DNA of 64,000 nucleotides, from contig NZ_QFZQ01000005.1 of assembly GCF_003171675.1 (NCBI RefSeq), positions 186,001 through 250,000 of the forward strand, given 5' to 3'. Position numbers and translations under genes: made by a program. The notes beneath the pieces are model-generated. The model saw nothing but the letters and a program-made list of their open reading frames with translations. It ran no database searches and had not been told where the DNA came from. Every line of letters begins with the position of its first letter. The stretch's first letter is position 1. The stretch is from Reichenbachiella versicolor. Its GTDB lineage: Bacteria; Bacteroidota; Bacteroidia; Cytophagales; Cyclobacteriaceae. Below, in pieces: positions 1-64,000 of the stretch.

Positions 1-503
1 ATATTTACATCATTAACCGCGAGCGATCTTTGGGAAGAGGTATTATTGATCGCAACAGTATTCGTACCCGTGTTTTCGGTGTATGCAGTATCTGCAACAT
101 GATGACTTGTTTCTATGATTCCATTGTATTCAAATATGAAGCCTGAAGCCTGTTTTTCAACCTCAAATAACTCTGGCATACCTATCAGACTTATATGGAG
201 TAAAATGGAAGAATGCATAGTAGCTACATTCAGATGATCTTCCACCACTCCTTGATCGTTAGTAAAAGCTTTGAAAAGGATATCTCCATTTTTAGACATC
301 ACTTCTATCGGCACCCCCACAATAGGATCATCTTTTTTATCAGATAAACTGACGTAAACTTTGGAATCGTCAACTGTATTGAACTCAAAATCAGTCCCTG
401 CTCCGGGTATCGGGTCGTTTGGATCGTCATCCAAATCAGGACGATCCATACTGCATTGAAAAAATAGGATTGCTATGCCTAATATGAAGATTAACTTTTT
501 CAT
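1..503 (-). CDS. Partial lipoprotein, resembles N-terminus of LruC-domain proteins
   Basis: The ATG is at 503 on the minus strand and the gene runs off the left edge of the window, so only about 167 N-terminal residues are visible. It begins MKKLIFILGIAILFFQCS, a lipoprotein signal with the lipidation Cys at residue 17. An Asp/Pro-rich spacer follows, then a beta-rich stretch (FEFNTVDDSKVYVSLSD) like a small Ig/transthyretin-type repeat. This N-terminal layout, with a short conserved domain leading to an Ala/Asn/Ser-rich linker, resembles Bacteroidota LruC-domain outer-surface lipoproteins. The diagnostic C-terminus lies outside the window, so that is only a resemblance. The gene follows a receiver-like gene with a 12-nt gap and is probably co-transcribed with it. 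Confidence 0.7.
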   Translation of the reverse strand, partial: MKKLIFILGIAILFFQCSMDRPDLDDDPNDPIPGAGTDFEFNTVDDSKVYVSLSDKKDDPIVGVPIEVMSKNGDILFKAFTNDQGVVEDHLNVATMHSSILLHISLIGMPELFEVEKQASGFIFEYNGIIETSHHVADTAYTENTGTNTVAINNTSSQRSLAVNDVN

Positions 504-515
504 GGTTGTTTGGTT

Positions 516-908
516 TTATACTGCAATGGTTGGTATTCTTTTTTCTATTCTCTTCCCGCTTTTTTTGATCGCGATCTCAATGCGGACTTTGAGTTCTTCT
601 GGATTAAATGGTTTAGAAACTGAATCAAATGCATTCATCCTAAGTGCCTTTATTCTTTCCTCGCTTTTATCCTCATTAGTTAAAACTATGAGTGCTGAAT
701 TCTTTAATGAAATATGAGATTGGATCAGATCATCGCTCTCTCCCGTCATAGTATACAATAGCAAATCAGGCTCGTCAAACTCTTCTTCGATCTCAATCAA
801 CTGTTCCATAGAGCTAAATGCTTCTACTTCGTAAGTACTACTCAGGTAGTTAAACAAGAACAATCTCATCATTTGGTTTGGCTCTATGATTACTACTTTG
901 CGATCCAT
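516..908 (-). CDS. Stand-alone receiver-like protein lacking phosphoacceptor Asp (copy 1)
   Basis: This is a 130-residue CheY-like fold with no output domain. The usual acidic pair after strand 1 is E9-P10 (VVIIEPNQ), the phosphoacceptor position reads PDLLLYT with Thr53 where Asp is expected, and the conserved Thr77 and Lys99 (SKPF) are kept. That makes it an aspartate-less or pseudo-receiver, so phosphorylation-independent signalling or protein binding is likely (inference). It is the last of three tandem paralogues and lies 12 nt upstream of the lipoprotein gene. A TAAATTTG promoter box lies 29 nt before the start. Confidence 0.85.
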   Translation of the reverse strand: MDRKVVIIEPNQMMRLFLFNYLSSTYEVEAFSSMEQLIEIEEEFDEPDLLLYTMTGESDDLIQSHISLKNSALIVLTNEDKSEERIKALRMNAFDSVSKPFNPEELKVRIEIAIKKSGKRIEKRIPTIAV

Positions 909-936
909 ATTTCTTCTTTTAGTATTGAATATGTCT

Positions 937-944
937 CAAATTTA
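937..944 (-). promoter_or_regulatory. -7 box TAAATTTG of receiver copy 1
   Basis: On the minus strand this reads TAAATTTG, an exact match to the Bacteroidota -7 consensus TAnnTTTG. It sits 29 nt upstream of the start at 908. The -33 region reads CTCTTTTA rather than TTTG, so the upstream half is weak or served by another factor. The same box at the same distance precedes the two paralogues. Confidence 0.55.
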
Positions 945-1169
945 GAAGTAGCCTTATTCCGTAAAAGAGATAATAGATGACTGACACTGATTTAAGGCTG
1001 ATTGGTAATTTTTAATGGTCTTAGTAGTTGATCCTAATTTTTACGCCAGTTACGTAACTAAAAAACCATTAAACTTCGGTTATTAACCATTCAACCAATA
1101 AATAGCACCGATAGTCTAGTTATCTACCAGACTATTCTTTCTAACAAATCAAAACGATCTATATCACCC

Positions 1170-1197
1170 GTGAAAGAGTAGAATATCTACTCTTCAC
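1170..1197 (-). terminator. Hairpin downstream of receiver copy 2
   Basis: The arms AGAGTAGA and TCTACTCT are perfectly complementary around a 3-nt loop, extended by GTGA/TCAC with a one-base bulge. It lies about 40 nt past the stop of copy 2 on the minus strand. No clean T-run follows, so it is a terminator or 3'-end stabiliser with only moderate confidence. Confidence 0.4.
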
Positions 1198-1234
1198 TAA
1201 GCATTAACTTTTCATAACTAGTATAATTATATAC

Positions 1235-1624
1235 TTATACCGCTACAGTAGATAATCCTTTACCTGTTCCTTTTAAGTTATTCTTAATAGCAATCTCAAT
1301 ACGAACTTTGAGTTCCTCTGGATTGAAAGGTTTCGAGATAGAATCATTAGCATTCATTTTCAGTGCTTTGATTCTTTGCTCGCTTTTATCCTCATTAGTC
1401 AAGGCTATGAGGGCTGAATTCTTTAGTGAAATGTGTGTGCGAATAGAAGTATCATCCTTGTCGGTCATAGTATAAAGTACTAAATCTGGTTGATCGAACT
1501 CTTTAAGTTCAACCAGCTGCTCCAACGAACTGTAAGTCTCTACTTGGTACTCACTGCTTAAGTAATTAAACAAGAATAATCGCATCATTCGATCGGACTC
1601 TATGATTATTATCTTGTGTTCCAT
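1235..1624 (-). CDS. Stand-alone receiver-like protein lacking phosphoacceptor Asp (copy 2)
   Basis: This 129-residue protein is a close paralogue of the flanking copies, sharing the blocks MMRLFLFNYLSS, HISLKNSALI and KPFNPEELKVRIEIAIK. E9-S10 replaces the acidic pair and Thr52 occupies the phosphoacceptor site (PDLVLYT). The switch Thr and conserved Lys remain. There is no DNA-binding or enzymatic output domain. It has its own TAATTTTG promoter box (1653-1660), so it is probably transcribed separately from copy 1. The ends of the three copies diverge most, as expected of tandem duplicates. Confidence 0.85.
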   Translation of the reverse strand: MEHKIIIIESDRMMRLFLFNYLSSEYQVETYSSLEQLVELKEFDQPDLVLYTMTDKDDTSIRTHISLKNSALIALTNEDKSEQRIKALKMNANDSISKPFNPEELKVRIEIAIKNNLKGTGKGLSTVAV

Positions 1625-1652
1625 AATTGTAGTGTTTAGATTGATTGTACTA

Positions 1653-1660
1653 CAAAATTA
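1653..1660 (-). promoter_or_regulatory. -7 box TAATTTTG of receiver copy 2
   Basis: This is an exact TAnnTTTG match on the minus strand, 29 nt upstream of the start at 1624. The spacing is the same as in the other two paralogues. Confidence 0.5.
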
Positions 1661-1852
1661 GGAACATCGATAAAAGAGTAAAACCTATAAGTGAGAGAAT
1701 TTTATGGCTAATCAATGTTTTTTGTAAGTTTTTTTACTGTGATAAGCATATTCTCGACTGATTACTTACAAAAAGAACCTAACTCTTGACTCCTAACGCT
1801 TCAATCTTCACAAGGATTCTTTAATTGAAATAATTTAATTTTTGACTGAAGT

Positions 1853-2242
1853 TTAAACTGCAAGAATTGAAGATTTATTTTTTGATCTAGCTTCTCTATT
1901 TCTAATCGCAACTTTGATACGAATTTTAAGTTCCTCTGGACTAAATGGTTTTGAAATAGAGTCATTAGCATTCATTCTAAGTGCCTTTATCCTTTCCTCA
2001 CTATTATCTTCATTCGTCAAGGCTATAATGGCTGAGTTTCTTAGCACTAAATGTGTTTTGATATAAGTATCGTCCTTATCCGTAATAGTGTATAATACCA
2101 GATCTGGCTGATCAAATTTTTCAACTTTGGATAGATCCTCCAATGAACCATAAGCCTCGACCCTGTAGTAATGACCTAAGTAGTTAAACAAGAATAATCT
2201 CATCGTTTGATTGGGCTCTATGATCATAATCTTGCTTTCCAT
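1853..2242 (-). CDS. Stand-alone receiver-like protein lacking phosphoacceptor Asp (copy 3)
   Basis: The start is placed at 2242 (MESKIMIIEPNQ), which aligns with the starts of the other copies (MDRKVVIIEP, MEHKIIIIES). A longer reading frame from 2287 would place the TAGTTTTG promoter box inside the gene, so the long form is unlikely. The 129-residue protein has Glu9 in place of the first acidic residue, Thr52 in place of the phosphoacceptor Asp (PDLVLYT), and keeps the conserved Lys (SKPF). It is the first of the three-gene tandem set and has no output domain. Function is unknown; the family resemblance is to pseudo-receivers. Confidence 0.82.
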   Translation of the reverse strand: MESKIMIIEPNQTMRLFLFNYLGHYYRVEAYGSLEDLSKVEKFDQPDLVLYTITDKDDTYIKTHLVLRNSAIIALTNEDNSEERIKALRMNANDSISKPFSPEELKIRIKVAIRNREARSKNKSSILAV

Positions 2243-2272
2243 TCTTTCTCGTATTTTGGTTTGATAGTACTT

Positions 2273-2280
2273 CAAAACTA
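2273..2280 (-). promoter_or_regulatory. -7 box TAGTTTTG of receiver copy 3
   Basis: This is an exact TAnnTTTG match on the minus strand, 30 nt upstream of the 2242 start. Further upstream (about 2305-2360) the sequence resembles the region upstream of copy 1 (about 970-1030), including a shared AATAGATGACTGAC block. The duplication therefore included control DNA. Confidence 0.5.
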
Positions 2281-2591
2281 GAAGCATAGAAGCTCGATGT
2301 AGAGAATAATAGATGACTGACCGAGATTTACGGTTGGTCAGTAAGTTTTAACGGTTTTATAGTTTGAGCGAAACTTTGATTATAGAATATTGAAATGAGT
2401 CAAATAACCATTTAAGAGGGCAGTTTGAGTTTGAACTGTAATTCTAACCTTTAGGCAAGGTGACTTTTTGTTTATTTAATTCTAGAGTTTTTTAGGGCTC
2501 AAAAAGCATTAATAATGGGGATAACACGCTGATTCCAAATTCCCCCCTCGAAGCTGAACTATATTTCCTTATTGACTCTATGTCAAACTAG

Positions 2592-2599
2592 TACTTTTG
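2592..2599 (+). promoter_or_regulatory. -7 box TACTTTTG upstream of sulfatase
   Basis: This exact TAnnTTTG match lies 23 nt before the ATG, with ATTG at 2571-2574 as a -33 element (17-nt spacer, within the range known for Bacteroidota). A strong GGAGGT stands 5 nt before the start, which is unusual because most genes here lack a clear Shine-Dalgarno sequence. Confidence 0.5.
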
Positions 2600-2622
2600 A
2601 CTGATAACTTAATGGAGGTAAT

Positions 2623-4140
2623 ATGAGAAGAAGAGTATTGGTGTTGATCGGTATATTTTGTTGGGTTAGTACAATGGCTGAAAAACCAAATGTATTGGTA
2701 ATCTTGGCTGATGACATTGGGTTAGGAGACATATCCTACTATAGAAGTAAACACTCACAAAACCTGATTGTACAAACACCTACTATAGATAAAATCGCAC
2801 AAGAAGGTATGGCATTTACTAATGCGCATTCACCTGCTGGACTGTGTGCACCATCTAGATACGCTATCATGACTGGCAACAATACCTATCGGAGTTATAA
2901 ACCATGGGGAGTCTGGGGTTCATACCAAAGATCACCTATTGAAAAGGAAGACATAACATTGGGTCAACTGATGAAATCTGTGGGCTACCAAACTGCGTTT
3001 TTCGGTAAATGGCACATTGGAGGAGATTTCAAAAGAAAGAGTAATCCAAATGAAGTTTATCGATCAAACAATAGGAAGAGAGAAGTAGATGTTGATATCT
3101 CGCAGTATGTAGGCGGAGGTCCAAGCTTCCAAGGGTTTGACTATGATTTTACTTATCCAGCTGGGATACAAGATGCCCCATACGCTGTTTTCGAAAATGG
3201 CAAATGGTATCCTCTTGACAAAAATTCTAAAATAGAATTTCTAAGTTATCTAGAAGCAGAAAAGAAAGGACTGATTCTGGATAAGGAAGAAGGGCTAGCA
3301 GATACAGAATGGGATTCTAGAAAGATGGGACCATTATTGGCAAAAAAAGCTGTAGACTATATTCATAGTCACTCTCAGAAAAAAGAGCCCTTTTTTATCT
3401 ACTATAGTTCTGAGGCAGTTCATCGGCCTCATACTCCTCCTGTATCAATCAATGGTAAAAAAATCAAAGGCTCTACACCTTCTCCACATTTAGATATGGT
3501 AAAAGAACTTGATCAGCAAGTAGCTATGCTAATAGACGCTCTCAAAGAAAATGGCGTCTATGACAATACACTCATCATATTTACTTCTGACAATGGAGGT
3601 CTTAAAGTAAAAGAGTCTATCAGAGCTGGACATAATTCTAGTGATATCTATCGTGGAAGTAAGAATAGTACATTTGAAGGAGGTCATCGTGTACCTTTCA
3701 TCGTATCATGGCCAAAAATGATCGAAAGTGGTATCACTTCATCAGAAGCCATTCAAGGTAATGACATCATGGCTACACTAGCGGCATTGCATAATACTAG
3801 TATTCCCAGTCATCAAGCTTTAGATTCTTATAACTTCCTACCTATTCTGATAAATGAAAAAGAAGCTAAGGGCCGTGATTTTATGGTGCTTCAAGGAGGA
3901 AGCGATAAAAGAGGAACACTTATAGAAAATGGTTGGAAACTAATTGTTCAATTTGATAAAAAGGATAAGTCAGATCAAACAAGAACCCCTCTCATGCTAT
4001 TCAACCTAAATGAAGATGTAAAAGAAAAAAACAATCTCATTGATCAACCCGAACAACAAGAAAGAATCAAATCAATGTTTGCAAAGTTCAATCAATATAG
4101 AGATTCAAAAAAGCGATCAACGGCACCGATCAAATTCTAA
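2623..4140 (+). CDS. Secreted formylglycine-dependent sulfatase
   Basis: This 505-residue protein has a signal peptide (cleavage near residue 19, after STMA). The sulfatase fold begins with NVLVILADDIG, where Asp30-Asp31 are metal ligands. The active-site signature CAPSR starts at Cys75, which is converted to formylglycine in this family. FTSDNGG supplies the second metal-binding Asp/Asn pair, and GKWHIGG and GGHRVPF are further family motifs. It probably desulfates an algal or host polysaccharide in the periplasm (inference). No sulfatase-modifying enzyme, SusC/SusD pair or sorting domain is nearby, so the substrate cannot be read from context. Confidence 0.93.
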   Translation: MRRRVLVLIGIFCWVSTMAEKPNVLVILADDIGLGDISYYRSKHSQNLIVQTPTIDKIAQEGMAFTNAHSPAGLCAPSRYAIMTGNNTYRSYKPWGVWGSYQRSPIEKEDITLGQLMKSVGYQTAFFGKWHIGGDFKRKSNPNEVYRSNNRKREVDVDISQYVGGGPSFQGFDYDFTYPAGIQDAPYAVFENGKWYPLDKNSKIEFLSYLEAEKKGLILDKEEGLADTEWDSRKMGPLLAKKAVDYIHSHSQKKEPFFIYYSSEAVHRPHTPPVSINGKKIKGSTPSPHLDMVKELDQQVAMLIDALKENGVYDNTLIIFTSDNGGLKVKESIRAGHNSSDIYRGSKNSTFEGGHRVPFIVSWPKMIESGITSSEAIQGNDIMATLAALHNTSIPSHQALDSYNFLPILINEKEAKGRDFMVLQGGSDKRGTLIENGWKLIVQFDKKDKSDQTRTPLMLFNLNEDVKEKNNLIDQPEQQERIKSMFAKFNQYRDSKKRSTAPIKF

Positions 4141-4237
4141 ATGTGATATTCTATCATTTTCTAAATAGAGATGTATTCATTCCAATCAGCAAAGTGATTG
4201 AGAGGAGAACAAAGCAAAAGTTATCATCCTACCTTTA

Positions 4238-4678
4238 ATGAAATATATGCAGGTTCTTTTCATCACTCAGGACAATCCTAAATATCAGCAAGCCATTGAC
4301 CTTAGAATATCTTGTTTCTTCTCTGGTTTCAATAATGCGGTTAATTTGATACATGACCAAGATGAAAAGGAAGGATTACATCTAATTGCTTTGGATAATA
4401 ACACTGTCGTAGGTGCAGGCAGGCTCAATTTCAAACAAAACAAGGCAATTATTTCTCAAATGGCTATTCTTAAAGGTCACCAAGGAAAAGGAATAGGCTC
4501 AGAAATCTTAATTCAACTGATAGAAAAAGCTATCTCCGAAGATTCAAATGAGATAATATTATCTGCTAGAACAACTGCTTTAAAATTTTATGAAAAACAT
4601 GGCTTTAAGACTATAGGTGCGGTGTATAATTCGTCCAAAACAGGCATCCCCCATCAAAAAATGAACCTTCGGTTATGA
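4238..4678 (+). CDS. GNAT family N-acetyltransferase
   Basis: This 146-residue GNAT carries the acetyl-CoA pyrophosphate loop GHQGKGIGSEI (Q/R-x-x-G-x-G/A) in the middle. ARTTALKFYEKHGF follows, the typical C-terminal motif B of ElaA/PhnO-like small acetyltransferases. The N-terminal part has the substrate-facing strands. The acceptor substrate cannot be predicted. It stands alone between the sulfatase and the SpoIIAA-like gene. Confidence 0.85.
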   Translation: MKYMQVLFITQDNPKYQQAIDLRISCFFSGFNNAVNLIHDQDEKEGLHLIALDNNTVVGAGRLNFKQNKAIISQMAILKGHQGKGIGSEILIQLIEKAISEDSNEIILSARTTALKFYEKHGFKTIGAVYNSSKTGIPHQKMNLRL

Positions 4679-4868
4679 ATCTAAATGGGAACTAAATTTA
4701 AAAAGTCACCATAGTTCATTCACACTATTTAAAAGGTATCACCTTATGTTACTTGACTGTTTAAGGTTGGCTAACAAACTTTGATCATTAATATTTCTAC
4801 TATAAATAGTGACAGATAGCTAAGACTTTCTAATTTTATGCCTCCTGTATTATTTACCTATTCCACCT

Positions 4869-5258
4869 ATGTCATTATCATACATTGATTACGAGGGAGT
4901 CTCGATATTATTAGCTGACTATAGACAGTGCTCTGATAGTTTTGATCAATTGCTTCTTCTTGAAAAAGTCGCAGAAGAACTAGAAAAACAAGAATCTCCT
5001 ATCCCTCTACTCGTAGACTATCGTGGTGTAGATGGAAGCTCTGGTGCCCAAGCTTACATGAAAAGAATAACTGAATTAGGTGATACGGTATTCAAAAAAC
5101 ACAGAAAATGTGCGGCTATATTAGGTATCACCGGAATGAAAAAACTTATGTTCAATAGCTATTTAAAAGCTACAGGAAGTGAATGCGTGAGGTGTTTCAA
5201 TGATAAAGCGGAAGCCTTTGATTGGCTAGTCAATTTTCAAGAAGTTACAACTGTATAA
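4869..5258 (+). CDS. STAS/SpoIIAA-like small protein
   Basis: This 129-residue soluble protein alternates strands and helices in the pattern of the SpoIIAA-like STAS/SEC14 fold: a strand IPLLVDYRGV, an acidic helix region, then a strand AAILGITGMKK followed by a helix. There is no canonical DSSG phosphorylation motif, so it is not a classical anti-anti-sigma factor. The family call rests on general pattern and on the characteristic small size; the role is unknown. It is convergent with the membrane gene that ends at 5309. Confidence 0.5.
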   Translation: MSLSYIDYEGVSILLADYRQCSDSFDQLLLLEKVAEELEKQESPIPLLVDYRGVDGSSGAQAYMKRITELGDTVFKKHRKCAAILGITGMKKLMFNSYLKATGSECVRCFNDKAEAFDWLVNFQEVTTV

Positions 5259-5300
5259 AGAAGCGGCGTCACACCTTAAGCCACCTCTTTATACCTTTTT
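5256..5300. terminator. Possible bidirectional terminator between convergent genes
   Basis: TAAAGAAG at the stop codon pairs with CCTCTTTA (5284-5291) apart from one mismatch, with GGC/GCC inside the loop. A TTTTT run follows at 5296-5300. It lies between two genes ending toward each other. Confidence 0.35.
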
Positions 5301-5308
5301 GAAATTCA

Positions 5309-5986
5309 TTACCCAGCTATAGCAAAAGAGAGCAAAGCTGCTACATAGATCCAAACTCCTTCTACAACCCCAAGTACAAAGGTCTTACCGAGTTTATTAT
5401 TTTCTGAAAAATCAACAATAACGGGCAATGAAAGTGAAATAAGCCCTTCACAAACTATCACATAGATAGGTGCATTAAAAATCATTGGTGTATTATCATT
5501 ATACCACCACCAGCCAGCGTTTCTTGCCAAGTGCTCATATAAAGGAATGTACATCCCCCCTAGTAAACATAGGATAATGGAAGCCTTCCAAATATTGAAT
5601 TTCTTGGTTAACAGTACTCCTACAAAACTGAGCTGTAATATTACGTTGGACCATGCAAATGGCATATAGGCTGGTGAACTCCAAATCATCCACTCACTCT
5701 TTGGATACACTAGACTATTGATTGTGTCTACTAAATAATGATCTGTGTAAAGCTCTAATATTCCGGCGATGGTTCCTATAATAACTAATCGAAGGATTAG
5801 CGGATTTTTATAGTGAACCGCATAAAACCAGTAAAAGGCGTATAGTGAGTAAGTAATAATACTTGCAGTTATTGGTCCTATAGCCAAAAAAGAACTGAAT
5901 GCAGACCAAGCAACCAGTATTCCTGAAGTTATTAATATGGTTTTGGTGGTCTTAGCGTCTAGACCGGGAACGTTATTATTTTCCAT
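5309..5986 (-). CDS. Polytopic membrane protein, partner of MpaB-type oxygenase
   Basis: This 225-residue protein has about seven hydrophobic segments and no signal peptide. Conserved-looking polar patches inside the membrane region include LELYTDHYLVDT, YEHLARNAGWWWY and the Glu in VCEGLI, as in small integral-membrane cyclase or oxidase-like proteins. I do not recognise the family with certainty. The gene begins 9 nt after the stop of the oxygenase gene at 5996-7285 and is almost surely co-transcribed with it, so a joint pathway acting on a hydrophobic substrate is plausible (inference). Confidence 0.7.
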   Translation of the reverse strand: MENNNVPGLDAKTTKTILITSGILVAWSAFSSFLAIGPITASIITYSLYAFYWFYAVHYKNPLILRLVIIGTIAGILELYTDHYLVDTINSLVYPKSEWMIWSSPAYMPFAWSNVILQLSFVGVLLTKKFNIWKASIILCLLGGMYIPLYEHLARNAGWWWYNDNTPMIFNAPIYVIVCEGLISLSLPVIVDFSENNKLGKTFVLGVVEGVWIYVAALLSFAIAG

Positions 5987-5995
5987 TATTGTTAT

Positions 5996-7285
5996 TTAGA
6001 TAGTGTATATTTTTTTCTGAATAGTTAATCGCTTTTTAAATATCTCAGGACTTGTCCAGTCATTTTCCCAATTCTCTACAATTTTCCAGTCTTTCTGTAA
6101 AGAAGGGGGGATATTGAATTGAACTTGCTTACCATCATTAAAGTGATAAATTATTCCTTGTAGCAAGGCTCGGTTAAATAGCGAGGTTAGTTTTCTGACA
6201 AACTCTGAATGATCCAGACTCCCGATCAAGCCTGTGACGAATTTGGCTACGGAAAGAACAATCTTATCCTTGAGGTCAATTTTACTTCCCACGGCCACTA
6301 TTGAAGATAAATCCTTATCTGAAGCCTTAGATAAATCCTCAAAAAAGTAATCAATCATAAATGCTGGCACATCATCAAATGAATTGCCTGGTACTATATT
6401 TTTCATGAAGAGTATACAAGACTTTGTTAGTTCTTTACCAGCCTCAGATTCTTCGGCTTGATGCACTAGAATCTTGGTTGCCAATTCAAAGCCGTCCTCA
6501 AAAGTCTCTGGTAACAGTTCCTCCTGAATCCCCATACAATACCCTATCACTTTCCAACAATGCATGTAAGCATCTACTTCTTCGTCACTAAGATCAATAT
6601 TAAGTTTCTTTAATCCTGAAAGTATAACTGGCCCAAAAGACATTAATGTCCCTGCTAAATCTTCTTGATTGATAGGCTCTCCATATTTCTGAACATCCCA
6701 AGGAGTTCCAAATTGTCCCGACTTCAAAAAGTACCTGATCGAAGCATGAATTAGACGAATCTTCTGTGTGGTAACAACTCCTGCTCCTCCTGCCGACACT
6801 CCTCCTTTAGCCATTACATTGATTATCATCTGTGCTGTCTCCATCAGTCTTCTAGCAAGAGGGTCGGTATTACCACCATGAGCCATCAATCTTCCTGTCT
6901 CATATAAGACTTGAGCACCTTTGGCACAGGTATAGCACATTGGCAAAGAACTCACATTGAGAATCATAAAGATTTGTGGCCCATACAATGAAAATACTCG
7001 CTCTCCTTTCTCAACCTTATTAGGGTCTAACCATGTGGGTAGTTTCGACGATTGCTGAAAATAGTCATTTAATGTCTCCGCAAGTCCAGAGTCAAATTTT
7101 GAGAAAGTATTCTCATCATAAGTTTCGTTAGATACCAAGGTCATAAAGACTTGGTTGATCTGTTTTTCAAAACCTGACTCTATTATTGTTTTTACTGTCT
7201 GATCAGCTAGCGGGTCTGTTTCATGTCTAAACTGATCTAGTTTTTCAACGGTAATACTATTAATATCAAATACTGGTTCTTTCAT
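5996..7285 (-). CDS. MpaB/rubber-oxygenase-like family protein (DUF2236)
   Basis: This 429-residue all-helical soluble protein has the motif arrangement of the MpaB/latex-clearing-protein superfamily: a stretch TTQKIRLIHASIRYFL containing the Lys/Arg/His set that binds or surrounds the b-type haem, then a TPWDVQKYGEPINQEDLAGT segment that is typical of the family. Lcp enzymes cleave polyisoprene oxidatively, whereas fungal MpaB acts on farnesyl side chains. The present substrate is unknown but is likely hydrophobic. There is no signal peptide. It leads a two-gene operon with the membrane protein 5309-5986. Confidence 0.78.
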   Translation of the reverse strand: MKEPVFDINSITVEKLDQFRHETDPLADQTVKTIIESGFEKQINQVFMTLVSNETYDENTFSKFDSGLAETLNDYFQQSSKLPTWLDPNKVEKGERVFSLYGPQIFMILNVSSLPMCYTCAKGAQVLYETGRLMAHGGNTDPLARRLMETAQMIINVMAKGGVSAGGAGVVTTQKIRLIHASIRYFLKSGQFGTPWDVQKYGEPINQEDLAGTLMSFGPVILSGLKKLNIDLSDEEVDAYMHCWKVIGYCMGIQEELLPETFEDGFELATKILVHQAEESEAGKELTKSCILFMKNIVPGNSFDDVPAFMIDYFFEDLSKASDKDLSSIVAVGSKIDLKDKIVLSVAKFVTGLIGSLDHSEFVRKLTSLFNRALLQGIIYHFNDGKQVQFNIPPSLQKDWKIVENWENDWTSPEIFKKRLTIQKKIYTI

Positions 7286-7358
7286 TGGCTAATAATTGAA
7301 TCAACCTTGAATATATAAGGATTTGTCATTAATTGTACCGTTAACTAGAAACTTGTAC

Positions 7359-7392
7359 AAAAAAACGCACCTGATGAACACCAAGTGCGTTT
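7359..7392 (-). terminator. Rho-independent terminator of beta-helix gene
   Basis: On the minus strand, AAACGCAC (7385-7392) pairs perfectly with GTGCGTTT (7363-7370) across a 14-nt loop and is followed by a run of T. It lies about 30 nt beyond the stop of the gene ending at 7422. Confidence 0.75.
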
Positions 7393-7421
7393 GTATTTTT
7401 TAGTATCTATTTTTTTGCGGC

Positions 7422-10103
7422 TTATTCTTTGATCACTTTAGTGTACTTGGTTCCAGAGTAAAGAATATAAATGCCTTCTGGCAATTCTTCCAGACTAATA
7501 GTTTGTCCTTCCCCTTTCTTTAAGAATTCCCCTACTTGTGTAAATATCTCCCACTTCTTCGGTTGCTGAAGATACACTGAACCAGTAGTCGGATTCGGAT
7601 AAACTAACCAATCGTCATTCTCTTTAATACCTGAAACATTGTCATTCTCTTTAATAACTGACACAGAATCACTATCACAATCATCGTCTTTTGGAATAAA
7701 CTCAGTATTACCACCAGAGCACCTGCCACAGCCATCTACCATAGCTATACCATCTACATCTCCATTACAATCCTCTACTCCTGGTTCATTAACTGAAACA
7801 TTTCTAGTAGCCGTAGCTAGACTTTGAGTCACGTCACCGTTTACAGGTAGTATATATGCATCCAGTCTATAGCTCGGCCCAGGAGTAGGAGCAACGCCCA
7901 TTTTAATCGTAATTCTTTGAATACCAGAACCTTCTTTTACGGTTTCGGTTGTATTACCAACCCATCCACCATTACCATCCAATAACACTAATAACAAATC
8001 CCGATCTTCATCCACTCCATATTCCAAATCAACTGGAATATTCTTGATACCTGGTACGGTTGTAATATTTTGAGCAAAATCAATGGCTTCGGTACATTCT
8101 TGCTCTTTCACTCCACAGCCACAATGACCAGGGTTTGTTTTATTGGGGTCATCTAAACATAAATCCCCAGAAATCGCTACATAGCCATCAGGCTGTCCAG
8201 CGCAACTCTCAATAGAATTGTTAGAATCACCTACACCGTCTCCATCCTTATCTAGAAACCAAACAGTAGTGCAAGTCCAAGCTATATTAGCACCCGGAGC
8301 CCAAGACTCTCCTCCAAACTCGTATGCTCCAATATCAGGTTTACCATCAGTGACATTGTCAGTAATTCCTGGTATAACTAGACCTTTGTCGATTATATTG
8401 GATGCCCCAGCTCGCGGCATGAAATCATGATCTTCGATACTCTGAAATGGTGACTCAGCACTGATTATGTTATTTTTCTCATCTGTACCTAGCCACTCCT
8501 CCTTACTAGCGTAGTTGTTATAGATTTTTGTTCGTTGTATAGTAGTTTGATATCCACTTCTCTTGGGTAACCAAGCTCCCATGGCATCGCTTACATTCCA
8601 AATCGAATTATTATAAATATTGTTATCCCAAACATCCCAGTTAGTCTGAATTCCTGTCCAAGTAATATTCCAGACTACATTGTGATGGACAGTATAGCCT
8701 TTACTATCATTATCTAAATAAATACCTGCTGCTCGACCATCGGCATATTCTGGACCAAATGAATCATGAAACCAATTGTGATGAACTTCTGTATTTCTAG
8801 AATCATCATTTCCTACTACATAGAATAAACCTCCATCATTATTGATTTTCATCACTTCGTACACATCATTATATGCTACTTCACAATCGTAAGAGTTAAT
8901 ATACATTCCATCCCTTCCTGTGCTATAACATGTGTTATTCAAAACCTTTGCATTTCTAGAAGTTGACCGAATCAAAGATGAGTGATTACCTATCGTATTG
9001 AAATGTCTAATAATATTATTCTTGATAGTAACATAATTAGACGTGTTTCTAGCCATTATTCCATTAGAAGATCCATACTCAATAATGTTGTTTTCAATGG
9101 TGGCGTGCTTTGACCTGACTGTAATAGATCCATTACTAATCTGAGCACTCTTATTAGTCAATAAATCGACTGTCTCTAGGCAATGCTTAAACCGCCCATT
9201 TTTAATCACAGCGTATTGGCCTCCGATCATCACTTCTCCTCCGAATGCACTAATTCCATCAAATTCTATATAATCTTTAGTGATGTTGATAGTGTATTCT
9301 CTAGCAGCATATTCAACTAAACCAGTAGATGGATTCGCATTGCCTGGTGCTTGAAAATATACTGTTCCGTTTTTGTAATACCATTCTCTCTCATAGTCAA
9401 GAGCGCCCATAGCATTTAACAGATAGAACCTACCATAATTATGGTTTCTAAAAACTGTAGGATTATGTGGCTTAAACGGCCATTTAGTAATATCTACAGC
9501 CGTAAAACTCACTTTTGAACTAGTCACTGAAGTAAGCTCTCTTGTCCAGCTTGCCCCTGAGTGAGCGCCTAGATACCATACTAAACCTCCATCCCAATCG
9601 ACGTTCGGAACTCCGCTTGTATTGATAGTTGAAGCTGATCCTCCCGTTACATCTGGATGAGCATCGATGGTGTGTCTATTATCATCTGTATTATTAGGCC
9701 AGCGTGCTAGGTCCATGGCTTTACCATCAAAATAGATCATATTCCTAAGACCACGATTCATAGTCACTGAGGCTTTGTAAATATCTCCGCTATGCTGAGT
9801 CCACCCTGATAGTTCTTCTGTAGCGGAAATGGTTACCTCATCATCCCCGTATGCTTTGAAAGTAATAGGATTACCTGCAGTACCTGCTTTTGAAGGTGAA
9901 ACTGTTTCCCTATAAACACCTTCTTTCACGTAAACTATATCTCCGGCGACTGCTACTTGAGCAGCTTTCGATATGGTCAAATAGGGAGACGCTTCTGTTC
10001 CGGTGTTTGAATCTTTACCATTTTTAGCAACATAAATATCCTTGGCTTCAAGAATATTCAAGCTAAGGGAGCATATCATGATGCTCCAAATCATTTTCTT
10101 CAT
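7422..10103 (-). CDS. Secreted right-handed beta-helix protein with T9SS sorting domain
   Basis: About 893 residues, starting MKKMIWSIMI with a signal peptide. An upstream in-frame ATG two codons earlier is also possible. The N-terminal region reads IYVAKNGKDSNTGTEASPY and VYVKEGVYRETV, typical of DUF1565/pectate-lyase-like beta-helix proteins. Many Asn/His-rich coils follow (HHNWFH, NNIIRHF) to about residue 560. A Cys-rich linker (CGCG, CGRCSGG), an accessory beta-sandwich at about 665-760 (possibly carbohydrate binding), and a C-terminal type IX secretion sorting domain beginning WLVYPNPTTG complete it. It is likely a surface-exposed polysaccharide-degrading or binding protein; the substrate is unknown. 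It has its own terminator and probably its own promoter. Confidence 0.85.
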   Translation of the reverse strand: MKKMIWSIMICSLSLNILEAKDIYVAKNGKDSNTGTEASPYLTISKAAQVAVAGDIVYVKEGVYRETVSPSKAGTAGNPITFKAYGDDEVTISATEELSGWTQHSGDIYKASVTMNRGLRNMIYFDGKAMDLARWPNNTDDNRHTIDAHPDVTGGSASTINTSGVPNVDWDGGLVWYLGAHSGASWTRELTSVTSSKVSFTAVDITKWPFKPHNPTVFRNHNYGRFYLLNAMGALDYEREWYYKNGTVYFQAPGNANPSTGLVEYAAREYTINITKDYIEFDGISAFGGEVMIGGQYAVIKNGRFKHCLETVDLLTNKSAQISNGSITVRSKHATIENNIIEYGSSNGIMARNTSNYVTIKNNIIRHFNTIGNHSSLIRSTSRNAKVLNNTCYSTGRDGMYINSYDCEVAYNDVYEVMKINNDGGLFYVVGNDDSRNTEVHHNWFHDSFGPEYADGRAAGIYLDNDSKGYTVHHNVVWNITWTGIQTNWDVWDNNIYNNSIWNVSDAMGAWLPKRSGYQTTIQRTKIYNNYASKEEWLGTDEKNNIISAESPFQSIEDHDFMPRAGASNIIDKGLVIPGITDNVTDGKPDIGAYEFGGESWAPGANIAWTCTTVWFLDKDGDGVGDSNNSIESCAGQPDGYVAISGDLCLDDPNKTNPGHCGCGVKEQECTEAIDFAQNITTVPGIKNIPVDLEYGVDEDRDLLLVLLDGNGGWVGNTTETVKEGSGIQRITIKMGVAPTPGPSYRLDAYILPVNGDVTQSLATATRNVSVNEPGVEDCNGDVDGIAMVDGCGRCSGGNTEFIPKDDDCDSDSVSVIKENDNVSGIKENDDWLVYPNPTTGSVYLQQPKKWEIFTQVGEFLKKGEGQTISLEELPEGIYILYSGTKYTKVIKE

Positions 10104-10110
10104 AGTCATC

Positions 10111-10178
10111 AGTTTATTTTTCTAAACTGAGGAATCTGTGTGCCTAACCCATCTGCAAAACACAGACACACTCCTCAG
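10111..10178 (-). other. Structured RNA region between thrC and the beta-helix gene
   Basis: Inverted repeats nest here: CTGAGGA (10127-10133) with TCCTCAG (10172-10178), TCTGTG (10135-10140) with CACAGA (10161-10166), and a separate 6-bp stem AGTTTA/TAAACT at 10111-10128. On the minus strand this lies downstream of thrC and within 70 nt upstream of the beta-helix gene. It could end the thr transcript or form the next gene's leader. No clear T-run follows. Confidence 0.4.
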
Positions 10179-10301
10179 AATAGTTCAAATAGATATCATT
10201 TAAATGCTATGATAGATAATGGTTGATTAAAACGGTACTTTAAGAATTACATAAAATGTCAGCTAACAAAATACACCCCTTAAGGGCTATAGATCAAAGA
10301 A

Positions 10302-11609
10302 CTAATTCGAAACCTTCTCTAATACTACTCTCAACTGAGCTACATCAGCTTTTATTGGTTCAGCTACTTTGGTTCCTTCTGCATATGCCTTCAATCTATC
10401 TGGCATGACGACTGGTTCATTGATAATTGGCTCCACGACATCTCCGAATTTTGCTGGATGTGCAGTTTCTAAGAATACTCCTACTTCAGCAGGGTAGTCG
10501 TTCATATATTCTTTCAATCCTAAATATCCTACTGCGCCATGTGGATCTAGTAAATAGCCAGTATCATCTTTTACTTGTTTGATGCACTCACCTGTTTGCT
10601 TGTCATCATAAGCGTATCCTGCCAACTCTTCTTTGAAAACATCCCAAGAAGCTCCAAAAAGGTCATTCATACGGAAGAAGTTACTTGGATTTCCTACATC
10701 CATAGCATTGGACATAGTCATCACGGATGGCTTAGGATTGAATTGCCCTGACTGAATATAGGCCGGTACGATATCGTTGGCGTTAGAGGCTGCTATATAC
10801 TGTCTGATTGGTAAGCCCATTTTTTTGGCTAACAGGCCTGCTGTCAGGTTTCCATAATTACCGCTAGGCACACAGATCACAATGTCCTTACTTACTGACT
10901 TAAGCTGTGCATATGTCCAGAAATAATAGAAAGACTGAGGGATCAATCTAGCCATATTGATAGAGTTGGCTGACGTTAGATTGAATTTGTCTTTCATTTC
11001 TGGATTCAAGAATGAATCTTTTACCATCTTCTGACAATCATCGAAAGTTCCATCTACTTCACATGCAGTGATGTTCCCTCCCAATGTTGTCAATTGCTTT
11101 TCTTGAATCTTTGAGATCTTACCTCCTCCTGGATAAAGAATCACTACATTGATATTCTCCATTCCATAGAATCCAGCTCCTACAGCAGCTCCAGTATCTC
11201 CAGATGTAGCTACCAAAATCGTAGCTTTCTTTTCTTTCTTTCCTGAAAAGTAGCTCAAACACCTTGCTAAAAACCGTGCTCCTACATCCTTGAATGCCAG
11301 CGTGGGACCGTGATATAGCTCCAATGAATATACGCCTTCTTCCACTTTTACAGCTGGAATGTCGAAGTTCATCGTCTCAGCTACAATCTTCTTGAGGTCT
11401 TCAGCAGGGATTTCATCTTCTATGTATTTGGAGGCTACTTCATAGCCGATTTCTGCCAGTGACATATTCTCGATATTGTCAAAGAAAGATTGGTCTAGCT
11501 TATGAATAGTATCTGGCATGTACAGCCCATTATCATCTGGCAAGCCTTTGAAAATGGCTTCTTCAAAACTTACTTCTGGTACGGATTTATTAGTGCTGTA
11601 GTATTTCAT
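10302..11609 (-). CDS. thrC: Threonine synthase
   Basis: This 435-residue PLP enzyme converts O-phosphohomoserine to threonine. The PLP-binding lysine is Lys107 in GPTLAFKDVGARF, and the phosphate loop (ATSGDTGAAV) and catalytic N-terminal pocket match class I threonine synthases. Length is normal. It is the last gene of the minus-strand thr operon; the 176-nt gap before it holds a degenerate repeat (11612-11720), so thrC may also have internal regulation. It feeds isoleucine synthesis through ilvA near 62849. Confidence 0.96.
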   Translation of the reverse strand: MKYYSTNKSVPEVSFEEAIFKGLPDDNGLYMPDTIHKLDQSFFDNIENMSLAEIGYEVASKYIEDEIPAEDLKKIVAETMNFDIPAVKVEEGVYSLELYHGPTLAFKDVGARFLARCLSYFSGKKEKKATILVATSGDTGAAVGAGFYGMENINVVILYPGGGKISKIQEKQLTTLGGNITACEVDGTFDDCQKMVKDSFLNPEMKDKFNLTSANSINMARLIPQSFYYFWTYAQLKSVSKDIVICVPSGNYGNLTAGLLAKKMGLPIRQYIAASNANDIVPAYIQSGQFNPKPSVMTMSNAMDVGNPSNFFRMNDLFGASWDVFKEELAGYAYDDKQTGECIKQVKDDTGYLLDPHGAVGYLGLKEYMNDYPAEVGVFLETAHPAKFGDVVEPIINEPVVMPDRLKAYAEGTKVAEPIKADVAQLRVVLEKVSN

Positions 11610-11611
11610 AA

Positions 11612-11720
11612 TATTTTAGATAGTTAATGGTTGATAGATGATAGTTAATAGACAATAGTCGAAGGATAGATGATAGTCCATAGTTAAGAGTTGATAGTGG
11701 GTAGACTGTTGGGGACAGGC
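11612..11720. repeat. Degenerate AT-rich GATAGTTAATAG-type repeat, thr operon copy
   Basis: The segment repeats variants of GATAGT(C/T)(A/C)ATAG at least five times (for example GATAGTTAATAG, GATAGTCCATAG, CAATAGTCG). Shorter traces occur on the other side of the four-helix gene (about 12155-12182: TAGTCTATAGTC). A similar repeat occurs between ilvD and ilvB at 58424-58480. Such repeats are known to scatter through Bacteroidota genomes; function is unknown. Confidence 0.6.
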
Positions 11721-11785
11721 TCTTGTCTTTAAGTCACTAAATAGATTTAATAAGAAGCTTTTAAAGGGTATGATCTTTAGCATTT

Positions 11786-12151
11786 TTATTTTCCTATGGA
11801 GTTTTTTAGTCCAAAAATCATTTTTACGATCTCTCCGACGTACTCGTACTTAGTATCGAATAAACTTTGGTCTATTAATTCTCTTCCTTTGGCGAGGTAG
11901 AGGCAATTGATTACTTCTAATGCTGATCTGCTGGAGTAACTCAAAAACTTCTTAAACTCGGCATCGGATTGACCTGTACATCCTTCGGCAATATTCAAGG
12001 AGATAGAATCTGTGGCTCGTTTAATCTGGGATGTTAATATATACATCTCTTCTTTTGGCCAATCTCTAGTCATCATATGAACATCGTTTGAGAGTTGGAT
12101 AGCCTTTTCCCAAACTTTGAGCTTTTCAAACTTGAAATTTCCTTGCTTCAT
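11786..12151 (-). CDS. Four-helix bundle protein (23S rRNA IVS-protein family)
   Basis: This 121-residue protein has the family hallmarks: FEKLKVWEKA at the start, QIKRATDSISLNIAEG in the middle and KFLSYSSRSALEV further on. The family (S23/IVS-encoded) includes proteins encoded in 23S rRNA intervening sequences and DNA-diversity-related four-helix proteins; in most genomes its role is unknown. Here it interrupts the thr operon between thrB and thrC and is flanked by GATAGTC-type repeats, which suggests a recent insertion (inference). It keeps the operon's orientation. Confidence 0.85.
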   Translation of the reverse strand: MKQGNFKFEKLKVWEKAIQLSNDVHMMTRDWPKEEMYILTSQIKRATDSISLNIAEGCTGQSDAEFKKFLSYSSRSALEVINCLYLAKGRELIDQSLFDTKYEYVGEIVKMIFGLKNSIGK

Positions 12152-12189
12152 CTCTTCTATGAACTGTAGTCTATAGTCTAAACCACGGC

Positions 12190-13128
12190 CTATAAACTCT
12201 CCAAAGTCCTCACTCCTGATTTTCCAATTTTAGATAGATAGGTGTAGGCGAGAATTCCCACCTCATCGTAAAGTGACTGCATGGTTTCCTTGATCTTTTC
12301 TGCTGTTTCTTTTCCTTTGGTAAATGCAAAAATAGATGGCCCCGAACCTGCAATACTGGCTCCAATTGCTCCACAATCCATCGCGGCTTGCTTCACGTCG
12401 TCATACATCGGTATTAAAAGTTTCCTAGTAGGCTCGACAATGTTATCTACCATCGACCTACCAATCAAATCGTAATCAGATTCGTACAGCCCTGAAACTA
12501 GTCCTCCTACATTTCCCCACTGATTCACTGCTTGCTCAAGTTTCACCTGACTCTTGAGCATTCTCTTAGCATCGGTAGTTTTGACGACTACTTGAGGATG
12601 GACGATAGCGACGTACAAGTCTTCTGGTACTGGTAGCCTCAAAACGTCTAATGGGTCATACCCTCTTACTAGTGTAAAGCCTCCTAAGATATTTGGTCCT
12701 ACATTGTCCGCGTGTGCTTTTCCTGAAATGAGTTTTTCACCTTCCATAGCAAAAGTGATTAACTCTTGCTCGTTGAATGGAAGACCTATCATCTCATTGA
12801 CTGCAAATACTGCTCCTGCCGAACTTGATGCACTGGTTCCCATTCCACTGCCTGGATGGATTTCCTTTTCGAATGCAAAAGTGAATCCCATGTTGATGCC
12901 TGCTTCTCTGAGAAGAGCTGTGGCAGCGACAGTAGCTACGTTTTTGAGAGGGTTGGTAGGAAGATTGAATCTATCATCTTCCTCGATCACCATCTTACCG
13001 TCATCTCTACGAGTGACGGTCATTCGTTCTCCTATTCCGTCTAGGGCGAAACCTAATACGTCATATCCGCAGCCTACGTTGGCTATGGTAGATGGAGAAA
13101 ATACTTGAATTTGCTCTGGAACTTTCAT
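12190..13128 (-). CDS. thrB: Homoserine kinase
   Basis: This 312-residue GHMP kinase phosphorylates homoserine to O-phosphohomoserine. It shows the GHMP nucleotide loop HPGSGMGTSASSSAGA, the N-terminal PSTIANVGCGYDVLGFAL typical of ThrB, and the C-terminal GASIAGSGPSIFAF motif 3. It starts 16 nt after thrA and is part of the thr operon. Confidence 0.95.
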   Translation of the reverse strand: MKVPEQIQVFSPSTIANVGCGYDVLGFALDGIGERMTVTRRDDGKMVIEEDDRFNLPTNPLKNVATVAATALLREAGINMGFTFAFEKEIHPGSGMGTSASSSAGAVFAVNEMIGLPFNEQELITFAMEGEKLISGKAHADNVGPNILGGFTLVRGYDPLDVLRLPVPEDLYVAIVHPQVVVKTTDAKRMLKSQVKLEQAVNQWGNVGGLVSGLYESDYDLIGRSMVDNIVEPTRKLLIPMYDDVKQAAMDCGAIGASIAGSGPSIFAFTKGKETAEKIKETMQSLYDEVGILAYTYLSKIGKSGVRTLESL

Positions 13129-13144
13129 AATTCTAGCTCTAAGA

Positions 13145-15592
13145 TTAGCTATGTGCTATTCTCATTACGTCCGCAAATATACCTGATGCTGTTACTTCTG
13201 CTCCTGCACCTGCACCTTTTATGACTAGAGGCTGGTTCACATATCTATTGGTATAGAATAGGACGATATTGTCACTACCTTCTAATACATAGAATGGGTG
13301 ATCGCTTGGAATCTGCTCTAGTCCAACTGAGGCTTTGCCATTGTCATATGTTGCTACAACTTTCAATCTACATCCATTGGCTTCAGCTTCTTTCACGATA
13401 TCTTGGAATACCTGATCGTGTTTCTCTAGTGATGCATAAAACTCTTCATTGGTCGTAGTCTTCATACATTCTTCAGGAATGAAGCTTTTTGATTCGATCT
13501 CATCGAGCTCGATTTTAACTCCGCTCTCTCTGATCAAGATCAAAATCTTACGCATCACGTCTACACCGCTCAAATCTATCTTCGGATCTGGCTCGGTGTA
13601 CCCTTCTACGCCTGCTTGTCTGACTACGTCAGCGAATTTCACTCCTGGCTTGAAAGTATTGAAGATGAAATTCAAGCTACCTGATAAGACCGCTTGGATT
13701 TTATTTACTTTATCTCCACTCTTCACCAAATCTCCTAGCGTAGTGATCACCGGAAGTCCAGCTCCTACGTTCGTCTCAAAAAGGAACTTTGATTTGTACT
13801 CTTTGGCGGTTTGCTTGAGATCTACATAGTTGTCATAGTCTGAAGCACACGCTATTTTATTTGGAGTCACTACTGAGATTGTCTTGCTCAGCACTTGCTT
13901 GTAAAGACCCGCGATATCAGCATTGGCAGTATTGTCTACGAATACACTATTTCGCATATTCATATCTACGATTCTTTGGATGAATGCTTGGGCATCCATT
14001 TGTTCACCTTTATCTTCTAACTGATCCTTGTAGGTCTCAAGGTTCACGCCTGCTTCTTCGAAGTACATCTTTCGGCTATTGGCGATACCTACTACTCTCA
14101 AGTCTACATTTTCATGCTCTAATAGATACTCTTGCTGAGCGGCTATTTGATTGATGAAGGTTCCTCCTACATTTCCTATTCCGATCATGAAAAGGTTCAT
14201 GGTCTTTTTCTGGGATAGGAAAAAGCTCTCGTGCAGTACGTTCAGGGCTTTGCGCAAGTGCTTCTCTTCAATCACTACTGTGATGTTTCTTTCTGAGGCT
14301 CCTTGTGCTATGGCTTTGATGTTTATACCATTCTCTCCTAGGGCAGAGAACATTTGACCGCCTACTCCTACGTGGTCGTGCATGTTATCTCCTACTAGCG
14401 CTACTATTGCGAGTCCGGTTTCTACTTCTAGTGGGTTGACTTTCTTCAGACTAAGTTCATATTGGAACTCTTCGTTGATGACTTCCTGAGAGATTTCTAC
14501 GTCTTGATCGTCGATTCCTACACAGATAGAATGCTCTGATGAGGCTTGTGTGATGAATATGACATTGACTTTGGCTTCGGAGAGTGCCTTGAATAGTCTG
14601 AATGAGAACTTAGGGATACCTATCATCCCACTTCCACTCAAATTGAGCAGAGAAATATTTCTCACACTTGATAGTCCTTTCACGTATTGTTTACCTTCTC
14701 CTCCTTCTTCACAGATAGTAGTACCGGCCGCTTCTACTTCAAATGTATTTTTGATCTTGATTGGAATCCTCTTGTTTAACACAGGTTGTATAGTCGGAGG
14801 ATAGATCACTTTGGCTCCAAAGTGGGATAACTCCATGGCTTCTTGGAAAGAAAGCTTTTCTATAGAGGCAGCTCCTTTTACTTGACGCGGGTCGGCAGTC
14901 ATCATACCATTGACATCTGTCCAAATCTCAAAGGCTTGTGCATCGAGCGCTGAGGCAAAAATAGCTGCTGTATAGTCTGATCCTCCACGACCCAAGGTAG
15001 TAGTGACTCCTTCTTTATCGGCAGAAACGAATCCTGGTGCGAGTACTAGGTCTTCGGAGGTCTTGGCAAATTCCTGAATGTTTTGATTGGTGACGTCGAA
15101 GTCGACGTTTGCATTGTTGAAAGCACTGTCTGTGATGATCAGCTCTTTGGTATTGGCTAAGGTCACTTTCAATCCTTCTGATCTCAAGTAGTCCACGATG
15201 ATATTGGACGAGAAAGTTTCGCCAAAACTCAATACTCTATCTAGTGTCTTTGGGGATAGTTCTCTGATCAGGAAGATTCCCTTCATGATGTCTTCTAGCT
15301 CATTGAGCAAAATCTTGAAGTTGCTGAATGTGGCTGACTGGCCTTGTACGGGCAAAAGGTCCTTGATGGTATCTAGGTGTCTTTGCTCGATTTGGGCGAT
15401 CTTTTCTTCGTAATTCTCATCACACTCTGCGGCCTGGGTAGCGCACTCGTGTAGCAGATTGGTCACTCCTCCAAGCGCAGAAACCACACAAACGGTTTTT
15501 TCGCCAGACTTACCAGATGCTAGGATGTCTTTTACGATTCTCAAGTTGGCTGGAGTACCTACTGAAGTTCCTCCAAATTTCAATACTTTCAT
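13145..15592 (-). CDS. thrA: Bifunctional aspartate kinase / homoserine dehydrogenase
   Basis: This 815-residue fusion has an N-terminal aspartokinase (start MKVLKFGGTSVGTPANLRIV, with GRGGSDYTAA), two ACT-type regulatory domains near residues 310-460, and a C-terminal homoserine dehydrogenase (NAD-binding GIGNVGGTFI, catalytic region FLFETNVGAGLPVI, and LSGSLNFIFN). It catalyses the first and third steps from aspartate to threonine, and the ACT domains usually confer threonine inhibition. It is first in the thrA-thrB-(four-helix)-thrC operon. A TATATTTG promoter box and a 5' hairpin lie upstream. Confidence 0.97.
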   Translation of the reverse strand: MKVLKFGGTSVGTPANLRIVKDILASGKSGEKTVCVVSALGGVTNLLHECATQAAECDENYEEKIAQIEQRHLDTIKDLLPVQGQSATFSNFKILLNELEDIMKGIFLIRELSPKTLDRVLSFGETFSSNIIVDYLRSEGLKVTLANTKELIITDSAFNNANVDFDVTNQNIQEFAKTSEDLVLAPGFVSADKEGVTTTLGRGGSDYTAAIFASALDAQAFEIWTDVNGMMTADPRQVKGAASIEKLSFQEAMELSHFGAKVIYPPTIQPVLNKRIPIKIKNTFEVEAAGTTICEEGGEGKQYVKGLSSVRNISLLNLSGSGMIGIPKFSFRLFKALSEAKVNVIFITQASSEHSICVGIDDQDVEISQEVINEEFQYELSLKKVNPLEVETGLAIVALVGDNMHDHVGVGGQMFSALGENGINIKAIAQGASERNITVVIEEKHLRKALNVLHESFFLSQKKTMNLFMIGIGNVGGTFINQIAAQQEYLLEHENVDLRVVGIANSRKMYFEEAGVNLETYKDQLEDKGEQMDAQAFIQRIVDMNMRNSVFVDNTANADIAGLYKQVLSKTISVVTPNKIACASDYDNYVDLKQTAKEYKSKFLFETNVGAGLPVITTLGDLVKSGDKVNKIQAVLSGSLNFIFNTFKPGVKFADVVRQAGVEGYTEPDPKIDLSGVDVMRKILILIRESGVKIELDEIESKSFIPEECMKTTTNEEFYASLEKHDQVFQDIVKEAEANGCRLKVVATYDNGKASVGLEQIPSDHPFYVLEGSDNIVLFYTNRYVNQPLVIKGAGAGAEVTASGIFADVMRIAHS

Positions 15593-15646
15593 TTTGTTTT
15601 TTAAGTTTTTGATCGACAGCTACAAACCCACCGATCTGTCAAATAC

Positions 15647-15670
15647 TTTCGAAAAAACAGCTTTTCGAAA
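15647..15670 (-). promoter_or_regulatory. Perfect 9-bp hairpin at the 5' end of the thr mRNA leader
   Basis: TTTCGAAAA (15647-15655) and TTTTCGAAA (15662-15670) form a perfect 9-bp stem with a 6-nt loop. From the -7 box at 15677 the predicted transcript starts close to 15670, so the hairpin would sit at the very 5' end of the message. A second weak stem (GACAG/CTGTC) lies nearer to thrA. I found no leader peptide here, so this is not a classical attenuator. Confidence 0.45.
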
Positions 15671-15676
15671 TGTTCG

Positions 15677-15684
15677 CAAATATA
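15677..15684 (-). promoter_or_regulatory. -7 box TATATTTG of the thr operon
   Basis: This exact TAnnTTTG match on the minus strand lies 85 nt before the thrA start and gives a leader of about 75-80 nt. The -33 half has no perfect TTTG at the usual spacing. Confidence 0.5.
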
Positions 15685-15850
15685 TGGTTCTATTGGGGGA
15701 ATGCCTCTATTAGCCAGAAACAAAACGGGGTAAACGCATTTAATTATAGTCTTACTTGAGGGTTCACCTCGACGATAAGAGAGTGTCTAAGCTTTTATGA
15801 AAGTGTCTGTGTTTCGTTTGTAAGTTTTTCACTCCGCTACTCTTTACTTT

Positions 15851-16102
15851 TTATGTAATATGCTCTGGGGCGATCAAAGTATGCAGCTGGGTACGGAAAG
15901 TGTGCTCTCGGGTGGATGAATTATGCTTTTAGGAATTTAAAGTGCGGTTTTGGGTTTGCTGAGTATACTCTAGGGAGATCAAAGTATTGTTTGGGTAGTC
16001 TGAAGTGTGTTAAAAGGAAAGTGTAGTATGCTTTGGGGAAACTGAAACATGGTCTTAGGAAGTTAAACTGCGCTTGTGGGAGTGTTAAGTATGGTGTTGG
16101 GA
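15851..16102 (+). repeat. Degenerate 21-bp tandem array, 12 units
   Basis: Exactly 252 bases divide into 12 units of about 21 bp with a pattern close to nnnnnAAGTaTGcTnTnGGGa. Units 1-8 correspond one-to-one with the eight units at 42433-42600, for example ATTTAAAGTGCGGTTTTGGGT against ATTTAAAGTGCGGTTTTAGGT. In one frame each unit reads as a heptapeptide near LKYALGx, but a stop codon interrupts each array. There is no start codon, so it is not called as a gene. Confidence 0.7.
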
Positions 16103-16213
16103 TTGGGTTTGAGCAGGTTTTTGTTATTCAAAATTACGTGGCGTCGTTCTTTGAGGGGTTTGGTTTGTTTTTTTGGGTTAGGTAAATAAGGATATATGTG
16201 TTGTAGATTACCG

Positions 16214-16245
16214 TTTGTTATTGGTTGTTGTCGTTTATAGTATTG
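16214..16245 (+). promoter_or_regulatory. Promoter TTTG-N20-TAGTATTG inside 5' repeat copy A
   Basis: The -33 TTTG (16214-16217) and the -7-like TAGTATTG (16238-16245, one mismatch to TAnnTTTG) are separated by 20 nt. Both boxes and the exact spacing are conserved in the two other copies, which supports function. It would drive the gene at 16309 with a leader of about 57 nt. Confidence 0.55.
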
Positions 16246-16308
16246 TGTTTCAATACGAAAGAAAAACGGAGTGTTATTACTCGGTTGTTAGGGTCAACTC
16301 AGAACAGA

Positions 16309-17448
16309 ATGAAATTTTATTTATTAGCCGCCTATTTAATTGCATCAATAACTGTTCAATCTCAAAGCATTGAAGGAACTTGGAGAGTAAGTCATGCCCA
16401 GACTATTGATTCTTCAGCATTGTCAGTTGAAGTTGACACCAGATCTACAGATCAATATTATATATCACCTGCATTCATAACATACCATAAACTTAGTGGT
16501 CTCCTTGAAGTTTCAAAAAACAAGGTGATATCTCACAGTTTTGTAAATGAACCTGAATCTGTGAAACTCGAAAAGAAGCGTGGTAATTCAACTTTTAAAG
16601 CAAACGGTCTAAGGGTTAGCGTTGACAACCATTCTCCAGACAGCTTAGTATTGAGGGTAAAAAAAGAACCTAACGATTTTATGATTCTCTACCCTTTTCA
16701 AAACAGCAAAGGAGAGATTCAACTTAAAGACTTTGAAAATTCACACTGGGTAACTTCCTCTAATTATGATTTTTTTAATGGCTGGACACTTCATTTCTTA
16801 GATAGTGGACAGGTCAATGTTGTTATTCAAAGGGAACATTTCGGAACAACCTCCTTTGCTACTTACAAAGTTCACAAAAGCAATCAATATCATTGTTTAC
16901 AGATTACCGATAGACATAATATGTTAGACGATTTCATATTCTACTTAAAGAATCGAGACGGTGATAGTTTATCATTCATTATCGATCATCAAAATATGGA
17001 TCATCCTACAGAATCTCAGGTTGTTCTAACCAAAACTGAAGGAATTACAAACTCTCAACAACAGCAGATCTACACTGAATTGATTGGAAAGTGGAACTTT
17101 GAGATGTTTTCTTCGAATATAACAACTTATATATTTGACTCTCTCATAGACTTGAACTATTCAATTGATCTGAGATTGGACAGTACTTTTAGACTAACCA
17201 ATCAAGCTGAATACATTGAATCAGGTTCAGTCTCCTCATATCAACAAAACCTAACAGGTAAGTGGCAACTTTCAACGACTGCAGACTTCATAACTCTAAT
17301 ATCTGAAGACAATCCGCTACTACAAAAACATCTAACCATCTATGAACTTCGAGACCAAGAACTGACTATAGATTTAAGCTATTCATTTGATGAATATTCT
17401 ACAGTCCAGTCTAGAATGAAGATGAAAAAAGACCCTAACAATCGCTGA
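16309..17448 (+). CDS. Secreted lipocalin-like protein, cargo gene A
   Basis: This 379-residue protein starts MKFYLLAAYLIASITVQSQS, a signal peptide. An in-frame extension to 16225 would run through the repeated non-coding DNA, so the start is placed at 16309. After the signal come IEGTWRV (a lipocalin-like opening), then two beta-rich halves; a second GKWNFEM at about residue 270 suggests an internal duplication of a lipocalin-type domain, and GKWQLSTT follows. I know no precise family. It is the cargo between a 5' repeat (ending 16291) and a 3' repeat (17491-17570). Confidence 0.72.
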   Translation: MKFYLLAAYLIASITVQSQSIEGTWRVSHAQTIDSSALSVEVDTRSTDQYYISPAFITYHKLSGLLEVSKNKVISHSFVNEPESVKLEKKRGNSTFKANGLRVSVDNHSPDSLVLRVKKEPNDFMILYPFQNSKGEIQLKDFENSHWVTSSNYDFFNGWTLHFLDSGQVNVVIQREHFGTTSFATYKVHKSNQYHCLQITDRHNMLDDFIFYLKNRDGDSLSFIIDHQNMDHPTESQVVLTKTEGITNSQQQQIYTELIGKWNFEMFSSNITTYIFDSLIDLNYSIDLRLDSTFRLTNQAEYIESGSVSSYQQNLTGKWQLSTTADFITLISEDNPLLQKHLTIYELRDQELTIDLSYSFDEYSTVQSRMKMKKDPNNR

Positions 17449-17490
17449 TCTCGCCATGGTGCACTCTGCTAGTTTGGACAGACCTGTTTT

Positions 17491-17570
17491 CTACTTACAT
17501 CCTTTAAATGACTCAAACGGAATGGTAGTTGCGCAAACACCATTTGAAACATGACGGGAATTAAGGGAAA
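17491..17570 (+). repeat. 3' hairpin repeat of the cassette family, copy 1
   Basis: The core ACTCAAACGGAATGG and TAGTTGCGCAA is shared with copies 18427-18600 and 43748-43911. In the intact copies it forms two hairpins, an imperfect palindrome TGGTAGTTGCGCAACCACCA and the stem CCATGT/ACATGG. Here the second arm is degenerate (CCATTT...ACATGA). It lies about 45 nt after the stop of cargo gene A. Confidence 0.6.
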
Positions 17571-17676
17571 CTTATACTAAACCACACGCCACGATTGATA
17601 CAGTGATGTTGTAGAGCATTTCGCAAGTCACTAATCTAAATTCTTCTTGAACGAAATGTATTTACTATATTTTAAA

Positions 17677-17684
17677 TAGGTTTG
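17677..17684 (+). promoter_or_regulatory. -7 box TAGGTTTG upstream of membrane/HTH pair, with GTAAC repeats
   Basis: An exact TAnnTTTG match lies 41 nt before the start at 17725. Overlapping its 3' edge are GTAAC (from 17684), GTTAC (17695 region) and another GTTAC close to the start, forming an inverted pair that could be the HTH protein's operator (inference). Confidence 0.45.
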
Positions 17685-17724
17685 TAACCTAAGAGTTACT
17701 TTTATACGCCTTAAAGTTACACAC

Positions 17725-18180
17725 ATGAAAAATTTAGAATCGCAGATTGAAGAATTGGAAAAGATGAGAACTACTTGGCTTCTTGTTTTTCTAATCGGAT
17801 TTATTTTTTGGGATGGTTTTAGAATCGTTACTAACCACTTTCCTGAAAATAAAATGGTGAATTATGCCACAACAATTAGCTTACTAGGATGGCTAACATG
17901 GACATTGGGCTTGATTCAAATGTTTCGGATGGGGTATAAAGTCAAGAAAGTAAAACAAGCGGCACAAATCCTAAATGATGAACTAGTTGAGTTAAATCGA
18001 TTGAAATCATGGCGGATAGCTTTTATCACTGTTGTTTTGGCTCAACTAGCAATAATGGCTTTATCCCTTCTTTCATTTGACATTTCAGGTATCCTTTCTG
18101 CCGAAATATCTATTTTCATTGCAGTTACAGTAGCGTTATCTGCTTTTATTTATTATAACAAGAGTATTGCTAATGGCTGA
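17725..18180 (+). CDS. Small membrane protein, four predicted helices
   Basis: This 151-residue protein has a short coiled-coil N-terminus (KNLESQIEELEKMR), then four transmembrane segments in two pairs separated by a charged stretch (YKVKKVKQAAQILNDELVELNRLKSW). The function is unknown. It overlaps the HTH gene start (18173) by 8 nt, so the two are translationally coupled. Membrane-protein/HTH pairs of this sort are common and the membrane protein often modulates the regulator (known pattern, inference here). Confidence 0.7.
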   Translation: MKNLESQIEELEKMRTTWLLVFLIGFIFWDGFRIVTNHFPENKMVNYATTISLLGWLTWTLGLIQMFRMGYKVKKVKQAAQILNDELVELNRLKSWRIAFITVVLAQLAIMALSLLSFDISGILSAEISIFIAVTVALSAFIYYNKSIANG

Positions 18181-18388
18181 ATTCGAATTGAAAAATACTA
18201 TTAAAGTAGAGAGAGCCAAAAGAAACATGACACAAGCTGAGTTAGCTTTGATGATTGGTGTTTCTCGCAAGACCATCAATACAATAGAAACAGGAAAGTT
18301 TATTCCTTCTACTATAACCGCATTCCGAATTGCTAAAGCTTTTAATGTCAGACCAGAACAAATATTTGAACTTGTATCAAATGAATAA
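18173..18388 (+). CDS. HTH transcriptional regulator (XRE/YozG-like)
   Basis: This 71-residue protein is essentially a lone helix-turn-helix: IKVERAKRNMTQAELALMI, then GVSRKTINTIETGKFIPST as the turn and recognition helix. The start is ATG 18173, overlapping the membrane gene's stop. A GTAAC/GTTAC inverted pair at 17684-17700 is a candidate operator for autoregulation. Confidence 0.88.
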   Translation: MAEFELKNTIKVERAKRNMTQAELALMIGVSRKTINTIETGKFIPSTITAFRIAKAFNVRPEQIFELVSNE

Positions 18389-18426
18389 AAAGCCCAACAA
18401 TAGATACTATCATCCATAAGCTAGCT

Positions 18427-18600
18427 GAGCTATTTGCAAGGGCTGGTGGGATCAGATATTTTTATAGAAATTGAATAGTCTTGCTTACTAATGATAGTTA
18501 GACGCTATCGACCACATGGCTCTTTACATTCTTTCAGTGATTCAAACGGACTGGTAGTTGCGCAACCACCATGTGAAACATGGCGGGAACTAGAGGGAAT
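18427..18600 (+). repeat. 3' hairpin repeat of the cassette family, copy 2
   Basis: Starting at GAGCTATTTGCAAGGGCT, it matches copy 3 (43748-43911) over roughly 165 bases, with the core in 18521-18590. The core holds the near-perfect palindrome TGGTAGTTGCGCAACCACCA (one mismatch) and the perfect stem CCATGT-gaa-ACATGG. It lies 38 nt after the stop of the HTH gene. Confidence 0.72.
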
Positions 18601-18873
18601 TTGGGGCTAGCTTACTTCAAATGTAGGATCTCTCTCACCACCCTTGCCGCTTGTTTTGCTTCCCCAGTCGCCTTTGGAGCGCATACAGGACTTTCATCTT
18701 TTGGAACGCCTCTCTTTTGAGAGAATATTCACCGTTCAAGGCACATATTAGCGATATAGCACATACCTAGGGGTTACTTGAAACTATTCTCTAAATCCGA
18801 TACTTTAGTAGGTATTAAATAGGTTCAGAGGCACGTGCCATATCTGGTCAATAGCGGTAATCCTAAAATTCTA
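18601..18873. other. Gap between 3' repeat copy 2 and Imm26-like gene
   Basis: No gene is visible. The first 130 bases look more GC-rich than the surroundings (for example CTTGCCGCTTG and CCCCAGTCGCC), and no start or stop pattern of a real protein was found. Confidence 0.4.
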
Positions 18874-19560
18874 ATGTCAACTATAAAAGATCTAAGAACA
18901 GGAGCAATCTTTGAAGTTAAACTGGATGATAATCTAGGGTTCGGATATGTTAAATTAATAATTTTCCACGATATCGATTCAGACGACACATTTAACTTGT
19001 TTATTGTAAAGCCATACAATTATTACTCTATATCTAGCATCAAAAAATCGTTTGACCCGCAATTTTTTGAAACAGATGATATTATATGCTTCCCTCAAAA
19101 TATGTACTTCAGGCCTAAATTGAGAGGAACAGATGCATGGAATTACATTGGGATGAGTAAGTTGACAGAGGAAGATTTAATCCTTCCTGACTACTTGATA
19201 CTTCCCAATGGGTATTTCTGGTACGAAGGATTAAAAAAAGCCATACGCGATAAGGCTGAAATATGGATAAGGGATAGTCTTAAAAAAACAGTTTCCAGAA
19301 AAGTAAAGTCACACTTAAATATTGATCATTTAGGCATTTGGCCACATACTGGATCACAGTGTATTAACAGGTTTTTAAGTATGTACTGGATGAAGGAGAA
19401 AGGACGTGACCATTTGAATTTTTATCAAAAGTATAAATCTGAAGAAAGTTATTATGAGCGAGAACCCTATGACTACATTGGTGGTGGTCTTTTAATTATG
19501 AATAGAGAGAATCATGCATTTCAACAAATGAATAAAGTTGAAAGGTTGAAACACCGCTAA
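18874..19560 (+). CDS. Imm26-like uncharacterised protein
   Basis: This protein is 228 residues from the ATG at 18874. An in-frame GTG at 18835 would add 13 residues and cannot be excluded. The N-terminus MSTIKDLRTGAIFEVKLDD followed by LGFGYVKLIIF resembles the small beta-barrel at the start of Imm26-type immunity proteins (pattern 'GxIFxIxL...GxGxV'). The C-terminal half has many aromatic and charged residues (YYEREPYDYIGGG) and no match I recognise. No toxin gene is adjacent. The stop codon lies in CGCTAACAAACG. Confidence 0.6.
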   Translation: MSTIKDLRTGAIFEVKLDDNLGFGYVKLIIFHDIDSDDTFNLFIVKPYNYYSISSIKKSFDPQFFETDDIICFPQNMYFRPKLRGTDAWNYIGMSKLTEEDLILPDYLILPNGYFWYEGLKKAIRDKAEIWIRDSLKKTVSRKVKSHLNIDHLGIWPHTGSQCINRFLSMYWMKEKGRDHLNFYQKYKSEESYYEREPYDYIGGGLLIMNRENHAFQQMNKVERLKHR

Positions 19561-19600
19561 CAAACGCTATAAATGAATAGGGTTTGAGCAGGTTTTTGTT

Positions 19601-19860
19601 CCAGAAACGGCTAAAAAACCGCCATTCGCTATTATTCTGCCCCTATTCGCTGAAAAAAATGGCTCTACGCACTTTTGGAAGGGGTGTTCGCTGTTTTGGA
19701 AGGCCCATTCGCACTTTTTTATAGCCATTCGCATGCGAATACCCCTTCAAAATCAGCGAATGGCACTCAAAAAACAGCGAATGGCCCCTGAAAATGTGCG
19801 AATGACCCCAGAAAATCTCCGTAGCGCCATTTTTTTTCAGCGAAGGGTTATTTTTTCTGG
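19601..19860. mobile_element. 260-bp foldback (MITE-like) insertion
   Basis: The ends are CCAGAAA and TTTCTGG, and the interior is a long imperfect palindrome centred at 19733/19734 on the perfect core ATTCGCATGCGAAT. The arms are built from repeated units such as CATTCGCTGTTTTGGAAGG and AGCGAATGGC. It is flanked by direct repeats GTTTTTGT (19592-19599 and 19861-19868). Copy A of the same repeat (16115-16140 region) reads straight through with a single GTTTTTGTTATTC, giving the empty site. There is no coding capacity, so transposition would need an enzyme in trans. Confidence 0.7.
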
Positions 19861-19974
19861 GTTTTTGTCATTCTAAACTGCGTGGCGTCGTTTTTTGAGA
19901 GTTTTGGTGTGGTTTTATGGGTTTAATGACTGTTTTACTGATTCTGCACTAGAGTAAACTATGTATTCCCGTCG

Positions 19975-20006
19975 TTTGTAATTGATTATTGTCGTTTATA
20001 GTATTG
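19975..20006 (+). promoter_or_regulatory. Promoter TTTG-N20-TAGTATTG inside 5' repeat copy B
   Basis: The boxes and spacing are the same as in copies A and C. It would drive the HNH-like gene at 20063. Confidence 0.55.
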
Positions 20007-20062
20007 TATTCAATACGAAAGAAAAACGGAGTGTTATTACTCGGTTGTTAGAGATAAAATAT

Positions 20063-20908
20063 ATGGCGAAATGCTGGATTTGTAATGGTGACTTACCTTT
20101 AACGGGGGAACACAAATTCAAAGCTTCTCTACTAAGAAAAGGGTACGGCAAAAAGTACAAGAATGAGGATTCATTGTATTTGATCAAAAACGGCCAACCT
20201 AAAGAGGAAGAAAGAATCGAATCATACAAATCTCCCTTGGTCAAATTTGAAAATTCTATATGTGCGGATTGCAATAACGCAAAAACTGACCCTCACGACA
20301 ACAGTTTTGATCAATTCATGAGTTATATAGAATCAAATTATCATCTATTATTAGAACAACAAAATTTAAACTTTGAGAGTATTTTTCAACTTGATTGGCT
20401 AACTCAAAAACGAAATTTGTTCAAGTATTTAGCAAAAATTATAGGCTGTAAACTTCAATCTATCAATAAAGAGTCACCTCTTAATGAACTCTCTAATTTT
20501 ATCATAGAAGATTTAACACCATATCGGTTTAACATAAAATTTGAATTGAATGAAGGTGTTCATTACCTTTATCAGTCGGCAAAAATCAACAATAAAAATT
20601 ACTACCACCTTTATTATGGCTCTACGACTTACTATGTAAACAGAAAGCATGATATGTCATTTGGAGGATGGGTATCATTTCAATGGATCACAGTACATTG
20701 GATTTTCAGTTCTTATATTAAGTCTTCGATTAAGGATAATCTTAGCAGTTCATGTTCCAGTTTAAAAATCAAAAGCATTAACGATTGTAAGTCATTTATC
20801 AACATGACTCCTTTAGAAATAGTAGAAGAAATTGAAACTAGTTCTAGAGAGAATCAGCAGAAACGATATAAACATTGTATGCAAATGGAGGACGAAAAAT
20901 ATCTCTAA
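20063..20908 (+). CDS. HNH-like zinc-binding nuclease domain protein, cargo gene B
   Basis: This 281-residue protein starts MAKCWICNGDLPLTGEHKFK; an in-frame extension to 19982 runs through repeat DNA and is rejected. The Cys4 set is CWIC (residues 4-7) and CADC (about 71-74), with EHKFKASLL and CADCNNAKTDPHDNSFDQF between and after. This arrangement (CxxC, Glu-His, CxxCNN) is that of HNH-type endonucleases such as HNH_5. The C-terminal 180 residues are unrecognised, with tryptophans around WVSFQWITVHW. As a phage or plasmid defence nuclease it is only a guess. It directly follows 5' repeat copy B. Confidence 0.7.
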   Translation: MAKCWICNGDLPLTGEHKFKASLLRKGYGKKYKNEDSLYLIKNGQPKEEERIESYKSPLVKFENSICADCNNAKTDPHDNSFDQFMSYIESNYHLLLEQQNLNFESIFQLDWLTQKRNLFKYLAKIIGCKLQSINKESPLNELSNFIIEDLTPYRFNIKFELNEGVHYLYQSAKINNKNYYHLYYGSTTYYVNRKHDMSFGGWVSFQWITVHWIFSSYIKSSIKDNLSSSCSSLKIKSINDCKSFINMTPLEIVEEIETSSRENQQKRYKHCMQMEDEKYL

Positions 20909-21271
20909 CATTTGATATGTCTGCAGGGCGGCTCAGAGGTAGAAGAGGCCCAGTTGCTTTAAGACTGCGTCTTGATACAGGAAATGAATCAGTAGTGTCT
21001 CTGACACGGTCTTGAATGCAGTGAAGATGTTTAGAGCTCCATTAGTGCCAAGGCTGTATGGCGGTTCACCATTCAAAATCTCCATCACCTCAAAAAAACA
21101 GCCATAGCAAAGAGACTCTGCACACCCCAATTACAAATTATATGTTTTACCCTGTTCAACATGACCACTTTTTTTACTTTAAACTTATAATCTATATTAA
21201 ATTAAGAATGGTAGCCAATAGCGAGCGCTTAAGTGCAATAGAAACGTAACTGCATCTAGTTTAATCCCAAG
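20909..21271. other. Gap with GC-richer relic, between cargo B and AAC(3)-like gene
   Basis: Bases 20920-21130 look more GC-rich than the surroundings. On the minus strand they contain a short open frame (20933-21130) with an in-frame stop directly upstream, so it may be a remnant of a longer gene such as a transposase C-terminus; I could not identify it. The remaining 140 bases are AT-rich without a gene. Confidence 0.4.
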
Positions 21272-21727
21272 ATGAAAAGTAACCTAGAAATTTCGAGAAT
21301 TCAAGGAAATAATATCGAGCGATTCACAGAACTTGTAGAACTATTGAATGAGGTTTTCGAAGAGCCTAATGAAGTGGCTTCAGAAAGACAATTGAAAAGA
21401 CTGTTGAGCAAACCTGATTTTCTTGCAATTGCAGTAATCTATGAAAATAAAGTAATTGGAGGATTGACTGCATATGAACTCGAGGGGTATTATACGGATA
21501 AGAGTGAATTGTATATTTATGATATAGCTGTGAAAACAGAATTTCATAATCAGGGTATAGGAAAGAAATTAATTGAGCATTTAAAGAATTATTCAGCAAA
21601 AAACGGAATTGAAGGAATTTTCGTTGACGCGCACTCGGAAGATGAACAAGCAGTCAAGTTTTATGAATCTACTTTTGGTAAATGTGAAAAGGTAGATCAC
21701 TTCAATCTTGAAATAAAAACTAGCTAA
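21272..21727 (+). CDS. AAC(3)-I-like GNAT acetyltransferase
   Basis: This 151-residue GNAT closely follows the AAC(3)-I pattern: a long N-terminal helix, then SELYIYDIAVKTEFHNQGIGKK (compare family SEIYIYDLAVxxEHRRQGIA), VDAHSEDEQAVKFY and a C-terminus HFNLEI (family HFDI). AAC(3)-I enzymes acetylate position 3 of gentamicin-type aminoglycosides. Many chromosomal homologues are not resistance genes, so substrate is inferred only. It lies in the accessory region; AAC(3)-I genes are often gene cassettes (established). Confidence 0.78.
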   Translation: MKSNLEISRIQGNNIERFTELVELLNEVFEEPNEVASERQLKRLLSKPDFLAIAVIYENKVIGGLTAYELEGYYTDKSELYIYDIAVKTEFHNQGIGKKLIEHLKNYSAKNGIEGIFVDAHSEDEQAVKFYESTFGKCEKVDHFNLEIKTS

Positions 21728-21747
21728 AACACTGAATATAGCTATTA

Positions 21748-21755
21748 TTACATTT
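21748..21755 (+). promoter_or_regulatory. -7 box TACATTTG upstream of GNAT
   Basis: This exact TAnnTTTG match lies 75 nt before the gene at 21831. It is enclosed between ACTGAAT and ATTCAGT, a 7-bp inverted repeat. Confidence 0.35.
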
Positions 21756-21830
21756 GTTTGTTGACTAAAATTCAGTGCTATTTACCACCCCCTTCAAACA
21801 CTAAACTTTAACACCAATTAAAGTCTTTCA

Positions 21831-22355
21831 ATGAACAAGTTATCCATTAGAAAAATTGAAAAAGGGGATCTCATTCAATTATCAATACTTGGTAAGGAAA
21901 CTTATATTCAGACCTTTAGTGAAACTTGGTTGAATAAAGATTCATTAAATCAATTTCTAGAAGAAACATTTGGCATTGAGTTTTTGGAAAGGGACATTGA
22001 ACACAATGAATCAATGTATTTTATAATCAGCGGTAAACAAGAAGATGTAGGTTATTTTAAGCTGAGTTTAACCAATGAAAAAGTCCTCTACCTGAAGAAG
22101 ATTTATCTTCTCAAGAAAGCCAAAGGTCAGAACATTGGTCGATTATCGATTGATTTTATTGAAAACTTTTGCCGAAAAAAACAAATTCAGGAAATTCAAC
22201 TTGACGTGTTGAGTACTAACGATTCAGCAATTTCATTTTATACCAAATGTGGTTTTTCAGAGATAAATAGAACCGCGAACTATATCGATCCAGAGCGTCC
22301 CGAACTGATTGTTATGCAAAAAATAATTAGTGAAAAACACCATCATCTCCAATAG
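21831..22355 (+). CDS. GNAT family N-acetyltransferase
   Basis: This 174-residue protein has the PaiA-type layout: SIRKIEKGDLIQLSILGKETYIQTF at the N-terminus, YLKKIYLLKKAKGQNIGRLSIDFIE as the acetyl-CoA site (slightly modified, Q-N-I-G instead of R-G-x-G-x-G/A), and LDVLSTNDSAISFYTKCGF near the C-terminus. The acceptor is unknown; PaiA-like members acetylate polyamines. It is separate from the preceding GNAT (103-nt gap). Confidence 0.82.
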   Translation: MNKLSIRKIEKGDLIQLSILGKETYIQTFSETWLNKDSLNQFLEETFGIEFLERDIEHNESMYFIISGKQEDVGYFKLSLTNEKVLYLKKIYLLKKAKGQNIGRLSIDFIENFCRKKQIQEIQLDVLSTNDSAISFYTKCGFSEINRTANYIDPERPELIVMQKIISEKHHHLQ

Positions 22356-22475
22356 TGCCCTTCGTTACTGCCATGCAGCATGGTGGTCAACCATTCTAAG
22401 TCTCCCTCATTATTGTTATTTAAAATCTCATTACTAAACTCCAGTGTATGAAGCGGGTTTAATCCGACGACTCGC
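22356..22475. other. Gap between GNAT and YecH-like gene
   Basis: No gene. A short palindrome CCATGCAGCATGG lies near the GNAT stop. It superficially recalls the hairpin CCATGT/ACATGG of the 3' repeats but shares nothing else with them. Confidence 0.3.
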
Positions 22476-22742
22476 ATGAACAACATCAAACACATTCATA
22501 AACTAATTTTCCTAATAGAAGGCAACAATGCCGTATGGACACCCGAGCAGCTAGTTGATAATATTGGTAGTACATTGGGTAATGACGTTCGTTTTGCCTC
22601 TTGCTCCGGCAATTCGTTTACTAAAGAAAACGCACTAGAATTCTTACTCGATCGTCAAAAAGTAACCCTCATAGAAAATGGGAAGATCTCACTCCATCCA
22701 CCCATGCAGATTTGCAATGGTCATGAAGAGTTCCAGAGTTAG
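22476..22742 (+). CDS. YecH-like metal-binding protein
   Basis: This 88-residue protein follows the YecH (DUF2492) pattern: a His-containing N-terminus (IHKLIFLIEGNN), then VRFASCSGNSFTKENALEFLLDRQKV and a C-terminal QICNGHEE, giving the conserved Cys/His metal-binding set (Cys about 43, Cys and His near the end). The biological role is unknown in the family. It precedes purC by 57 nt but purC has its own promoter. Confidence 0.7.
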   Translation: MNNIKHIHKLIFLIEGNNAVWTPEQLVDNIGSTLGNDVRFASCSGNSFTKENALEFLLDRQKVTLIENGKISLHPPMQICNGHEEFQS

Positions 22743-22786
22743 CTCTTCTAACCAACTCTAATATAGAATAGTCTGTCAGTTTCCCT

Positions 22787-22794
22787 TACATTTG
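22787..22794 (+). promoter_or_regulatory. -7 box TACATTTG, leaderless purC start
   Basis: This exact TAnnTTTG match ends only 5 nt before the purC ATG. Transcription should therefore start at or right beside the start codon, leaving little or no 5' leader. No good -33 is visible. The context suggests leaderless translation, which is an inference. Confidence 0.5.
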
Positions 22795-22799
22795 CAGCC

Positions 22800-23735
22800 A
22801 TGAGCAAAGGGCTAAAATCTACAGACTTTCAGTTCGAAGGGTTGATCAGAAAGTATACAGGAAAAGTAAGAGACGTTTATGAGTTTAAAGACAAACTCGC
22901 CATGGTAGCCTCAGACAGGATATCTGCATTTGATGTAGTACTACCTGAGCCCATCCCTTTTAAAGGGCAAGTACTCAACCAAATTGCCGCAAAATTCCTA
23001 GCAGCTACTGCTGACATAGTACCCAACTGGGTAGACTCAGTACCAGATCCATCTGTAACTATCGGTAAGAGATGCGAACCTTTTCAAGTAGAAATGGTGA
23101 TCCGAGGCTATCTAGCGGGTCACGCATGGAGAGAATACAGAGACGGCAAGCGACAGATCTGTGGAGTTCCATTACCTGAAGGGCTAAAGGAAAATGACAA
23201 ACTTCCTCAACCTATCATTACTCCTACTACCAAGGCTCACGAAGGGCACGACGAGGATATTTCCAGAGAAGAAATCATAGCTCAGGGTATCGTAGAAGAA
23301 AGTCTTTACACTCAGTTGGAAGATTATACAGAGAAACTTTTCCAGAGAGGAACTGAGATGGCAGCTGAGAGAGGCTTGATCCTCGTAGATACAAAGTATG
23401 AATTTGGCCTATACAATGATGAAATCACACTGATAGATGAGATTCACACACCAGACTCTTCACGGTATTTTTACAAAGACACGTATGAAAGTCTTCAAGA
23501 AAAAGGCGAAGAGCAAAGACAACTTTCAAAGGAATTTGTACGTCAGTGGTTGATATCTGAAGGCTTTCAAGGAAAAGAAGGACAAAAAATCCCAGTAATG
23601 ACCGAAGAAAAAGTAAATTCGATCTCCGATCGTTACATAGAGCTATTCGAAAAGATCACAGGTCAAGATTTCGAAAGAGCGAATACCGAGGATATAGAGA
23701 ATAGAATTAAAACAAACATCGAACAATCGATATAA
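22800..23735 (+). CDS. purC: Phosphoribosylaminoimidazole-succinocarboxamide synthase (SAICAR synthetase)
   Basis: This 311-residue ATP-dependent ligase joins CAIR and aspartate in purine synthesis. It carries [22 protein letters not shown] (substrate loop), [22 protein letters not shown], the insertion [10 protein letters not shown] and the C-terminal [29 protein letters not shown]. Length is that of the longer eukaryote-like type. It leads a run with a STAS protein, rnz and a transporter (gaps of 10 and 15 nt, then an overlap). Confidence 0.96.
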
Positions 23736-23745
23736 CATACACACC

Positions 23746-24129
23746 ATGAAGTTCACACTACAGAGAGAAGAAAAATACAACATTATCAAAGTAGATGAAG
23801 AGAAACTTGACTCTACTATTTCTCCAGATTTGAAGTCTGAGTTTTTAACCATGCAAGGCCAAGGAATAGGAAACTTGATCGTGGATTTAAGTGAAGTAAA
23901 ATATATCGATTCATCTGGACTAGGAGCACTTCTAGTTGGCAATAGAGTATTTACTGAAGGTGGAGGTTCTTTTGTCATGTCTGGTGTCTCGGATCATGCG
24001 AAGAAACTTATCTCTATTTCTCAACTAGATAAAGTACTGACAGTATTGCCTACTGTAGAGGAATCAATCGACTTGGTCTTTATGAATGAGCTAGAGCAAG
24101 GGTTGAAAGAAGAAGGAGACGCCGAGTAA
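23746..24129 (+). CDS. STAS-domain anti-sigma-factor antagonist
   Basis: This 127-residue protein is a single STAS domain: the strand NLIVDLSEVKYIDSSGLGALLV contains the DSSG motif with Ser57 in the position phosphorylated in SpoIIAA/RsbV. The N-terminus (KVDEEKLDSTISPDLK) and C-terminal helix fit the family. No anti-sigma kinase (RsbW/SpoIIAB type) lies adjacent; it sits between purC and rnz, so the partner is elsewhere. It might serve partner-switching or an Mla-like role. Confidence 0.85.
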   Translation: MKFTLQREEKYNIIKVDEEKLDSTISPDLKSEFLTMQGQGIGNLIVDLSEVKYIDSSGLGALLVGNRVFTEGGGSFVMSGVSDHAKKLISISQLDKVLTVLPTVEESIDLVFMNELEQGLKEEGDAE

Positions 24130-24144
24130 ACATAATAACCAACC

Positions 24145-25059
24145 TTGTCATATACCGTCAAAATACTCGGATCGAATGCATCTATCCCAGCACACAACAG
24201 AAATCAAACAGCTCAGTTGCTGACGATGATGCAAGTACCTTTTCTCATAGACTGTGGAGAAGGTACTCAGCTTCAATTAAAAAAATACAAAATCAAGGCT
24301 CAGAAGATAGACCATATCTTTATTAGCCATTTGCATGGAGATCATTACTATGGATTGATTGGATTGATCTCCTCTATGCACCTCTATGGCAGGACCAAAG
24401 ACCTCAATATATATGGCCCTCCAGGTTTAGGTGAGATTATTACTGTTAACCTAAAGCACTCACAAACATTCCTCAACTACAAAATCAACATGAAGGAATG
24501 GACTCCAAACGAAAGTGAGCTATTGTTTGAAAACCAAAATATTACAATTCATTCATTTCCTCTAAATCACAGAATCAACTGCTCAGGGTTTGTTTTTAGA
24601 GAGAAGCCTAAGAAAAGGAGAATTGATAAAAAGAAGTTAACCAATGAGATCACACCGCTGATGATATTGAGACTCAAGAGTGGTGAAGATATTTTGGATG
24701 ATGATGGAGATATTCGCTTTTCCTCAAAAGCTTATACACTTCCACCAGCTCCATCTGTATCATATGCTTTTTGCTCAGATACGAAGTATGATGAAAGTAT
24801 TATACCTTACATAAAAGGTGTAAACCTTCTTTATCATGAATCTACATTCATGAATGATATGAAGGAGCGAGCAGAGATTACGTATCACTCTACTGCCAAA
24901 CAAGCAGCAGAAATCGCTAAAAAAGCAGAAGTCGACAGGCTTCTTATTGGTCACTATTCGACTAGATATAAAAACCTCCAACCCATGCTAGAAGAAGCAA
25001 AAACAGTATTTGAAGAAACACTACTGTCCATTGAAGGCAATGACTACGAGGTATCATGA
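24145..25059 (+). CDS. rnz: Ribonuclease Z
   Basis: This 304-residue metallo-beta-lactamase-fold nuclease trims the 3' tails of tRNA precursors. The start is TTG, chosen because MSYTVKILGSNASIPAHNRN matches the family start. The metal site is HLHGDHYYG, and TKYDE... HESTF, HSTAKQAAE and HYSTRY follow. It overlaps the following transporter by 4 bp (ATGA), so they are co-translated. Confidence 0.94.
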   Translation: MSYTVKILGSNASIPAHNRNQTAQLLTMMQVPFLIDCGEGTQLQLKKYKIKAQKIDHIFISHLHGDHYYGLIGLISSMHLYGRTKDLNIYGPPGLGEIITVNLKHSQTFLNYKINMKEWTPNESELLFENQNITIHSFPLNHRINCSGFVFREKPKKRRIDKKKLTNEITPLMILRLKSGEDILDDDGDIRFSSKAYTLPPAPSVSYAFCSDTKYDESIIPYIKGVNLLYHESTFMNDMKERAEITYHSTAKQAAEIAKKAEVDRLLIGHYSTRYKNLQPMLEEAKTVFEETLLSIEGNDYEVS

Positions 25060-25838
25060 ATCAATCATTTGAAGACAAAAAGAACACTCTATTTCTAGTA
25101 CTAGCAGGCATTTTTATCACCAATGCTCTCCTTGCGGAAATAGTAGGAGTGAAGATTTTTTCTCTTGAAAAATTATTAAATACCGACCCAGCACAAATCT
25201 CTCTTTTGGGAGAATTCGTATTGGACTTCAATTTGACAGCAGGTGTAGTATTATGGCCTGTTGTTTTTATTTGCACGGATATTATCAACGAGTACTTTGG
25301 CAAAAGTGGAGTAAAGAAAATCAGCTTTTTAACTGCCGGTCTAGTCTCCTTTGCATTTCTGATGATCTACATTATCACAGTGCTGCCACCAGCTGACTTC
25401 TGGGTAGATATCAATAGCGTGGACAAACAAGGTAATTCGTTTAACATCAATTCTGCCTTCCAAACAATCTTTAATCAAGGACTAGGAATAATAGTCGGTT
25501 CTCTGGTGGCATTCTTAATCGCACAAATACTTGACGTGACCGTCTTTCAAAAATTAAGAAGCATCACCGGCCCCAAAATGATTTGGTTGAGAGCAACTGG
25601 TTCAACACTCTTTTCCCAACTCATCGACAGCTTTGTTGTTCTAATTATTGCTTTCTACATCTGGGGTAACTGGCCTCTCAAACAAGTAATAGCCGTTGGT
25701 ATCATCAATTACATTTACAAGTTTGTCATCGCAATGGCTCTCACGCCATTTATATATTTAGGGCATTATTTGATTGACAGCTATTTAGGTAAAGAAAATG
25801 CAGAAAGATTAACTGAAGAAGCTTCAATGAGCAAATGA
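25056..25838 (+). CDS. Queuosine precursor transporter (YhhQ/VUT family)
   Basis: This 260-residue membrane protein has six hydrophobic segments and the family features: an N-terminal LFLVLAGIFITNALLAEIVGVKIF, the CTDIINEYFGK motif, and RATGSTLFSQLIDSFV. VUT/YhhQ proteins import preQ0/preQ1 for queuosine tRNA modification. The context fits: queA, which acts later in queuosine synthesis, lies 1.2 kb downstream. It overlaps rnz by 4 bp. Confidence 0.88.
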   Translation: MNQSFEDKKNTLFLVLAGIFITNALLAEIVGVKIFSLEKLLNTDPAQISLLGEFVLDFNLTAGVVLWPVVFICTDIINEYFGKSGVKKISFLTAGLVSFAFLMIYIITVLPPADFWVDINSVDKQGNSFNINSAFQTIFNQGLGIIVGSLVAFLIAQILDVTVFQKLRSITGPKMIWLRATGSTLFSQLIDSFVVLIIAFYIWGNWPLKQVIAVGIINYIYKFVIAMALTPFIYLGHYLIDSYLGKENAERLTEEASMSK

Positions 25839-25919
25839 ACCTTGCTGCCTCAAACGTTCAACGTGTATTGACTCTACCCAGCAGAAAAATTCACCCTAAA
25901 AAAGGCTATCACACTTCGA

Positions 25920-27011
25920 TTAAGCGAAATCTAAATCCGTAAAATCCCAAGTCATTCCTTTTTTATAGAATATCTGCTCTCCAATAACTGCTAGTGGAGA
26001 ATGAAAATTATTATCATACAATTGTCCAGTACCTAACCCTTGATGACCAACATAATCGTATTCGGCTACAAACTGACAAATAGCATTTAGCCCTACATTT
26101 GATTCCAAAGCAGAAGTAACCCACCATCCTATCTCCATTGATTCTGCTATCTTGATCCATTCGGCAGTTTCTTTTAAGCCTCCTAGAAGAGATGGTTTAA
26201 GGATTATATACTGAGGTTTAATTTCTTCCAAAAGCCTTCTCTTATGATTCTTTCCAAAAACTCCAATCAGCTCTTCATCCAAAGCAATAGGAACAATATT
26301 CTTCTGACAAAGAAGCTGCATCGCCATTTCCTGTTTTGGCATGATAGGTTGCTCTATCGAATGCAAATCAAACTCTTCTAAAGTATTCAACTTCATCAAG
26401 ACAGTTTGTGTATCGAAAGCTCCATTAGCATCCACTCTTAAGGTCAACTGATCGGCTGGAAACTCCTTACGGATCATGGATAAGATTTTACATTCCTTAT
26501 CAAAATCTATCGCACCTATTTTCATCTTGATACAAGTAAATCCAGCCTTCAATTTAGACTCTACCTGCTCCTTCATAAAGCTCTCATCCCCCATCCAGAT
26601 CAAGCCATTGATAGGAATACCCGATTCATCTTGGAAGAAGCCATTATCATAGATCATTCTCTGACCTCCATTGATCAAATCCATCAATGCAGTCTCTAGC
26701 CCAAAGCGAATAGCTGGCTTAGACTCATCTACATACTTATCTATAAGTGGATAAATATCCTCCATACTCTTTGGCACAGATTCCTTTTCTAATAATTCAG
26801 CAAGGTGATTAAGCTCCCAATCAAAGTCTAAATTGTAATCATAGCTCAGTCGCTCAATTACACTTACTTCACCCAAACCAAAAACATCTAGATTTTCAGC
26901 ACTAGATACCTTAAGAATCCAAGCGTCCTTAGTTTTTAAGACTCCACGAGAGGTTCCTGCATCAAACTTAAAATTGAGTATATGTTTTACGAAAGTCAGT
27001 TTTATTGGCAT
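25920..27011 (-). CDS. menC: o-Succinylbenzoate synthase (enolase superfamily)
   Basis: This 363-residue enolase-superfamily enzyme of menaquinone synthesis has the IKMKIGAIDFDKE segment with the catalytic Lys-x-Lys pair, VDANGAF (metal Asp), EQPI (metal Glu), LDEEL (metal Asp) and YIILKPSLLGG with the second catalytic Lys. INGLIWMG is typical of Bacteroidota MenC. Dipeptide epimerases look similar; the Bacteroidota sequence style favours MenC. It is divergent from queA with a TGGAATATTCCA palindrome between. Confidence 0.82.
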   Translation of the reverse strand: MPIKLTFVKHILNFKFDAGTSRGVLKTKDAWILKVSSAENLDVFGLGEVSVIERLSYDYNLDFDWELNHLAELLEKESVPKSMEDIYPLIDKYVDESKPAIRFGLETALMDLINGGQRMIYDNGFFQDESGIPINGLIWMGDESFMKEQVESKLKAGFTCIKMKIGAIDFDKECKILSMIRKEFPADQLTLRVDANGAFDTQTVLMKLNTLEEFDLHSIEQPIMPKQEMAMQLLCQKNIVPIALDEELIGVFGKNHKRRLLEEIKPQYIILKPSLLGGLKETAEWIKIAESMEIGWWVTSALESNVGLNAICQFVAEYDYVGHQGLGTGQLYDNNFHSPLAVIGEQIFYKKGMTWDFTDLDFA

Positions 27012-27047
27012 GGCGATAAATTTACGAATTCATTCCACATTCTAGTC

Positions 27048-27059
27048 TGGAATATTCCA
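27048..27059. promoter_or_regulatory. 12-bp perfect palindrome between menC and queA
   Basis: TGGAATATTCCA is a perfect palindrome in the 67-bp divergent gap. An ATTCCA copy lies about 12 nt upstream. It could be an operator or a cruciform, but no regulator gene is adjacent. Confidence 0.3.
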
Positions 27060-27078
27060 ATTTTGCTACCCAAAACCG

Positions 27079-28278
27079 ATGGACATGACAGCAGAAGGAA
27101 CAAAACTAGAAGATTACCTCTACGAATTACCGGACGAGCGAATTGCTAAACACCCTCTTGAAAATAGAGATGACTCTAAACTTCTCGTCTACGAAAAGGG
27201 AAAAATTTCTCATTTGCCATTCAAGTCTATCACTGATCAAATACCTCAGGGCGCTACGTTATTCTTAAACAACACAAAGGTAATAGCTGCAAGAATGTAC
27301 TTCTATCGTGAGTCAGGAGCCAAAATAGAAGTATTCCTCACGGAACCCGTACTACCTCACCCAGACATTCAAGAAGTCTTAAAGGCTAAAAATTCCTGTA
27401 CATGGAAATGCATCATTGGAAATCTTCGTAAGTGGAAAGATGGTGAAACCATTTTCAGCGAACTGAATGGACAAAAAATAGAAGCCAAGCTATCCAATAG
27501 AGAAAAAGGTTTAGTTCAACTCGATTGGACCGAAAACATAACATTTCTAGATATCATTGAATCTATCGGACATGTCCCTCTGCCGCCTTATATGAATCGA
27601 GAAGATGACATAGAAGACAAGGATCGGTATCAGACAGTCTTCGCTGAAATAGAAGGAGCTGTAGCCGCCCCGACTGCAAGTCTTCACTTTACGGATAAAA
27701 TTTTAGAAACAATAAAATCTAAGGGATGTACATTAGATAGCTTAACCTTACATGTAAGTGCTGGAACTTTCAAACCTATTACTTCTGAAAACTTCAAGGA
27801 TCATGATATGCATAACGAACGCATCGTTATATCTAGATCAAATGTTCTCAATGTTTTAAACTCTAAAGGGCCTGTTATAGCAATTGGAACGACGGCACTG
27901 CGTACGCTAGAAAGCATGTTTTGGTACGGTGCTAAACTGTTTCTAGACTCAAATGCTGTTTTCTCTATCTCACAAGAAGATGCCTATCAAAAAGACCTTC
28001 AATCAATCTCAAAACAAGATGCTCTCAATGCCATCTTGAAAAAAATGGATGAGCAGGAAATAGATGAACTGAAAGGAGAAACCAAAATCTTCGCTTATCC
28101 TGGATATCAATTCAGAATTACAGAAGGTCTATCTACTAACTTTCACCAGCCTGGATCTACATTGATTCTTTTAGTGGCTGCCTTTATTGGCAGTAACTGG
28201 AAAAATGTATACGAAGAGGCATTAATGAGAGACTATAGATTTTTGAGCTATGGAGACACTTCTTTATTACTTCCTTAG
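27079..28278 (+). CDS. queA: S-adenosylmethionine:tRNA ribosyltransferase-isomerase
   Basis: This 399-residue QueA converts 7-aminomethyl-deazaguanine in tRNA to epoxyqueuosine. The N-terminus LEDYLYELPDERIAKHPLENRDDSKLLVY fits the family, followed by FLNNTKVIAARM, GHVPLPPYMNREDD, DRYQTVFAEIEGAVAAPTASLHFT and the C-terminal FHQPGSTLILLVAAFIG. It is about 50 residues longer than E. coli QueA (356), as is usual in Bacteroidota. It is followed by a strong hairpin (28290-28314). Confidence 0.95.
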   Translation: MDMTAEGTKLEDYLYELPDERIAKHPLENRDDSKLLVYEKGKISHLPFKSITDQIPQGATLFLNNTKVIAARMYFYRESGAKIEVFLTEPVLPHPDIQEVLKAKNSCTWKCIIGNLRKWKDGETIFSELNGQKIEAKLSNREKGLVQLDWTENITFLDIIESIGHVPLPPYMNREDDIEDKDRYQTVFAEIEGAVAAPTASLHFTDKILETIKSKGCTLDSLTLHVSAGTFKPITSENFKDHDMHNERIVISRSNVLNVLNSKGPVIAIGTTALRTLESMFWYGAKLFLDSNAVFSISQEDAYQKDLQSISKQDALNAILKKMDEQEIDELKGETKIFAYPGYQFRITEGLSTNFHQPGSTLILLVAAFIGSNWKNVYEEALMRDYRFLSYGDTSLLLP

Positions 28279-28289
28279 CATCAATTCAT

Positions 28290-28314
28290 AATCCTGCCAA
28301 ATAATGGCAGGATT
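28290..28314 (+). terminator. Perfect 9-bp hairpin after queA
   Basis: AATCCTGCC (28290-28298) pairs perfectly with GGCAGGATT (28306-28314) over a 7-nt AT loop, 11 nt after the queA stop. There is no T-run. The unit GGCAGGATNNGAAA is repeated twice more by 28360, which may be a short tandem remnant. Confidence 0.5.
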
Positions 28315-28410
28315 CGAAACGGAATGACAGGATCATAAAGTAAATTGGCAGGATTTGAAATTTGATTAGATACTTATTTGCATATAAATCAAATAGGCAA
28401 GTAAAGAATC

Positions 28411-28674
28411 ATGAAGTATCATTTAAAATTTCTTCAAATACACGACAAGTCAACTGGAAAAAGGAGCTCTAACACCTTACAAATGTTATATCTAAGCGTT
28501 GGGTTCTGGTTAATAATTCATCTTTTAACTTTCGTATCAGATGCTCCATATATAGAATGGTTATTCTTATTTAATGTTTTAACCCTCGGCAGTTATATCA
28601 TATCCATTAGAACTCTCCTCAAGACTGATAGCAAAGCAAACAAGTATCAGCCTTTCAACCAGCAGGCTCTTTAG
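28411..28674 (+). CDS. Small two-helix membrane protein, unknown
   Basis: This 87-residue protein has two hydrophobic segments (about residues 26-44 and 50-68) with a basic N-terminus. No family is recognised. Its 3' end overlaps the 3' end of the convergent ion-channel gene by 20 bp, an arrangement that favours it being real only moderately; no start-proximal promoter was seen. Confidence 0.45.
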   Translation: MKYHLKFLQIHDKSTGKRSSNTLQMLYLSVGFWLIIHLLTFVSDAPYIEWLFLFNVLTLGSYIISIRTLLKTDSKANKYQPFNQQAL

Positions 28675-29476
28675 TCCTTTCATTCATAGCCTCAAGCTTG
28701 TTAGATAGGTCATCAAGTTTCTTTTGCATCGTTTCAAAGTTTTGATACATCATCTGACGAGCGATTTCATCATCAGCTTCTACGTCTTGGTGATGTAGTT
28801 CGTTCATTGTATTTACTACTATGGCAATGAAAATATTGAGAGTCGTATAAGTTGCTATCAATATGAATGGAATAAAGAACAAATAGGCGTTTGGAATAAC
28901 TTCCATCATTGGACGAGCAATTCCTGTTGACCAACCTTCCAAAGTCATTACCTGAAAAAGCGTGAACATGCTTACTCCAATATTACCAAACCAATCCGGA
29001 AAAGCTTGGCCATATAGATTGGTAGCTAATACAGCGAAAATGTAAAACACAGTAATTAGCAATACTGCTATCCACCCAATACTAGGAACTGATTTGATAA
29101 GCGCTTCAATAATGAGTCTTAGCTTAGGAACATTTTTAATCAATCGAAGAGTTCTTAGAATCCTCATCGTTCTAAAAATAGAGAATGCACCAGCTGTAGG
29201 AACCAAGGCCACAGCCACAATTGCGAAATCAAAGAGATTCCATGAATTTTTAAAAAACTTAAATCCAAATGCGTAAAACTTTAAAATAAGTTCCAACACG
29301 AAGATGCCCAAGATAATATTATCAACGAAGTCAAACCAACGTCCGTATGATTCCATCCAGCTTCGAGAAGTTTCCATACCGATAGACAAACTATTGATAA
29401 CTATTAGGGAAACGATAAAATGCTGAACTCCTCCGCTTTCTAGAAATTCTGCTAGTTTCTCTCTGTGACCTGTCAT
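28655..29476 (-). CDS. Bacterial voltage-gated sodium channel (BacNav)-like
   Basis: This 273-residue protein has six transmembrane segments. S4 reads FRTMRILRTLRLIK with gating arginines at 102, 105, 108 and 111 every third residue. The pore loop has the filter TLEGWS (178-183), like the TLESWS filter of NaChBac/NavAb but with Gly at the Ser position. The C-terminus (VEADDEIARQMMYQNFETMQKKLDDLSNK) looks like the tetramerising coiled coil. It forms a homotetramer conducting Na+ (established for family). Gly in the filter may change selectivity (inference). Confidence 0.88.
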   Translation of the reverse strand: MTGHREKLAEFLESGGVQHFIVSLIVINSLSIGMETSRSWMESYGRWFDFVDNIILGIFVLELILKFYAFGFKFFKNSWNLFDFAIVAVALVPTAGAFSIFRTMRILRTLRLIKNVPKLRLIIEALIKSVPSIGWIAVLLITVFYIFAVLATNLYGQAFPDWFGNIGVSMFTLFQVMTLEGWSTGIARPMMEVIPNAYLFFIPFILIATYTTLNIFIAIVVNTMNELHHQDVEADDEIARQMMYQNFETMQKKLDDLSNKLEAMNERTKEPAG

Positions 29477-30015
29477 ATTTGATTAGTAGTAAATAGTGTT
29501 TTAGAAATTTATCAATGATAGAGCTAGTTTGGTAGAAAATTCTTGTACTTGTTCTGATTTATATAGACCAAATCCACAAAACAAGTACTACTTGTCATTG
29601 CGAAACAATCTTTTAACCTGTCAGAGAAGCTCAAGACAAAAAATAAAACACAGGAAGAAGAATCAATGTAGTCAAATACCAAAACAATTATCCTATTCGA
29701 AAAAAGTAACAACCGTTATAATACTTTCTTACTGACTACGACAATATTTAAAAATGAGTTTTTCTGCCTAAATACCTTGGACAGTCTAAACGATGAGATA
29801 TCTCTCTTCTTTTTCATTTTCTACAAATATTTCGATTGCGAGACGAAGTTAATCAATCAATATTATTCAAATTTGAAGATCAATTAAGATATCAAAAACA
29901 AAGTATCTTTTTATGGTTAAGTGTGACACTTGAAGCCTTATTACTTTTTATCCATATTCAGATATTGTTATATTTCAACCTTATAGTACTCATAACAAAA
30001 AATAGAGCTAATCGA
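29477..30015. other. 539-base gap before propeller gene
   Basis: It holds no convincing gene. An open frame extends upstream of 30016 to 29836, but it has no signal sequence and runs into AT-rich DNA, so I start the gene at 30016. I saw no clear promoter, hairpin or repeat here. Confidence 0.4.
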
Positions 30016-32949
30016 ATGCCAAGATTCATCATCGCTTTCTTACTCACCTCCCTACCCTTATTGGTTTTTTCGCAGCAAGGAGACCTTTTTCTTACTCACC
30101 ACAATCTCGATATTCCGGGGCTAGACAATACTAATTTCCAAATCATTACCAACAATCACGGACAGCTTTGTATTGCTAATAGATCTGGTATACTACAATA
30201 TGATGGAACACACTGGGACTACATATCTACTCCTAGCGCAGCTGTTTCGATAGCATTTGATGACGAAGACAATTTATATGTAGGGTGTGTAGGAGATTTT
30301 GGTATCATCGATTTCCAAGACAATCAATACAAGTTTGTTTCATTGAATCCTAATAAGAAAGATGATGGAATTTATTTCCAAACTGTATTCATGGATACTT
30401 GTGTGTTTTTCATGAGTGAAGAAAATATCATTAGATACAATTTAGCTCACAAACGAAGCAGTATCTCGGTACTCGATAATATGGAAGAGTTTTATACAAA
30501 GGTCTTCGCTATTGACAGTACAATCTTAGTACAGACCAATGATAGTCTATATCAATACAAAAATGACTCCCTTCTAGCTTTTGATTGGAATCAACCGAAA
30601 GATGCTAAATTCATCTTCTTCAATAAACACCCTACTGAAAATAAGTACGTCTGTGGTACTACGGATAACAAAACATACATATATCGGGAGGGGAAATTCT
30701 ATCAATGTAGAATCTCAAAATTCCTGTCTGAAAGTGAGTCTTTTGTGGACAATGGTATGTGGGTAGATGAGAGGTACTTTGCACTGAGTACACTGGAGAA
30801 CGGAGTAATCCTCTATGATAATAAACGTTCTCGCATCGTTGAAGTCATTAACCAAAGTAAAGGTCTACCCGACAATGAGGTAAGAGCCATAGGAGTTGAC
30901 AAAGAAGAAGGCCTTTGGATATCTCATGAGTTTGGACTTTCCAGAATGGAAATTGATATTCCCTTTAGAAGCTTTACTAACTTTCAAGGGCTTCATGGAA
31001 ACCTATACGAAGCCTATTTCCACAAGAAGAATCTATATGTGGCTACTAGTGAAGGAGTATTCCATCTCATAAGACAGAAGAGATATAAGAACATCGTTTA
31101 CTACTCAGAGTTCAAAAACAAAAATTTCCAAGAGTATGAACCTGAGGAACCTGAAGCAGAAATAGAGGGAGCTCTTGATGAAGAAGTAGTAATCGAAACT
31201 GAGTATCAATCTATACCTGTATCGAAGCGCTTACCAAAAACTGAAATTAAAAAGAGCTCTAACCCTGAAGGTGCAAGCGAGTCAAATACAACTACTCCTA
31301 ACAAAAAGAGTTTCTTCTCTAGATTAAGTAGTTTCTTCTCAGGTAGTGATGATTCATCTGAAGAAGTTCAAACTATAAAAATTGATACCGCAGCACTCAT
31401 CAGAAAGCACAAAAGGTCTAAAAAATCTTCCGAAACTATATACGAGCCTCAAGAGAGAATCACAATCACGGCTAAAAATAAAAAATATCGTCGTGTAAAG
31501 AGACAGTACTTAGATAGTAGATACTATTTCAAACATGTAGATGGCATCCATGCTAAAACTGAAAAATTCTTTGTCTATCAAGGAAACCTTTATGCAGCTG
31601 GAACAAATGGAGTCTATGAAATCAAAAATGACAAAGCAGAACTTGTAATCCACGAACCGGTTCGATTCATTACGCCTGAGAAAAAACATGATAAACTAAT
31701 TGTTGGTAACCTTTACAACGAAGTAAAGATCTATCATAAAGAAGGTAATATCTGGGAAGAAACAGAAAACCTAAACATGCACGGTGACCTTGTAATGACT
31801 GCATTCAACGATCAAAGTGGCAGAACTTGGTTTGTAACTCCTACTGCACTAATTGAGTTTGATGATATTACAGTAGATCACTTCGAATACAAACTATTCA
31901 AGTATAAAAACCAGTTTATCGATAAAACTAAACTGGCATATGTTGACAGCATTCTATATCTAATCAATTCTGAAGGTTACTTTTATCTTGATCCTGAAGA
32001 GCAAATTATCAAAGAGGATACTGCTATTTTAAACCAAATTGGAAAGCCTATTCGTCACCTTCAACAACGTGATGGAGTAGTGTGGATTAATAATGGTCAA
32101 AACTGGTTTAAGATTGATCATGATCGTACGATAGAAGAAATGGATGTTTTCGGGCTATTCCCTAACATGACTTACATTTCTAAGTACGGTTCAAGACATT
32201 GGTTAATTGATGATTCCAAGGAAGTATTACAATTCGATAAGGCTATTCTTGACAGTCTTCATACCAAGAGTAAAATGTTCTTTAGAAAAGTCAGTAGTAA
32301 TAAGGGAGATGTTAAACTCTCTGAAACTATGTACTTCGACTTTGATGAAAATTCTATCGATTTTGAGCTGTCCAAGCCTGATTACAGAGGAATCTTAAGT
32401 CCAGTATATAGATACAAACTAAGTGGAGCTAATGAATCTTGGTCAGAGTGGAGTCACAAGTACCATATTATGTTTAACTACTTACCTCCGGGACATTACA
32501 CACTATTAGTACAAGCACATGATTCGTTCGACAATTTAGAAGAGTCAAAACCTATCCACATTATTATCAGGCCTCCATTCTGGCAGACACTGTGGTTTTA
32601 CGGTTTACAAATCTTATTCATGACCAGTTTGGTAGTTGCCTCAGCCTTTATGAATAGGAAGGCTCAAACTAAATACGTCATAGTAACTGAGGCACTTACT
32701 ATCATTACTCTTGTGATGATCATTGAATTCCTTCAAACGGTTGCAGGAAACTATCTGGACATACAGAGTTCTCCAGTAGTTGATTTTGGTATTGATGTAA
32801 TTATTGCACTTTGTGTATTCCCATTAGAGCAATTATTGAAGAAATACTTAAAAGCTGATGGTACGGGAGACGGTGTAGCCGGTAAAGGTCTATTGGATAT
32901 TCTGAAATTGACTGAGCCTATTAAAAGGCTAACCAAGAAGGATCTTTAA
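30016..32949 (+). CDS. Two-component-propeller/Y_Y_Y membrane protein without kinase
   Basis: About 977 residues, starting MPRFIIAFLLTSLPLLVFSQQ (signal peptide). The frame could extend to 29836 but the signal sequence argues for this start. Repeated blades of a two-component-regulator propeller occupy most of it (for example GLWISHEFGLSRME, TWFVTPTALIEFD). The propeller is interrupted at about 380-480 by a charged Glu/Lys/Ser linker that is unusual. A Y_Y_Y domain (YRYKLSGANESWSEWS) is followed by three hydrophobic segments near the C-terminus. No histidine kinase or HTH output follows, so it is a sensor-like membrane protein of unknown partner. Confidence 0.8.
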   Translation: MPRFIIAFLLTSLPLLVFSQQGDLFLTHHNLDIPGLDNTNFQIITNNHGQLCIANRSGILQYDGTHWDYISTPSAAVSIAFDDEDNLYVGCVGDFGIIDFQDNQYKFVSLNPNKKDDGIYFQTVFMDTCVFFMSEENIIRYNLAHKRSSISVLDNMEEFYTKVFAIDSTILVQTNDSLYQYKNDSLLAFDWNQPKDAKFIFFNKHPTENKYVCGTTDNKTYIYREGKFYQCRISKFLSESESFVDNGMWVDERYFALSTLENGVILYDNKRSRIVEVINQSKGLPDNEVRAIGVDKEEGLWISHEFGLSRMEIDIPFRSFTNFQGLHGNLYEAYFHKKNLYVATSEGVFHLIRQKRYKNIVYYSEFKNKNFQEYEPEEPEAEIEGALDEEVVIETEYQSIPVSKRLPKTEIKKSSNPEGASESNTTTPNKKSFFSRLSSFFSGSDDSSEEVQTIKIDTAALIRKHKRSKKSSETIYEPQERITITAKNKKYRRVKRQYLDSRYYFKHVDGIHAKTEKFFVYQGNLYAAGTNGVYEIKNDKAELVIHEPVRFITPEKKHDKLIVGNLYNEVKIYHKEGNIWEETENLNMHGDLVMTAFNDQSGRTWFVTPTALIEFDDITVDHFEYKLFKYKNQFIDKTKLAYVDSILYLINSEGYFYLDPEEQIIKEDTAILNQIGKPIRHLQQRDGVVWINNGQNWFKIDHDRTIEEMDVFGLFPNMTYISKYGSRHWLIDDSKEVLQFDKAILDSLHTKSKMFFRKVSSNKGDVKLSETMYFDFDENSIDFELSKPDYRGILSPVYRYKLSGANESWSEWSHKYHIMFNYLPPGHYTLLVQAHDSFDNLEESKPIHIIIRPPFWQTLWFYGLQILFMTSLVVASAFMNRKAQTKYVIVTEALTIITLVMIIEFLQTVAGNYLDIQSSPVVDFGIDVIIALCVFPLEQLLKKYLKADGTGDGVAGKGLLDILKLTEPIKRLTKKDL

Positions 32950-32975
32950 ACCTTTTTATTGAACCAAATGTAAAC

Positions 32976-33911
32976 ATGTCATCCGATTTCAAACTATCTA
33001 TAATCGTCCCCTTCTTCAATGAAGAATCCATCATTCAGGACTTTGTAGATAGTTTGGTTTCATTACTACTAATTCATAAGTATGATTATGAATTACTTCT
33101 TATAGACGATGGGAGCAATGATCACACTCTTGAAAAGATTTATAAGATTTGTTTAGAGAACGAAAGAATCAAATACCTTTCGTTCTCTAGAAATTTTGGG
33201 CATCAAGCTGCCCTCAAAGCAGGCTTAGACCACTCAATAGGAGACTGTGTATTATCAATGGATGGTGATTTGGAGCATCCAATAGAACTAATACCAGCCA
33301 TGATCTCCAAATGGCAAGATGGCTTCGAGGTGGTAAATACCTTACGAAAAGAGCATTCGAGCTTAGGGCTGTTCAAGCGATTATCTTCAAAACTCTTTTA
33401 CAGCTTGATGAACTTTTTATCTGATATTGAGCTCAAAGAAGGAAGTGCAGATTTTCGGTTACTAGATAGAAAAGTGGTCAATGTTACCAAAAGCCTTCCC
33501 GAAACTCCTCTTTTCATACGAGGAATGGTCAGTTGGTTAGGGTTCAAGCAGACAGAGATTTCTTATGAACAAGGTTTGCGAACAGCAGGTGATTCTAAAT
33601 TTACCAAAAGGAAAATGGTGAATTTTTCCATATCTGGTATCAGTAGCTTTTCAATTAAGCCGTTAAGACTATCCTTGGTAATAGGCTTGGTAATAGCATC
33701 TTTATCCATGCTCTATGGTTGTTATGCGGTATATATCAAAATATTTACGGATACCTCAGTAGATGGCTGGGCGTCATTACTAGCTACAGTATCTTTTTTA
33801 GGAGGTATACAAATGCTAATGTTTGGATTGCTTGGAGAATATTTAGGAAGGCTTTTCATTAGCTCTAAAAACCGACCTAGTTATGTAATCAGGGAAACTA
33901 ACCTAAACTAA
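32976..33911 (+). CDS. GtrB-like family 2 glycosyltransferase
   Basis: This 311-residue protein has an N-terminal GT-A domain (LSIIVPFFNEES, DDGSNDHT, SMDGDLEHP as the DxD region, RNFGHQAALKAGLDHSIGD) and two C-terminal transmembrane helices. The pattern is that of GtrB/DPM1-type enzymes that transfer a sugar from a nucleotide donor to a polyprenyl phosphate. It is followed after 2 nt by a GtrII-like membrane protein, so together they probably decorate a glycan. No GtrA flippase is seen. Confidence 0.9.
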   Translation: MSSDFKLSIIVPFFNEESIIQDFVDSLVSLLLIHKYDYELLLIDDGSNDHTLEKIYKICLENERIKYLSFSRNFGHQAALKAGLDHSIGDCVLSMDGDLEHPIELIPAMISKWQDGFEVVNTLRKEHSSLGLFKRLSSKLFYSLMNFLSDIELKEGSADFRLLDRKVVNVTKSLPETPLFIRGMVSWLGFKQTEISYEQGLRTAGDSKFTKRKMVNFSISGISSFSIKPLRLSLVIGLVIASLSMLYGCYAVYIKIFTDTSVDGWASLLATVSFLGGIQMLMFGLLGEYLGRLFISSKNRPSYVIRETNLN

Positions 33912-33913
33912 GT

Positions 33914-35719
33914 TTGACAGACTCTACGCAAAAGCATATAAACCATCGAAGCCAAGTTTTAGGACTTGGTATTTCGTTATTTGTATTAGCAGGAATAGCA
34001 CTATTAGGATATATTATTTTTACTCCAGAGTATGTCACTAAATATTTATCTCTAGATGGTAATATTCCTTCTAGTAAGTTAACCGCATTAACCAATATAA
34101 GGTTAATCACTCTAATATTTGGGTTGCTTTTCTTAATTCTAGGACTTTCTACCTCCTTACTGCTATTAACCAAGGAGCAATTACTCAAGACAATATATAA
34201 CAAATACTTAAGTGAGTTGTTTAGTTTCAACCTAGAGAACAACATTAAAAATGTATTCCATTCACTATCTTCTAGGGACAGGAGCGTTTTAGGTATCAAT
34301 ATCATAATAGGGATCTTTTGTCACGGTTTTTTACTGACTAATATTATTATCAACTGGGATGGAGCTCTTAATTTAAATTATTCAAATATTGCGCATATTC
34401 CGTCAGGGCGATGGTTTACAGCTTTATTGGGAACCATCAGTGAGAGTACTATTCTCCCTTTTCCTTTCGTAGCGATTAGTATTATCCTTCTAGCAATATC
34501 AGGATGGATGCTTAGCAAAATATTAGGAGCAAGGTCCACTCTTGGTCAACTTTTAGTTTCTGCAGTTCTAATTTGCTACCCAGGGTATGCAGTGGGTATG
34601 TCGTATACATGGGTATGCTATATTTATCCTCTGGCGACTGTCTTGGCGCTTTCTTCTATCTTTCTTGCTCAGAAAGAATCTGTCAAATCCATGATCGGAG
34701 CTTTGATCTTGTTCACATTGATGTTAGGTACTTATCAGGGACTAATTTCTTTTGCTACTTCAGTCATTCTTGTACTTACCATCCAAAATGTATCAACAAA
34801 TAGTCCTTTCAATATTAAAAGATATGCGATACTGATCGTCGGAGGATCCGTATTTTACAAGCTTATTACAAACGTGATCCTTTGGGTACTTAATTTAGAG
34901 TATACCCAATACCTCCACGCCGATGAAATCAATACTCAATACATTCTAGAACATTCCGTTAAAAATTTTCTACTGACTTACAGTACCATCAAACATTTCT
35001 TCTCAGGTCTATATGTTTCTATTCCTGGATACCTATTTCTTGGAATTGCAGCATTATTCTGTATATCGATATTAATTCTTTTATTTCGCTCCTCTACCAC
35101 GCTTACTATTAGTAAGAAACTCGTAATAATTGGATTAGTACTAGTCGCTCCTCCTTTAGTATTTGCCACTAAATTCTTAAATACAGATATCTATACACTT
35201 CTGACCTTTGGTACTGTGCCTGTATTTGCTGGATTGCTTCTCTTCATTATTCGTCAACACATTAGCGTTCTATCAAGCTTAGGATATGTGATAGGGATAG
35301 TTATTCTGATAGGCTTTATTAATAGAAGCAATATTATCCACCTAAAAAATCACCTTTGGACTGAAACGACTTTAAGAATAGCAAGTGATATATCTGTCAA
35401 AATTGCTTCATTAGAAGCATATCGTCCAGAATTTAAACTAGTAAGGATAGGTAACTTATCAAGTAAACGCTTCCCTCATAACCAACTATCTCCATTTGAT
35501 GAAAATGCGCTAACAATGATCACAGCTTCAGGAATGGGTACATATGGAGAGGCTCATACACTGAATGGCGTTATGAATTACCTTGGTTTCAATTACCCTG
35601 TAGTATCTGAAGATGATCTACCGACTACAGTCATAGAAAGGGTAAAAAAAATGCCTTCTTACCCAGAAGAAGGCTCTATAAATGTCTTAGATGAATATGT
35701 AATCGTCAAGTTCGATTAG
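33914..35719 (+). CDS. GtrII-like glucosyltransferase membrane protein
   Basis: This 601-residue protein has about a dozen membrane segments and a C-terminal globular tail. It starts with TTG (33914), 2 nt after the preceding stop, so translation is coupled; no better ATG is seen nearby. NIAHIPSGRWFTALLG and the layout of extracytoplasmic loops resemble GtrII glucosyl transferase proteins that move a sugar from polyprenyl phosphate to a surface polysaccharide. Its end overlaps the convergent DoxX gene by 4 bp. Confidence 0.75.
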   Translation: MTDSTQKHINHRSQVLGLGISLFVLAGIALLGYIIFTPEYVTKYLSLDGNIPSSKLTALTNIRLITLIFGLLFLILGLSTSLLLLTKEQLLKTIYNKYLSELFSFNLENNIKNVFHSLSSRDRSVLGINIIIGIFCHGFLLTNIIINWDGALNLNYSNIAHIPSGRWFTALLGTISESTILPFPFVAISIILLAISGWMLSKILGARSTLGQLLVSAVLICYPGYAVGMSYTWVCYIYPLATVLALSSIFLAQKESVKSMIGALILFTLMLGTYQGLISFATSVILVLTIQNVSTNSPFNIKRYAILIVGGSVFYKLITNVILWVLNLEYTQYLHADEINTQYILEHSVKNFLLTYSTIKHFFSGLYVSIPGYLFLGIAALFCISILILLFRSSTTLTISKKLVIIGLVLVAPPLVFATKFLNTDIYTLLTFGTVPVFAGLLLFIIRQHISVLSSLGYVIGIVILIGFINRSNIIHLKNHLWTETTLRIASDISVKIASLEAYRPEFKLVRIGNLSSKRFPHNQLSPFDENALTMITASGMGTYGEAHTLNGVMNYLGFNYPVVSEDDLPTTVIERVKKMPSYPEEGSINVLDEYVIVKFD

Positions 35720-36078
35720 GAACGGTCGATACTGTGTTTTCCTCCGCCTAATAAAGCTATCGCAATGAAACCGAACAAATAGAGTAGAGCTAGCTCTTTC
35801 TTGGCTAAAGCATCTCCTGCATGAACTACGAAAGTTGCCACAGTCATCGTTGCTATCACTGGAAGAGCAGAATACTTAGTCTTGTATCCTACAATTACCA
35901 ATACCGGACAAATCAACTCTCCAATCACTGCTAATATCAATGAAGGTACTTCACCGATCCCAATAGGATCAAGAAAACTCATCTTCCCCTCTACTAGCTT
36001 CATCAACTTTGGATATCCATGAGTAAGCATCATCACTGAAAAAGATACTCTCAATAATAACAGACCTATATGATTCAT
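35716..36078 (-). CDS. DoxX family membrane protein
   Basis: This 120-residue four-helix membrane protein has LLRVSFSVMMLTHGYPKLMKL near the start, then LILAVIGELICPVLVIVGYKTKYSALPVI, both typical of DoxX/DoxD. The family is linked to redox or detoxification at the membrane; no role is defined here. It is convergent with the GtrII gene. Confidence 0.85.
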   Translation of the reverse strand: MNHIGLLLLRVSFSVMMLTHGYPKLMKLVEGKMSFLDPIGIGEVPSLILAVIGELICPVLVIVGYKTKYSALPVIATMTVATFVVHAGDALAKKELALLYLFGFIAIALLGGGKHSIDRS

Positions 36079-36268
36079 TCGTTTTTGGTTTAATCTTGGA
36101 GCAATAGCCCAATGTGTTTAATTCGCCGACCCTTTAGTCGAGTTTAAAAAAATTCCCGAAGCACCTCGTCCTATTGGAACAAGTATCTTCTTCGTAAAGC
36201 TTGTAAAACTATGAAAAAAGCCCAAAAACTAATTGATTCAGGCTATTGTTATCCTGTTCAAACATCAT

Positions 36269-37615
36269 TTACAACAACTCATTAGCAAGATTCGCTAGCT
36301 CTGACCTTTCTCCTTTCTCTAAGGTAATGTGCGCAAATAGTTCCTGACCTTGAAGTCTATCTACTAAGTACGACAAGCCATTACTTTGTGAGTCTAGATA
36401 TGGAGTATCGATCTGATTAATATCTCCGGTAAAGACAATCTTACAATTTTCTCCGGCACGAGTGATGATGGTTTTCACTTCATGTGGCGTCAAATTTTGA
36501 GCTTCATCGACTATGAAGTAGATATTGGACAAACTACGCCCTCTAATATATGCTAAGGGAGTAATCAAGAGTTTCTCTTGATTGACCATCTCCGTAAGGC
36601 GAGTATATTCTTTATCTGTCTCTTTGTATTGGTTTTGAATGAACTTCAAATTGTCCCAAAGTGGCTCCATATATGGATTCAATTTGGACTTGATATCCCC
36701 AGGCAAATACCCAATATCTTTATTACTCAAAGGAACTATGGGTCTTGCAATGAATATCTGTTTGAAATTACGTCGTTGTTCCAAAGCAGAAGCCAAAGCC
36801 ATCAATGTTTTCCCTGTGCCTGCAACTCCTGTGATGGCTAGAAGCTTCACATCTGTATTCATCATCGCATGAATTGCAAAAGCTTGCTCTGCGTTCTTTG
36901 GTTTAATACCGTAGACAGACCTCTTCTCTACATGTCCGACATTTTTCTCAATAGGGTTGTAGTAAGCAAGAGCGGAATTCTTGGAGCTTTTAAGAATGTA
37001 ATAATTGTTATTCACTGGCTCCTGCTTGCCAAGTGCTCTCTTAGTAGTAACAGCACCAATCTTGTATAAATCATCAATGGCAGCAGCTGATACTTTTCCT
37101 ACTTCACTTTTGCCAAGCGAAGACATCGTGTCTACATTCTTGATCTTGCCTGTCTCATAATCCTCAGCAGTGAGGTCAAGGGATTTTGCTTTGAGGCGAA
37201 GGTTAATATCCTTGGATACAAGAATTACCTTCTTGCCTTTTTCTTCCTTCTTTAGTTTGAGCGCTGCATTTAGGATCTTATGATCATTCTTATGATCACT
37301 GAAAATATGCTCAGCGTCTAGATCCGGCTCTGTTTTAGAATGGAGTAATACTTTTAACTTCCCTTTGGTATTTCCATTGAGAGGAATCCAATCTTGCAAT
37401 AGATGTTCTTTTGCTAATCCATCTAAAAGCCTTGCAAACTCTCGGGCCTCAAAGTTGATGGTATCGTTTCCTTTTTTGAAATTATCAAGCTCTTCTAGGA
37501 CTGTGATAGGTATCGCGACGTCATGTTCTGCAAAATTCATGATGGAGTCGTGAGCGTGAAGAATAACCGATGTATCTAGTACAAAGATCTTCTTAGAGGA
37601 AGCTTTTTTCGCCAT
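36269..37615 (-). CDS. PIN-domain and PhoH-like ATPase fusion
   Basis: This 448-residue protein begins with a PIN RNase domain (KIFVLDTSVILH, Asp14; EELDNF; RAKSL), followed by a linker (about 150-240) and a PhoH/RecD-like ATPase domain with Walker A GVAGTGKT (263-270), FIVDEAQNL (Walker B) and FTGDINQID. It is the YlaK-type protein found widely in bacteria and thought to be an RNA-acting helicase-nuclease. It stands alone on the minus strand. Confidence 0.92.
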   Translation of the reverse strand: MAKKASSKKIFVLDTSVILHAHDSIMNFAEHDVAIPITVLEELDNFKKGNDTINFEAREFARLLDGLAKEHLLQDWIPLNGNTKGKLKVLLHSKTEPDLDAEHIFSDHKNDHKILNAALKLKKEEKGKKVILVSKDINLRLKAKSLDLTAEDYETGKIKNVDTMSSLGKSEVGKVSAAAIDDLYKIGAVTTKRALGKQEPVNNNYYILKSSKNSALAYYNPIEKNVGHVEKRSVYGIKPKNAEQAFAIHAMMNTDVKLLAITGVAGTGKTLMALASALEQRRNFKQIFIARPIVPLSNKDIGYLPGDIKSKLNPYMEPLWDNLKFIQNQYKETDKEYTRLTEMVNQEKLLITPLAYIRGRSLSNIYFIVDEAQNLTPHEVKTIITRAGENCKIVFTGDINQIDTPYLDSQSNGLSYLVDRLQGQELFAHITLEKGERSELANLANELL

Positions 37616-37730
37616 ATAATAGAGTGGTTTTTATTTTTAGTAATCTGTTTAAAAATGTGCTAAACTCCAACTCTTCTCCCACTGAAACGACACGGTTTTT
37701 TGTGGCTTTATCATACTGATAAATACCGTT

Positions 37731-39578
37731 TTATTTAATATTCAACCAATATTTACGGAGTCGTTCCTGTCTATCGGAGGAATTGTACCAGACTTCCAAT
37801 TTTGAAGACTTGGTCACTTTAGTGTCCACTGTTTTTGCCGATAGCCTTACTTTCCTCAGCTTCCCTTCTCTGTTCTTTCTAAAAACTACAGCATGGATTT
37901 TGTCCCCGACTCCATGTTTGTTTTTGAACTCTGTAAACTCTTCTTCATAGTTCTCAATATCAATCTTGACGCCATCAAACTTGTAAATGATATCACCTTC
38001 TTGATATCCCATCGCTTTACCAAATACATTCATATAATCAATGGAATTGATCACCAATAAATTGGTTTCCTCAGTCACTCCAAAACTGATATGACCTAAT
38101 GACAACTCTCGGATAACAGAACCAGGCTGGTATTCGAGCCCCACTTTTCTAAAAAATCTTTGGTAAGGGATAGGATTCGCTTGCTCTACATGTTCTTTAA
38201 AGAAATCTCTCACCTCAGGATAGGTCATCTCGCCTATTACATCAAAAAGCTCACCGTCTTCAAATGGTCGATTCTTACCATACTTGTCAGATAGCTGATT
38301 CATCATCTGTTGAACACCATATTGTCCGTCAGACAAATCCAATAATAGTATATCTAAACACATCCCTATTAAGGCTCCTTTAAAATAGACGTTGTTGTAT
38401 TGTCCGATATGTCTATCCAAACAATGAAGACTCAGTTCGGTAAAGGCCAATGAATCGACGTAGCGATAAGAGAATTGGATTTTATTATTGATTACTTCAA
38501 GGAATTGATCTATTGACATCTCTCCATATTTGACTTGTGTCAGTTGGGCGGCATACTCGGTCATACCTTCATACAACCATAGGTGTCTAGACATTTTTGG
38601 GTTGATAAAATCGAAATTGGCTATTTCTTTAGAATGAATATTGAGAGGTGTGACTATATGAAAAAACTCGTGTGCTGTGATGTCCTTGATAGACTGTCCA
38701 AGAAAAAAAAGGCTGGCTTGAGGAAGAACTAAAAGCGAACTATAGGAGTGCTCCAATGCTCCATATCCTCCAGACAATGTGGATGATGAAGGTAAATAGA
38801 CTAGTACTACATATTTGTCTACCGGTAACTTTCCACCCAAATATTCCTTTTGAGCATTCATCAGCGGTTTGATAAGCTCTGCTACATAACCTGAGCTCAA
38901 ACTGTTATCCGAAGAATGTACCGAAACCATTACTTCACAATTGTCTACATGAAAAGTAGTGGTATCCGGACGGCAGTACATGATCGGACTATCTACTAGC
39001 TCATGATAGCTAGAGGCCACAAACTGATCCTGTGTATCCGAATCAATGATTTTATTGAGGGCGGTAGTACCAAACATCTTAGCTTCATGGGCGATGTTCA
39101 GCTGAATTGGAATTGATTTCATCCCGTCTAGATATCCCACGAATCCAAATAGGTTCATCACAAAAGCATACTCTTCAATGGAAGTACCTGCTGGTTCAAA
39201 AATTATATTCTTAAGATGGGTATCGTAGGTATCATCTACCACATAGCTGATTTTGTGAAGCTGCTGCGCGGAGTGAATCAACCTTCTATTGACAGTCAGG
39301 GAGTCAATTTGAAGTTCATTACCTGCCTTATCAAAACATCTGAAATCACTGATAAACCGACCGAAATCATACACTTTGTATGTACCTGGGACGATTTTGG
39401 GAAATTGAAATTCAATACTAGACTGTGATACTTCTGGCACCAATACTTCTACGGCAAGTTGATCATTTGAGACTGTCGTCAGATCTATACGAACCTGATA
39501 GACAGATTGAGCTGATGAAATATTGCCTCCCAAATAAAAAATACAAATCAGTATGAATGGAGAAGCAAGTTTCATCAT
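37731..39578 (-). CDS. M61-family metallopeptidase (glycyl aminopeptidase-like)
   Basis: This 615-residue protein starts MMKLASPFILICIFYLGG (signal peptide). The zinc motif HEFFH is at 303-307, and WLYEGMTEYAAQ supplies the distal Glu. The C-terminal third holds a PDZ-like domain (GDIIYKFDGVKIDIEN). M61 enzymes are exported peptidases with a gluzincin fold. It overlaps the upstream M1 peptidase by 4 bp (ATGA) and is the third gene of a minus-strand operon. Confidence 0.9.
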   Translation of the reverse strand: MMKLASPFILICIFYLGGNISSAQSVYQVRIDLTTVSNDQLAVEVLVPEVSQSSIEFQFPKIVPGTYKVYDFGRFISDFRCFDKAGNELQIDSLTVNRRLIHSAQQLHKISYVVDDTYDTHLKNIIFEPAGTSIEEYAFVMNLFGFVGYLDGMKSIPIQLNIAHEAKMFGTTALNKIIDSDTQDQFVASSYHELVDSPIMYCRPDTTTFHVDNCEVMVSVHSSDNSLSSGYVAELIKPLMNAQKEYLGGKLPVDKYVVLVYLPSSSTLSGGYGALEHSYSSLLVLPQASLFFLGQSIKDITAHEFFHIVTPLNIHSKEIANFDFINPKMSRHLWLYEGMTEYAAQLTQVKYGEMSIDQFLEVINNKIQFSYRYVDSLAFTELSLHCLDRHIGQYNNVYFKGALIGMCLDILLLDLSDGQYGVQQMMNQLSDKYGKNRPFEDGELFDVIGEMTYPEVRDFFKEHVEQANPIPYQRFFRKVGLEYQPGSVIRELSLGHISFGVTEETNLLVINSIDYMNVFGKAMGYQEGDIIYKFDGVKIDIENYEEEFTEFKNKHGVGDKIHAVVFRKNREGKLRKVRLSAKTVDTKVTKSSKLEVWYNSSDRQERLRKYWLNIK

Positions 39579-41158
39579 CCTTTGATCTTACCGTAAATCA
39601 ACCCTTTTGGGTCTAGGGTAAATTCTCCTTGTTGACTCGAAGAGACTTTAATTTTGAAGCTTTGTTCTCTTCTATCAAGCCGCAATTTTCTTACATCCAA
39701 TGACGTTCCTTGCTTAATCTGTAAATCAACCCGCACATCGTAAACGTGGTCTGTATGCTGGACGGTAGTTACGATCACTTTATTTCCTTTTCTTTTGACA
39801 GCATATGTAATATCGACTCCTCCAGGAACTTCCAGCCATTGATAGAAAAACTCATCCCAGTTTTGACCTGTCACTTCTTCTACTACAGCAATAAAATCCT
39901 TCGTATCTGCATTGGAATGCTTGTAGGTCTGAAAATAGGTTATCAACACTTCCCACATTTTCTCTTCTCCTATTCTGTCACGAAGCATTCTTAGTATCCA
40001 AGCTCCCTTTTCATACACAAGTGGACTCAAGATCTTTGAAGGTTCATCTACAGATTTGATCAGTACTGTCCTATCAGGGTACTTCGCTTCGTACTTTTGA
40101 ATCTTTATGCGATCTGCTTCATACTTCTCTAGTGCCCGAACCATCCCTTTTCGTTCTTCCAGATACCGCCCTTCCAGAAATTCTGCAAAGCCTTCTGACA
40201 ACCATACGTGTTCCCAGGATTTTTCCGTGACACTATTGCCAAACCATTGATGGGCTACTTCATGAGCTATTAATTGAATGATTTCTTTACCTGTTCCTAC
40301 TTGATTCTCATCGTAAAATATGTTGCTCGCATTCTCCATACCTGCAAATCGAGTAGTGGACTCCACATGGTCAAGTTTACTGTAAGGATATTCTCCCAAG
40401 TTGGACAGGAAGAAATTATATATTTTCATAACATCAGAAAATGACTTGAATCCCTCTTGCGCTGTCGATCTGTAGACCCAGCTTGTGGAGAAATGATCAG
40501 ATTCCATAGGCTTGGTCACAAAGTCAGCAGCAGCCACTGCCATTACTTTGGTGGATAGCGGTGTATTCTCTTTCCAGTGATGTCGAACCTCTCCAGTTAC
40601 CAAAGTGGATTGATCTATCAAATTACCAGATCCTACTACTTTGTAATGTTTCGGTGCAGTAACTACAAACTCACAACTTGCTTTGTCAGCGGGGTCATCC
40701 ACTACTGCCAACCAATAGTGTGCTCTATTGGGCCAATGGTCTGAAAAAAAAGTTCGCTCTCCATATTTATTCTGAGATATATACATGCCATCCTTGGGTA
40801 TCCCAGCATAAGTCAGCGATAGTTCTATGGTATCAGATAGTGCGTATTTGTCCTTGAGCAAAATATACAAAAGCTCATCCTCATGAATAAAACCAACTTG
40901 CTGTTCATCGATAGATAGACTCTTGACTATCATTCCCTTTCCGGTCTTATCATATGCGTCCAAATCTAAACGAAGAGTGTCCAATGCGTCTTTTGTTTGG
41001 ACCAATCGAATGTCAGCTTTAACAGCTACTGTATCTGAGGCATCATTCAGTGCGACTTCAAAACGATAATGGACTACATCTATGTCTCGATCGGCAAGAG
41101 CTGGTGAAAAAATAAAAAGGCAGAGTAAGGCAGGTAAATAGATCTTCAGCGGATTCAT
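39575..41158 (-). CDS. M1-family aminopeptidase
   Basis: About 527 residues from MNPLKIYLPALL (signal peptide). The upstream in-frame ATG at 41182 would precede this signal, so I prefer 41158. It contains the exopeptidase motif AGMEN (about 272-276) and the zinc motif HEVAHQWFG (299-307), with Glu in LSEGFAEFLE. Substrates are N-terminal residues of peptides. It is shorter than E. coli PepN (no large C-terminal helical domain). It forms an operon with the J-domain gene and the M61 peptidase. Confidence 0.93.
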   Translation of the reverse strand: MNPLKIYLPALLCLFIFSPALADRDIDVVHYRFEVALNDASDTVAVKADIRLVQTKDALDTLRLDLDAYDKTGKGMIVKSLSIDEQQVGFIHEDELLYILLKDKYALSDTIELSLTYAGIPKDGMYISQNKYGERTFFSDHWPNRAHYWLAVVDDPADKASCEFVVTAPKHYKVVGSGNLIDQSTLVTGEVRHHWKENTPLSTKVMAVAAADFVTKPMESDHFSTSWVYRSTAQEGFKSFSDVMKIYNFFLSNLGEYPYSKLDHVESTTRFAGMENASNIFYDENQVGTGKEIIQLIAHEVAHQWFGNSVTEKSWEHVWLSEGFAEFLEGRYLEERKGMVRALEKYEADRIKIQKYEAKYPDRTVLIKSVDEPSKILSPLVYEKGAWILRMLRDRIGEEKMWEVLITYFQTYKHSNADTKDFIAVVEEVTGQNWDEFFYQWLEVPGGVDITYAVKRKGNKVIVTTVQHTDHVYDVRVDLQIKQGTSLDVRKLRLDRREQSFKIKVSSSQQGEFTLDPKGLIYGKIKG

Positions 41159-41206
41159 AAAATGTTGTTTTGTATTAGGCAATAAGTCTAAAATAGGCAG
41201 CTATGT

Positions 41207-42367
41207 TCAAAGAGTAAAGTCTGGATCAATACTTTTTGCTATCGAAAGAGAATGATTCATCTTATCTCGCTGTCCTAAAGCATCATATGCTTTGACTTCG
41301 ATTGCCCAAATGGCCAAACTATCTGACCATATCTCTTTGCCCCATGCTATTGACTCTACTGCCTCGTTATACTTTCCAAGTATCAATTGCATTTCTGAGA
41401 CTTTAAGGTATACTTCATAGTGTGACTTAGGTATCATGCCTGCATTTATCAGTAGAGGGTAGGCTTTCCCTAAATCAGCTTCATACTGAGATACTGCACG
41501 ATCGGCACTCAGTTGATAATAAACCAACGCCTGTTCATAGTCTTGAACTCCTTCATCATACACTTTGGCTAGTTCAAAAAGTAGCTTTTGGGTATCTAAT
41601 CCCTTGATTCGAAGCTTTTGATACCATTGAATGGCCTTTCTGTAGTTTCCAGAGTAGTGATAGGCATGCGCCAATTGAATCATCATTTCCATAGAGGGCA
41701 AATAGGTGTAGTCCATTAGCACCTCGTACTGGTGGGCAGCAACTCCAAACTGACCGGAGGCCATGTTTTCTTTTGCATTTTTCTCTATTCCCTTGAGCAA
41801 CTCTGTTTTGAATTTTCGCATGTAGGTCTCTTCATTGGAGAAATATCCCATGCCTTTGAGAACCAACAGGGCTCCTGCCACATTTCCTTTCTCCTTTTCA
41901 GCTACCGCTTCTTTAAACGTATCCTGACGAATCTCCATTCGCTCAGCACGCTCGAGTGACTTTTTATACTTCCACAGAGCTGTCCCTCCATATACCAGTA
42001 TGCCGATTCCCAATGTCACTAAAAAAGCAACCAGAGTAGCTCGGATATTTTCTTTGGAGTTGACTTTGACCTTTCGGTAAAATGGAGGCTTTCGCCCAAA
42101 TGGATATCGATAATGCTGCTGAAATGGCGATGGACTAGGCGCAGAGTATATGGCTCCATACGTTCGCTTCAGATCGTACTGAGCTTTGGTATGTGGGTCA
42201 GATAAGACCTGATAGGCTTGATTGATCAGTTTAAACTGTTCTTCGGTATGTTCCCCGCCTGTATAGCTGTCGGGATGGTACCTTTTGGCCATTTCCTTAA
42301 ATGCCAACTTGATCTCACGCTGAGTGGCAGTAGATGGTATTCCTAGAAGTTCATAGTAATCAACCAT
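41207..42367 (-). CDS. J-domain protein with transmembrane helix and TPR repeats
   Basis: This 386-residue protein starts with a J domain (YYELLGIPSTATQREIKLAF, with the essential HPD in YHPDSY). A single transmembrane helix (about 110-130, TLVAFLVTLGIGILVYGG) and a C-terminal region of TPR-like repeats follow. It probably anchors a Hsp70 partner at the membrane. It leads the operon with the two exported peptidases (M1 and M61). Confidence 0.88.
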   Translation of the reverse strand: MVDYYELLGIPSTATQREIKLAFKEMAKRYHPDSYTGGEHTEEQFKLINQAYQVLSDPHTKAQYDLKRTYGAIYSAPSPSPFQQHYRYPFGRKPPFYRKVKVNSKENIRATLVAFLVTLGIGILVYGGTALWKYKKSLERAERMEIRQDTFKEAVAEKEKGNVAGALLVLKGMGYFSNEETYMRKFKTELLKGIEKNAKENMASGQFGVAAHQYEVLMDYTYLPSMEMMIQLAHAYHYSGNYRKAIQWYQKLRIKGLDTQKLLFELAKVYDEGVQDYEQALVYYQLSADRAVSQYEADLGKAYPLLINAGMIPKSHYEVYLKVSEMQLILGKYNEAVESIAWGKEIWSDSLAIWAIEVKAYDALGQRDKMNHSLSIAKSIDPDFTL

Positions 42368-42432
42368 GCAAGTAATTTATTAACTGGCACCTTACTAACG
42401 AACAAATTGCACTGATTGGTTTATGATATTAT
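42368..42432. other. Gap between J-domain gene and 5' repeat copy C
   Basis: AT-rich with no visible gene or clear promoter; the 5' repeat copy C and its promoter (42433-42695) occupy the rest of the intergenic region to 42727. Confidence 0.4.
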
Positions 42433-42695
42433 ATGATAAATATGCGCTAGGGCGATCAGAGTATGCAATTGGATACGTAAAATGTACTCTTGGGAGTATA
42501 AATGATGCTTTTAGGAATTTAAAGTGCGGTTTTAGGTTTGCTGAGTATGCTCTAGGGCAATGAAAGTATTGTTTTGGTAGATTGAAGTGTGCTAAAAGGT
42601 AAATAAGGATTTATGTGCTGTTTGTGATTGGTTGTTGTCGTTTATAGTATTGTGTTTCGATATGAAAAAAACGGAGTGTTATTACTCGGTTATTA
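42433..42695 (+). repeat. 5' repeat of the cassette family, copy C (with 21-bp array and promoter)
   Basis: It consists of eight 21-bp units (42433-42600) that match units 1-8 of copy A, followed directly by the core (AAATAAGGATTTATGTG to CGGTTATTA). The middle segment present in A and B is missing. The promoter is TTTG 42621-42624, a 20-nt spacer, then TAGTATTG 42645-42652. It is followed after about 30 nt by the gene at 42728. A and C even share CAGAAC some bases beyond the boundary. Confidence 0.72.
42621..42652 (+). promoter_or_regulatory. Promoter TTTG-N20-TAGTATTG inside 5' repeat copy C
   Basis: The boxes and the 20-nt spacing are identical to copies A and B although the flanking bases differ. 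Confidence 0.55.
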
Positions 42696-42727
42696 TGATC
42701 AATCCCAGAACTTCAAAATTTATCAAA

Positions 42728-43711
42728 ATGAAAAAGATATACTTAGTAGTTTCCTCAATGTTATTTGCCTTATCAACTCATGCTCAATGGACAGATAACG
42801 GAACGAATCTGACTACAACTGACAAAGTTGGGATTGGGACAGTCAGTCCATTGTTCAACCTAGACATCAAAACCAACAATACCTACGAGGGAAACAACTT
42901 ATATTTTGGGGACAGAAGATTCTATTTAGCAGGAATTACTGGAACAGGTTCTCAAATGTATGGCGGATTAATCCTTAATAACCTTACATCAATTCATGGA
43001 GGTCTAAGGTCATTGGAATTTTCTGTTGGAAATAACAATTTTAGTAGTATATCAAATCCAGAAAATAAAATTTTAAGTATTCAGAGTACTGGAAGAGTTG
43101 GAATTGGGTCTGGAGAAATGATTGCAAAGTATCCATTGGATATCAAAACGAATAGCGGATACGAAGGAAACAACCTTTATTTTGGTGATAGAAGAATATA
43201 TTTAGCAGGTATTACTGGGACAGGAAAACAAATGTATGGTGGATTTGTTCTCATAAACGAGGGTAGTGGTGTCAGAAGTTTAAACATTGTAGCAGGGAAT
43301 AATGATTTTAGCACTGATAAAAATCCGGAGAATGTCATAATGAAAATAAAAAGCTCGGGTAAAGTAGGCATAGGCACAGATGATACTGGTTCTCATAGAC
43401 TAGCAGTTGACGGCTCAATCGGAGCAAGAGAAATTAAAGTAGAAGCAAGTGGATGGTCTGACTTTGTTTTCTATGAAGACTACGAACTTCGAACACTTGA
43501 GGAAGTTGAACGACACATAGAAGAACAAGGTCATCTCCCACAGATTCCGAGTGAAAATGAAGTAATTGAAAATGGCATCAACTTAGGTGAAATGGATGCT
43601 AAACTGCTTCAGAAGATAGAAGAGTTAACCCTGTATCTAATCCAACAGAACAAACAACTTCAAGCTCAACAGGAAAAAATTGATGAACTTGAAAAGAAAG
43701 TCAACAATTAA
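42728..43711 (+). CDS. Secreted tail-fibre-like protein with internal repeat, cargo gene C
   Basis: About 327 residues from MKKIYLVVSSMLFALSTHAQ (signal peptide). The extension to 42632 would be repeat DNA and is rejected. Two similar halves share VGIGT, LDIKTN and GNNLYFGDRR-YLAGITGTG-QMYGG (about residues 37-75 and 132-170). The C-terminus (DYELRTLEEVERHIEEQGHL, then a coiled coil QQNKQLQAQQEKIDELEKK) is the tail-fibre/S74-like module common in secreted Bacteroidota proteins. It lies between the 5' repeat C and the 3' repeat 43748-43911. Confidence 0.78.
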   Translation: MKKIYLVVSSMLFALSTHAQWTDNGTNLTTTDKVGIGTVSPLFNLDIKTNNTYEGNNLYFGDRRFYLAGITGTGSQMYGGLILNNLTSIHGGLRSLEFSVGNNNFSSISNPENKILSIQSTGRVGIGSGEMIAKYPLDIKTNSGYEGNNLYFGDRRIYLAGITGTGKQMYGGFVLINEGSGVRSLNIVAGNNDFSTDKNPENVIMKIKSSGKVGIGTDDTGSHRLAVDGSIGAREIKVEASGWSDFVFYEDYELRTLEEVERHIEEQGHLPQIPSENEVIENGINLGEMDAKLLQKIEELTLYLIQQNKQLQAQQEKIDELEKKVNN

Positions 43712-43747
43712 AAAGATCATAACAGAACCTATACTCCATATGCATTC

Positions 43748-43911
43748 GAGCTATTTGCAAGGGCTAATGCTATCCGATACATTAGTAGAAATTTGAAAAG
43801 TCCAGCTTACGAATAATTGCGAGCCGTTATTAACCACACGCCTCTTCACATTTTTTAAATGATTCAAACGGAATGGTAGTTGCGCAACCACCATGTGAAA
43901 CATGGCGGTAC
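43748..43911 (+). repeat. 3' hairpin repeat of the cassette family, copy 3
   Basis: It starts GAGCTATTTGCAAGGGCT like copy 2 and ends around 43911 (GGCGGTA). It contains both hairpins intact: TGGTAGTTGCGCAACCACCA and CCATGT/ACATGG. It lies 37 nt after the stop of cargo gene C and precedes the convergent HTH gene. Confidence 0.72.
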
Positions 43912-43953
43912 CTTAGGTTTGTAGTGTTGTAATATTTTAATACAGCCGAGGGA

Positions 43954-44199
43954 TTACTTGCTTAGCTGTTGAAAAAAGTCTTCAACTTTTGTATCAAGCG
44001 AATTGAGAATACGACCCAATGTCTTGATGGTTAAATTCACTTCACCCTGTTCAATCTTCCAATAATGTGAGCGACTGAATTTATTTTGAATAGCAAACTT
44101 TTCATAATTCTTAATCCCCTTTGACTCTCTTAAATGACGGATGTGTGAGCCAATTTTCTTTTGAAGGGTTTCGATATCGTTGGGCAACTTTGAACTCAT
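43954..44199 (-). CDS. HTH regulator (XRE-type)
   Basis: This 81-residue HTH protein has IRHLRESKGIKNYEKFA and NKFSRSHYWKIEQGEVNLTIKTLGRIL. It is divergent from the gene at 44304; between them lies a 16-bp perfect palindrome at 44240-44255 that may be its operator. It is immediately downstream of the 3' repeat copy 3 on the opposite strand. Confidence 0.85.
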   Translation of the reverse strand: MSSKLPNDIETLQKKIGSHIRHLRESKGIKNYEKFAIQNKFSRSHYWKIEQGEVNLTIKTLGRILNSLDTKVEDFFQQLSK

Positions 44200-44239
44200 T
44201 AGTGGAACTCAAAGATTGGGTTAATGCCCTTTAAAAAGT

Positions 44240-44255
44240 ACTCTTTATAAAGAGT
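44240..44255. promoter_or_regulatory. 16-bp perfect palindrome, likely HTH operator
   Basis: ACTCTTTATAAAGAGT is a perfect palindrome lying in the divergent gap, between the -33 and -7 regions of the promoter for 44304 (-7 TACATTTG 44273-44280). Its position would let a bound HTH dimer occlude the promoter; the neighbouring HTH gene is the obvious candidate (inference). Confidence 0.5.
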
Positions 44256-44272
44256 GAAAAGGTTTTGTTATT

Positions 44273-44280
44273 TACATTTG
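44273..44280 (+). promoter_or_regulatory. -7 box TACATTTG before gene at 44304
   Basis: This exact TAnnTTTG match ends 24 nt before the ATG at 44304. The palindrome lies 17 nt upstream of it. Confidence 0.5.
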
Positions 44281-44303
44281 TAGCAAGGATAATCTTTATT
44301 TTC

Positions 44304-44564
44304 ATGGATGAACTCTTCAAGTCTTTTAAGGTAATAAAATCAAGTTACCTAACGCAAAATATGGTTAGTGAGCTCTCAGAGATCTTAGAGTGCGTTGATA
44401 TTAAAATCTTTCGAAGGTATTTACGATCCTTAACCTTATACTATCTCAACTCTGAACGAGATAATGTAAACGAAGACTTCCGAAATTTTTTAGAACATCT
44501 TCCAACTATTTTTGACTTCTTAGACCTAGTAGAAGACAAACTTGAAAAACATAATGAAGTATAA
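44304..44564 (+). CDS. Small soluble protein, unknown, divergent from HTH gene
   Basis: About 86 residues from MDELFKSFKVIKSSYL. An upstream ATG at 44265 would place the promoter box inside the gene, so it is rejected. It is helical and acidic toward the C-terminus (EHLPTIFDFLDLVEDKLEKHN). No family is recognised. It shares a regulatory region with the HTH gene and so may be its regulated partner. Confidence 0.55.
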   Translation: MDELFKSFKVIKSSYLTQNMVSELSEILECVDIKIFRRYLRSLTLYYLNSERDNVNEDFRNFLEHLPTIFDFLDLVEDKLEKHNEV

Positions 44565-44810
44565 ATGCCTATTCTTTAAGAGTTCGCCTTGAAAGATAGA
44601 ATAAACATTAGAGTCTATTGGCTAGGTACTCTGGCAGCTAAACAAGCCATGTAAAGAGATACCGGTTTCCCATAATTAATTTTAAGTGTCATTGTATTTA
44701 TACTTAAAACAATGAACTGTATGGATTGGATCGGCTAGATTCGAAGTGTTACAAACTTTTCGTAGTTAGGTCAACAGCTTACTATGACAATACAATGAAC
44801 CAAAAGCTCG

Positions 44811-45347
44811 ATGAATAAAAGAATTTTACTCCTGATAGTAGTAGTCGTTTTCTCTACTAAACTGCTATCTGCTCAAGATAGACCAGCACCTAAGTATCTG
44901 ACGATTCAAGAATTTCCTGATTCAGTGAATAACACCGTTCTTAAGTCAATGAATGGAAAGTCGACCTCACTTTCAGATGTTCTTGATTCTTATATAGGTA
45001 AGAAGGTATTGGTAGACTTTTGGGCCTCGTGGTGCAAGGACTGCTTGGTGTCGTTGCCAGGTTACAATAAGCTCAGAAAGAAAACGGAAAGTTCTGATGT
45101 TGCTTATCTTCTTTTATCTGTTGATAAAGAAGATGAAAAGTGGAAAGGGGCTATATCTAGATTTAACATATTAGGTGATCATTATAGATTTGACCGAGGT
45201 TGGAAGAATCCTTTCTCTAATTACGTAGATCTGGACTGGATACCTAGATACATTGTCTTAGATGAAGAAGGTAAAATCATAGAGCCCAAATCAATTCATA
45301 TAGATGATAGTTCACTCTTCGAAATACTCACCGATACTAGAAAATAA
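44811..45347 (+). CDS. TlpA-like thioredoxin-fold protein
   Basis: This 178-residue protein begins MNKRILLLIVVVVFSTKLLSAQ (signal peptide), then carries the thioredoxin fold with the active-site pair WCKDC (in VDFWASWCKDC) and a later cis-Pro region (DWIPRYIVLDEEGKI). TlpA/ResA-like exported proteins reduce periplasmic disulfides. It stands alone; no cytochrome-maturation gene is adjacent. Confidence 0.88.
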   Translation: MNKRILLLIVVVVFSTKLLSAQDRPAPKYLTIQEFPDSVNNTVLKSMNGKSTSLSDVLDSYIGKKVLVDFWASWCKDCLVSLPGYNKLRKKTESSDVAYLLLSVDKEDEKWKGAISRFNILGDHYRFDRGWKNPFSNYVDLDWIPRYIVLDEEGKIIEPKSIHIDDSSLFEILTDTRK

Positions 45348-45409
45348 TCATAAGATTCAGTTATAGAACATAGCTGTAGATAGCTTCTCCTTATTATTCC
45401 CGTTTTTAG

Positions 45410-45444
45410 AATTTTTTAAAAGGCTTGATTCTACCCTTTTTTAG
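45410..45444. terminator. Possible bidirectional terminator between TlpA-like and MORN genes
   Basis: AAAAGG (45418-45423) pairs with CCTTTT (45435-45440), with T-rich and A-rich flanks on both sides. It lies between two genes ending toward each other. Confidence 0.4.
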
Positions 45445-45506
45445 AATCTTGAATTGGTTTTAAGAATATTTAAAACTAGTTCAACCTTATCTATTATATG
45501 ATTCTT

Positions 45507-46826
45507 TTACTTTATCAACTTCCCAAACTTGTACTTTTCTTCACGAAGTAAGTTTCCTTTTTTGTCGTAGTATTTCCAACCACCATTCTTTTCGTTTCTA
45601 TGATAAGCTCCTTCTGTTAAGAGATGTCCAGATTTATCATACTCTTTGTACAGACCATCTAGTCTATCGAATTTGTAAAATTTCGAAATCATAAGTTTGC
45701 CGTTCGGGTGCATAGATTTAGTCTCTCCATGTAGTTTTCCTTTATCAAACCGCTCTACTAAGGTTACCTTTCCTTTGTCATTGTATGTAGTTCGCTTACC
45801 ACTCAGTTTGCCATCAGTATAGTTTTCTGTGATATGTAGTTTACCATTTTTCTCTCTGAAGTATTCCCATTCACCAGATTTGAAACCGTCTTTATGCCTC
45901 CGCTTCGCGATGATTCCACCTTTCTCATTGTATTCTACTTCAGTATTATCCTGTTCCTCATTGGAGTAATCAGACTTGATTTTCACTTGGCCATTTTGAA
46001 AATAGATATAGTTTAATCCAGTTTTCTTACCAGAGTGATAAATGAACTTTTGTTCGACAGACCCATCTTCGAAGTAGCTAATGACATCACCATCCAAAGT
46101 ACCGTTTAGATATTCTCCAGACGTTTTCAACTGTCCACTTTCGTAGAATTTTTTATATGTTCCTTGTCTTGCGCCATGACGCTGGTACGCCTCAGTATTT
46201 ATCTTTCCATTAGGATAGTAGCCTATCATAGCTCCATCTATCAATCCATAGCTATAGTTAATCTTGGATTTTAGATTTCCACTTTCGTAGTAAGTAGTAT
46301 TAAGGCCGTGTTGTTTGCCGTCACGATAGTTGATGATTTCTTTTAGCGCGCCACTTTGATAATATTCCTTGACTTCTCCGTTGGGCTTACCTTTTTTAAA
46401 TGCAGTAGTATTTTTGAGATTACCATTCGAGTAATAGCTGGATAGAACCCCAACCAAGGTATCGTTGAGAAAAGTACCAGATTGAATCAATGCACCCGTT
46501 TCGTCATAGACTTCGGTTTTGCCTTGACGAAGGTTTTTAGAGTATTCCGTTTTTCGTTGAATTTGACCACTAGGGTATAGATTCAAAAAGACTCCTTCTT
46601 TTTTACCTCTATTGAAATGTCCAGTCACTATGGTGTCTCCTGTGAAACTATACATGACGTATGCTCCATCTACCACTGCTGTGTCTAGTTGGATGGTTTT
46701 GTATCGTTCTTTGATAGGGTATTCGCCGTTTTCGTTTCGAGTGTTGTATCGGGTGATTACATCCTCCTGTGCCCAAGATAAAGTGGTCGATAGTATAGCG
46801 ATTAAAGCAAAAAGTACTCTTCTCAT
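45507..46826 (-). CDS. Secreted MORN-repeat protein (YwqK-like)
   Basis: This 439-residue protein has a signal peptide (ILSTTLSWAQ) and then at least a dozen 22-24-residue repeats of the form YYxNGxLKxxxxYKxGxxxG, for example TTYYESGNLKSKINYSYG. Such MORN-variant repeats make a beta-hairpin ladder; in some species they are YwqK-type antitoxins or membrane-associated proteins. The function here is unknown. It has its own -7 box TAGATTTG at 46850-46857 (minus strand). Confidence 0.82.
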   Translation of the reverse strand: MRRVLFALIAILSTTLSWAQEDVITRYNTRNENGEYPIKERYKTIQLDTAVVDGAYVMYSFTGDTIVTGHFNRGKKEGVFLNLYPSGQIQRKTEYSKNLRQGKTEVYDETGALIQSGTFLNDTLVGVLSSYYSNGNLKNTTAFKKGKPNGEVKEYYQSGALKEIINYRDGKQHGLNTTYYESGNLKSKINYSYGLIDGAMIGYYPNGKINTEAYQRHGARQGTYKKFYESGQLKTSGEYLNGTLDGDVISYFEDGSVEQKFIYHSGKKTGLNYIYFQNGQVKIKSDYSNEEQDNTEVEYNEKGGIIAKRRHKDGFKSGEWEYFREKNGKLHITENYTDGKLSGKRTTYNDKGKVTLVERFDKGKLHGETKSMHPNGKLMISKFYKFDRLDGLYKEYDKSGHLLTEGAYHRNEKNGGWKYYDKKGNLLREEKYKFGKLIK

Positions 46827-46849
46827 TCCTTCTTTTCGATAATTCGTTG

Positions 46850-46857
46850 CAAATCTA
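46850..46857 (-). promoter_or_regulatory. -7 box TAGATTTG of MORN gene
   Basis: This exact TAnnTTTG match lies 23 nt before the start at 46826, with ATTG 22 nt further upstream on the minus strand. Confidence 0.4.
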
Positions 46858-46994
46858 TAACGGCGAAAGAGACTTGCAGCAATTGTGCCATTATTGTTGA
46901 GTCTAATACTGAAAATTGAAACTATTTATTTTTTGGACACAGGGTAAAATCTATCAAAGGGTACTTCAATAGTAGAAACTAAATTGTTATTGTC

Positions 46995-48323
46995 ATGAAA
47001 GCTAGAATTAATAAAAACGCTCCGACTCAAGAGGACGAGGTTTCCTCTGGAGTTTTATTATCGCTCACCTCAAGGGGAAAGGAATTAAATCCAATAAGCC
47101 ATCGCCTAGCGATTAAATTACTTGTATTGACCATTCTATTATTGGGAAATGTCGTTTTGGCTCAGGATAATTTTATTACTGTTAGTGGATCAATAAAATC
47201 TCAATCTACAGGCAGTCCAATTGGTTCTTGTACAGTGAGCATAGAAGGGCAAGATTTAAACTCAGTAGCTAACTACGAAGGTGAATTTGAAATCAAAATT
47301 CCAAAGTCGTTTATTGAAGGAAATCTGGTTTTTTCAAGTATAGGATACGAGTCTGTAGTATCTGCTATTTCTGAGCTTCAGCCTACTGGAAACAAAATTG
47401 AATTAAAGGAAAAGGTGCATTTACTGAAGGATGTGGTAGTGTCGGATGCTAAGTATCTGATCGGACAAGCACTCGAAAAAAAGCAAGTCAATTACCTAAA
47501 TGAGCCAGAAGTACTGACATCGTTCTATCGCGAGATGATTCGTCGAAGTCATAAATATGTCGATTTTTCTCAGGGTATGGTGGAATTTTATAAGGAAGCA
47601 TATAATAACAGCCTAAGCTCTATGGTGAAGATCAATAAAGGTTACCGTGGCAAGAGTTACAAGAAAAGTGATACACTAGCACTGAAACTTCAAGGTGGTC
47701 TAGGGACTATGTTGTTGCTGGATTTAGTAAAGAATCCAGGAGAGATTCTATCCGAGTCTTCTATTGAAAACTATGATTATAATCTCATGGATGTAGAAGA
47801 GCTAAATGGTCGAAGAAACTATAAAATTTCTTTTACTTCTAAAAAGGGATACGATGGGACTAAGTTTCAAGGATTGATCTATATAGATCAGGAGTCGATG
47901 GCGTTTACTTCGGTCAGATTCGGCTATCATCCAAGCGAACTAGATAGAATGGGTACTGAGATGGTTAAAAAGAAGCCACTGTTTGCAAAGTTGGCCCTTG
48001 AAGATGCTTCATACAGTGTTAATTTTTTTCAATCTCAAGATGGTAAGTGGTATCTTGGGTATGCGAGGAGTCATCTTCAAGTAAAAGTTAATTGGAAGAA
48101 GAGGCTTTTTAATTCTACTTTCTATGCCACATCTGAGATGGTAACGACTAATAGAAATAAGGAAGTTTCCAAAGAAGGGTTTAAAGGTATAAATCAGAAT
48201 TTGGTTTTTTCTGATGAGGCTCCTAAGTACAACGATGCTTCTTATTGGGGAGATAATACCATTATCAAGCCTGAGGAGGATTTACTAAAAGCGTTGAAAA
48301 AAATAAATAAACAGAAGTCATAA
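46995..48323 (+). CDS. CarboxypepD_reg-domain secreted protein, first of sigma/FecR block
   Basis: This 442-residue protein has a hydrophobic signal-like segment at about residues 40-57 (LLVLTILLLGNVVLAQ) followed by a carboxypeptidase-regulatory-like domain (VSGSIKSQSTGSPIG; NLVFSSIGYESVV) and a C-terminal 300-residue region. The first 40 residues are encoded by DNA that resembles a repeat at 51350-51427, so the true start may be downstream or the repeat was captured in frame. The C-terminal part is related to that of the protein at 49852-51306 (both contain FYREMI/FFREMI and a conserved DQ...F segment). Confidence 0.72.
   Translation: MKARINKNAPTQEDEVSSGVLLSLTSRGKELNPISHRLAIKLLVLTILLLGNVVLAQDNFITVSGSIKSQSTGSPIGSCTVSIEGQDLNSVANYEGEFEIKIPKSFIEGNLVFSSIGYESVVSAISELQPTGNKIELKEKVHLLKDVVVSDAKYLIGQALEKKQVNYLNEPEVLTSFYREMIRRSHKYVDFSQGMVEFYKEAYNNSLSSMVKINKGYRGKSYKKSDTLALKLQGGLGTMLLLDLVKNPGEILSESSIENYDYNLMDVEELNGRRNYKISFTSKKGYDGTKFQGLIYIDQESMAFTSVRFGYHPSELDRMGTEMVKKKPLFAKLALEDASYSVNFFQSQDGKWYLGYARSHLQVKVNWKKRLFNSTFYATSEMVTTNRNKEVSKEGFKGINQNLVFSDEAPKYNDASYWGDNTIIKPEEDLLKALKKINKQKS
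47040..47112 (+). repeat. Dispersed repeat, GTTTTATT...GCGATTAAA type, first copy
   Basis: The segment reads like the second copy at 51350-51427: GTTTTATTATCGCTC with CTCAAGGGG in the middle and CATCGCCTAGCGATTAAA at the end, against GTTTTATTTCTACTCG with CCAAGGACC and CTATCGCCCTGCGATTAAA. Both end in GCGATTAAA. Here it lies within the reading frame of 46995-48323; the second lies in the gap just after 51306. Confidence 0.45.
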
Positions 48324-48326
48324 TTC

Positions 48327-48878
48327 ATGTCTTTCACCACACAGCGAGATTTAGGTGCTTTTGAAAAAATATTCAAAGAATACTACTCTTCCTTACTTGT
48401 CTATGGAATAAGAATGGTAGGGGATCGCAGTGAGGCTGAGGACGTAGTTCAAGAGGTGTTTTTCAGTTATTGGAATCAGAAGGATAAGGTAGAAATATCC
48501 CATTCGGTCAAATCATATCTTTTTGGAGCAGTCAAAAGGAAATGTCAAAATAGATTGAGACATCAAATGGTGGTAAGTAAACATCAATCAGAGTTGGTAA
48601 AATCGCCAGCAGTGCTTTCGTTAAACCCTGAAGAAATACTCAATAACGAAGAGCTGAGTAAGAGAATTAACCACTGCATAGATGAGCTTCCAGAGAAAGG
48701 CCGACAGGTGTTTAGAATGAATAGATATGAAGGTAAGAAGTACAAAGAAATAGCAGAAGAACTCAACATTTCTATCAAGACGGTCGAAGGTCATATGACC
48801 AACGCCTTGAAAAAATTGAGAATGGCGCTAGCAGAATATGCTTTTCTTCTTTTTTTAATCATGGTCAATTATGGATAA
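48327..48878 (+). CDS. ECF RNA polymerase sigma-70 factor
   Basis: This 183-residue sigma factor has region 2 (FKEYYSSLLVYGIRMVGDRSEAEDVVQEVFFSYW) and region 4 (IDELPEKGRQVFRMNRYEGKKYKEIAEELNISIKTVEGHM). It starts 3 nt after the preceding stop and its stop overlaps the FecR gene by 8 nt. It is a FecI-type sigma factor, normally held by the anti-sigma factor encoded next (49836). Confidence 0.93.
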   Translation: MSFTTQRDLGAFEKIFKEYYSSLLVYGIRMVGDRSEAEDVVQEVFFSYWNQKDKVEISHSVKSYLFGAVKRKCQNRLRHQMVVSKHQSELVKSPAVLSLNPEEILNNEELSKRINHCIDELPEKGRQVFRMNRYEGKKYKEIAEELNISIKTVEGHMTNALKKLRMALAEYAFLLFLIMVNYG

Positions 48879-49836
48879 AGGAAATATAAAATACGATGAG
48901 GCTTTTATGGCTGAGTATCTAGCTGGCCAGATGGAACAAAGTCGATCAGCTGAGTTTGAAGCTGCTTTGAAAAATGACATTGAGCTTAAAATTGATTTTG
49001 AGTTGTTTGAAAAAGAATGGCAGCAGATCTCTTTGGCTACTTTGGTTAGTGAAGACGATTTGACAGATGCTTGGGAAAAACAAAAGCGCCGAATAGTCAG
49101 GGAGTCATGGAGGAGTAAATTGGTTAAAGTAGGTGTCGCGGCAGTACTTGTATTCGGAGTGACACTGGCTTTTCTGACTATTCGAAATGAAGTTACTAAT
49201 TCATGGGTGACTGTTTCAGCAGATCAATTGGATGATAAAAAATACGAGCTTCCTGATGGTTCTATTGTTTACATATATCCTGGTTCTACATTAAAGTATC
49301 AAGAGGACTTTGCGCAAAATAGAAATCTAGAACTGAATGGAGAGGCATTTTTTGATGTGAGTAGAGATGAAAGTCATCCTTTTGTGATTGGTTTAGGAGA
49401 CGCTCAAGTCAAGGTGCTAGGAACTTCTTTTAATGTGGCCTCTTCAAATAAAGTTCATAGTGTTCAGGTGAAATCAGGGAAAGTCGCTTACGAACTGGAG
49501 GGGAACAAACCAGTTCTACTGACTAAAAACATGAATCTAAAAGTTGAGGCCGGGAAAATTTCAATGGTTGAACGTTCAGAGCCAAACATTTTATCATGGT
49601 ACAATAAGTCATTGTCTTTTGAAGATACTCCTTTGACGGAAGTTTTTGATGTCGTGGGACACGCATATCAGCATGAGTTTAAGCTTGAATCAAAGTCATT
49701 CTCTAGCTGTAGGTTGACTGCCAATTATGAACAAGCCACATTAAAAGATATTAAACAAGCCATTTCTAAAATCTATAATTTGCAAATGAAGGAAGAAGGA
49801 GAGCAAACAATTGTCACCGGAGATCCATGTGAATAA
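48871..49836 (+). CDS. FecR-type anti-sigma factor
   Basis: This 321-residue protein has a cytoplasmic N-terminus with a helical anti-sigma region, a single transmembrane helix at about residues 87-107 (VAAVLVFGVTLAFLTI), then a periplasmic FecR domain (YELPDGSIVYIYPGSTLKY, NLELNGEAFFDVSRD, VLGTSFNVASSN, SVQVKSGKVAYEL) and a DUF4974-like C-terminus. It translates coupled to the sigma gene. Usually such a protein receives its signal from a TonB receptor; none is encoded here. Confidence 0.92.
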   Translation: MDKGNIKYDEAFMAEYLAGQMEQSRSAEFEAALKNDIELKIDFELFEKEWQQISLATLVSEDDLTDAWEKQKRRIVRESWRSKLVKVGVAAVLVFGVTLAFLTIRNEVTNSWVTVSADQLDDKKYELPDGSIVYIYPGSTLKYQEDFAQNRNLELNGEAFFDVSRDESHPFVIGLGDAQVKVLGTSFNVASSNKVHSVQVKSGKVAYELEGNKPVLLTKNMNLKVEAGKISMVERSEPNILSWYNKSLSFEDTPLTEVFDVVGHAYQHEFKLESKSFSSCRLTANYEQATLKDIKQAISKIYNLQMKEEGEQTIVTGDPCE

Positions 49837-49851
49837 TTAGAAGTAAGGGCT

Positions 49852-51306
49852 ATGAGGTTTGCCTTGTCTTTCATTTTTTTTAGTTGTTTGAATGTGGCTT
49901 TTGCTACTATTCAAGGAAGTGATTTGGATAGAGTCATCTCTTTTGAGGTGAAAAATCAGAAAAGTGCTAAGGCGATAAAGTCACTGATGGGAAAAACTAA
50001 TTTTTCCTATGATACGAGACTATTGCGAAAGAGAAGAGTCTCTATTAGCTCTGATAGTTTGACGACAAGACAGTTGCTTCATATTCTTTTTGAAGACAGC
50101 ACTTTGGTAATTGATGAGTTGGAAGACTTTGTGGTGATATACAACTCTATTCCAAGATCAAAGAAGAACGATTGTGTACAATCACAACAGCTTAGAGGAA
50201 AGGTTTTTAATCAACTTACAAAAGATCCATTACCCTATGCACCAATCAGGTATGGAAAAGGAAAGACTACAGTAAGTAATTCTGATGGTGATTTTAGTTT
50301 GATACTTCCATGTGGTCAAGATTCAGTCTTGATTTCGGTGCATGCATTAGGGTATCAAAGTAAGAACTTTAGTCTTTCTGTTACTCAGCATGCCAACGTA
50401 GCCGTAGTGCCAGAAGCCATTACGTTGAGAGAGGTAATAATTAGAAAAATTACTCCACGTTTGGCTATAGAAAAATCGATAGAAAACATATCCAAAGCAT
50501 TTACAGATTATCGAACGATCAATCGAGCGTTTTTTAGAGAAATGATTTTCGAAAATGAAGAGCTAACAGCTTTGGCTGAAGCTGAATTTGATATTACAAA
50601 ACCTGCTTATGGAGCAATGGAGCGGGAAAGAGTGAAGCTGATTAGAGGAAGGAAATGGATGTCTCCAGAATACCGAGATACAATTGTGTACAAGACTAGA
50701 GGTTCTTTGAGTAGCTGTTTGAAGCTAGATGTTGTTCAACATCTGGGACGATTTTATGATAAGGATAGTCAATCTAGTTACGATTTTAGGTATGTTGATT
50801 TCGTAGTATTCGGAGACGCGATGGTACATCAGGTCGATTTTTATCCAATAGAAGGTTCTGGAGAATATTACAAAGGGAGTTTGTTTCTTGATCAAAGAGA
50901 TTATTCATTAAGAGCTATGAAACTAGAGGTGGCGGCAGCTTATCGGCAATTAGCTAATGATGATTTTGTTGAAAAAAAACCGAAAAATCTAGAGATTAAA
51001 AATAAGGCTGCAACCTATGCTGTAGATTATGTCAGGAAGGAAGGACGTCTTCATTTGAATTCTGTACAAGTTAATGTCAGCTTCGAAGTGAAAAATAGGG
51101 ATACCAAAGAGGAAGGTGTTTTTAGGAGTCAAGCAGATTTAGTGTTTCATGAAAGCAAGCCGTCACAGATAAAATTTCCCAGTAAAGAGTCATTCATGAC
51201 TAATGACGTATTACTAGAACAGTCCATAGATTATGATATTAACTTTTGGGACAATACTGGCTTTATTCCAATTGAATTTGATGTGTATAAAGCTCTTTTA
51301 AAATGA
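49852..51306 (+). CDS. STN-CarboxypepD_reg protein without a TonB barrel
   Basis: This 484-residue protein has a signal peptide (MRFALSFIFFSCLNVAFA), then a secretin/TonB short N-terminal domain (FEVKNQKSAKAIKSLMGKT, TRQLLHILFEDSTLVIDELED), then a CarboxypepD_reg-like domain (RGKVFNQLTKDPLPYAPI; VSNSDGDFSLILP), and a C-terminal region related to 46995. There is no plug or beta-barrel, so unlike SusC-type transducers it cannot be a classical transporter. It probably links the surface signal to the FecR protein encoded just upstream (inference). Confidence 0.85.
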   Translation: MRFALSFIFFSCLNVAFATIQGSDLDRVISFEVKNQKSAKAIKSLMGKTNFSYDTRLLRKRRVSISSDSLTTRQLLHILFEDSTLVIDELEDFVVIYNSIPRSKKNDCVQSQQLRGKVFNQLTKDPLPYAPIRYGKGKTTVSNSDGDFSLILPCGQDSVLISVHALGYQSKNFSLSVTQHANVAVVPEAITLREVIIRKITPRLAIEKSIENISKAFTDYRTINRAFFREMIFENEELTALAEAEFDITKPAYGAMERERVKLIRGRKWMSPEYRDTIVYKTRGSLSSCLKLDVVQHLGRFYDKDSQSSYDFRYVDFVVFGDAMVHQVDFYPIEGSGEYYKGSLFLDQRDYSLRAMKLEVAAAYRQLANDDFVEKKPKNLEIKNKAATYAVDYVRKEGRLHLNSVQVNVSFEVKNRDTKEEGVFRSQADLVFHESKPSQIKFPSKESFMTNDVLLEQSIDYDINFWDNTGFIPIEFDVYKALLK

Positions 51307-51349
51307 AAATTCAAAGAAGAGCTGAAGTGAAGTTCCCTGACCCAAGGGT

Positions 51350-51427
51350 ACGGGGTATCTTTGGGGTTTTATTTCTACTCGACCCAAGGACCGGGGAATT
51401 TAACCCAAAGGGCTATCGCCCTGCGAT
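51350..51427. repeat. Dispersed repeat, GTTTTATT...GCGATTAAA type, second copy
   Basis: The segment before the thiolase stop codon reads GTTTTATTTCTACTCG, then CCAAGGACC, and CTATCGCCCTGCGATTAAA, matching the first copy at 47040-47112. The thiolase stop lies inside it. Confidence 0.5.
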
Positions 51428-52605
51428 TAAACTTTTTCTATAACAATGGCACTTGCCCCACCTCCCCCATTACATATTCCAGCGACTCCTATCGAACCTC
51501 CATTTGAATTTAGAGCTGAATTCAGAGTGGTTACTATTCTTGCTCCAGACGCTCCAAGTGGATGGCCTAGAGAAACAGCACCTCCAAGAATATTGACATT
51601 GCTATGATCAAGGTTAAGCTTTTTCATATTTGCCAACGCAACTACAGAAAAAGCTTCATTTATCTCAAATGCATCTACATCTGAATTTTCTATTCCAGCT
51701 AGTTTCATGGCTTTAGGAATGGCTAATGAAGGAGCAGTAGTAAACCAAAGTGGTTCTTGAGCTGCATCTGAGAAGCTTCTAATCTTTGCAATAGGTTTGA
51801 CGTCAAATTCGTCTACTTTCTTTTTATTCATTAGGATAATACAAGCAGCGCCATCATTAATAGTTGAAGCATTTGCAGCGGTGACCGTACCGTCTTTATT
51901 GAAAACAGGTTTAAGTAACGGAAGCTTGTCGAATCGAACTTTTTTAAACTCTTCATCCTCTGTCATTAAGACTGGCTCGCCTTTACGTTGAGGGATTTCA
52001 ATAGAGATAATCTCGTCTTTGAAAAGTCCTTTTTCAGTGGCGTGTGCCGCTCTCTGATAAGATGTGATAGCGTACTCATCTTGTTCCTCACGTGAAATAC
52101 CCATTTCTTTAGCTGTATGATCTCCGCAGCTTCCCATTGGGAATTCATGATAAGGTTCCCAAAGCCCGTCATGTTGTAAACCATCTATTAATGTGTCATT
52201 TCCATATTTATAGCCAAATCGTGCTTTGGGCAAGTAAAAAGGAATATTAGACATACTTTCCATGCCTCCAGTTACGACTACCTCATTTTGACCAAGCATA
52301 ATAGATTGAGCACCCAGCATGACCGCTTTCATTCCTGAAGCACATACTTTATTCACTGTTGTACAAGGTACATTGTGACCAATATTTGCTCCAAGTGCAG
52401 CTTGTCTTGTCGGAGCTTGACCTAGTCCAGCCGAGACAACATTGCCCATGAATACTTCATCGATAGACTCTATTGGGATGTTGGATTTTTTGATAGCTTC
52501 TTGAATAGCTATAGAACCCAGTTCAGTAGCAGAAAATGGAGAGAGTGCACCTCCAAAACTTCCAATTGGAGTACGGACAGCTGCGACTATGAAGACTTCT
52601 TGCAT
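51427..52605 (-). CDS. Acetyl-CoA C-acetyltransferase (thiolase)
   Basis: This 392-residue thiolase has the acyl-binding Cys88 in NKVCASGMKAVMLG, and the catalytic His in GHPLGASGARI and the C-terminal CNGGGGAS. It is a PhaA/FadA-type condensation or cleavage enzyme of acyl-CoA metabolism. It starts 10 nt after the TPR-like gene and is probably in one operon with it; no other fatty acid gene is adjacent. Confidence 0.95.
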   Translation of the reverse strand: MQEVFIVAAVRTPIGSFGGALSPFSATELGSIAIQEAIKKSNIPIESIDEVFMGNVVSAGLGQAPTRQAALGANIGHNVPCTTVNKVCASGMKAVMLGAQSIMLGQNEVVVTGGMESMSNIPFYLPKARFGYKYGNDTLIDGLQHDGLWEPYHEFPMGSCGDHTAKEMGISREEQDEYAITSYQRAAHATEKGLFKDEIISIEIPQRKGEPVLMTEDEEFKKVRFDKLPLLKPVFNKDGTVTAANASTINDGAACIILMNKKKVDEFDVKPIAKIRSFSDAAQEPLWFTTAPSLAIPKAMKLAGIENSDVDAFEINEAFSVVALANMKKLNLDHSNVNILGGAVSLGHPLGASGARIVTTLNSALNSNGGSIGVAGICNGGGGASAIVIEKV

Positions 52606-52615
52606 GGATGTATAG

Positions 52616-54163
52616 TTAATGTTTGTTCAAAATGGCGTATGCTTTTTGTTTTACAATGTCACCAATTGGGCGGTTTTCTATCTTAGATTCAAGCCAAGAA
52701 ATAATATCAAAGTAAATGAACGCACGCTTTTCATAGGGGTCTTTAGATAGAGGTATCAGGCTATTCCTTAAGGTAATAAATCTATTTTTTAATTCTTCCT
52801 CAGTGATACTCATATTCAGTTTCAGTAGAAAGTTCAAAATGTATTTTTGAAACTGATGAAGATCTTCTTTTTTGTAAAGGAATCGATACGTAGATCGGAC
52901 GTGATATTGAATTAGATCCATATTGCCCAACTCATAGTGACAAATCAAGCTTAAGATTCTTGCAAACCCATGAATGTCCTCTCTTAGGTCTCCTTCTGTG
53001 GAGTTAATCACTTTTTGAACCCAGCTAATCGCAATTTGAAAATCCGAATTCCCAAAGTATAAACAAGCCGTTTTGTAAAAGAGAATCATTCGAGAATGAG
53101 GGTCTAGTTGAGGGATAAAGGTTTCAAGTCCAGGGTTGATTCTAGTCATCAGGTTTACACCTCCTTGAAAATCACCTAACAAGAAAAGTCGATTGAATTC
53201 ATGTACGAAAGTGTACTTCCTGAGCTTCAAACTTATATTTTCATTCTGATAAGCAGACGGAAGATTATTTAAAGCACGTAACTCTCGAGTAGTGTTTTGA
53301 AATTCACGAATTTTCAAAAGCTTATTTTGAGCAATGAGCAGGTTGTTAAGACTATTTATATAAGTTTCTAATCTTGAAAGAATCAACGTCTTCTGTCCAT
53401 CGAATATATTGACAAGCTTTTTTGCATACTCATATCCCGTTTCAAAATCTTGGATAAAGAAGTAATACCCAATGTATAGATTGTAAAGTCCAATTTTTTC
53501 TCCTATCGATAGATTGGCCTCTACGAAATACGGAATATCCTCTTCAAACACCTTTTTAATTTCTTTGTAATCATTTTCATTCCGGATGAAACCAATCTTT
53601 TTGTAGATAGATTGTAGTCGAAACTGAAGATTTGAGAAAGAATTGATATTGTTGATTCGACCTGTCACCTCCTGCACCTCTTTGATAACAGCGTCAGTTC
53701 TAGATACATTGTCTTTGGCTGCTGAGTGGGCTAGCATTTGTTTTTCCCATTTCAATACTTCAAGGCGTAGTTCAAGATTGTCAGACTTGACAGCCATTTT
53801 TTTTGCTTTTTTGATCACCTCTCCACACTGACTATATAAACTCTTGTTAAATAGAATTTCTGCATGATCTATGGTGTCTCTGATTTTAATATTAGGCAGG
53901 GTTCCAGAATTGTAGTCTCTTAGATTTTGAAGGATTTTGTTGTACAGGTGAGCCTTCATGTTGGAAAGCTGATTGGCTTTCAGGGTTTTGTCTTTATTTA
54001 AGATTTCTGAATCATTGTGTTCGCTTTGTTTGTCAATGATATCAAACAGTTTCGCAAACTTTTTGTCGCCATCATCCTGTACTGCTATTTTAAAATAACG
54101 TTTTTCGCTTTTTTTTAAAGATTTTATTAAAGTGAACAAAGTATCAGAACTATCCTTAGGCAT
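52616..54163 (-). CDS. Large helical repeat (TPR-like) protein, unknown
   Basis: This 515-residue protein lacks a signal peptide and looks entirely alpha-helical, with irregular TPR/SPO-like repeats (for example SLYSQCGEVIKKAKKMAVKS; IHGFARILSLICHYELGN). The N-terminus MPKDSSDTLFTLIKSLKKSEKRYFK is typical of a conserved Bacteroidota protein of unknown role. Its promoter box TATTTTTG is at 54190-54197. It is co-oriented with the thiolase. Confidence 0.7.
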   Translation of the reverse strand: MPKDSSDTLFTLIKSLKKSEKRYFKIAVQDDGDKKFAKLFDIIDKQSEHNDSEILNKDKTLKANQLSNMKAHLYNKILQNLRDYNSGTLPNIKIRDTIDHAEILFNKSLYSQCGEVIKKAKKMAVKSDNLELRLEVLKWEKQMLAHSAAKDNVSRTDAVIKEVQEVTGRINNINSFSNLQFRLQSIYKKIGFIRNENDYKEIKKVFEEDIPYFVEANLSIGEKIGLYNLYIGYYFFIQDFETGYEYAKKLVNIFDGQKTLILSRLETYINSLNNLLIAQNKLLKIREFQNTTRELRALNNLPSAYQNENISLKLRKYTFVHEFNRLFLLGDFQGGVNLMTRINPGLETFIPQLDPHSRMILFYKTACLYFGNSDFQIAISWVQKVINSTEGDLREDIHGFARILSLICHYELGNMDLIQYHVRSTYRFLYKKEDLHQFQKYILNFLLKLNMSITEEELKNRFITLRNSLIPLSKDPYEKRAFIYFDIISWLESKIENRPIGDIVKQKAYAILNKH

Positions 54164-54189
54164 TGTATTTATTTAGACGTTATTGATCT

Positions 54190-54197
54190 CAAAAATA
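54190..54197 (-). promoter_or_regulatory. -7 box TATTTTTG upstream of TPR/thiolase genes
   Basis: This exact TAnnTTTG match lies on the minus strand, 27 nt before the start at 54163. Confidence 0.45.
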
Positions 54198-54251
54198 AGA
54201 TTTAGGTTTAAAATTAAATACTTAGAAATCGTAATTAAAAAAAAGATTGGC

Positions 54252-54283
54252 ATTGTACAGTGATAAGTCGCCAATTACATTTG
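54252..54283 (+). promoter_or_regulatory. Promoter ATTG-N20-TACATTTG of leuA
   Basis: ATTG is at 54252-54255, followed by a 20-nt spacer and the exact -7 box TACATTTG (54276-54283). It lies 22 nt before the leuA ATG. The spacing equals that of the ilv promoter and the cassette promoters. Confidence 0.6.
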
Positions 54284-54305
54284 AATAATAGATTAAAAAA
54301 TTGTT

Positions 54306-55463
54306 ATGGAAAATCGCATTCAAATATTCGATACGACACTAAGAGACGGAGAGCAAGTGCCAGGTTGTAGACTCGATACGAAGAACAAACTTCTTATCGC
54401 AGAGGAGCTGGAGTTGTTAGGTGTTGATGTTATCGAAGCGGGTTTTCCTATCTCCAGTCCAGGTGATTTTGAGTCAGTATCTGAGATCGCTAAACTGGTA
54501 AAGAATGCTACAGTATGTGGATTGACCAGAGCGGTAGAAAAAGACATTGAGGTAGCGGCAGATGCTTTGAAACATGCTAGGTTTCCAAGAATTCATACTG
54601 GTATTGGGACTTCTGATCAGCACGTATTTACTAAGATCAAAACAACTAGAGAAGATATCATCGAGAGAGGAGTTAGAGCTGTTAAGTATGCTAAGTCTTT
54701 TGTAGAAGATGTGGAGTTCTATGCAGAGGATGCAGGGAGAACGGATAACGAATACTTGGCTCAGGTAATTGAAGCTGTGATTGCAGCTGGTGCCACTGTA
54801 GTCAATATTCCTGATACGACTGGGTACTGTCTTCCTGAGCAATACGGTGCTAAAATCAAATTCTTGAAAGAGAATGTGAAAAATATCGATAAAGCCATCA
54901 TATCTACTCACTGCCACAATGACCTAGGATTGGCTACAGCGAACTCTATCGCGGGTATCCAAAATGGAGCGGGACAAATAGAATGTACTATCAACGGCAT
55001 AGGTGAAAGAGCTGGTAATACTTCTTTGGAAGAGGTTGTCATGATCATGAGAAAGCATGAAGCTCTAAAAGCAGATACTAGAATAGACTCAAAAAGGCTT
55101 AAAGGAATTAGCAATCTGGTCATAGAAAGAATGAGAATGCCAGTCCAAGCTAATAAAGCAATAGTCGGAGCAAATGCATTTGCTCACTCTTCTGGAATTC
55201 ACCAAGACGGTGTCATTAAGAATAGAGATAATTATGAAATTATAGATCCAGCAGAGGTTGGTGTTCATGAGTCTTCCATTGTATTGACAGCTAGATCGGG
55301 TAGAGCAGCATTGCTCTATAGACTAGAGAACCTTGGTGCTAATTTATCTAAAGAAGATTTAGAGCCAGTGTATCAAAAATTCCTAGAGTTGGCCGATGCT
55401 AATGACGTAGTGAATGACGATATGTTGAAAAAATTATTGGACGAAAATATGGTGGATGCTTAA
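54306..55463 (+). CDS. leuA: 2-Isopropylmalate synthase, short form
   Basis: This 385-residue enzyme condenses acetyl-CoA with 2-ketoisovalerate, the first step of leucine synthesis. It begins with the TIM barrel [10 protein letters not shown] (Asp14 metal ligand), and [14 protein letters not shown] gives the metal pair His202/His204; [14 protein letters not shown] and GIHQDGV follow. The usual LeuA allosteric C-terminal domain is missing, so leucine feedback may be weak or absent (inference). Homocitrate or citramalate synthases look similar; the neighbouring ilv genes favour LeuA. Confidence 0.85.
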
Positions 55464-55543
55464 TCTTCCTTGAGTAAGATTCTGACATTAATCATTAAGA
55501 GATAGGAGTAATTTGGTAATTGATAAAAAACGCTGATGAATAT

Positions 55544-55575
55544 TTTGAGGACAGTTTTTAATTCTGTTACCTTTG
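55544..55575 (+). promoter_or_regulatory. Promoter TTTG-N20-TACCTTTG of the ilv operon
   Basis: TTTG (55544-55547), a 20-nt spacer and TACCTTTG (55568-55575) fit the Bacteroidota consensus exactly. Transcription should begin around 55582, about 12 nt before the leader peptide ATG. Confidence 0.7.
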
Positions 55576-55593
55576 AGCCAATAAGAAAAAGAA

Positions 55594-55662
55594 ATGAAAA
55601 ATACTTTAGTCATAGCATCTGTGGTCATTGCTGAAGCGGTCGTCGCTTCGGTCAAGGAATGA
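55594..55662 (+). CDS. ilv leader peptide (22 codons)
   Basis: The frame from ATG 55594 to TGA 55662 encodes 22 residues (positions 5-7 read Leu-Val-Ile, 10-12 Val-Val-Ile, 16-17 Val-Val, 20 Val). Nine of 22 are Val, Ile or Leu, as expected for a branched-chain amino acid attenuation leader. It is too short for ORF callers. The stop codon overlaps the antiterminator arm. Confidence 0.82.
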   Translation: MKNTLVIASVVIAEAVVASVKE

Positions 55663-55724
55663 TGTGTCAAAAGTGTTTTGAAAATATACTAAAGCGTCAT
55701 TCCTAAAAGAATGACGCTTTTTTT
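55625..55724 (+). promoter_or_regulatory. ilv transcription attenuator (alternate hairpins)
   Basis: Three segments compete. Segment 1, TCATT (55625-55629, in the Val-Val-Ile codons), can pair with AATGA in segment 2, AGGAATGA (55655-55662). Segment 2 can instead pair with segment 3, TCATTCCT (55696-55703), forming an 8-bp antiterminator. Segment 3 otherwise pairs with segment 4 to make the terminator. An extra hairpin GAAGCG/CGCTTC (55633-55649) lies within the peptide codons. Ribosome stalling at Val/Ile codons would uncover segment 2 (inference). Confidence 0.7.
55690..55724 (+). terminator. Attenuator terminator before ilvE
   Basis: AAAGCGTCATTC (55690-55701) and GAATGACGCTTT (55708-55719) form a perfect 12-bp stem with a 6-nt loop, followed by a run of T. 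It stands between the leader peptide and ilvE, where it would stop transcription when the leader is translated freely. Confidence 0.9.
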
Positions 55725-55757
55725 ATACCCAAAAAGCAACCTAAAACAAAAACTAAG

Positions 55758-56648
55758 ATGTATTACAAAAAGAACTCAATAATATACCTAGACGGTGAAT
55801 GGGTGAAGGCAGTTGATTCACATGTGGATCTATACAGTCAGACACTTCATCATGGAAATGGAGTTTTTGAAGGGATACGATCATACAGCAGTGGTGCAGG
55901 CCCTAATATATATAAGGCCCGTGAGCACTTTGAGCGTATGAAATACTCATGCGAAACTATGGGGATCAAATTCAACTACGATGTAGACGAATTAGTAAAG
56001 GTTTCTTATGAGTTATTGGAGAAGAACGGTGTTGAAAATGCTTACATCCGTCCTTTGGCATATTTGGGAGCCAATATGAAATTGATCACATGTAGTGAAG
56101 TTCATATTATGATAGCCTGCTGGGAGTGGCCTCCATACTTGGGATATGAGAATCAGAAAGTCATGATTTCTCCGTATCATAAACCAAGTCCAAAAGCATT
56201 TCCTGTTGATACTAAGGTGAACGGAATGTATGCCAATTCAATCTTGGCTACGAATGACGCGAAGAAAAAAGGATTTGACGAAGCACTTCAGTTGGATTTG
56301 GATGGGAATGTAGCACAAGGTTCTGGCCAAAACTTCTTTTATGTCAAGGATGATATGCTTGTAACCCCACCACTAGGAAATATTTTTCCTGGTATTACAA
56401 GAGCTACAATCATAGAGTTTGCAATGGAGTTAGGTTATCCTGTGATAGAGAAGCTATTTAAGCCAGAAGAAGTGAAAGAAGCTGAAGGGGCTTTTTTCAC
56501 TGGTACAGCAACAGAAGTAGCAAGTATCGCCAGCATAGATGATTTTAAGTTTAAAAAGAATTGGAAGGATACTATCGCTTACGAGCTCTTTCAGATGTAC
56601 AGAGCTAGGGTGACCAATGATGAGTTAAGCGAGTTCAATTTGGGGTAA
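55758..56648 (+). CDS. ilvE: Branched-chain amino acid aminotransferase
   Basis: This 296-residue class IV PLP aminotransferase has SQTLHHGNGVFEGIRSY at the start, the PLP-binding Lys153 in DTKVNGMYAN, and the C-terminal GTATEVASIASID. It catalyses the last step to Ile, Val and Leu. It is the first structural gene after the attenuator and leads ilvE-ilvD-ilvB-ilvN. Confidence 0.95.
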   Translation: MYYKKNSIIYLDGEWVKAVDSHVDLYSQTLHHGNGVFEGIRSYSSGAGPNIYKAREHFERMKYSCETMGIKFNYDVDELVKVSYELLEKNGVENAYIRPLAYLGANMKLITCSEVHIMIACWEWPPYLGYENQKVMISPYHKPSPKAFPVDTKVNGMYANSILATNDAKKKGFDEALQLDLDGNVAQGSGQNFFYVKDDMLVTPPLGNIFPGITRATIIEFAMELGYPVIEKLFKPEEVKEAEGAFFTGTATEVASIASIDDFKFKKNWKDTIAYELFQMYRARVTNDELSEFNLG

Positions 56649-56663
56649 TCCCTTATAGAAAAA

Positions 56664-56729
56664 ATGGCAGTCAAACGCCAAAAGTTTGTCAGACTAAAAG
56701 AAATAAGCACGCTCAATAGAGCAGAATAA
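56664..56729 (+). CDS. Possible 21-residue basic small protein
   Basis: The frame ATG 56664 to TAA 56729 starts MAVKRQKFVRLKEIS and is strongly basic at the N-terminus. It lies in the 94-nt gap between ilvE and ilvD. It has no detectable homology and could be a chance frame; the gap itself is short, so it is worth little weight. Confidence 0.2.
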   Translation: MAVKRQKFVRLKEISTLNRAE

Positions 56730-56742
56730 TTATTGAAAATCA

Positions 56743-58413
56743 ATGGAGTTAAACAAGTACAGTAAGACGCTAACGCAGGATCCATCACAGCCTGCATCGC
56801 AAGCCCAGCTTTATGCTACGGGTATGACTGAAGCTGACATGAACAAACCTCAAGTCGGTATCGTCAGCACAGGTTTCGAAGGGAACCCATGTAACATGCA
56901 CCTTAATATCTTGTCTCATCAAGTCAAGAAGGGAGTTAAAGAAGCGGATCTTGTCGGATTGATTTTTCATACAATTGGAGTCTCAGATGGTATTTCCAAT
57001 GGTACTACAGGAATGAACTATTCCTTAGTATCGAGAGATATTATTGCTGATTCTATAGAGACTGTAGTTCAAGCACAGTTTTATGATGCAGTTGTCCCTG
57101 TAGTAGGATGTGATAAGAATATGCCGGCATCGATCATGGCATTGGGTAGACTCAATAGGCCTGGACTAATGGTATATGGAGGTACAGTAAAACCAGGGAA
57201 ATGGAAAGGGGAAGATCTAAATATAGTGTCTGCTTTCGAAGCCTATGGTGCTAAACTACAAGGAAATATTTCCGACGAAGATTATAAAGGGATTATTCAA
57301 AACTCTATCCCAGGACCAGGAGCATGTGGAGGTATGTATACTGCTAATACTATGGCTTCTGCTATAGAAGTAATGGGTATGAGTTTACCTTCTTCATCTT
57401 CCAACCCCGCAGAGTCTGAAGATAAGAAACAGGAAACATACAGAGTAGGTCAGGCTATTTACAATTTGTTAAAAGAAGACCTCAAGCCAAGAGAGATCAT
57501 GACTAAGAAGTCATTTGAGAATGCTTTGACGTTGATCATGATAACCGGTGGTTCGACTAATGCAGTACTTCACTTGTTGGCGATGGCTAAGTCGGTGAAT
57601 GTCGATTTGACTTTGGAGGACGTTCAAAGAATTTCTGACGCTACTCCTTTTATAGCAGATTTGAAGCCAAGTGGAAAGTATTTGATGCAGGATCTTCACG
57701 ATGTAGGAGGTATCCCTGGATTGTTAAAAATATTGTTAAACGAAGGCTACCTACATGGTGATGAAATGACAGTAACTGGGCAGACCTTGGCTAAAAATAT
57801 TGAGGAAGGTGCTCCATTGAAAGAGGATCAGAAGATCATTCACACTTTTGATAACCCTATCAAGAAATCAGGTCACCTTCAAATATTGTATGGTAATCTA
57901 GCTCCGGAAGGTTCTGTAGCTAAGATTACAGGAAAAGAGGGTGAATACTTCGAAGGTCCAGCAAGATGCTACGATGACGAATTCGCAGCTATCAAAGGTA
58001 TAGGAGAGGAAGTACAGAAAGGTGAAGTGATCGTGATCAGATACTCTGGACCAAAAGGTGGGCCAGGTATGCCAGAAATGCTTAAACCTACTAGTGCTGT
58101 TATGGGCGCGGGGTTAGGTAAAGATGTAGCCCTGATTACAGATGGAAGGTTTTCTGGTGGATCTCATGGTTTTGTGGTGGGGCATATTTGTCCTGAAGCA
58201 CAAGAAGGCGGTCCAATAGGATTGATCAAAGATGGAGATATAATCTCTATTGATGCAGTCAACAATAGGATGGATATTAAGATCTCCGATGAGGAGATGG
58301 CTAAAAGAAAAGCTGAATGGGTACAGCCACCTTACAAGGCTGAAAGAGGAGTACTTAAAAAATATATCAATTGCGTGAAGTCTGCATCTGAAGGCTGCGT
58401 AACGGATGAGTAA
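56743..58413 (+). CDS. ilvD: Dihydroxy-acid dehydratase
   Basis: This 556-residue enzyme has three cluster-ligand Cys at 50 (EGNPCNMH), 123 (VVGCDKNMP) and 195 ([12 protein letters not shown]), as expected for the IlvD Fe-S cluster. [12 protein letters not shown] and the C-terminal [12 protein letters not shown] follow. It dehydrates the 2,3-dihydroxy acids of Ile and Val synthesis. It is followed by a repeat-containing gap of 83 nt before ilvB. Confidence 0.97.
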
Positions 58414-58423
58414 AATCAGTCGA

Positions 58424-58480
58424 TAGTCAATAGACGATAGTCCAAAGATTTCTATGGACTATGGATTACAGACTATGGAC
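58424..58480. repeat. Degenerate GATAGTC/GACTATGG-type repeat, ilv operon copy
   Basis: The ilvD-ilvB gap contains GATAGTCAATAGACGATAGTC, then GGACTATGGATTACAGACTATGGACTC (both orientations, as in palindromic tandem repeats). The thr operon copy (11612-11720) and traces at about 12155-12182 belong to the same family. No gene is inserted here. Confidence 0.55.
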
Positions 58481-58496
58481 TCAATATGATTGAGTT

Positions 58497-60239
58497 ATGA
58501 ATACATCGACATTAGAATTAGAACAAGAAAAGAAGATGATCAGCAAAACTGAAAGAATAACAGGCTCTGAAGCAGTATTGAAGAGCTTGTTGGAGGAAGG
58601 TGTAGATACTATCTTCGGCTATCCAGGTGGAGCTATTATGCCTATCTATGACTTGTTGTACAAGTACATGGATAAGCTTAACCATATTTTGGTAAGACAT
58701 GAGCAGGGTGCTGCACATGCAGCACAAGGATATGCACGAGTCAACGGCAAAACAGGTGTCGCTTTTGCTACCTCAGGTCCAGGTGCGACTAACCTGATTA
58801 CAGGTATTGCAGATGCACAAATTGACTCCACTCCTTTAGTTTGTATTACTGGTCAGGTATTTTCCAAGCTATTGGGTACCGATGCTTTTCAGGAAACTGA
58901 TGTCGTTGGTATTTCTATGCCGGTGACAAAATGGAATTGTCAGGTGACTAGAGCGGAAGATATTCCAGCGGCTATTGCCAAAGGTTTTTATATAGCTAAT
59001 TCAGGTCGACCAGGGCCAGTATTGATAGACATTACTAAAGATGCTCAGGTGAATGAGATGGATTACACCTATGAAAAGTGTGAGAAAATCAGAAGTTACC
59101 ACCCATACCCTGAACTAAAGAAGGATAAGGTAAAAGAAGCTGCATCATTAATCAATGAAGCTAGAAAGCCTTTGATTTTGGTTGGACATGGAGTTATCAT
59201 TTCTCAAGCTCAAAGTGAATTACTTGAGTTTGCAGAGAAGGGAGGGATTCCGATGGCATCTACACTACTGGGATTATCCGCAGTTCCCAATGCTCATCCT
59301 TTGTATACAGGTTACTTAGGTATGCATGGTAACTATGGCCCGAATATCAAGACTAATGAATGTGATCTTTTGATAGCAATTGGTATGAGGTTCGATGATC
59401 GTGTGACGGGAGATTTGAGTAGATATGCCAAACAGGCGAAAGTGATACATATCGAAATTGACCCTGCCGAAGTAGATAAGAATGTAAAAACAGATGTAGC
59501 AATCATCTCTGATGCTAAGGCTGCTCTGTTGGAATTAATTCCTGAGGTAAAAGAGAATAAACATGATGCTTGGCTTAAGGAGTTTCATGATTGTGATCAA
59601 TTAGAATATGAAAAAGTTATCAAGCACGAATTCAATCCTACAGGGGAAGAATTGAAGATGACTGAAGTAATTAAGATGATCTCTGATAAAACAGAAGGTC
59701 AAGCCATCTTAGTTACAGATGTAGGACAGCATCAAATGATTGCAACACGCTATTATGAGTTTGCTGATACTAGACTGAACGTAACTTCTGGTGGATTAGG
59801 AACAATGGGCTTTGCATTACCCGCAGCGATGGGGGCGAAAATGGGTAGACCTGAAAAAGAAGTTATTGCTGTAATAGGTGATGGAGGATTCCAAATGACT
59901 ATTCAGGAATTAGGGACAATATTCCAGAGCAATATTGCAGTTAAGGTTCTTATTCTGAATAATAATTTCCTTGGAATGGTACGTCAGTGGCAAGAGTTAT
60001 TCTTTGACAAGAGATATTCTAATACTGAAATGGTCAATCCTGACTTTCAAAAAATAACTGAAGGGTATGGTATTAAGACTAATAAAGTAACGGAACGAGA
60101 GGCGTTGGATGGAGCAGTTCAAGAGTGGTTAGATTATGACGGCCCATGTTTATTAGAAGTAGTAGTCGAGAAAGAAGGGAATGTATTCCCAATGGTACCT
60201 GCAGGCGCTTCTGTGTCAGAAATAAAATTAGAAAAGTAA
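58497..60239 (+). CDS. ilvB: Acetolactate synthase, large subunit
   Basis: This 580-residue ThDP enzyme has [12 protein letters not shown] (start of the family core), [14 protein letters not shown] (ThDP Glu), [15 protein letters not shown], and the C-terminal ThDP-binding [17 protein letters not shown]. It condenses pyruvate in Val/Leu (or with 2-ketobutyrate in Ile) synthesis. Its small subunit gene starts 12 nt later. Confidence 0.97.
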
Positions 60240-60251
60240 AAACGTAAGACA

Positions 60252-60806
60252 GTGGATAAAGTATACACAATTTCGGTTTTGACCGAAGATAAGGCTGGTT
60301 TACTCAATAATATCACGATAATTTTCACTAGAAGGAAGATCAACATTGTAAGTTTAAACGTCTCTACTACAGAGGTAGCGGGGATTAGTCGGTTTACTAT
60401 TGTAGCAGATGCACCTAAGGAAGATTTACAAAAAGTGGTAAAGCAGATCCATAAGATTGTAGATGTCGTTGGCGCGTTTTTATACGAGGATGATGAAATC
60501 TACTATCAAGAAATGGCTTTGTACAAAGTTCCTACTAAAGTTTTCTTGAACGGTGAAAGTATAGAGAAGCTCGTAAGAGATAATGGAGCCAGAATTCTCG
60601 TGATTGAGGAAGACCATATTGTACTTGAAAAGACAGGTTACAAATCGGAAACTCACGATCTATACGAAAAACTCAAGCCACTTGGTTTGCTTGAGTTTGT
60701 CAGATCAGGTAGAGTAGCGATCTCTAAGTCAAAAAGAAGAACAGAGGACTTTATTCATGAATTGGAGACATCCAAGGATCATGTTTTGAAGATAAGCGAC
60801 TTTTAG
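60252..60806 (+). CDS. ilvN: Acetolactate synthase, small (regulatory) subunit
   Basis: This 184-residue protein starts with GTG and has an ACT domain (VYTISVLTEDKAGLLNNITI, NIVSLNVSTTEVAGISRFTI) that binds valine in the family, followed by the C-terminal IlvN domain (RILVIEEDHIVLEKTG, LGLLEFVRSGRVAISKSKR). The GTG start is used because this N-terminal motif begins immediately after. Confidence 0.95.
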   Translation: MDKVYTISVLTEDKAGLLNNITIIFTRRKINIVSLNVSTTEVAGISRFTIVADAPKEDLQKVVKQIHKIVDVVGAFLYEDDEIYYQEMALYKVPTKVFLNGESIEKLVRDNGARILVIEEDHIVLEKTGYKSETHDLYEKLKPLGLLEFVRSGRVAISKSKRRTEDFIHELETSKDHVLKISDF

Positions 60807-60822
60807 TCCAGACATAAAACAA

Positions 60823-60867
60823 AGACTAAAAGAGCAAAGATGGTTCGCTGTCTTTGCTCTTAGTTTT
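60823..60867 (+). terminator. Rho-independent terminator after ilvN
   Basis: AGAGCAAAGA (60831-60840) pairs perfectly with TCTTTGCTCT (60851-60860) over a 10-nt loop, extended by CTAA/TTAG with a bulge and followed by TTTT. It lies 24 nt after the ilvN stop. The downstream methyltransferase is then probably a separate or read-through unit. Confidence 0.65.
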
Positions 60868-60885
60868 AAATATTAGTCGGTCATT

Positions 60886-61467
60886 ATGGATCAATCAGTA
60901 ATCGTAAAAATGCCAAGTGTATTTCAGTCTCTTGAGAAAAGGTGTATTGAAATTGGTTTTACAATGCCTTCTGATGTATATATCGGGACATTGTTGAAAT
61001 CTTTGATAGCATCTAAACCGAGTGCTAAGGTACTGGAGTTAGGAACTGGTGTTAGTTTGTCATTAGCATGGATGATTGAAGGTCTAGATGAGGACTCACA
61101 TTTGATCAGTATAGATAATGACCCTAAACTTGTATCAATTGCAAAAGAATACTTTGGAAATGATCATAGGGTTGATTTACAGTGTTGTGATGGTACTGAT
61201 TGGATCAAGAATTATCAAGGAGGTAAGTTCGATTTGGTATTTGCAGATGCATGGCCGGGGAAATATAGTGAGCTTGAAGAAGTACTTGATTTGATTAATG
61301 TCGGTGGCTTTTACGTAATTGATGATATGAACCCTCAGCCTAATTGGCCAGAAGGACATGCAGAAAAAGCCAAGGGGTTGGTCACTTATTTGGAGAGTAG
61401 AGAGGACTTTTCTATCACCAAAATGAATTGGTCGACAGGGGTAATTCTCTGTACTAAGAAGAAATAA
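60886..61467 (+). CDS. Class I SAM-dependent methyltransferase
   Basis: This 193-residue protein has the SAM site VLELGTGVSLSLAWM, the acidic LISIDNDPKL and FDLVFADAWPGKY, as in O-methyltransferases. It lacks a substrate-specific domain, so the acceptor is unknown. It sits between ilvN and an aminotransferase; it may be unrelated to branched-chain synthesis. Confidence 0.82.
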   Translation: MDQSVIVKMPSVFQSLEKRCIEIGFTMPSDVYIGTLLKSLIASKPSAKVLELGTGVSLSLAWMIEGLDEDSHLISIDNDPKLVSIAKEYFGNDHRVDLQCCDGTDWIKNYQGGKFDLVFADAWPGKYSELEEVLDLINVGGFYVIDDMNPQPNWPEGHAEKAKGLVTYLESREDFSITKMNWSTGVILCTKKK

Positions 61468-61523
61468 AATAATAAAAGAGCTAAGGTTAAAGAAAATTGG
61501 CCTTAGCCCATGATACTAAAGAA

Positions 61524-62852
61524 ATGAGGCAGGTATTATTACATGAGGGGTCAAGACAGCTAGATTACGAAATACGTAACATCGTCAAAAAAGCCGAGGA
61601 ACTCGAAGCGCTTGGACAGAAGATCTATTGGGAAAACATAGGAGACCCAATCCTCAAAAATGCCACTATTCCTGATTGGATTAAAGAAATTCTTCATGGT
61701 TTAGTCGATGACGATTTGACCTATGGCTATTGTCATTCAAAGGGAGTGCTTGGGACTAGAGAGTATGTAGCTAAAAAGAACAATGAAAAAGCAGGGGTTC
61801 AAATAACAGCTGATGATGTTTTGTTTTTCAATGGCTTAGGAGATGCTATTGGTAAACTTTATCAATTTCTTAATCCACATTCAAGAGTCATCGGTCCTTC
61901 ACCTGCATATTCGACGCATTCAGCACTGGAAGCTGCTCACTCCAATAAAGAACCTTTAACCTATAATCTAGACCCAGAAAATCATTGGTACCCCGATTTG
62001 GAAGATCTTAGATTAAAGGTAAAATATAATCCAAGTATAGTAGGTATTCTTATCATCAATCCAGACAATCCTACAGGTATGGTATATCCTGTAGAAGTGC
62101 TGACAGAAATTGTAGAGATAGCAAGAGAATTCAATCTTTTCCTAGTTAGTGACGAAATCTATACCAATATTATTTACAATGGTGTTGAAACTAAATCACT
62201 GTCTCAAGTTCTTGGTGATGTACCGGGGATAGCCATGAAAGGTATTTCAAAAGATACTCCTTGGCCGGGTTCAAGATGTGGGTGGATGGAGTTTTATAAC
62301 CGCGATGCAGATCCAGACTTTAATAATTACTGTGCCACTATGGAAAATGCTAAAATGGTAGAAGTTTGTTCTACAACTCTACCTCAGAAAGCATTACCAT
62401 TGATTCAAGAACATCCAAGCTTTCAACCTTATTTGGCTCAAAGAAGACAAGAAGTTTCGGAGAGAAGCAAAGTAATATCTTCAAGATTAGAGGATATCTC
62501 ATATATTAACTTCAACCCTACAAATGGAGCGTTTTACAATACGATTGTATTTAAAGATGGGGTGATCAACAATAATCAGTTTCTGGAAATTGATGATGCT
62601 AAGTTGAAAGCAAAAGCGGAGGATTGGGTAGAGAATGTGTCTTCGCCAGATAAGAGATTTGTCTACTATCTATTGGCAGCTAAAGGAGTATGTGTGGTTC
62701 CATTGTCTTCTTTCCAGTCAGAACTGTTGGGGTTTAGGATTACACTTTTAGAGGAAGATATAGAGGTACTTGATCAGACATTTAGTAAGATCGCGGATGC
62801 AATCAATGAGTTTTGTACTTCTGATAAAGAAGTAGAAGCTGTAATGTCATGA
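61524..62852 (+). CDS. PLP-dependent aminotransferase (class I/II)
   Basis: About 442 residues from ATG 61524. An in-frame TTG at 61497 would add nine residues; the ATG start is preferred. It is an AspC/class I-type fold: DNPTGMVYPV, VSDEIYTNIIY, and the PLP-binding KGISKDTPWPGSRCGW. It probably acts on amino acids related to Ile/Val or Asp; no specificity can be read. It overlaps ilvA by 4 bp (ATGA). Confidence 0.85.
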   Translation: MRQVLLHEGSRQLDYEIRNIVKKAEELEALGQKIYWENIGDPILKNATIPDWIKEILHGLVDDDLTYGYCHSKGVLGTREYVAKKNNEKAGVQITADDVLFFNGLGDAIGKLYQFLNPHSRVIGPSPAYSTHSALEAAHSNKEPLTYNLDPENHWYPDLEDLRLKVKYNPSIVGILIINPDNPTGMVYPVEVLTEIVEIAREFNLFLVSDEIYTNIIYNGVETKSLSQVLGDVPGIAMKGISKDTPWPGSRCGWMEFYNRDADPDFNNYCATMENAKMVEVCSTTLPQKALPLIQEHPSFQPYLAQRRQEVSERSKVISSRLEDISYINFNPTNGAFYNTIVFKDGVINNNQFLEIDDAKLKAKAEDWVENVSSPDKRFVYYLLAAKGVCVVPLSSFQSELLGFRITLLEEDIEVLDQTFSKIADAINEFCTSDKEVEAVMS

Positions 62853-64000
62853 GTAATAAACCCAAACTTGAAGGAATCCTAAAGGCACATATTAGTTTGA
62901 GCGGAGTAGCTGAGCGCACTCCCACCTCGTTTAATTTGAACTTTTCGGATCGTTATGAAAGCAAGGTCTATTTTAAGAGAGAAGACCTTCAAGTAGTGAG
63001 ATCGTATAAACTCAGAGGTGCCTATAATAAAGTTTCTAGTCTATCAGATAAGGAAAAAGAGCATGGTATAGTCTGCGCAAGTGCAGGCAATCATGCTCAA
63101 GGTGTTGCCTATTCGTGCAAAAAACTAGGTATCAAAGGCACTGTTTTCATGCCAAGTGTAACACCTAAGCAAAAGATCAATCAAGTAAGAATGTTCGGGA
63201 AGGACATGGTTGATATTGTACTTACAGGAGATACTTTTGATGATGCATATACAGAGGCTCGCGCGTTTGAAGATAAACATGGTGCTACATTCGTGCACCC
63301 TTTTGATGATACTAAGATTATTGAAGGACAAGGAACGGTTGCTCTTGAGATAGTAACTGATATTGACCAACAAATAGATTACCTTTTTGTCCCCATCGGA
63401 GGGGGAGGTTTGGCTTCTGGTTTAATTACCGCATTTAAACAACTATCACCAGACACTAAGATCATTGGACTAGAACCTGAGGGAGCTCCAGCAATGAAAA
63501 GGTCTATTGAAGAAGGTAAGAATGTGACCTTGGATGAGATAGATACTTTTGTCGATGGAGCTGCTGTCCGAGCTGTAGGTAAGTTACCTCTGGAAATATG
63601 TAAAGATGGACTGGACGAGATCAAGTTAGTACCAGAAGGGAAAATATGTACCACTATTCTTCAATTATACAATCAAGAAGCTATTGTAGTAGAGCCTGCT
63701 GGAGCGTTGAGCTTAGCAGCATTAGATTTCTATAAAGATGAAATCAAAGGTAAAACGGTAGTTTGTATAGTCAGTGGGAGTAATAATGACATCACACGAA
63801 CCGAGGAGATTAAGGAGCGATCACTTCTTTACGAAGGTGTAAAGCACTACTTCATGGTTCGCTTTCCACAAAGAGTAGGAGCACTAAAAGAGTTTGTATC
63901 GGATGTATTAGGTCCAGAAGATGATATTGTGCATTTCGAATATTCTAAGAAGCATAATAGGGAAAATGGTCCAGTTTTTATTGGTGTAGAACTTCATGAT
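62849..64000 (+). CDS. ilvA: Threonine ammonia-lyase (partial at window end)
   Basis: The gene starts at 62849 inside the ATGA overlap and runs past 64000, so 384 residues are visible. The PLP-binding Lys54 is in SYKLRGAYN, with SAGNHAQGVAYS and IGGGGLASG forming the PLP phosphate and glycine loops. The visible C-terminus includes the ACT-like regulatory region (YFMVRFPQRVGALKEFV), typical of biosynthetic IlvA inhibited by isoleucine. It deaminates threonine, linking the thr operon to Ile synthesis. Confidence 0.94.
   Translation, partial: MSNKPKLEGILKAHISLSGVAERTPTSFNLNFSDRYESKVYFKREDLQVVRSYKLRGAYNKVSSLSDKEKEHGIVCASAGNHAQGVAYSCKKLGIKGTVFMPSVTPKQKINQVRMFGKDMVDIVLTGDTFDDAYTEARAFEDKHGATFVHPFDDTKIIEGQGTVALEIVTDIDQQIDYLFVPIGGGGLASGLITAFKQLSPDTKIIGLEPEGAPAMKRSIEEGKNVTLDEIDTFVDGAAVRAVGKLPLEICKDGLDEIKLVPEGKICTTILQLYNQEAIVVEPAGALSLAALDFYKDEIKGKTVVCIVSGSNNDITRTEEIKERSLLYEGVKHYFMVRFPQRVGALKEFVSDVLGPEDDIVHFEYSKKHNRENGPVFIGVELHD

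Follow-up and report, generated by a model that had tools for sequence, protein, structure and literature searches.

Three different genes in a 64,000-nt stretch of the Reichenbachiella versicolor genome (hereafter, the window; contig NZ_QFZQ01000005.1, positions 186,001 to 250,000) each begin just downstream of a copy of the same repeat. The original prediction for this DNA held that these genes are cargo, exchanged between a fixed 5' core and a fixed 3' core, and that they represent a possibly new gene-cassette family. We asked what bounds these genes and which system they belong to. On the evidence below, we regard it as highly probable that these genes are cassettes belonging to an integron-type system, and the window's copies are probably stranded.

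The 5' core occurred three times in the window (Table 1), with a different gene just 3' of each copy (ATG at 16309, 20063, and 42728), as had been claimed. Identity among the copies ended at ...GGTTGTT or GGTTATT (i.e., ...CGGTTGTT), beyond which the sequences differed, confirming that it halts at the cargo boundary. A genome-wide search with the core yielded 14 matches (E ≤ 0.001) in the host and none in the seven other Reichenbachiella genomes, and no Rfam family was detected in the window at the gathering score. A 5' GTTRRRY facing a 3' RYYYAAC within one unit is a known signature of integron cassettes. For all three core-preceded cargo genes, the 5' boundary (GTT...) was the reverse complement of the unit's own 3' end (...AAC), located at the gene end.

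Table 1. Cassettes, sites, and repeats in the window (positions count from its first nucleotide)
Feature	Position	Strand	Description
5' core, copy 1	16212-16291	+	Right half of attC/attI-like site; ends in R' GTTAGGGTC, R' start 16287
Cassette A	16287-17439	+	Gene 16309-17448, secreted-looking, no Pfam match; 5' GTTAGGGTC (16287), 3' GACCCTAAC (17431-17439), reverse complementary
Site after cassette A	17431-17614	+	attC-like, chimeric: GCTGATC-type left half, REP-like insert, right half ending GTTGTAG
Second repeat, copy 1	17439-17562		
Membrane protein and HTH_3 regulator pair	17725-18398	+	HTH_3 regulator 18173-18388; 3' GCCCAAC
Site overlapping end of this pair	18392-18512		attC-like
Second repeat, copy 2	18468-18591		
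REP-like two-hairpin element	18521-18590	+	3' core of the original prediction; more copies near 17495-17569 and 43848-43913
Cassette D	18851-19561	+	Gene 18877-19560, weak sub-cut-off Imm26 match; decayed 5' ATAGCGGT (18851), 3' CACCGCTAAC (19552)
Unit between cassettes D and B	19552-20055	+	attC-like, ~500 bp; R'' CGCTAACAA ... R' TTGTTAGAG
5' core, copy 2	19973-20051		
Cassette B	20047-20909	+	Gene 20063-20908, HNH-like by eye, no Pfam match; 5' GTTAGAGATA (20047), 3' TATCTCTAAC (20900-20909), reverse complementary
5' core, copy 3	42620-42700	+	Repeat match 42620-42696; R' changed to ATTATGATC
Cassette C	42692-43723	+	Gene 42728-43711, secreted-looking, internal repeats, no Pfam match; 5' (A)TTATGATC (42693), 3' GATCATAAC (43715-43723), reverse complementary
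Site after cassette C	43715-43835	+	attC-like; R' GTTATTAACC at 43826; aligned with attC of L091
Second repeat, copy 3	43790-43913		

The second repeat had been proposed as the 3' flank of the cassettes. Three copies were present, but the two-hairpin part lay ~47 nt past the stop of gene A and ~137 nt past that of gene C. Since related palindromes lay in either orientation at other places in the genome stretches examined, we take the second repeat for a REP-like element and rejected it as a cassette boundary; the 3' ends of the cassettes are the ...AAC motifs. Dispersed, cassette-independent palindromes in both orientations, as expected of a REP or MITE, were found only for this two-hairpin element and not for the cassette boundaries.

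Four stretches of the window looked attC-like (Table 1), and a REP-like two-hairpin element lay in or beside several of the window's sites. The site types seen after cassette A recurred in four other loci (L079, L088, L090, and L091); by eye, its left half was like that of GCTGATC-type sites (L079, L090), and its right half resembled another type from L088. The unit before cassette B, compared in the same way, started like the GCTATGAATGAATGGGG type and ended as the 5' core; to our knowledge, sites of ~500 bp are longer than any attC. The membrane protein/HTH_3 pair, for which no matching 5' boundary was seen, is probably a decayed cassette. Many sites of the R. versicolor genome look chimeric or decayed, and the odd sites in the window may reflect decay, insertion, and recombination following integrase loss. 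Elsewhere in the window (560 to 2196), a 300-nt repeat (family D1) was present in three diverged copies, which overlapped three open frames.

We then considered boundaries throughout the host assembly (5.25 Mb; 22 contigs). A scan with a loose boundary pattern gave mostly false sites (at least nine matched bases in 8 of 82, versus 224 of 6,642 swapped pairings), and the tests below instead use 22 curated boundaries of two kinds (14 of the 5'-core kind and 8 of the integrase-end kind; the partial cores L017:10061, L019:3120, and L014:9932 were omitted). Using test words that start with TT rather than GTT, the reverse complement of the first 8 bases (TT plus 6) was found within 3.5 kb downstream for 13 of these boundaries, compared with 2.1 expected from swapped loci; the other nine had no such partner within that distance. 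The match ran into AAC for nine boundaries (0.57 expected), namely, five of the eight integrase ends and four of the 14 cores (three in the window and one in L016). All three core-preceded cargo genes in the window passed both tests, while 10 of the 14 core boundaries had no partner running into AAC, so that most core copies outside the window failed. The partners of the remaining four boundaries (L014, L074 at 13835, and two in L075) stopped short of AAC and may be due to chance.

As predicted, the window appears to hold no integrase; its contig (C18) had no match to the IntI profile at E ≤ 0.001, and no match in the host assembly exceeded the IntI family cut-off. A search for a recombinase elsewhere in the genome had been suggested, and we found only C-terminal pieces of an integrase of this type. 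The longest piece (C17:25854-26216) corresponded to residues 260 to 380 of the relatives' protein and contained one stop, and the others were shorter and likewise C-terminal. Two 300-aa open frames in the host presumably encode XerC and XerD. The C17 fragment was followed by four chained cassettes (L079) and then by a gene pair that we take to be ParD/ParE-like; this fragment (ribosomal S1 gene, tRNA-Cys) showed no chromosomal site in common with the relatives' integron loci. An integrase end with an attI-like site, or an attI-like part with the last few codons alone, was present at eight places in the host, and in the six that were read, the unit preceded unrelated genes. The integrase 3' ends at these places (in L021, L027, L028, L074, L075, and L077) were cut at differing points. 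Given that only integrase fragments were found in the host, the window cassettes are probably stranded.

The origin of the 5' core bears on this explanation. Rather than half of an attC, the core may be a second attI-like site, left by a second lost integron and duplicated upstream of many cassettes, either through homologous recombination or because the platform end moved. This reading would supplement the integron-type explanation, and we consider the chances to be even. The core ends in a hairpin and GGTTGTT, resembling the post-integrase site of L116 and L085, and the units of integrase remnant and attI-like site multiplied similarly, at the eight places described above; on the other hand, no integrase sequence could be read within the core, and its absence from the seven other genomes of the genus also counts against this origin.

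Six of the seven other Reichenbachiella genomes retained a larger or complete integrase. In five of them (G002 to G006), it spanned nearly the whole query, which was the G003 protein (67% in G002, G004, and G005; 63% in G006), and G001 had a 284-aa version. G007, like the host, carried C-terminal pieces of this type only, several in number. At L088, L090 (G003), and L091 (R. faecimaris), the integrase was followed by a palindromic attI-like site with GTTR and then by tandem single-gene cassettes with attC-like sites. Homologues of the cassette C gene were present in two cassettes of the R. faecimaris array (38% over 370 residues for one and 63% over 131 for the other), and the boundary words GTTATGATC and GATCATAAC were common to cassette C and these two cassettes. 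Among the best 80 of 85 confirmed loci from a scan of named genomes, all were, judging by their titles, from Bacteroidota (Aquimarina, Marivirga, Marinoscillum, Fulvivirga, and others), except one labelled as a Rickettsiales metagenome-assembled genome.

Of 93 loci scanned, 57 matched the integrase-open reading frame (ORF) pattern (the other 36 are not necessarily broken), and 45 remained after removal of four with no GTT in reach and eight with <600 bases downstream. Nine bases at the attI-like boundary recurred downstream as their reverse complement in 23 of these 45 loci (0.8 expected), which include L095, L097, and L098, not clear members, and one place counted twice (L091 and L101). With 8 bases, the count was 25 (2.5 expected), and with 10 bases, it was 11 (0.2 expected). 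Chains of cassettes and the sites between them were counted without L089, L095, L097, L098, and L101. Chains of at least four cassettes lay downstream of the integrase at 15 of 31 loci, with none upstream and none in 155 shuffles; the other 16 loci had no chain of four. For chains of at least three cassettes, the corresponding numbers were 20 of 31 downstream, 0 of 31 upstream, and 3 of 155 shuffles.

The 110 sites between chained cassettes, which include some chance pairs (e.g., those of L139), ranged from 64 to 658 bases, with 81 of them at 119 to 240 bases. After 13 sites of >300 bases were dropped, an L''/L' stem score of at least 20 was reached by 87 of 97 sites, compared with 149 of 2,806 swapped and 14 of 1,940 shuffled pairings. 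Folding of the attC bottom strand gave z scores of -5.1 and -4.5 for two sites; two other folds were weak, at -2.2 for one site and -1.5 for a wrongly placed stretch of L094. The relatives' sites thus combine the R''/R' and L''/L' complementarity of attC, which is degraded in the window. In 26 of 49 loci, a palindrome with arms of at least 8 came after the stop codon of the integrase, versus 32 of 2,450 shuffles and 0 of 44 control stretches. A palindrome and then GTTR past the stop codon, as expected of a putative attI, were seen in the relatives, and in the host they were seen beside integrase fragments only.

The integrase itself lacked the additional domain (patch) of IntI. A block of 37 alignment columns was filled in all 11 canonical IntI, taken from the same phylum, and empty in all 29 integrases of the patchless kind, some of which are established as heading an array. 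Alignment of a relative's protein with a solved integron integrase (2a3v) gave two pieces that left out chain residues 208 to 242. Three full proteins scored 194 to 209 bits, below the TIGR02249 cut-off of 265; one of the three reached the cut-off of NF040815 (NCBI; site-specific tyrosine recombinase/integron integrase), and two narrowly missed it. In a phylogenetic tree, canonical IntI formed one clade (100/100), and the patchless rows lay on a separate branch with modest support (88/78). This branch also held L098, and the patchless rows are therefore not established as one clade. Their placement is provisional because the bootstrap was unsettled and two long Xer branches served as outgroups. 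Two further patchless tyrosine recombinases, from two genomes of the same family (L099, 192 to 1001; L100, 7587 to 8396), directly precede a gene that presumably encodes an IS91-like transposase; these IS91-associated recombinases grouped with IntI in the tree (99/86). Many integrases carried an extra N-terminal part of ~100 residues, absent in L086, L093, and L094; the one scanned (L090, 8053 to 8380) had no Pfam match.

Canonical IntI does occur in the phylum. Among 296 genomes sampled from the phylum as GTDB defines it, 84 had a canonical IntI over the cut-off; of the 85 with an IntI match at E ≤ 1e-60, one was labelled as the same class and none as the same order or family. In a closer sample, the cut-off of TIGR02249 was reached by 2 of 146 relatives, each from the same family and one with a partial match. 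These occurrences would fit a view of the window cassettes as CALIN remnants of a canonical integron that lost its normal integrase, the relatives' patchless recombinases being bystanders. We judge this improbable. No genome of the same genus reached the TIGR02249 cut-off. In ~9 kb beside the canonical IntI of G032, no array was seen by eye; chains of at least three cassettes accompany patchless integrases on the downstream side at the frequencies given above, and the host's fragments end in the same patchless C terminus and attI-like site.

The integron-type reading with a patchless integrase also accounts for exchange. One cassette was common to the host (L079, from 11282) and G003 (L090), with 727 of 762 identical bases (95%); the core genes compared between these genomes were 70 to 76% identical in pieces of at least 876 bases. 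The match started at (C)GTTATGTACC and ended at ...GGATCG|, where the next base was T in L090 (forming GTT) and C in L079, the right-end R' being altered in the latter. The left-hand cassette and the right-hand sequence differed between the two loci. At ≥80% over 300 bp, this was the one cassette shared between host and relatives among the stretches compared and the single case of exchange with a G|TT crossover. Although located outside the window, it supports the prediction that cargo is exchanged between fixed boundaries.

ORFs of at least 100 aa from the window's cassette regions had no match at the homologous junction (13 kb taken) in any of the seven relatives. There, an 815-aa gene (split in G002) adjoined a conserved block in all seven genomes, with one or two small genes in between in G003, G005, and G007. 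This block corresponds to ~62.8 to 54.3 kb of the window and is inverted there. One breakpoint of this rearrangement (15593 to 64000) falls after 15592 and before the repeat of cassette A. To the right of the cassette regions, the flanking sequence showed no synteny with the relatives within the stretches taken. A reading of the repeats as ordinary REP/MITE-like or promoter elements between genes, with the cassettes a coincidence helped by homologous recombination between repeats, is very improbable: the dispersed REP-like palindromes in both orientations, the many mosaic units, and the promoter-like position, just upstream of a gene, of most core copies that were read would suit it, whereas complementary 5' and 3' boundaries in host and relatives, chains of at least four cassettes solely downstream of the integrase, and an interspecies cassette with G|TT edges and differing neighbours argue against it.

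From the boundaries, arrays, attC stems, post-integrase palindrome, integrase fragments, and one exact interspecies cassette exchange, all read directly in the sequences, we propose the following model. In the intact form represented by the relatives, the tyrosine recombinase gene would point towards the array, and the palindrome with GTTR just past its stop would serve as attI. Cassettes of one gene each, terminated by an attC that can fold as a single strand, would be integrated there and excised through recombination at G|TT. The patchless recombinase presumably performs this recombination, and its likely substrate is the folded bottom strand of attC. With the integrase reduced to C-terminal fragments in the host, the window cassettes would be stranded and are probably now immobile, and their attC sites would have decayed, gained REP-like palindromes, or turned chimeric.

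Sedentary chromosomal integrons (e.g., those of Vibrio and Xanthomonas) have attI beside the integrase, tandem single-gene cassettes, attC with R''/L''/L'/R' boxes, and a G|TT crossover. The same attI position, tandem arrangement, boxes, and crossover recur here, whereas the integrase is without the additional domain of IntI, falls on a branch separate from the IntI rows included, and is transcribed towards the cassettes, and the hosts are mostly Bacteroidia. What is unusual in the Reichenbachiella system is the patchless integrase; the cassettes themselves are of integron type. The original prediction is therefore supported as to the 5' repeat, the cargo boundaries, and exchange, but not as to the 3' core as a boundary or a new cassette family, since the genes match integron cassettes in anatomy and boundaries and the same genus contains a system of this kind headed by an integrase.

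In the relevant passages of a study of Treponema integrons (PMC3607928), IntI is co-oriented with the cassettes, as here, and the attC arrays of T. phagedenis without intI provide a precedent for arrays outlasting intI. The integrases are treated there as IntI, unlike the patchless proteins described here, and attC measure 63 to 132 bp, compared with 119 to 240 bp for 81 of our 110 relative sites and ~500 bp for one window site. CALIN elements, in the sections concerned of PMC9024848 and PMC8618304, share attC-bounded cassettes without an intact integrase; they differ from the present case in its scatter of single cassettes or short runs, its chimeric sites, and the patchless integrase in relatives.

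One point against our explanation comes from PMC8138268, where an integron-like subgroup is placed among simple tyrosine recombinases and the insertion that our integrases lack is called essential for integron function. In the passages concerned, insert-less members are not tied to cassette arrays; here, arrays adjoin insert-less integrases. The survey in PMC2426708, as far as its selection step is described there, picked integron integrases by the patch. The portion of the IntegronFinder 2.0 paper on these hosts (PMC9024848) names Salinibacter ruber as the bearer of one complete integron within Bacteroidetes proper, with only In0 elements earlier, and the taxa given in the relevant part of PMC8352920 for 11 attC models include no Bacteroidota. 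Among the papers listed in our literature search, no title or abstract beginning described patchless integrons or Bacteroidia cassette arrays; most subscription journals and bioRxiv lay outside its scope, and an earlier description is possible.

We lean towards the view that these loci represent a second integron lineage, widespread in Bacteroidia and missed by surveys that require the patch, in which a Xer-like patchless recombinase would capture attC cassettes. If it is active, the patch would be dispensable for cassette recombination, and the lineage would either be the sister of IntI or have evolved the same mechanism independently. Were a patchless system common, the known host range of integrons would expand, large pools of unread cassettes in marine Bacteroidota would become accessible, and both the origin of the patch and the need for it would be directly testable. 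The R. versicolor genome may show one possible fate of cassettes and attC sites once the integrase has been lost.
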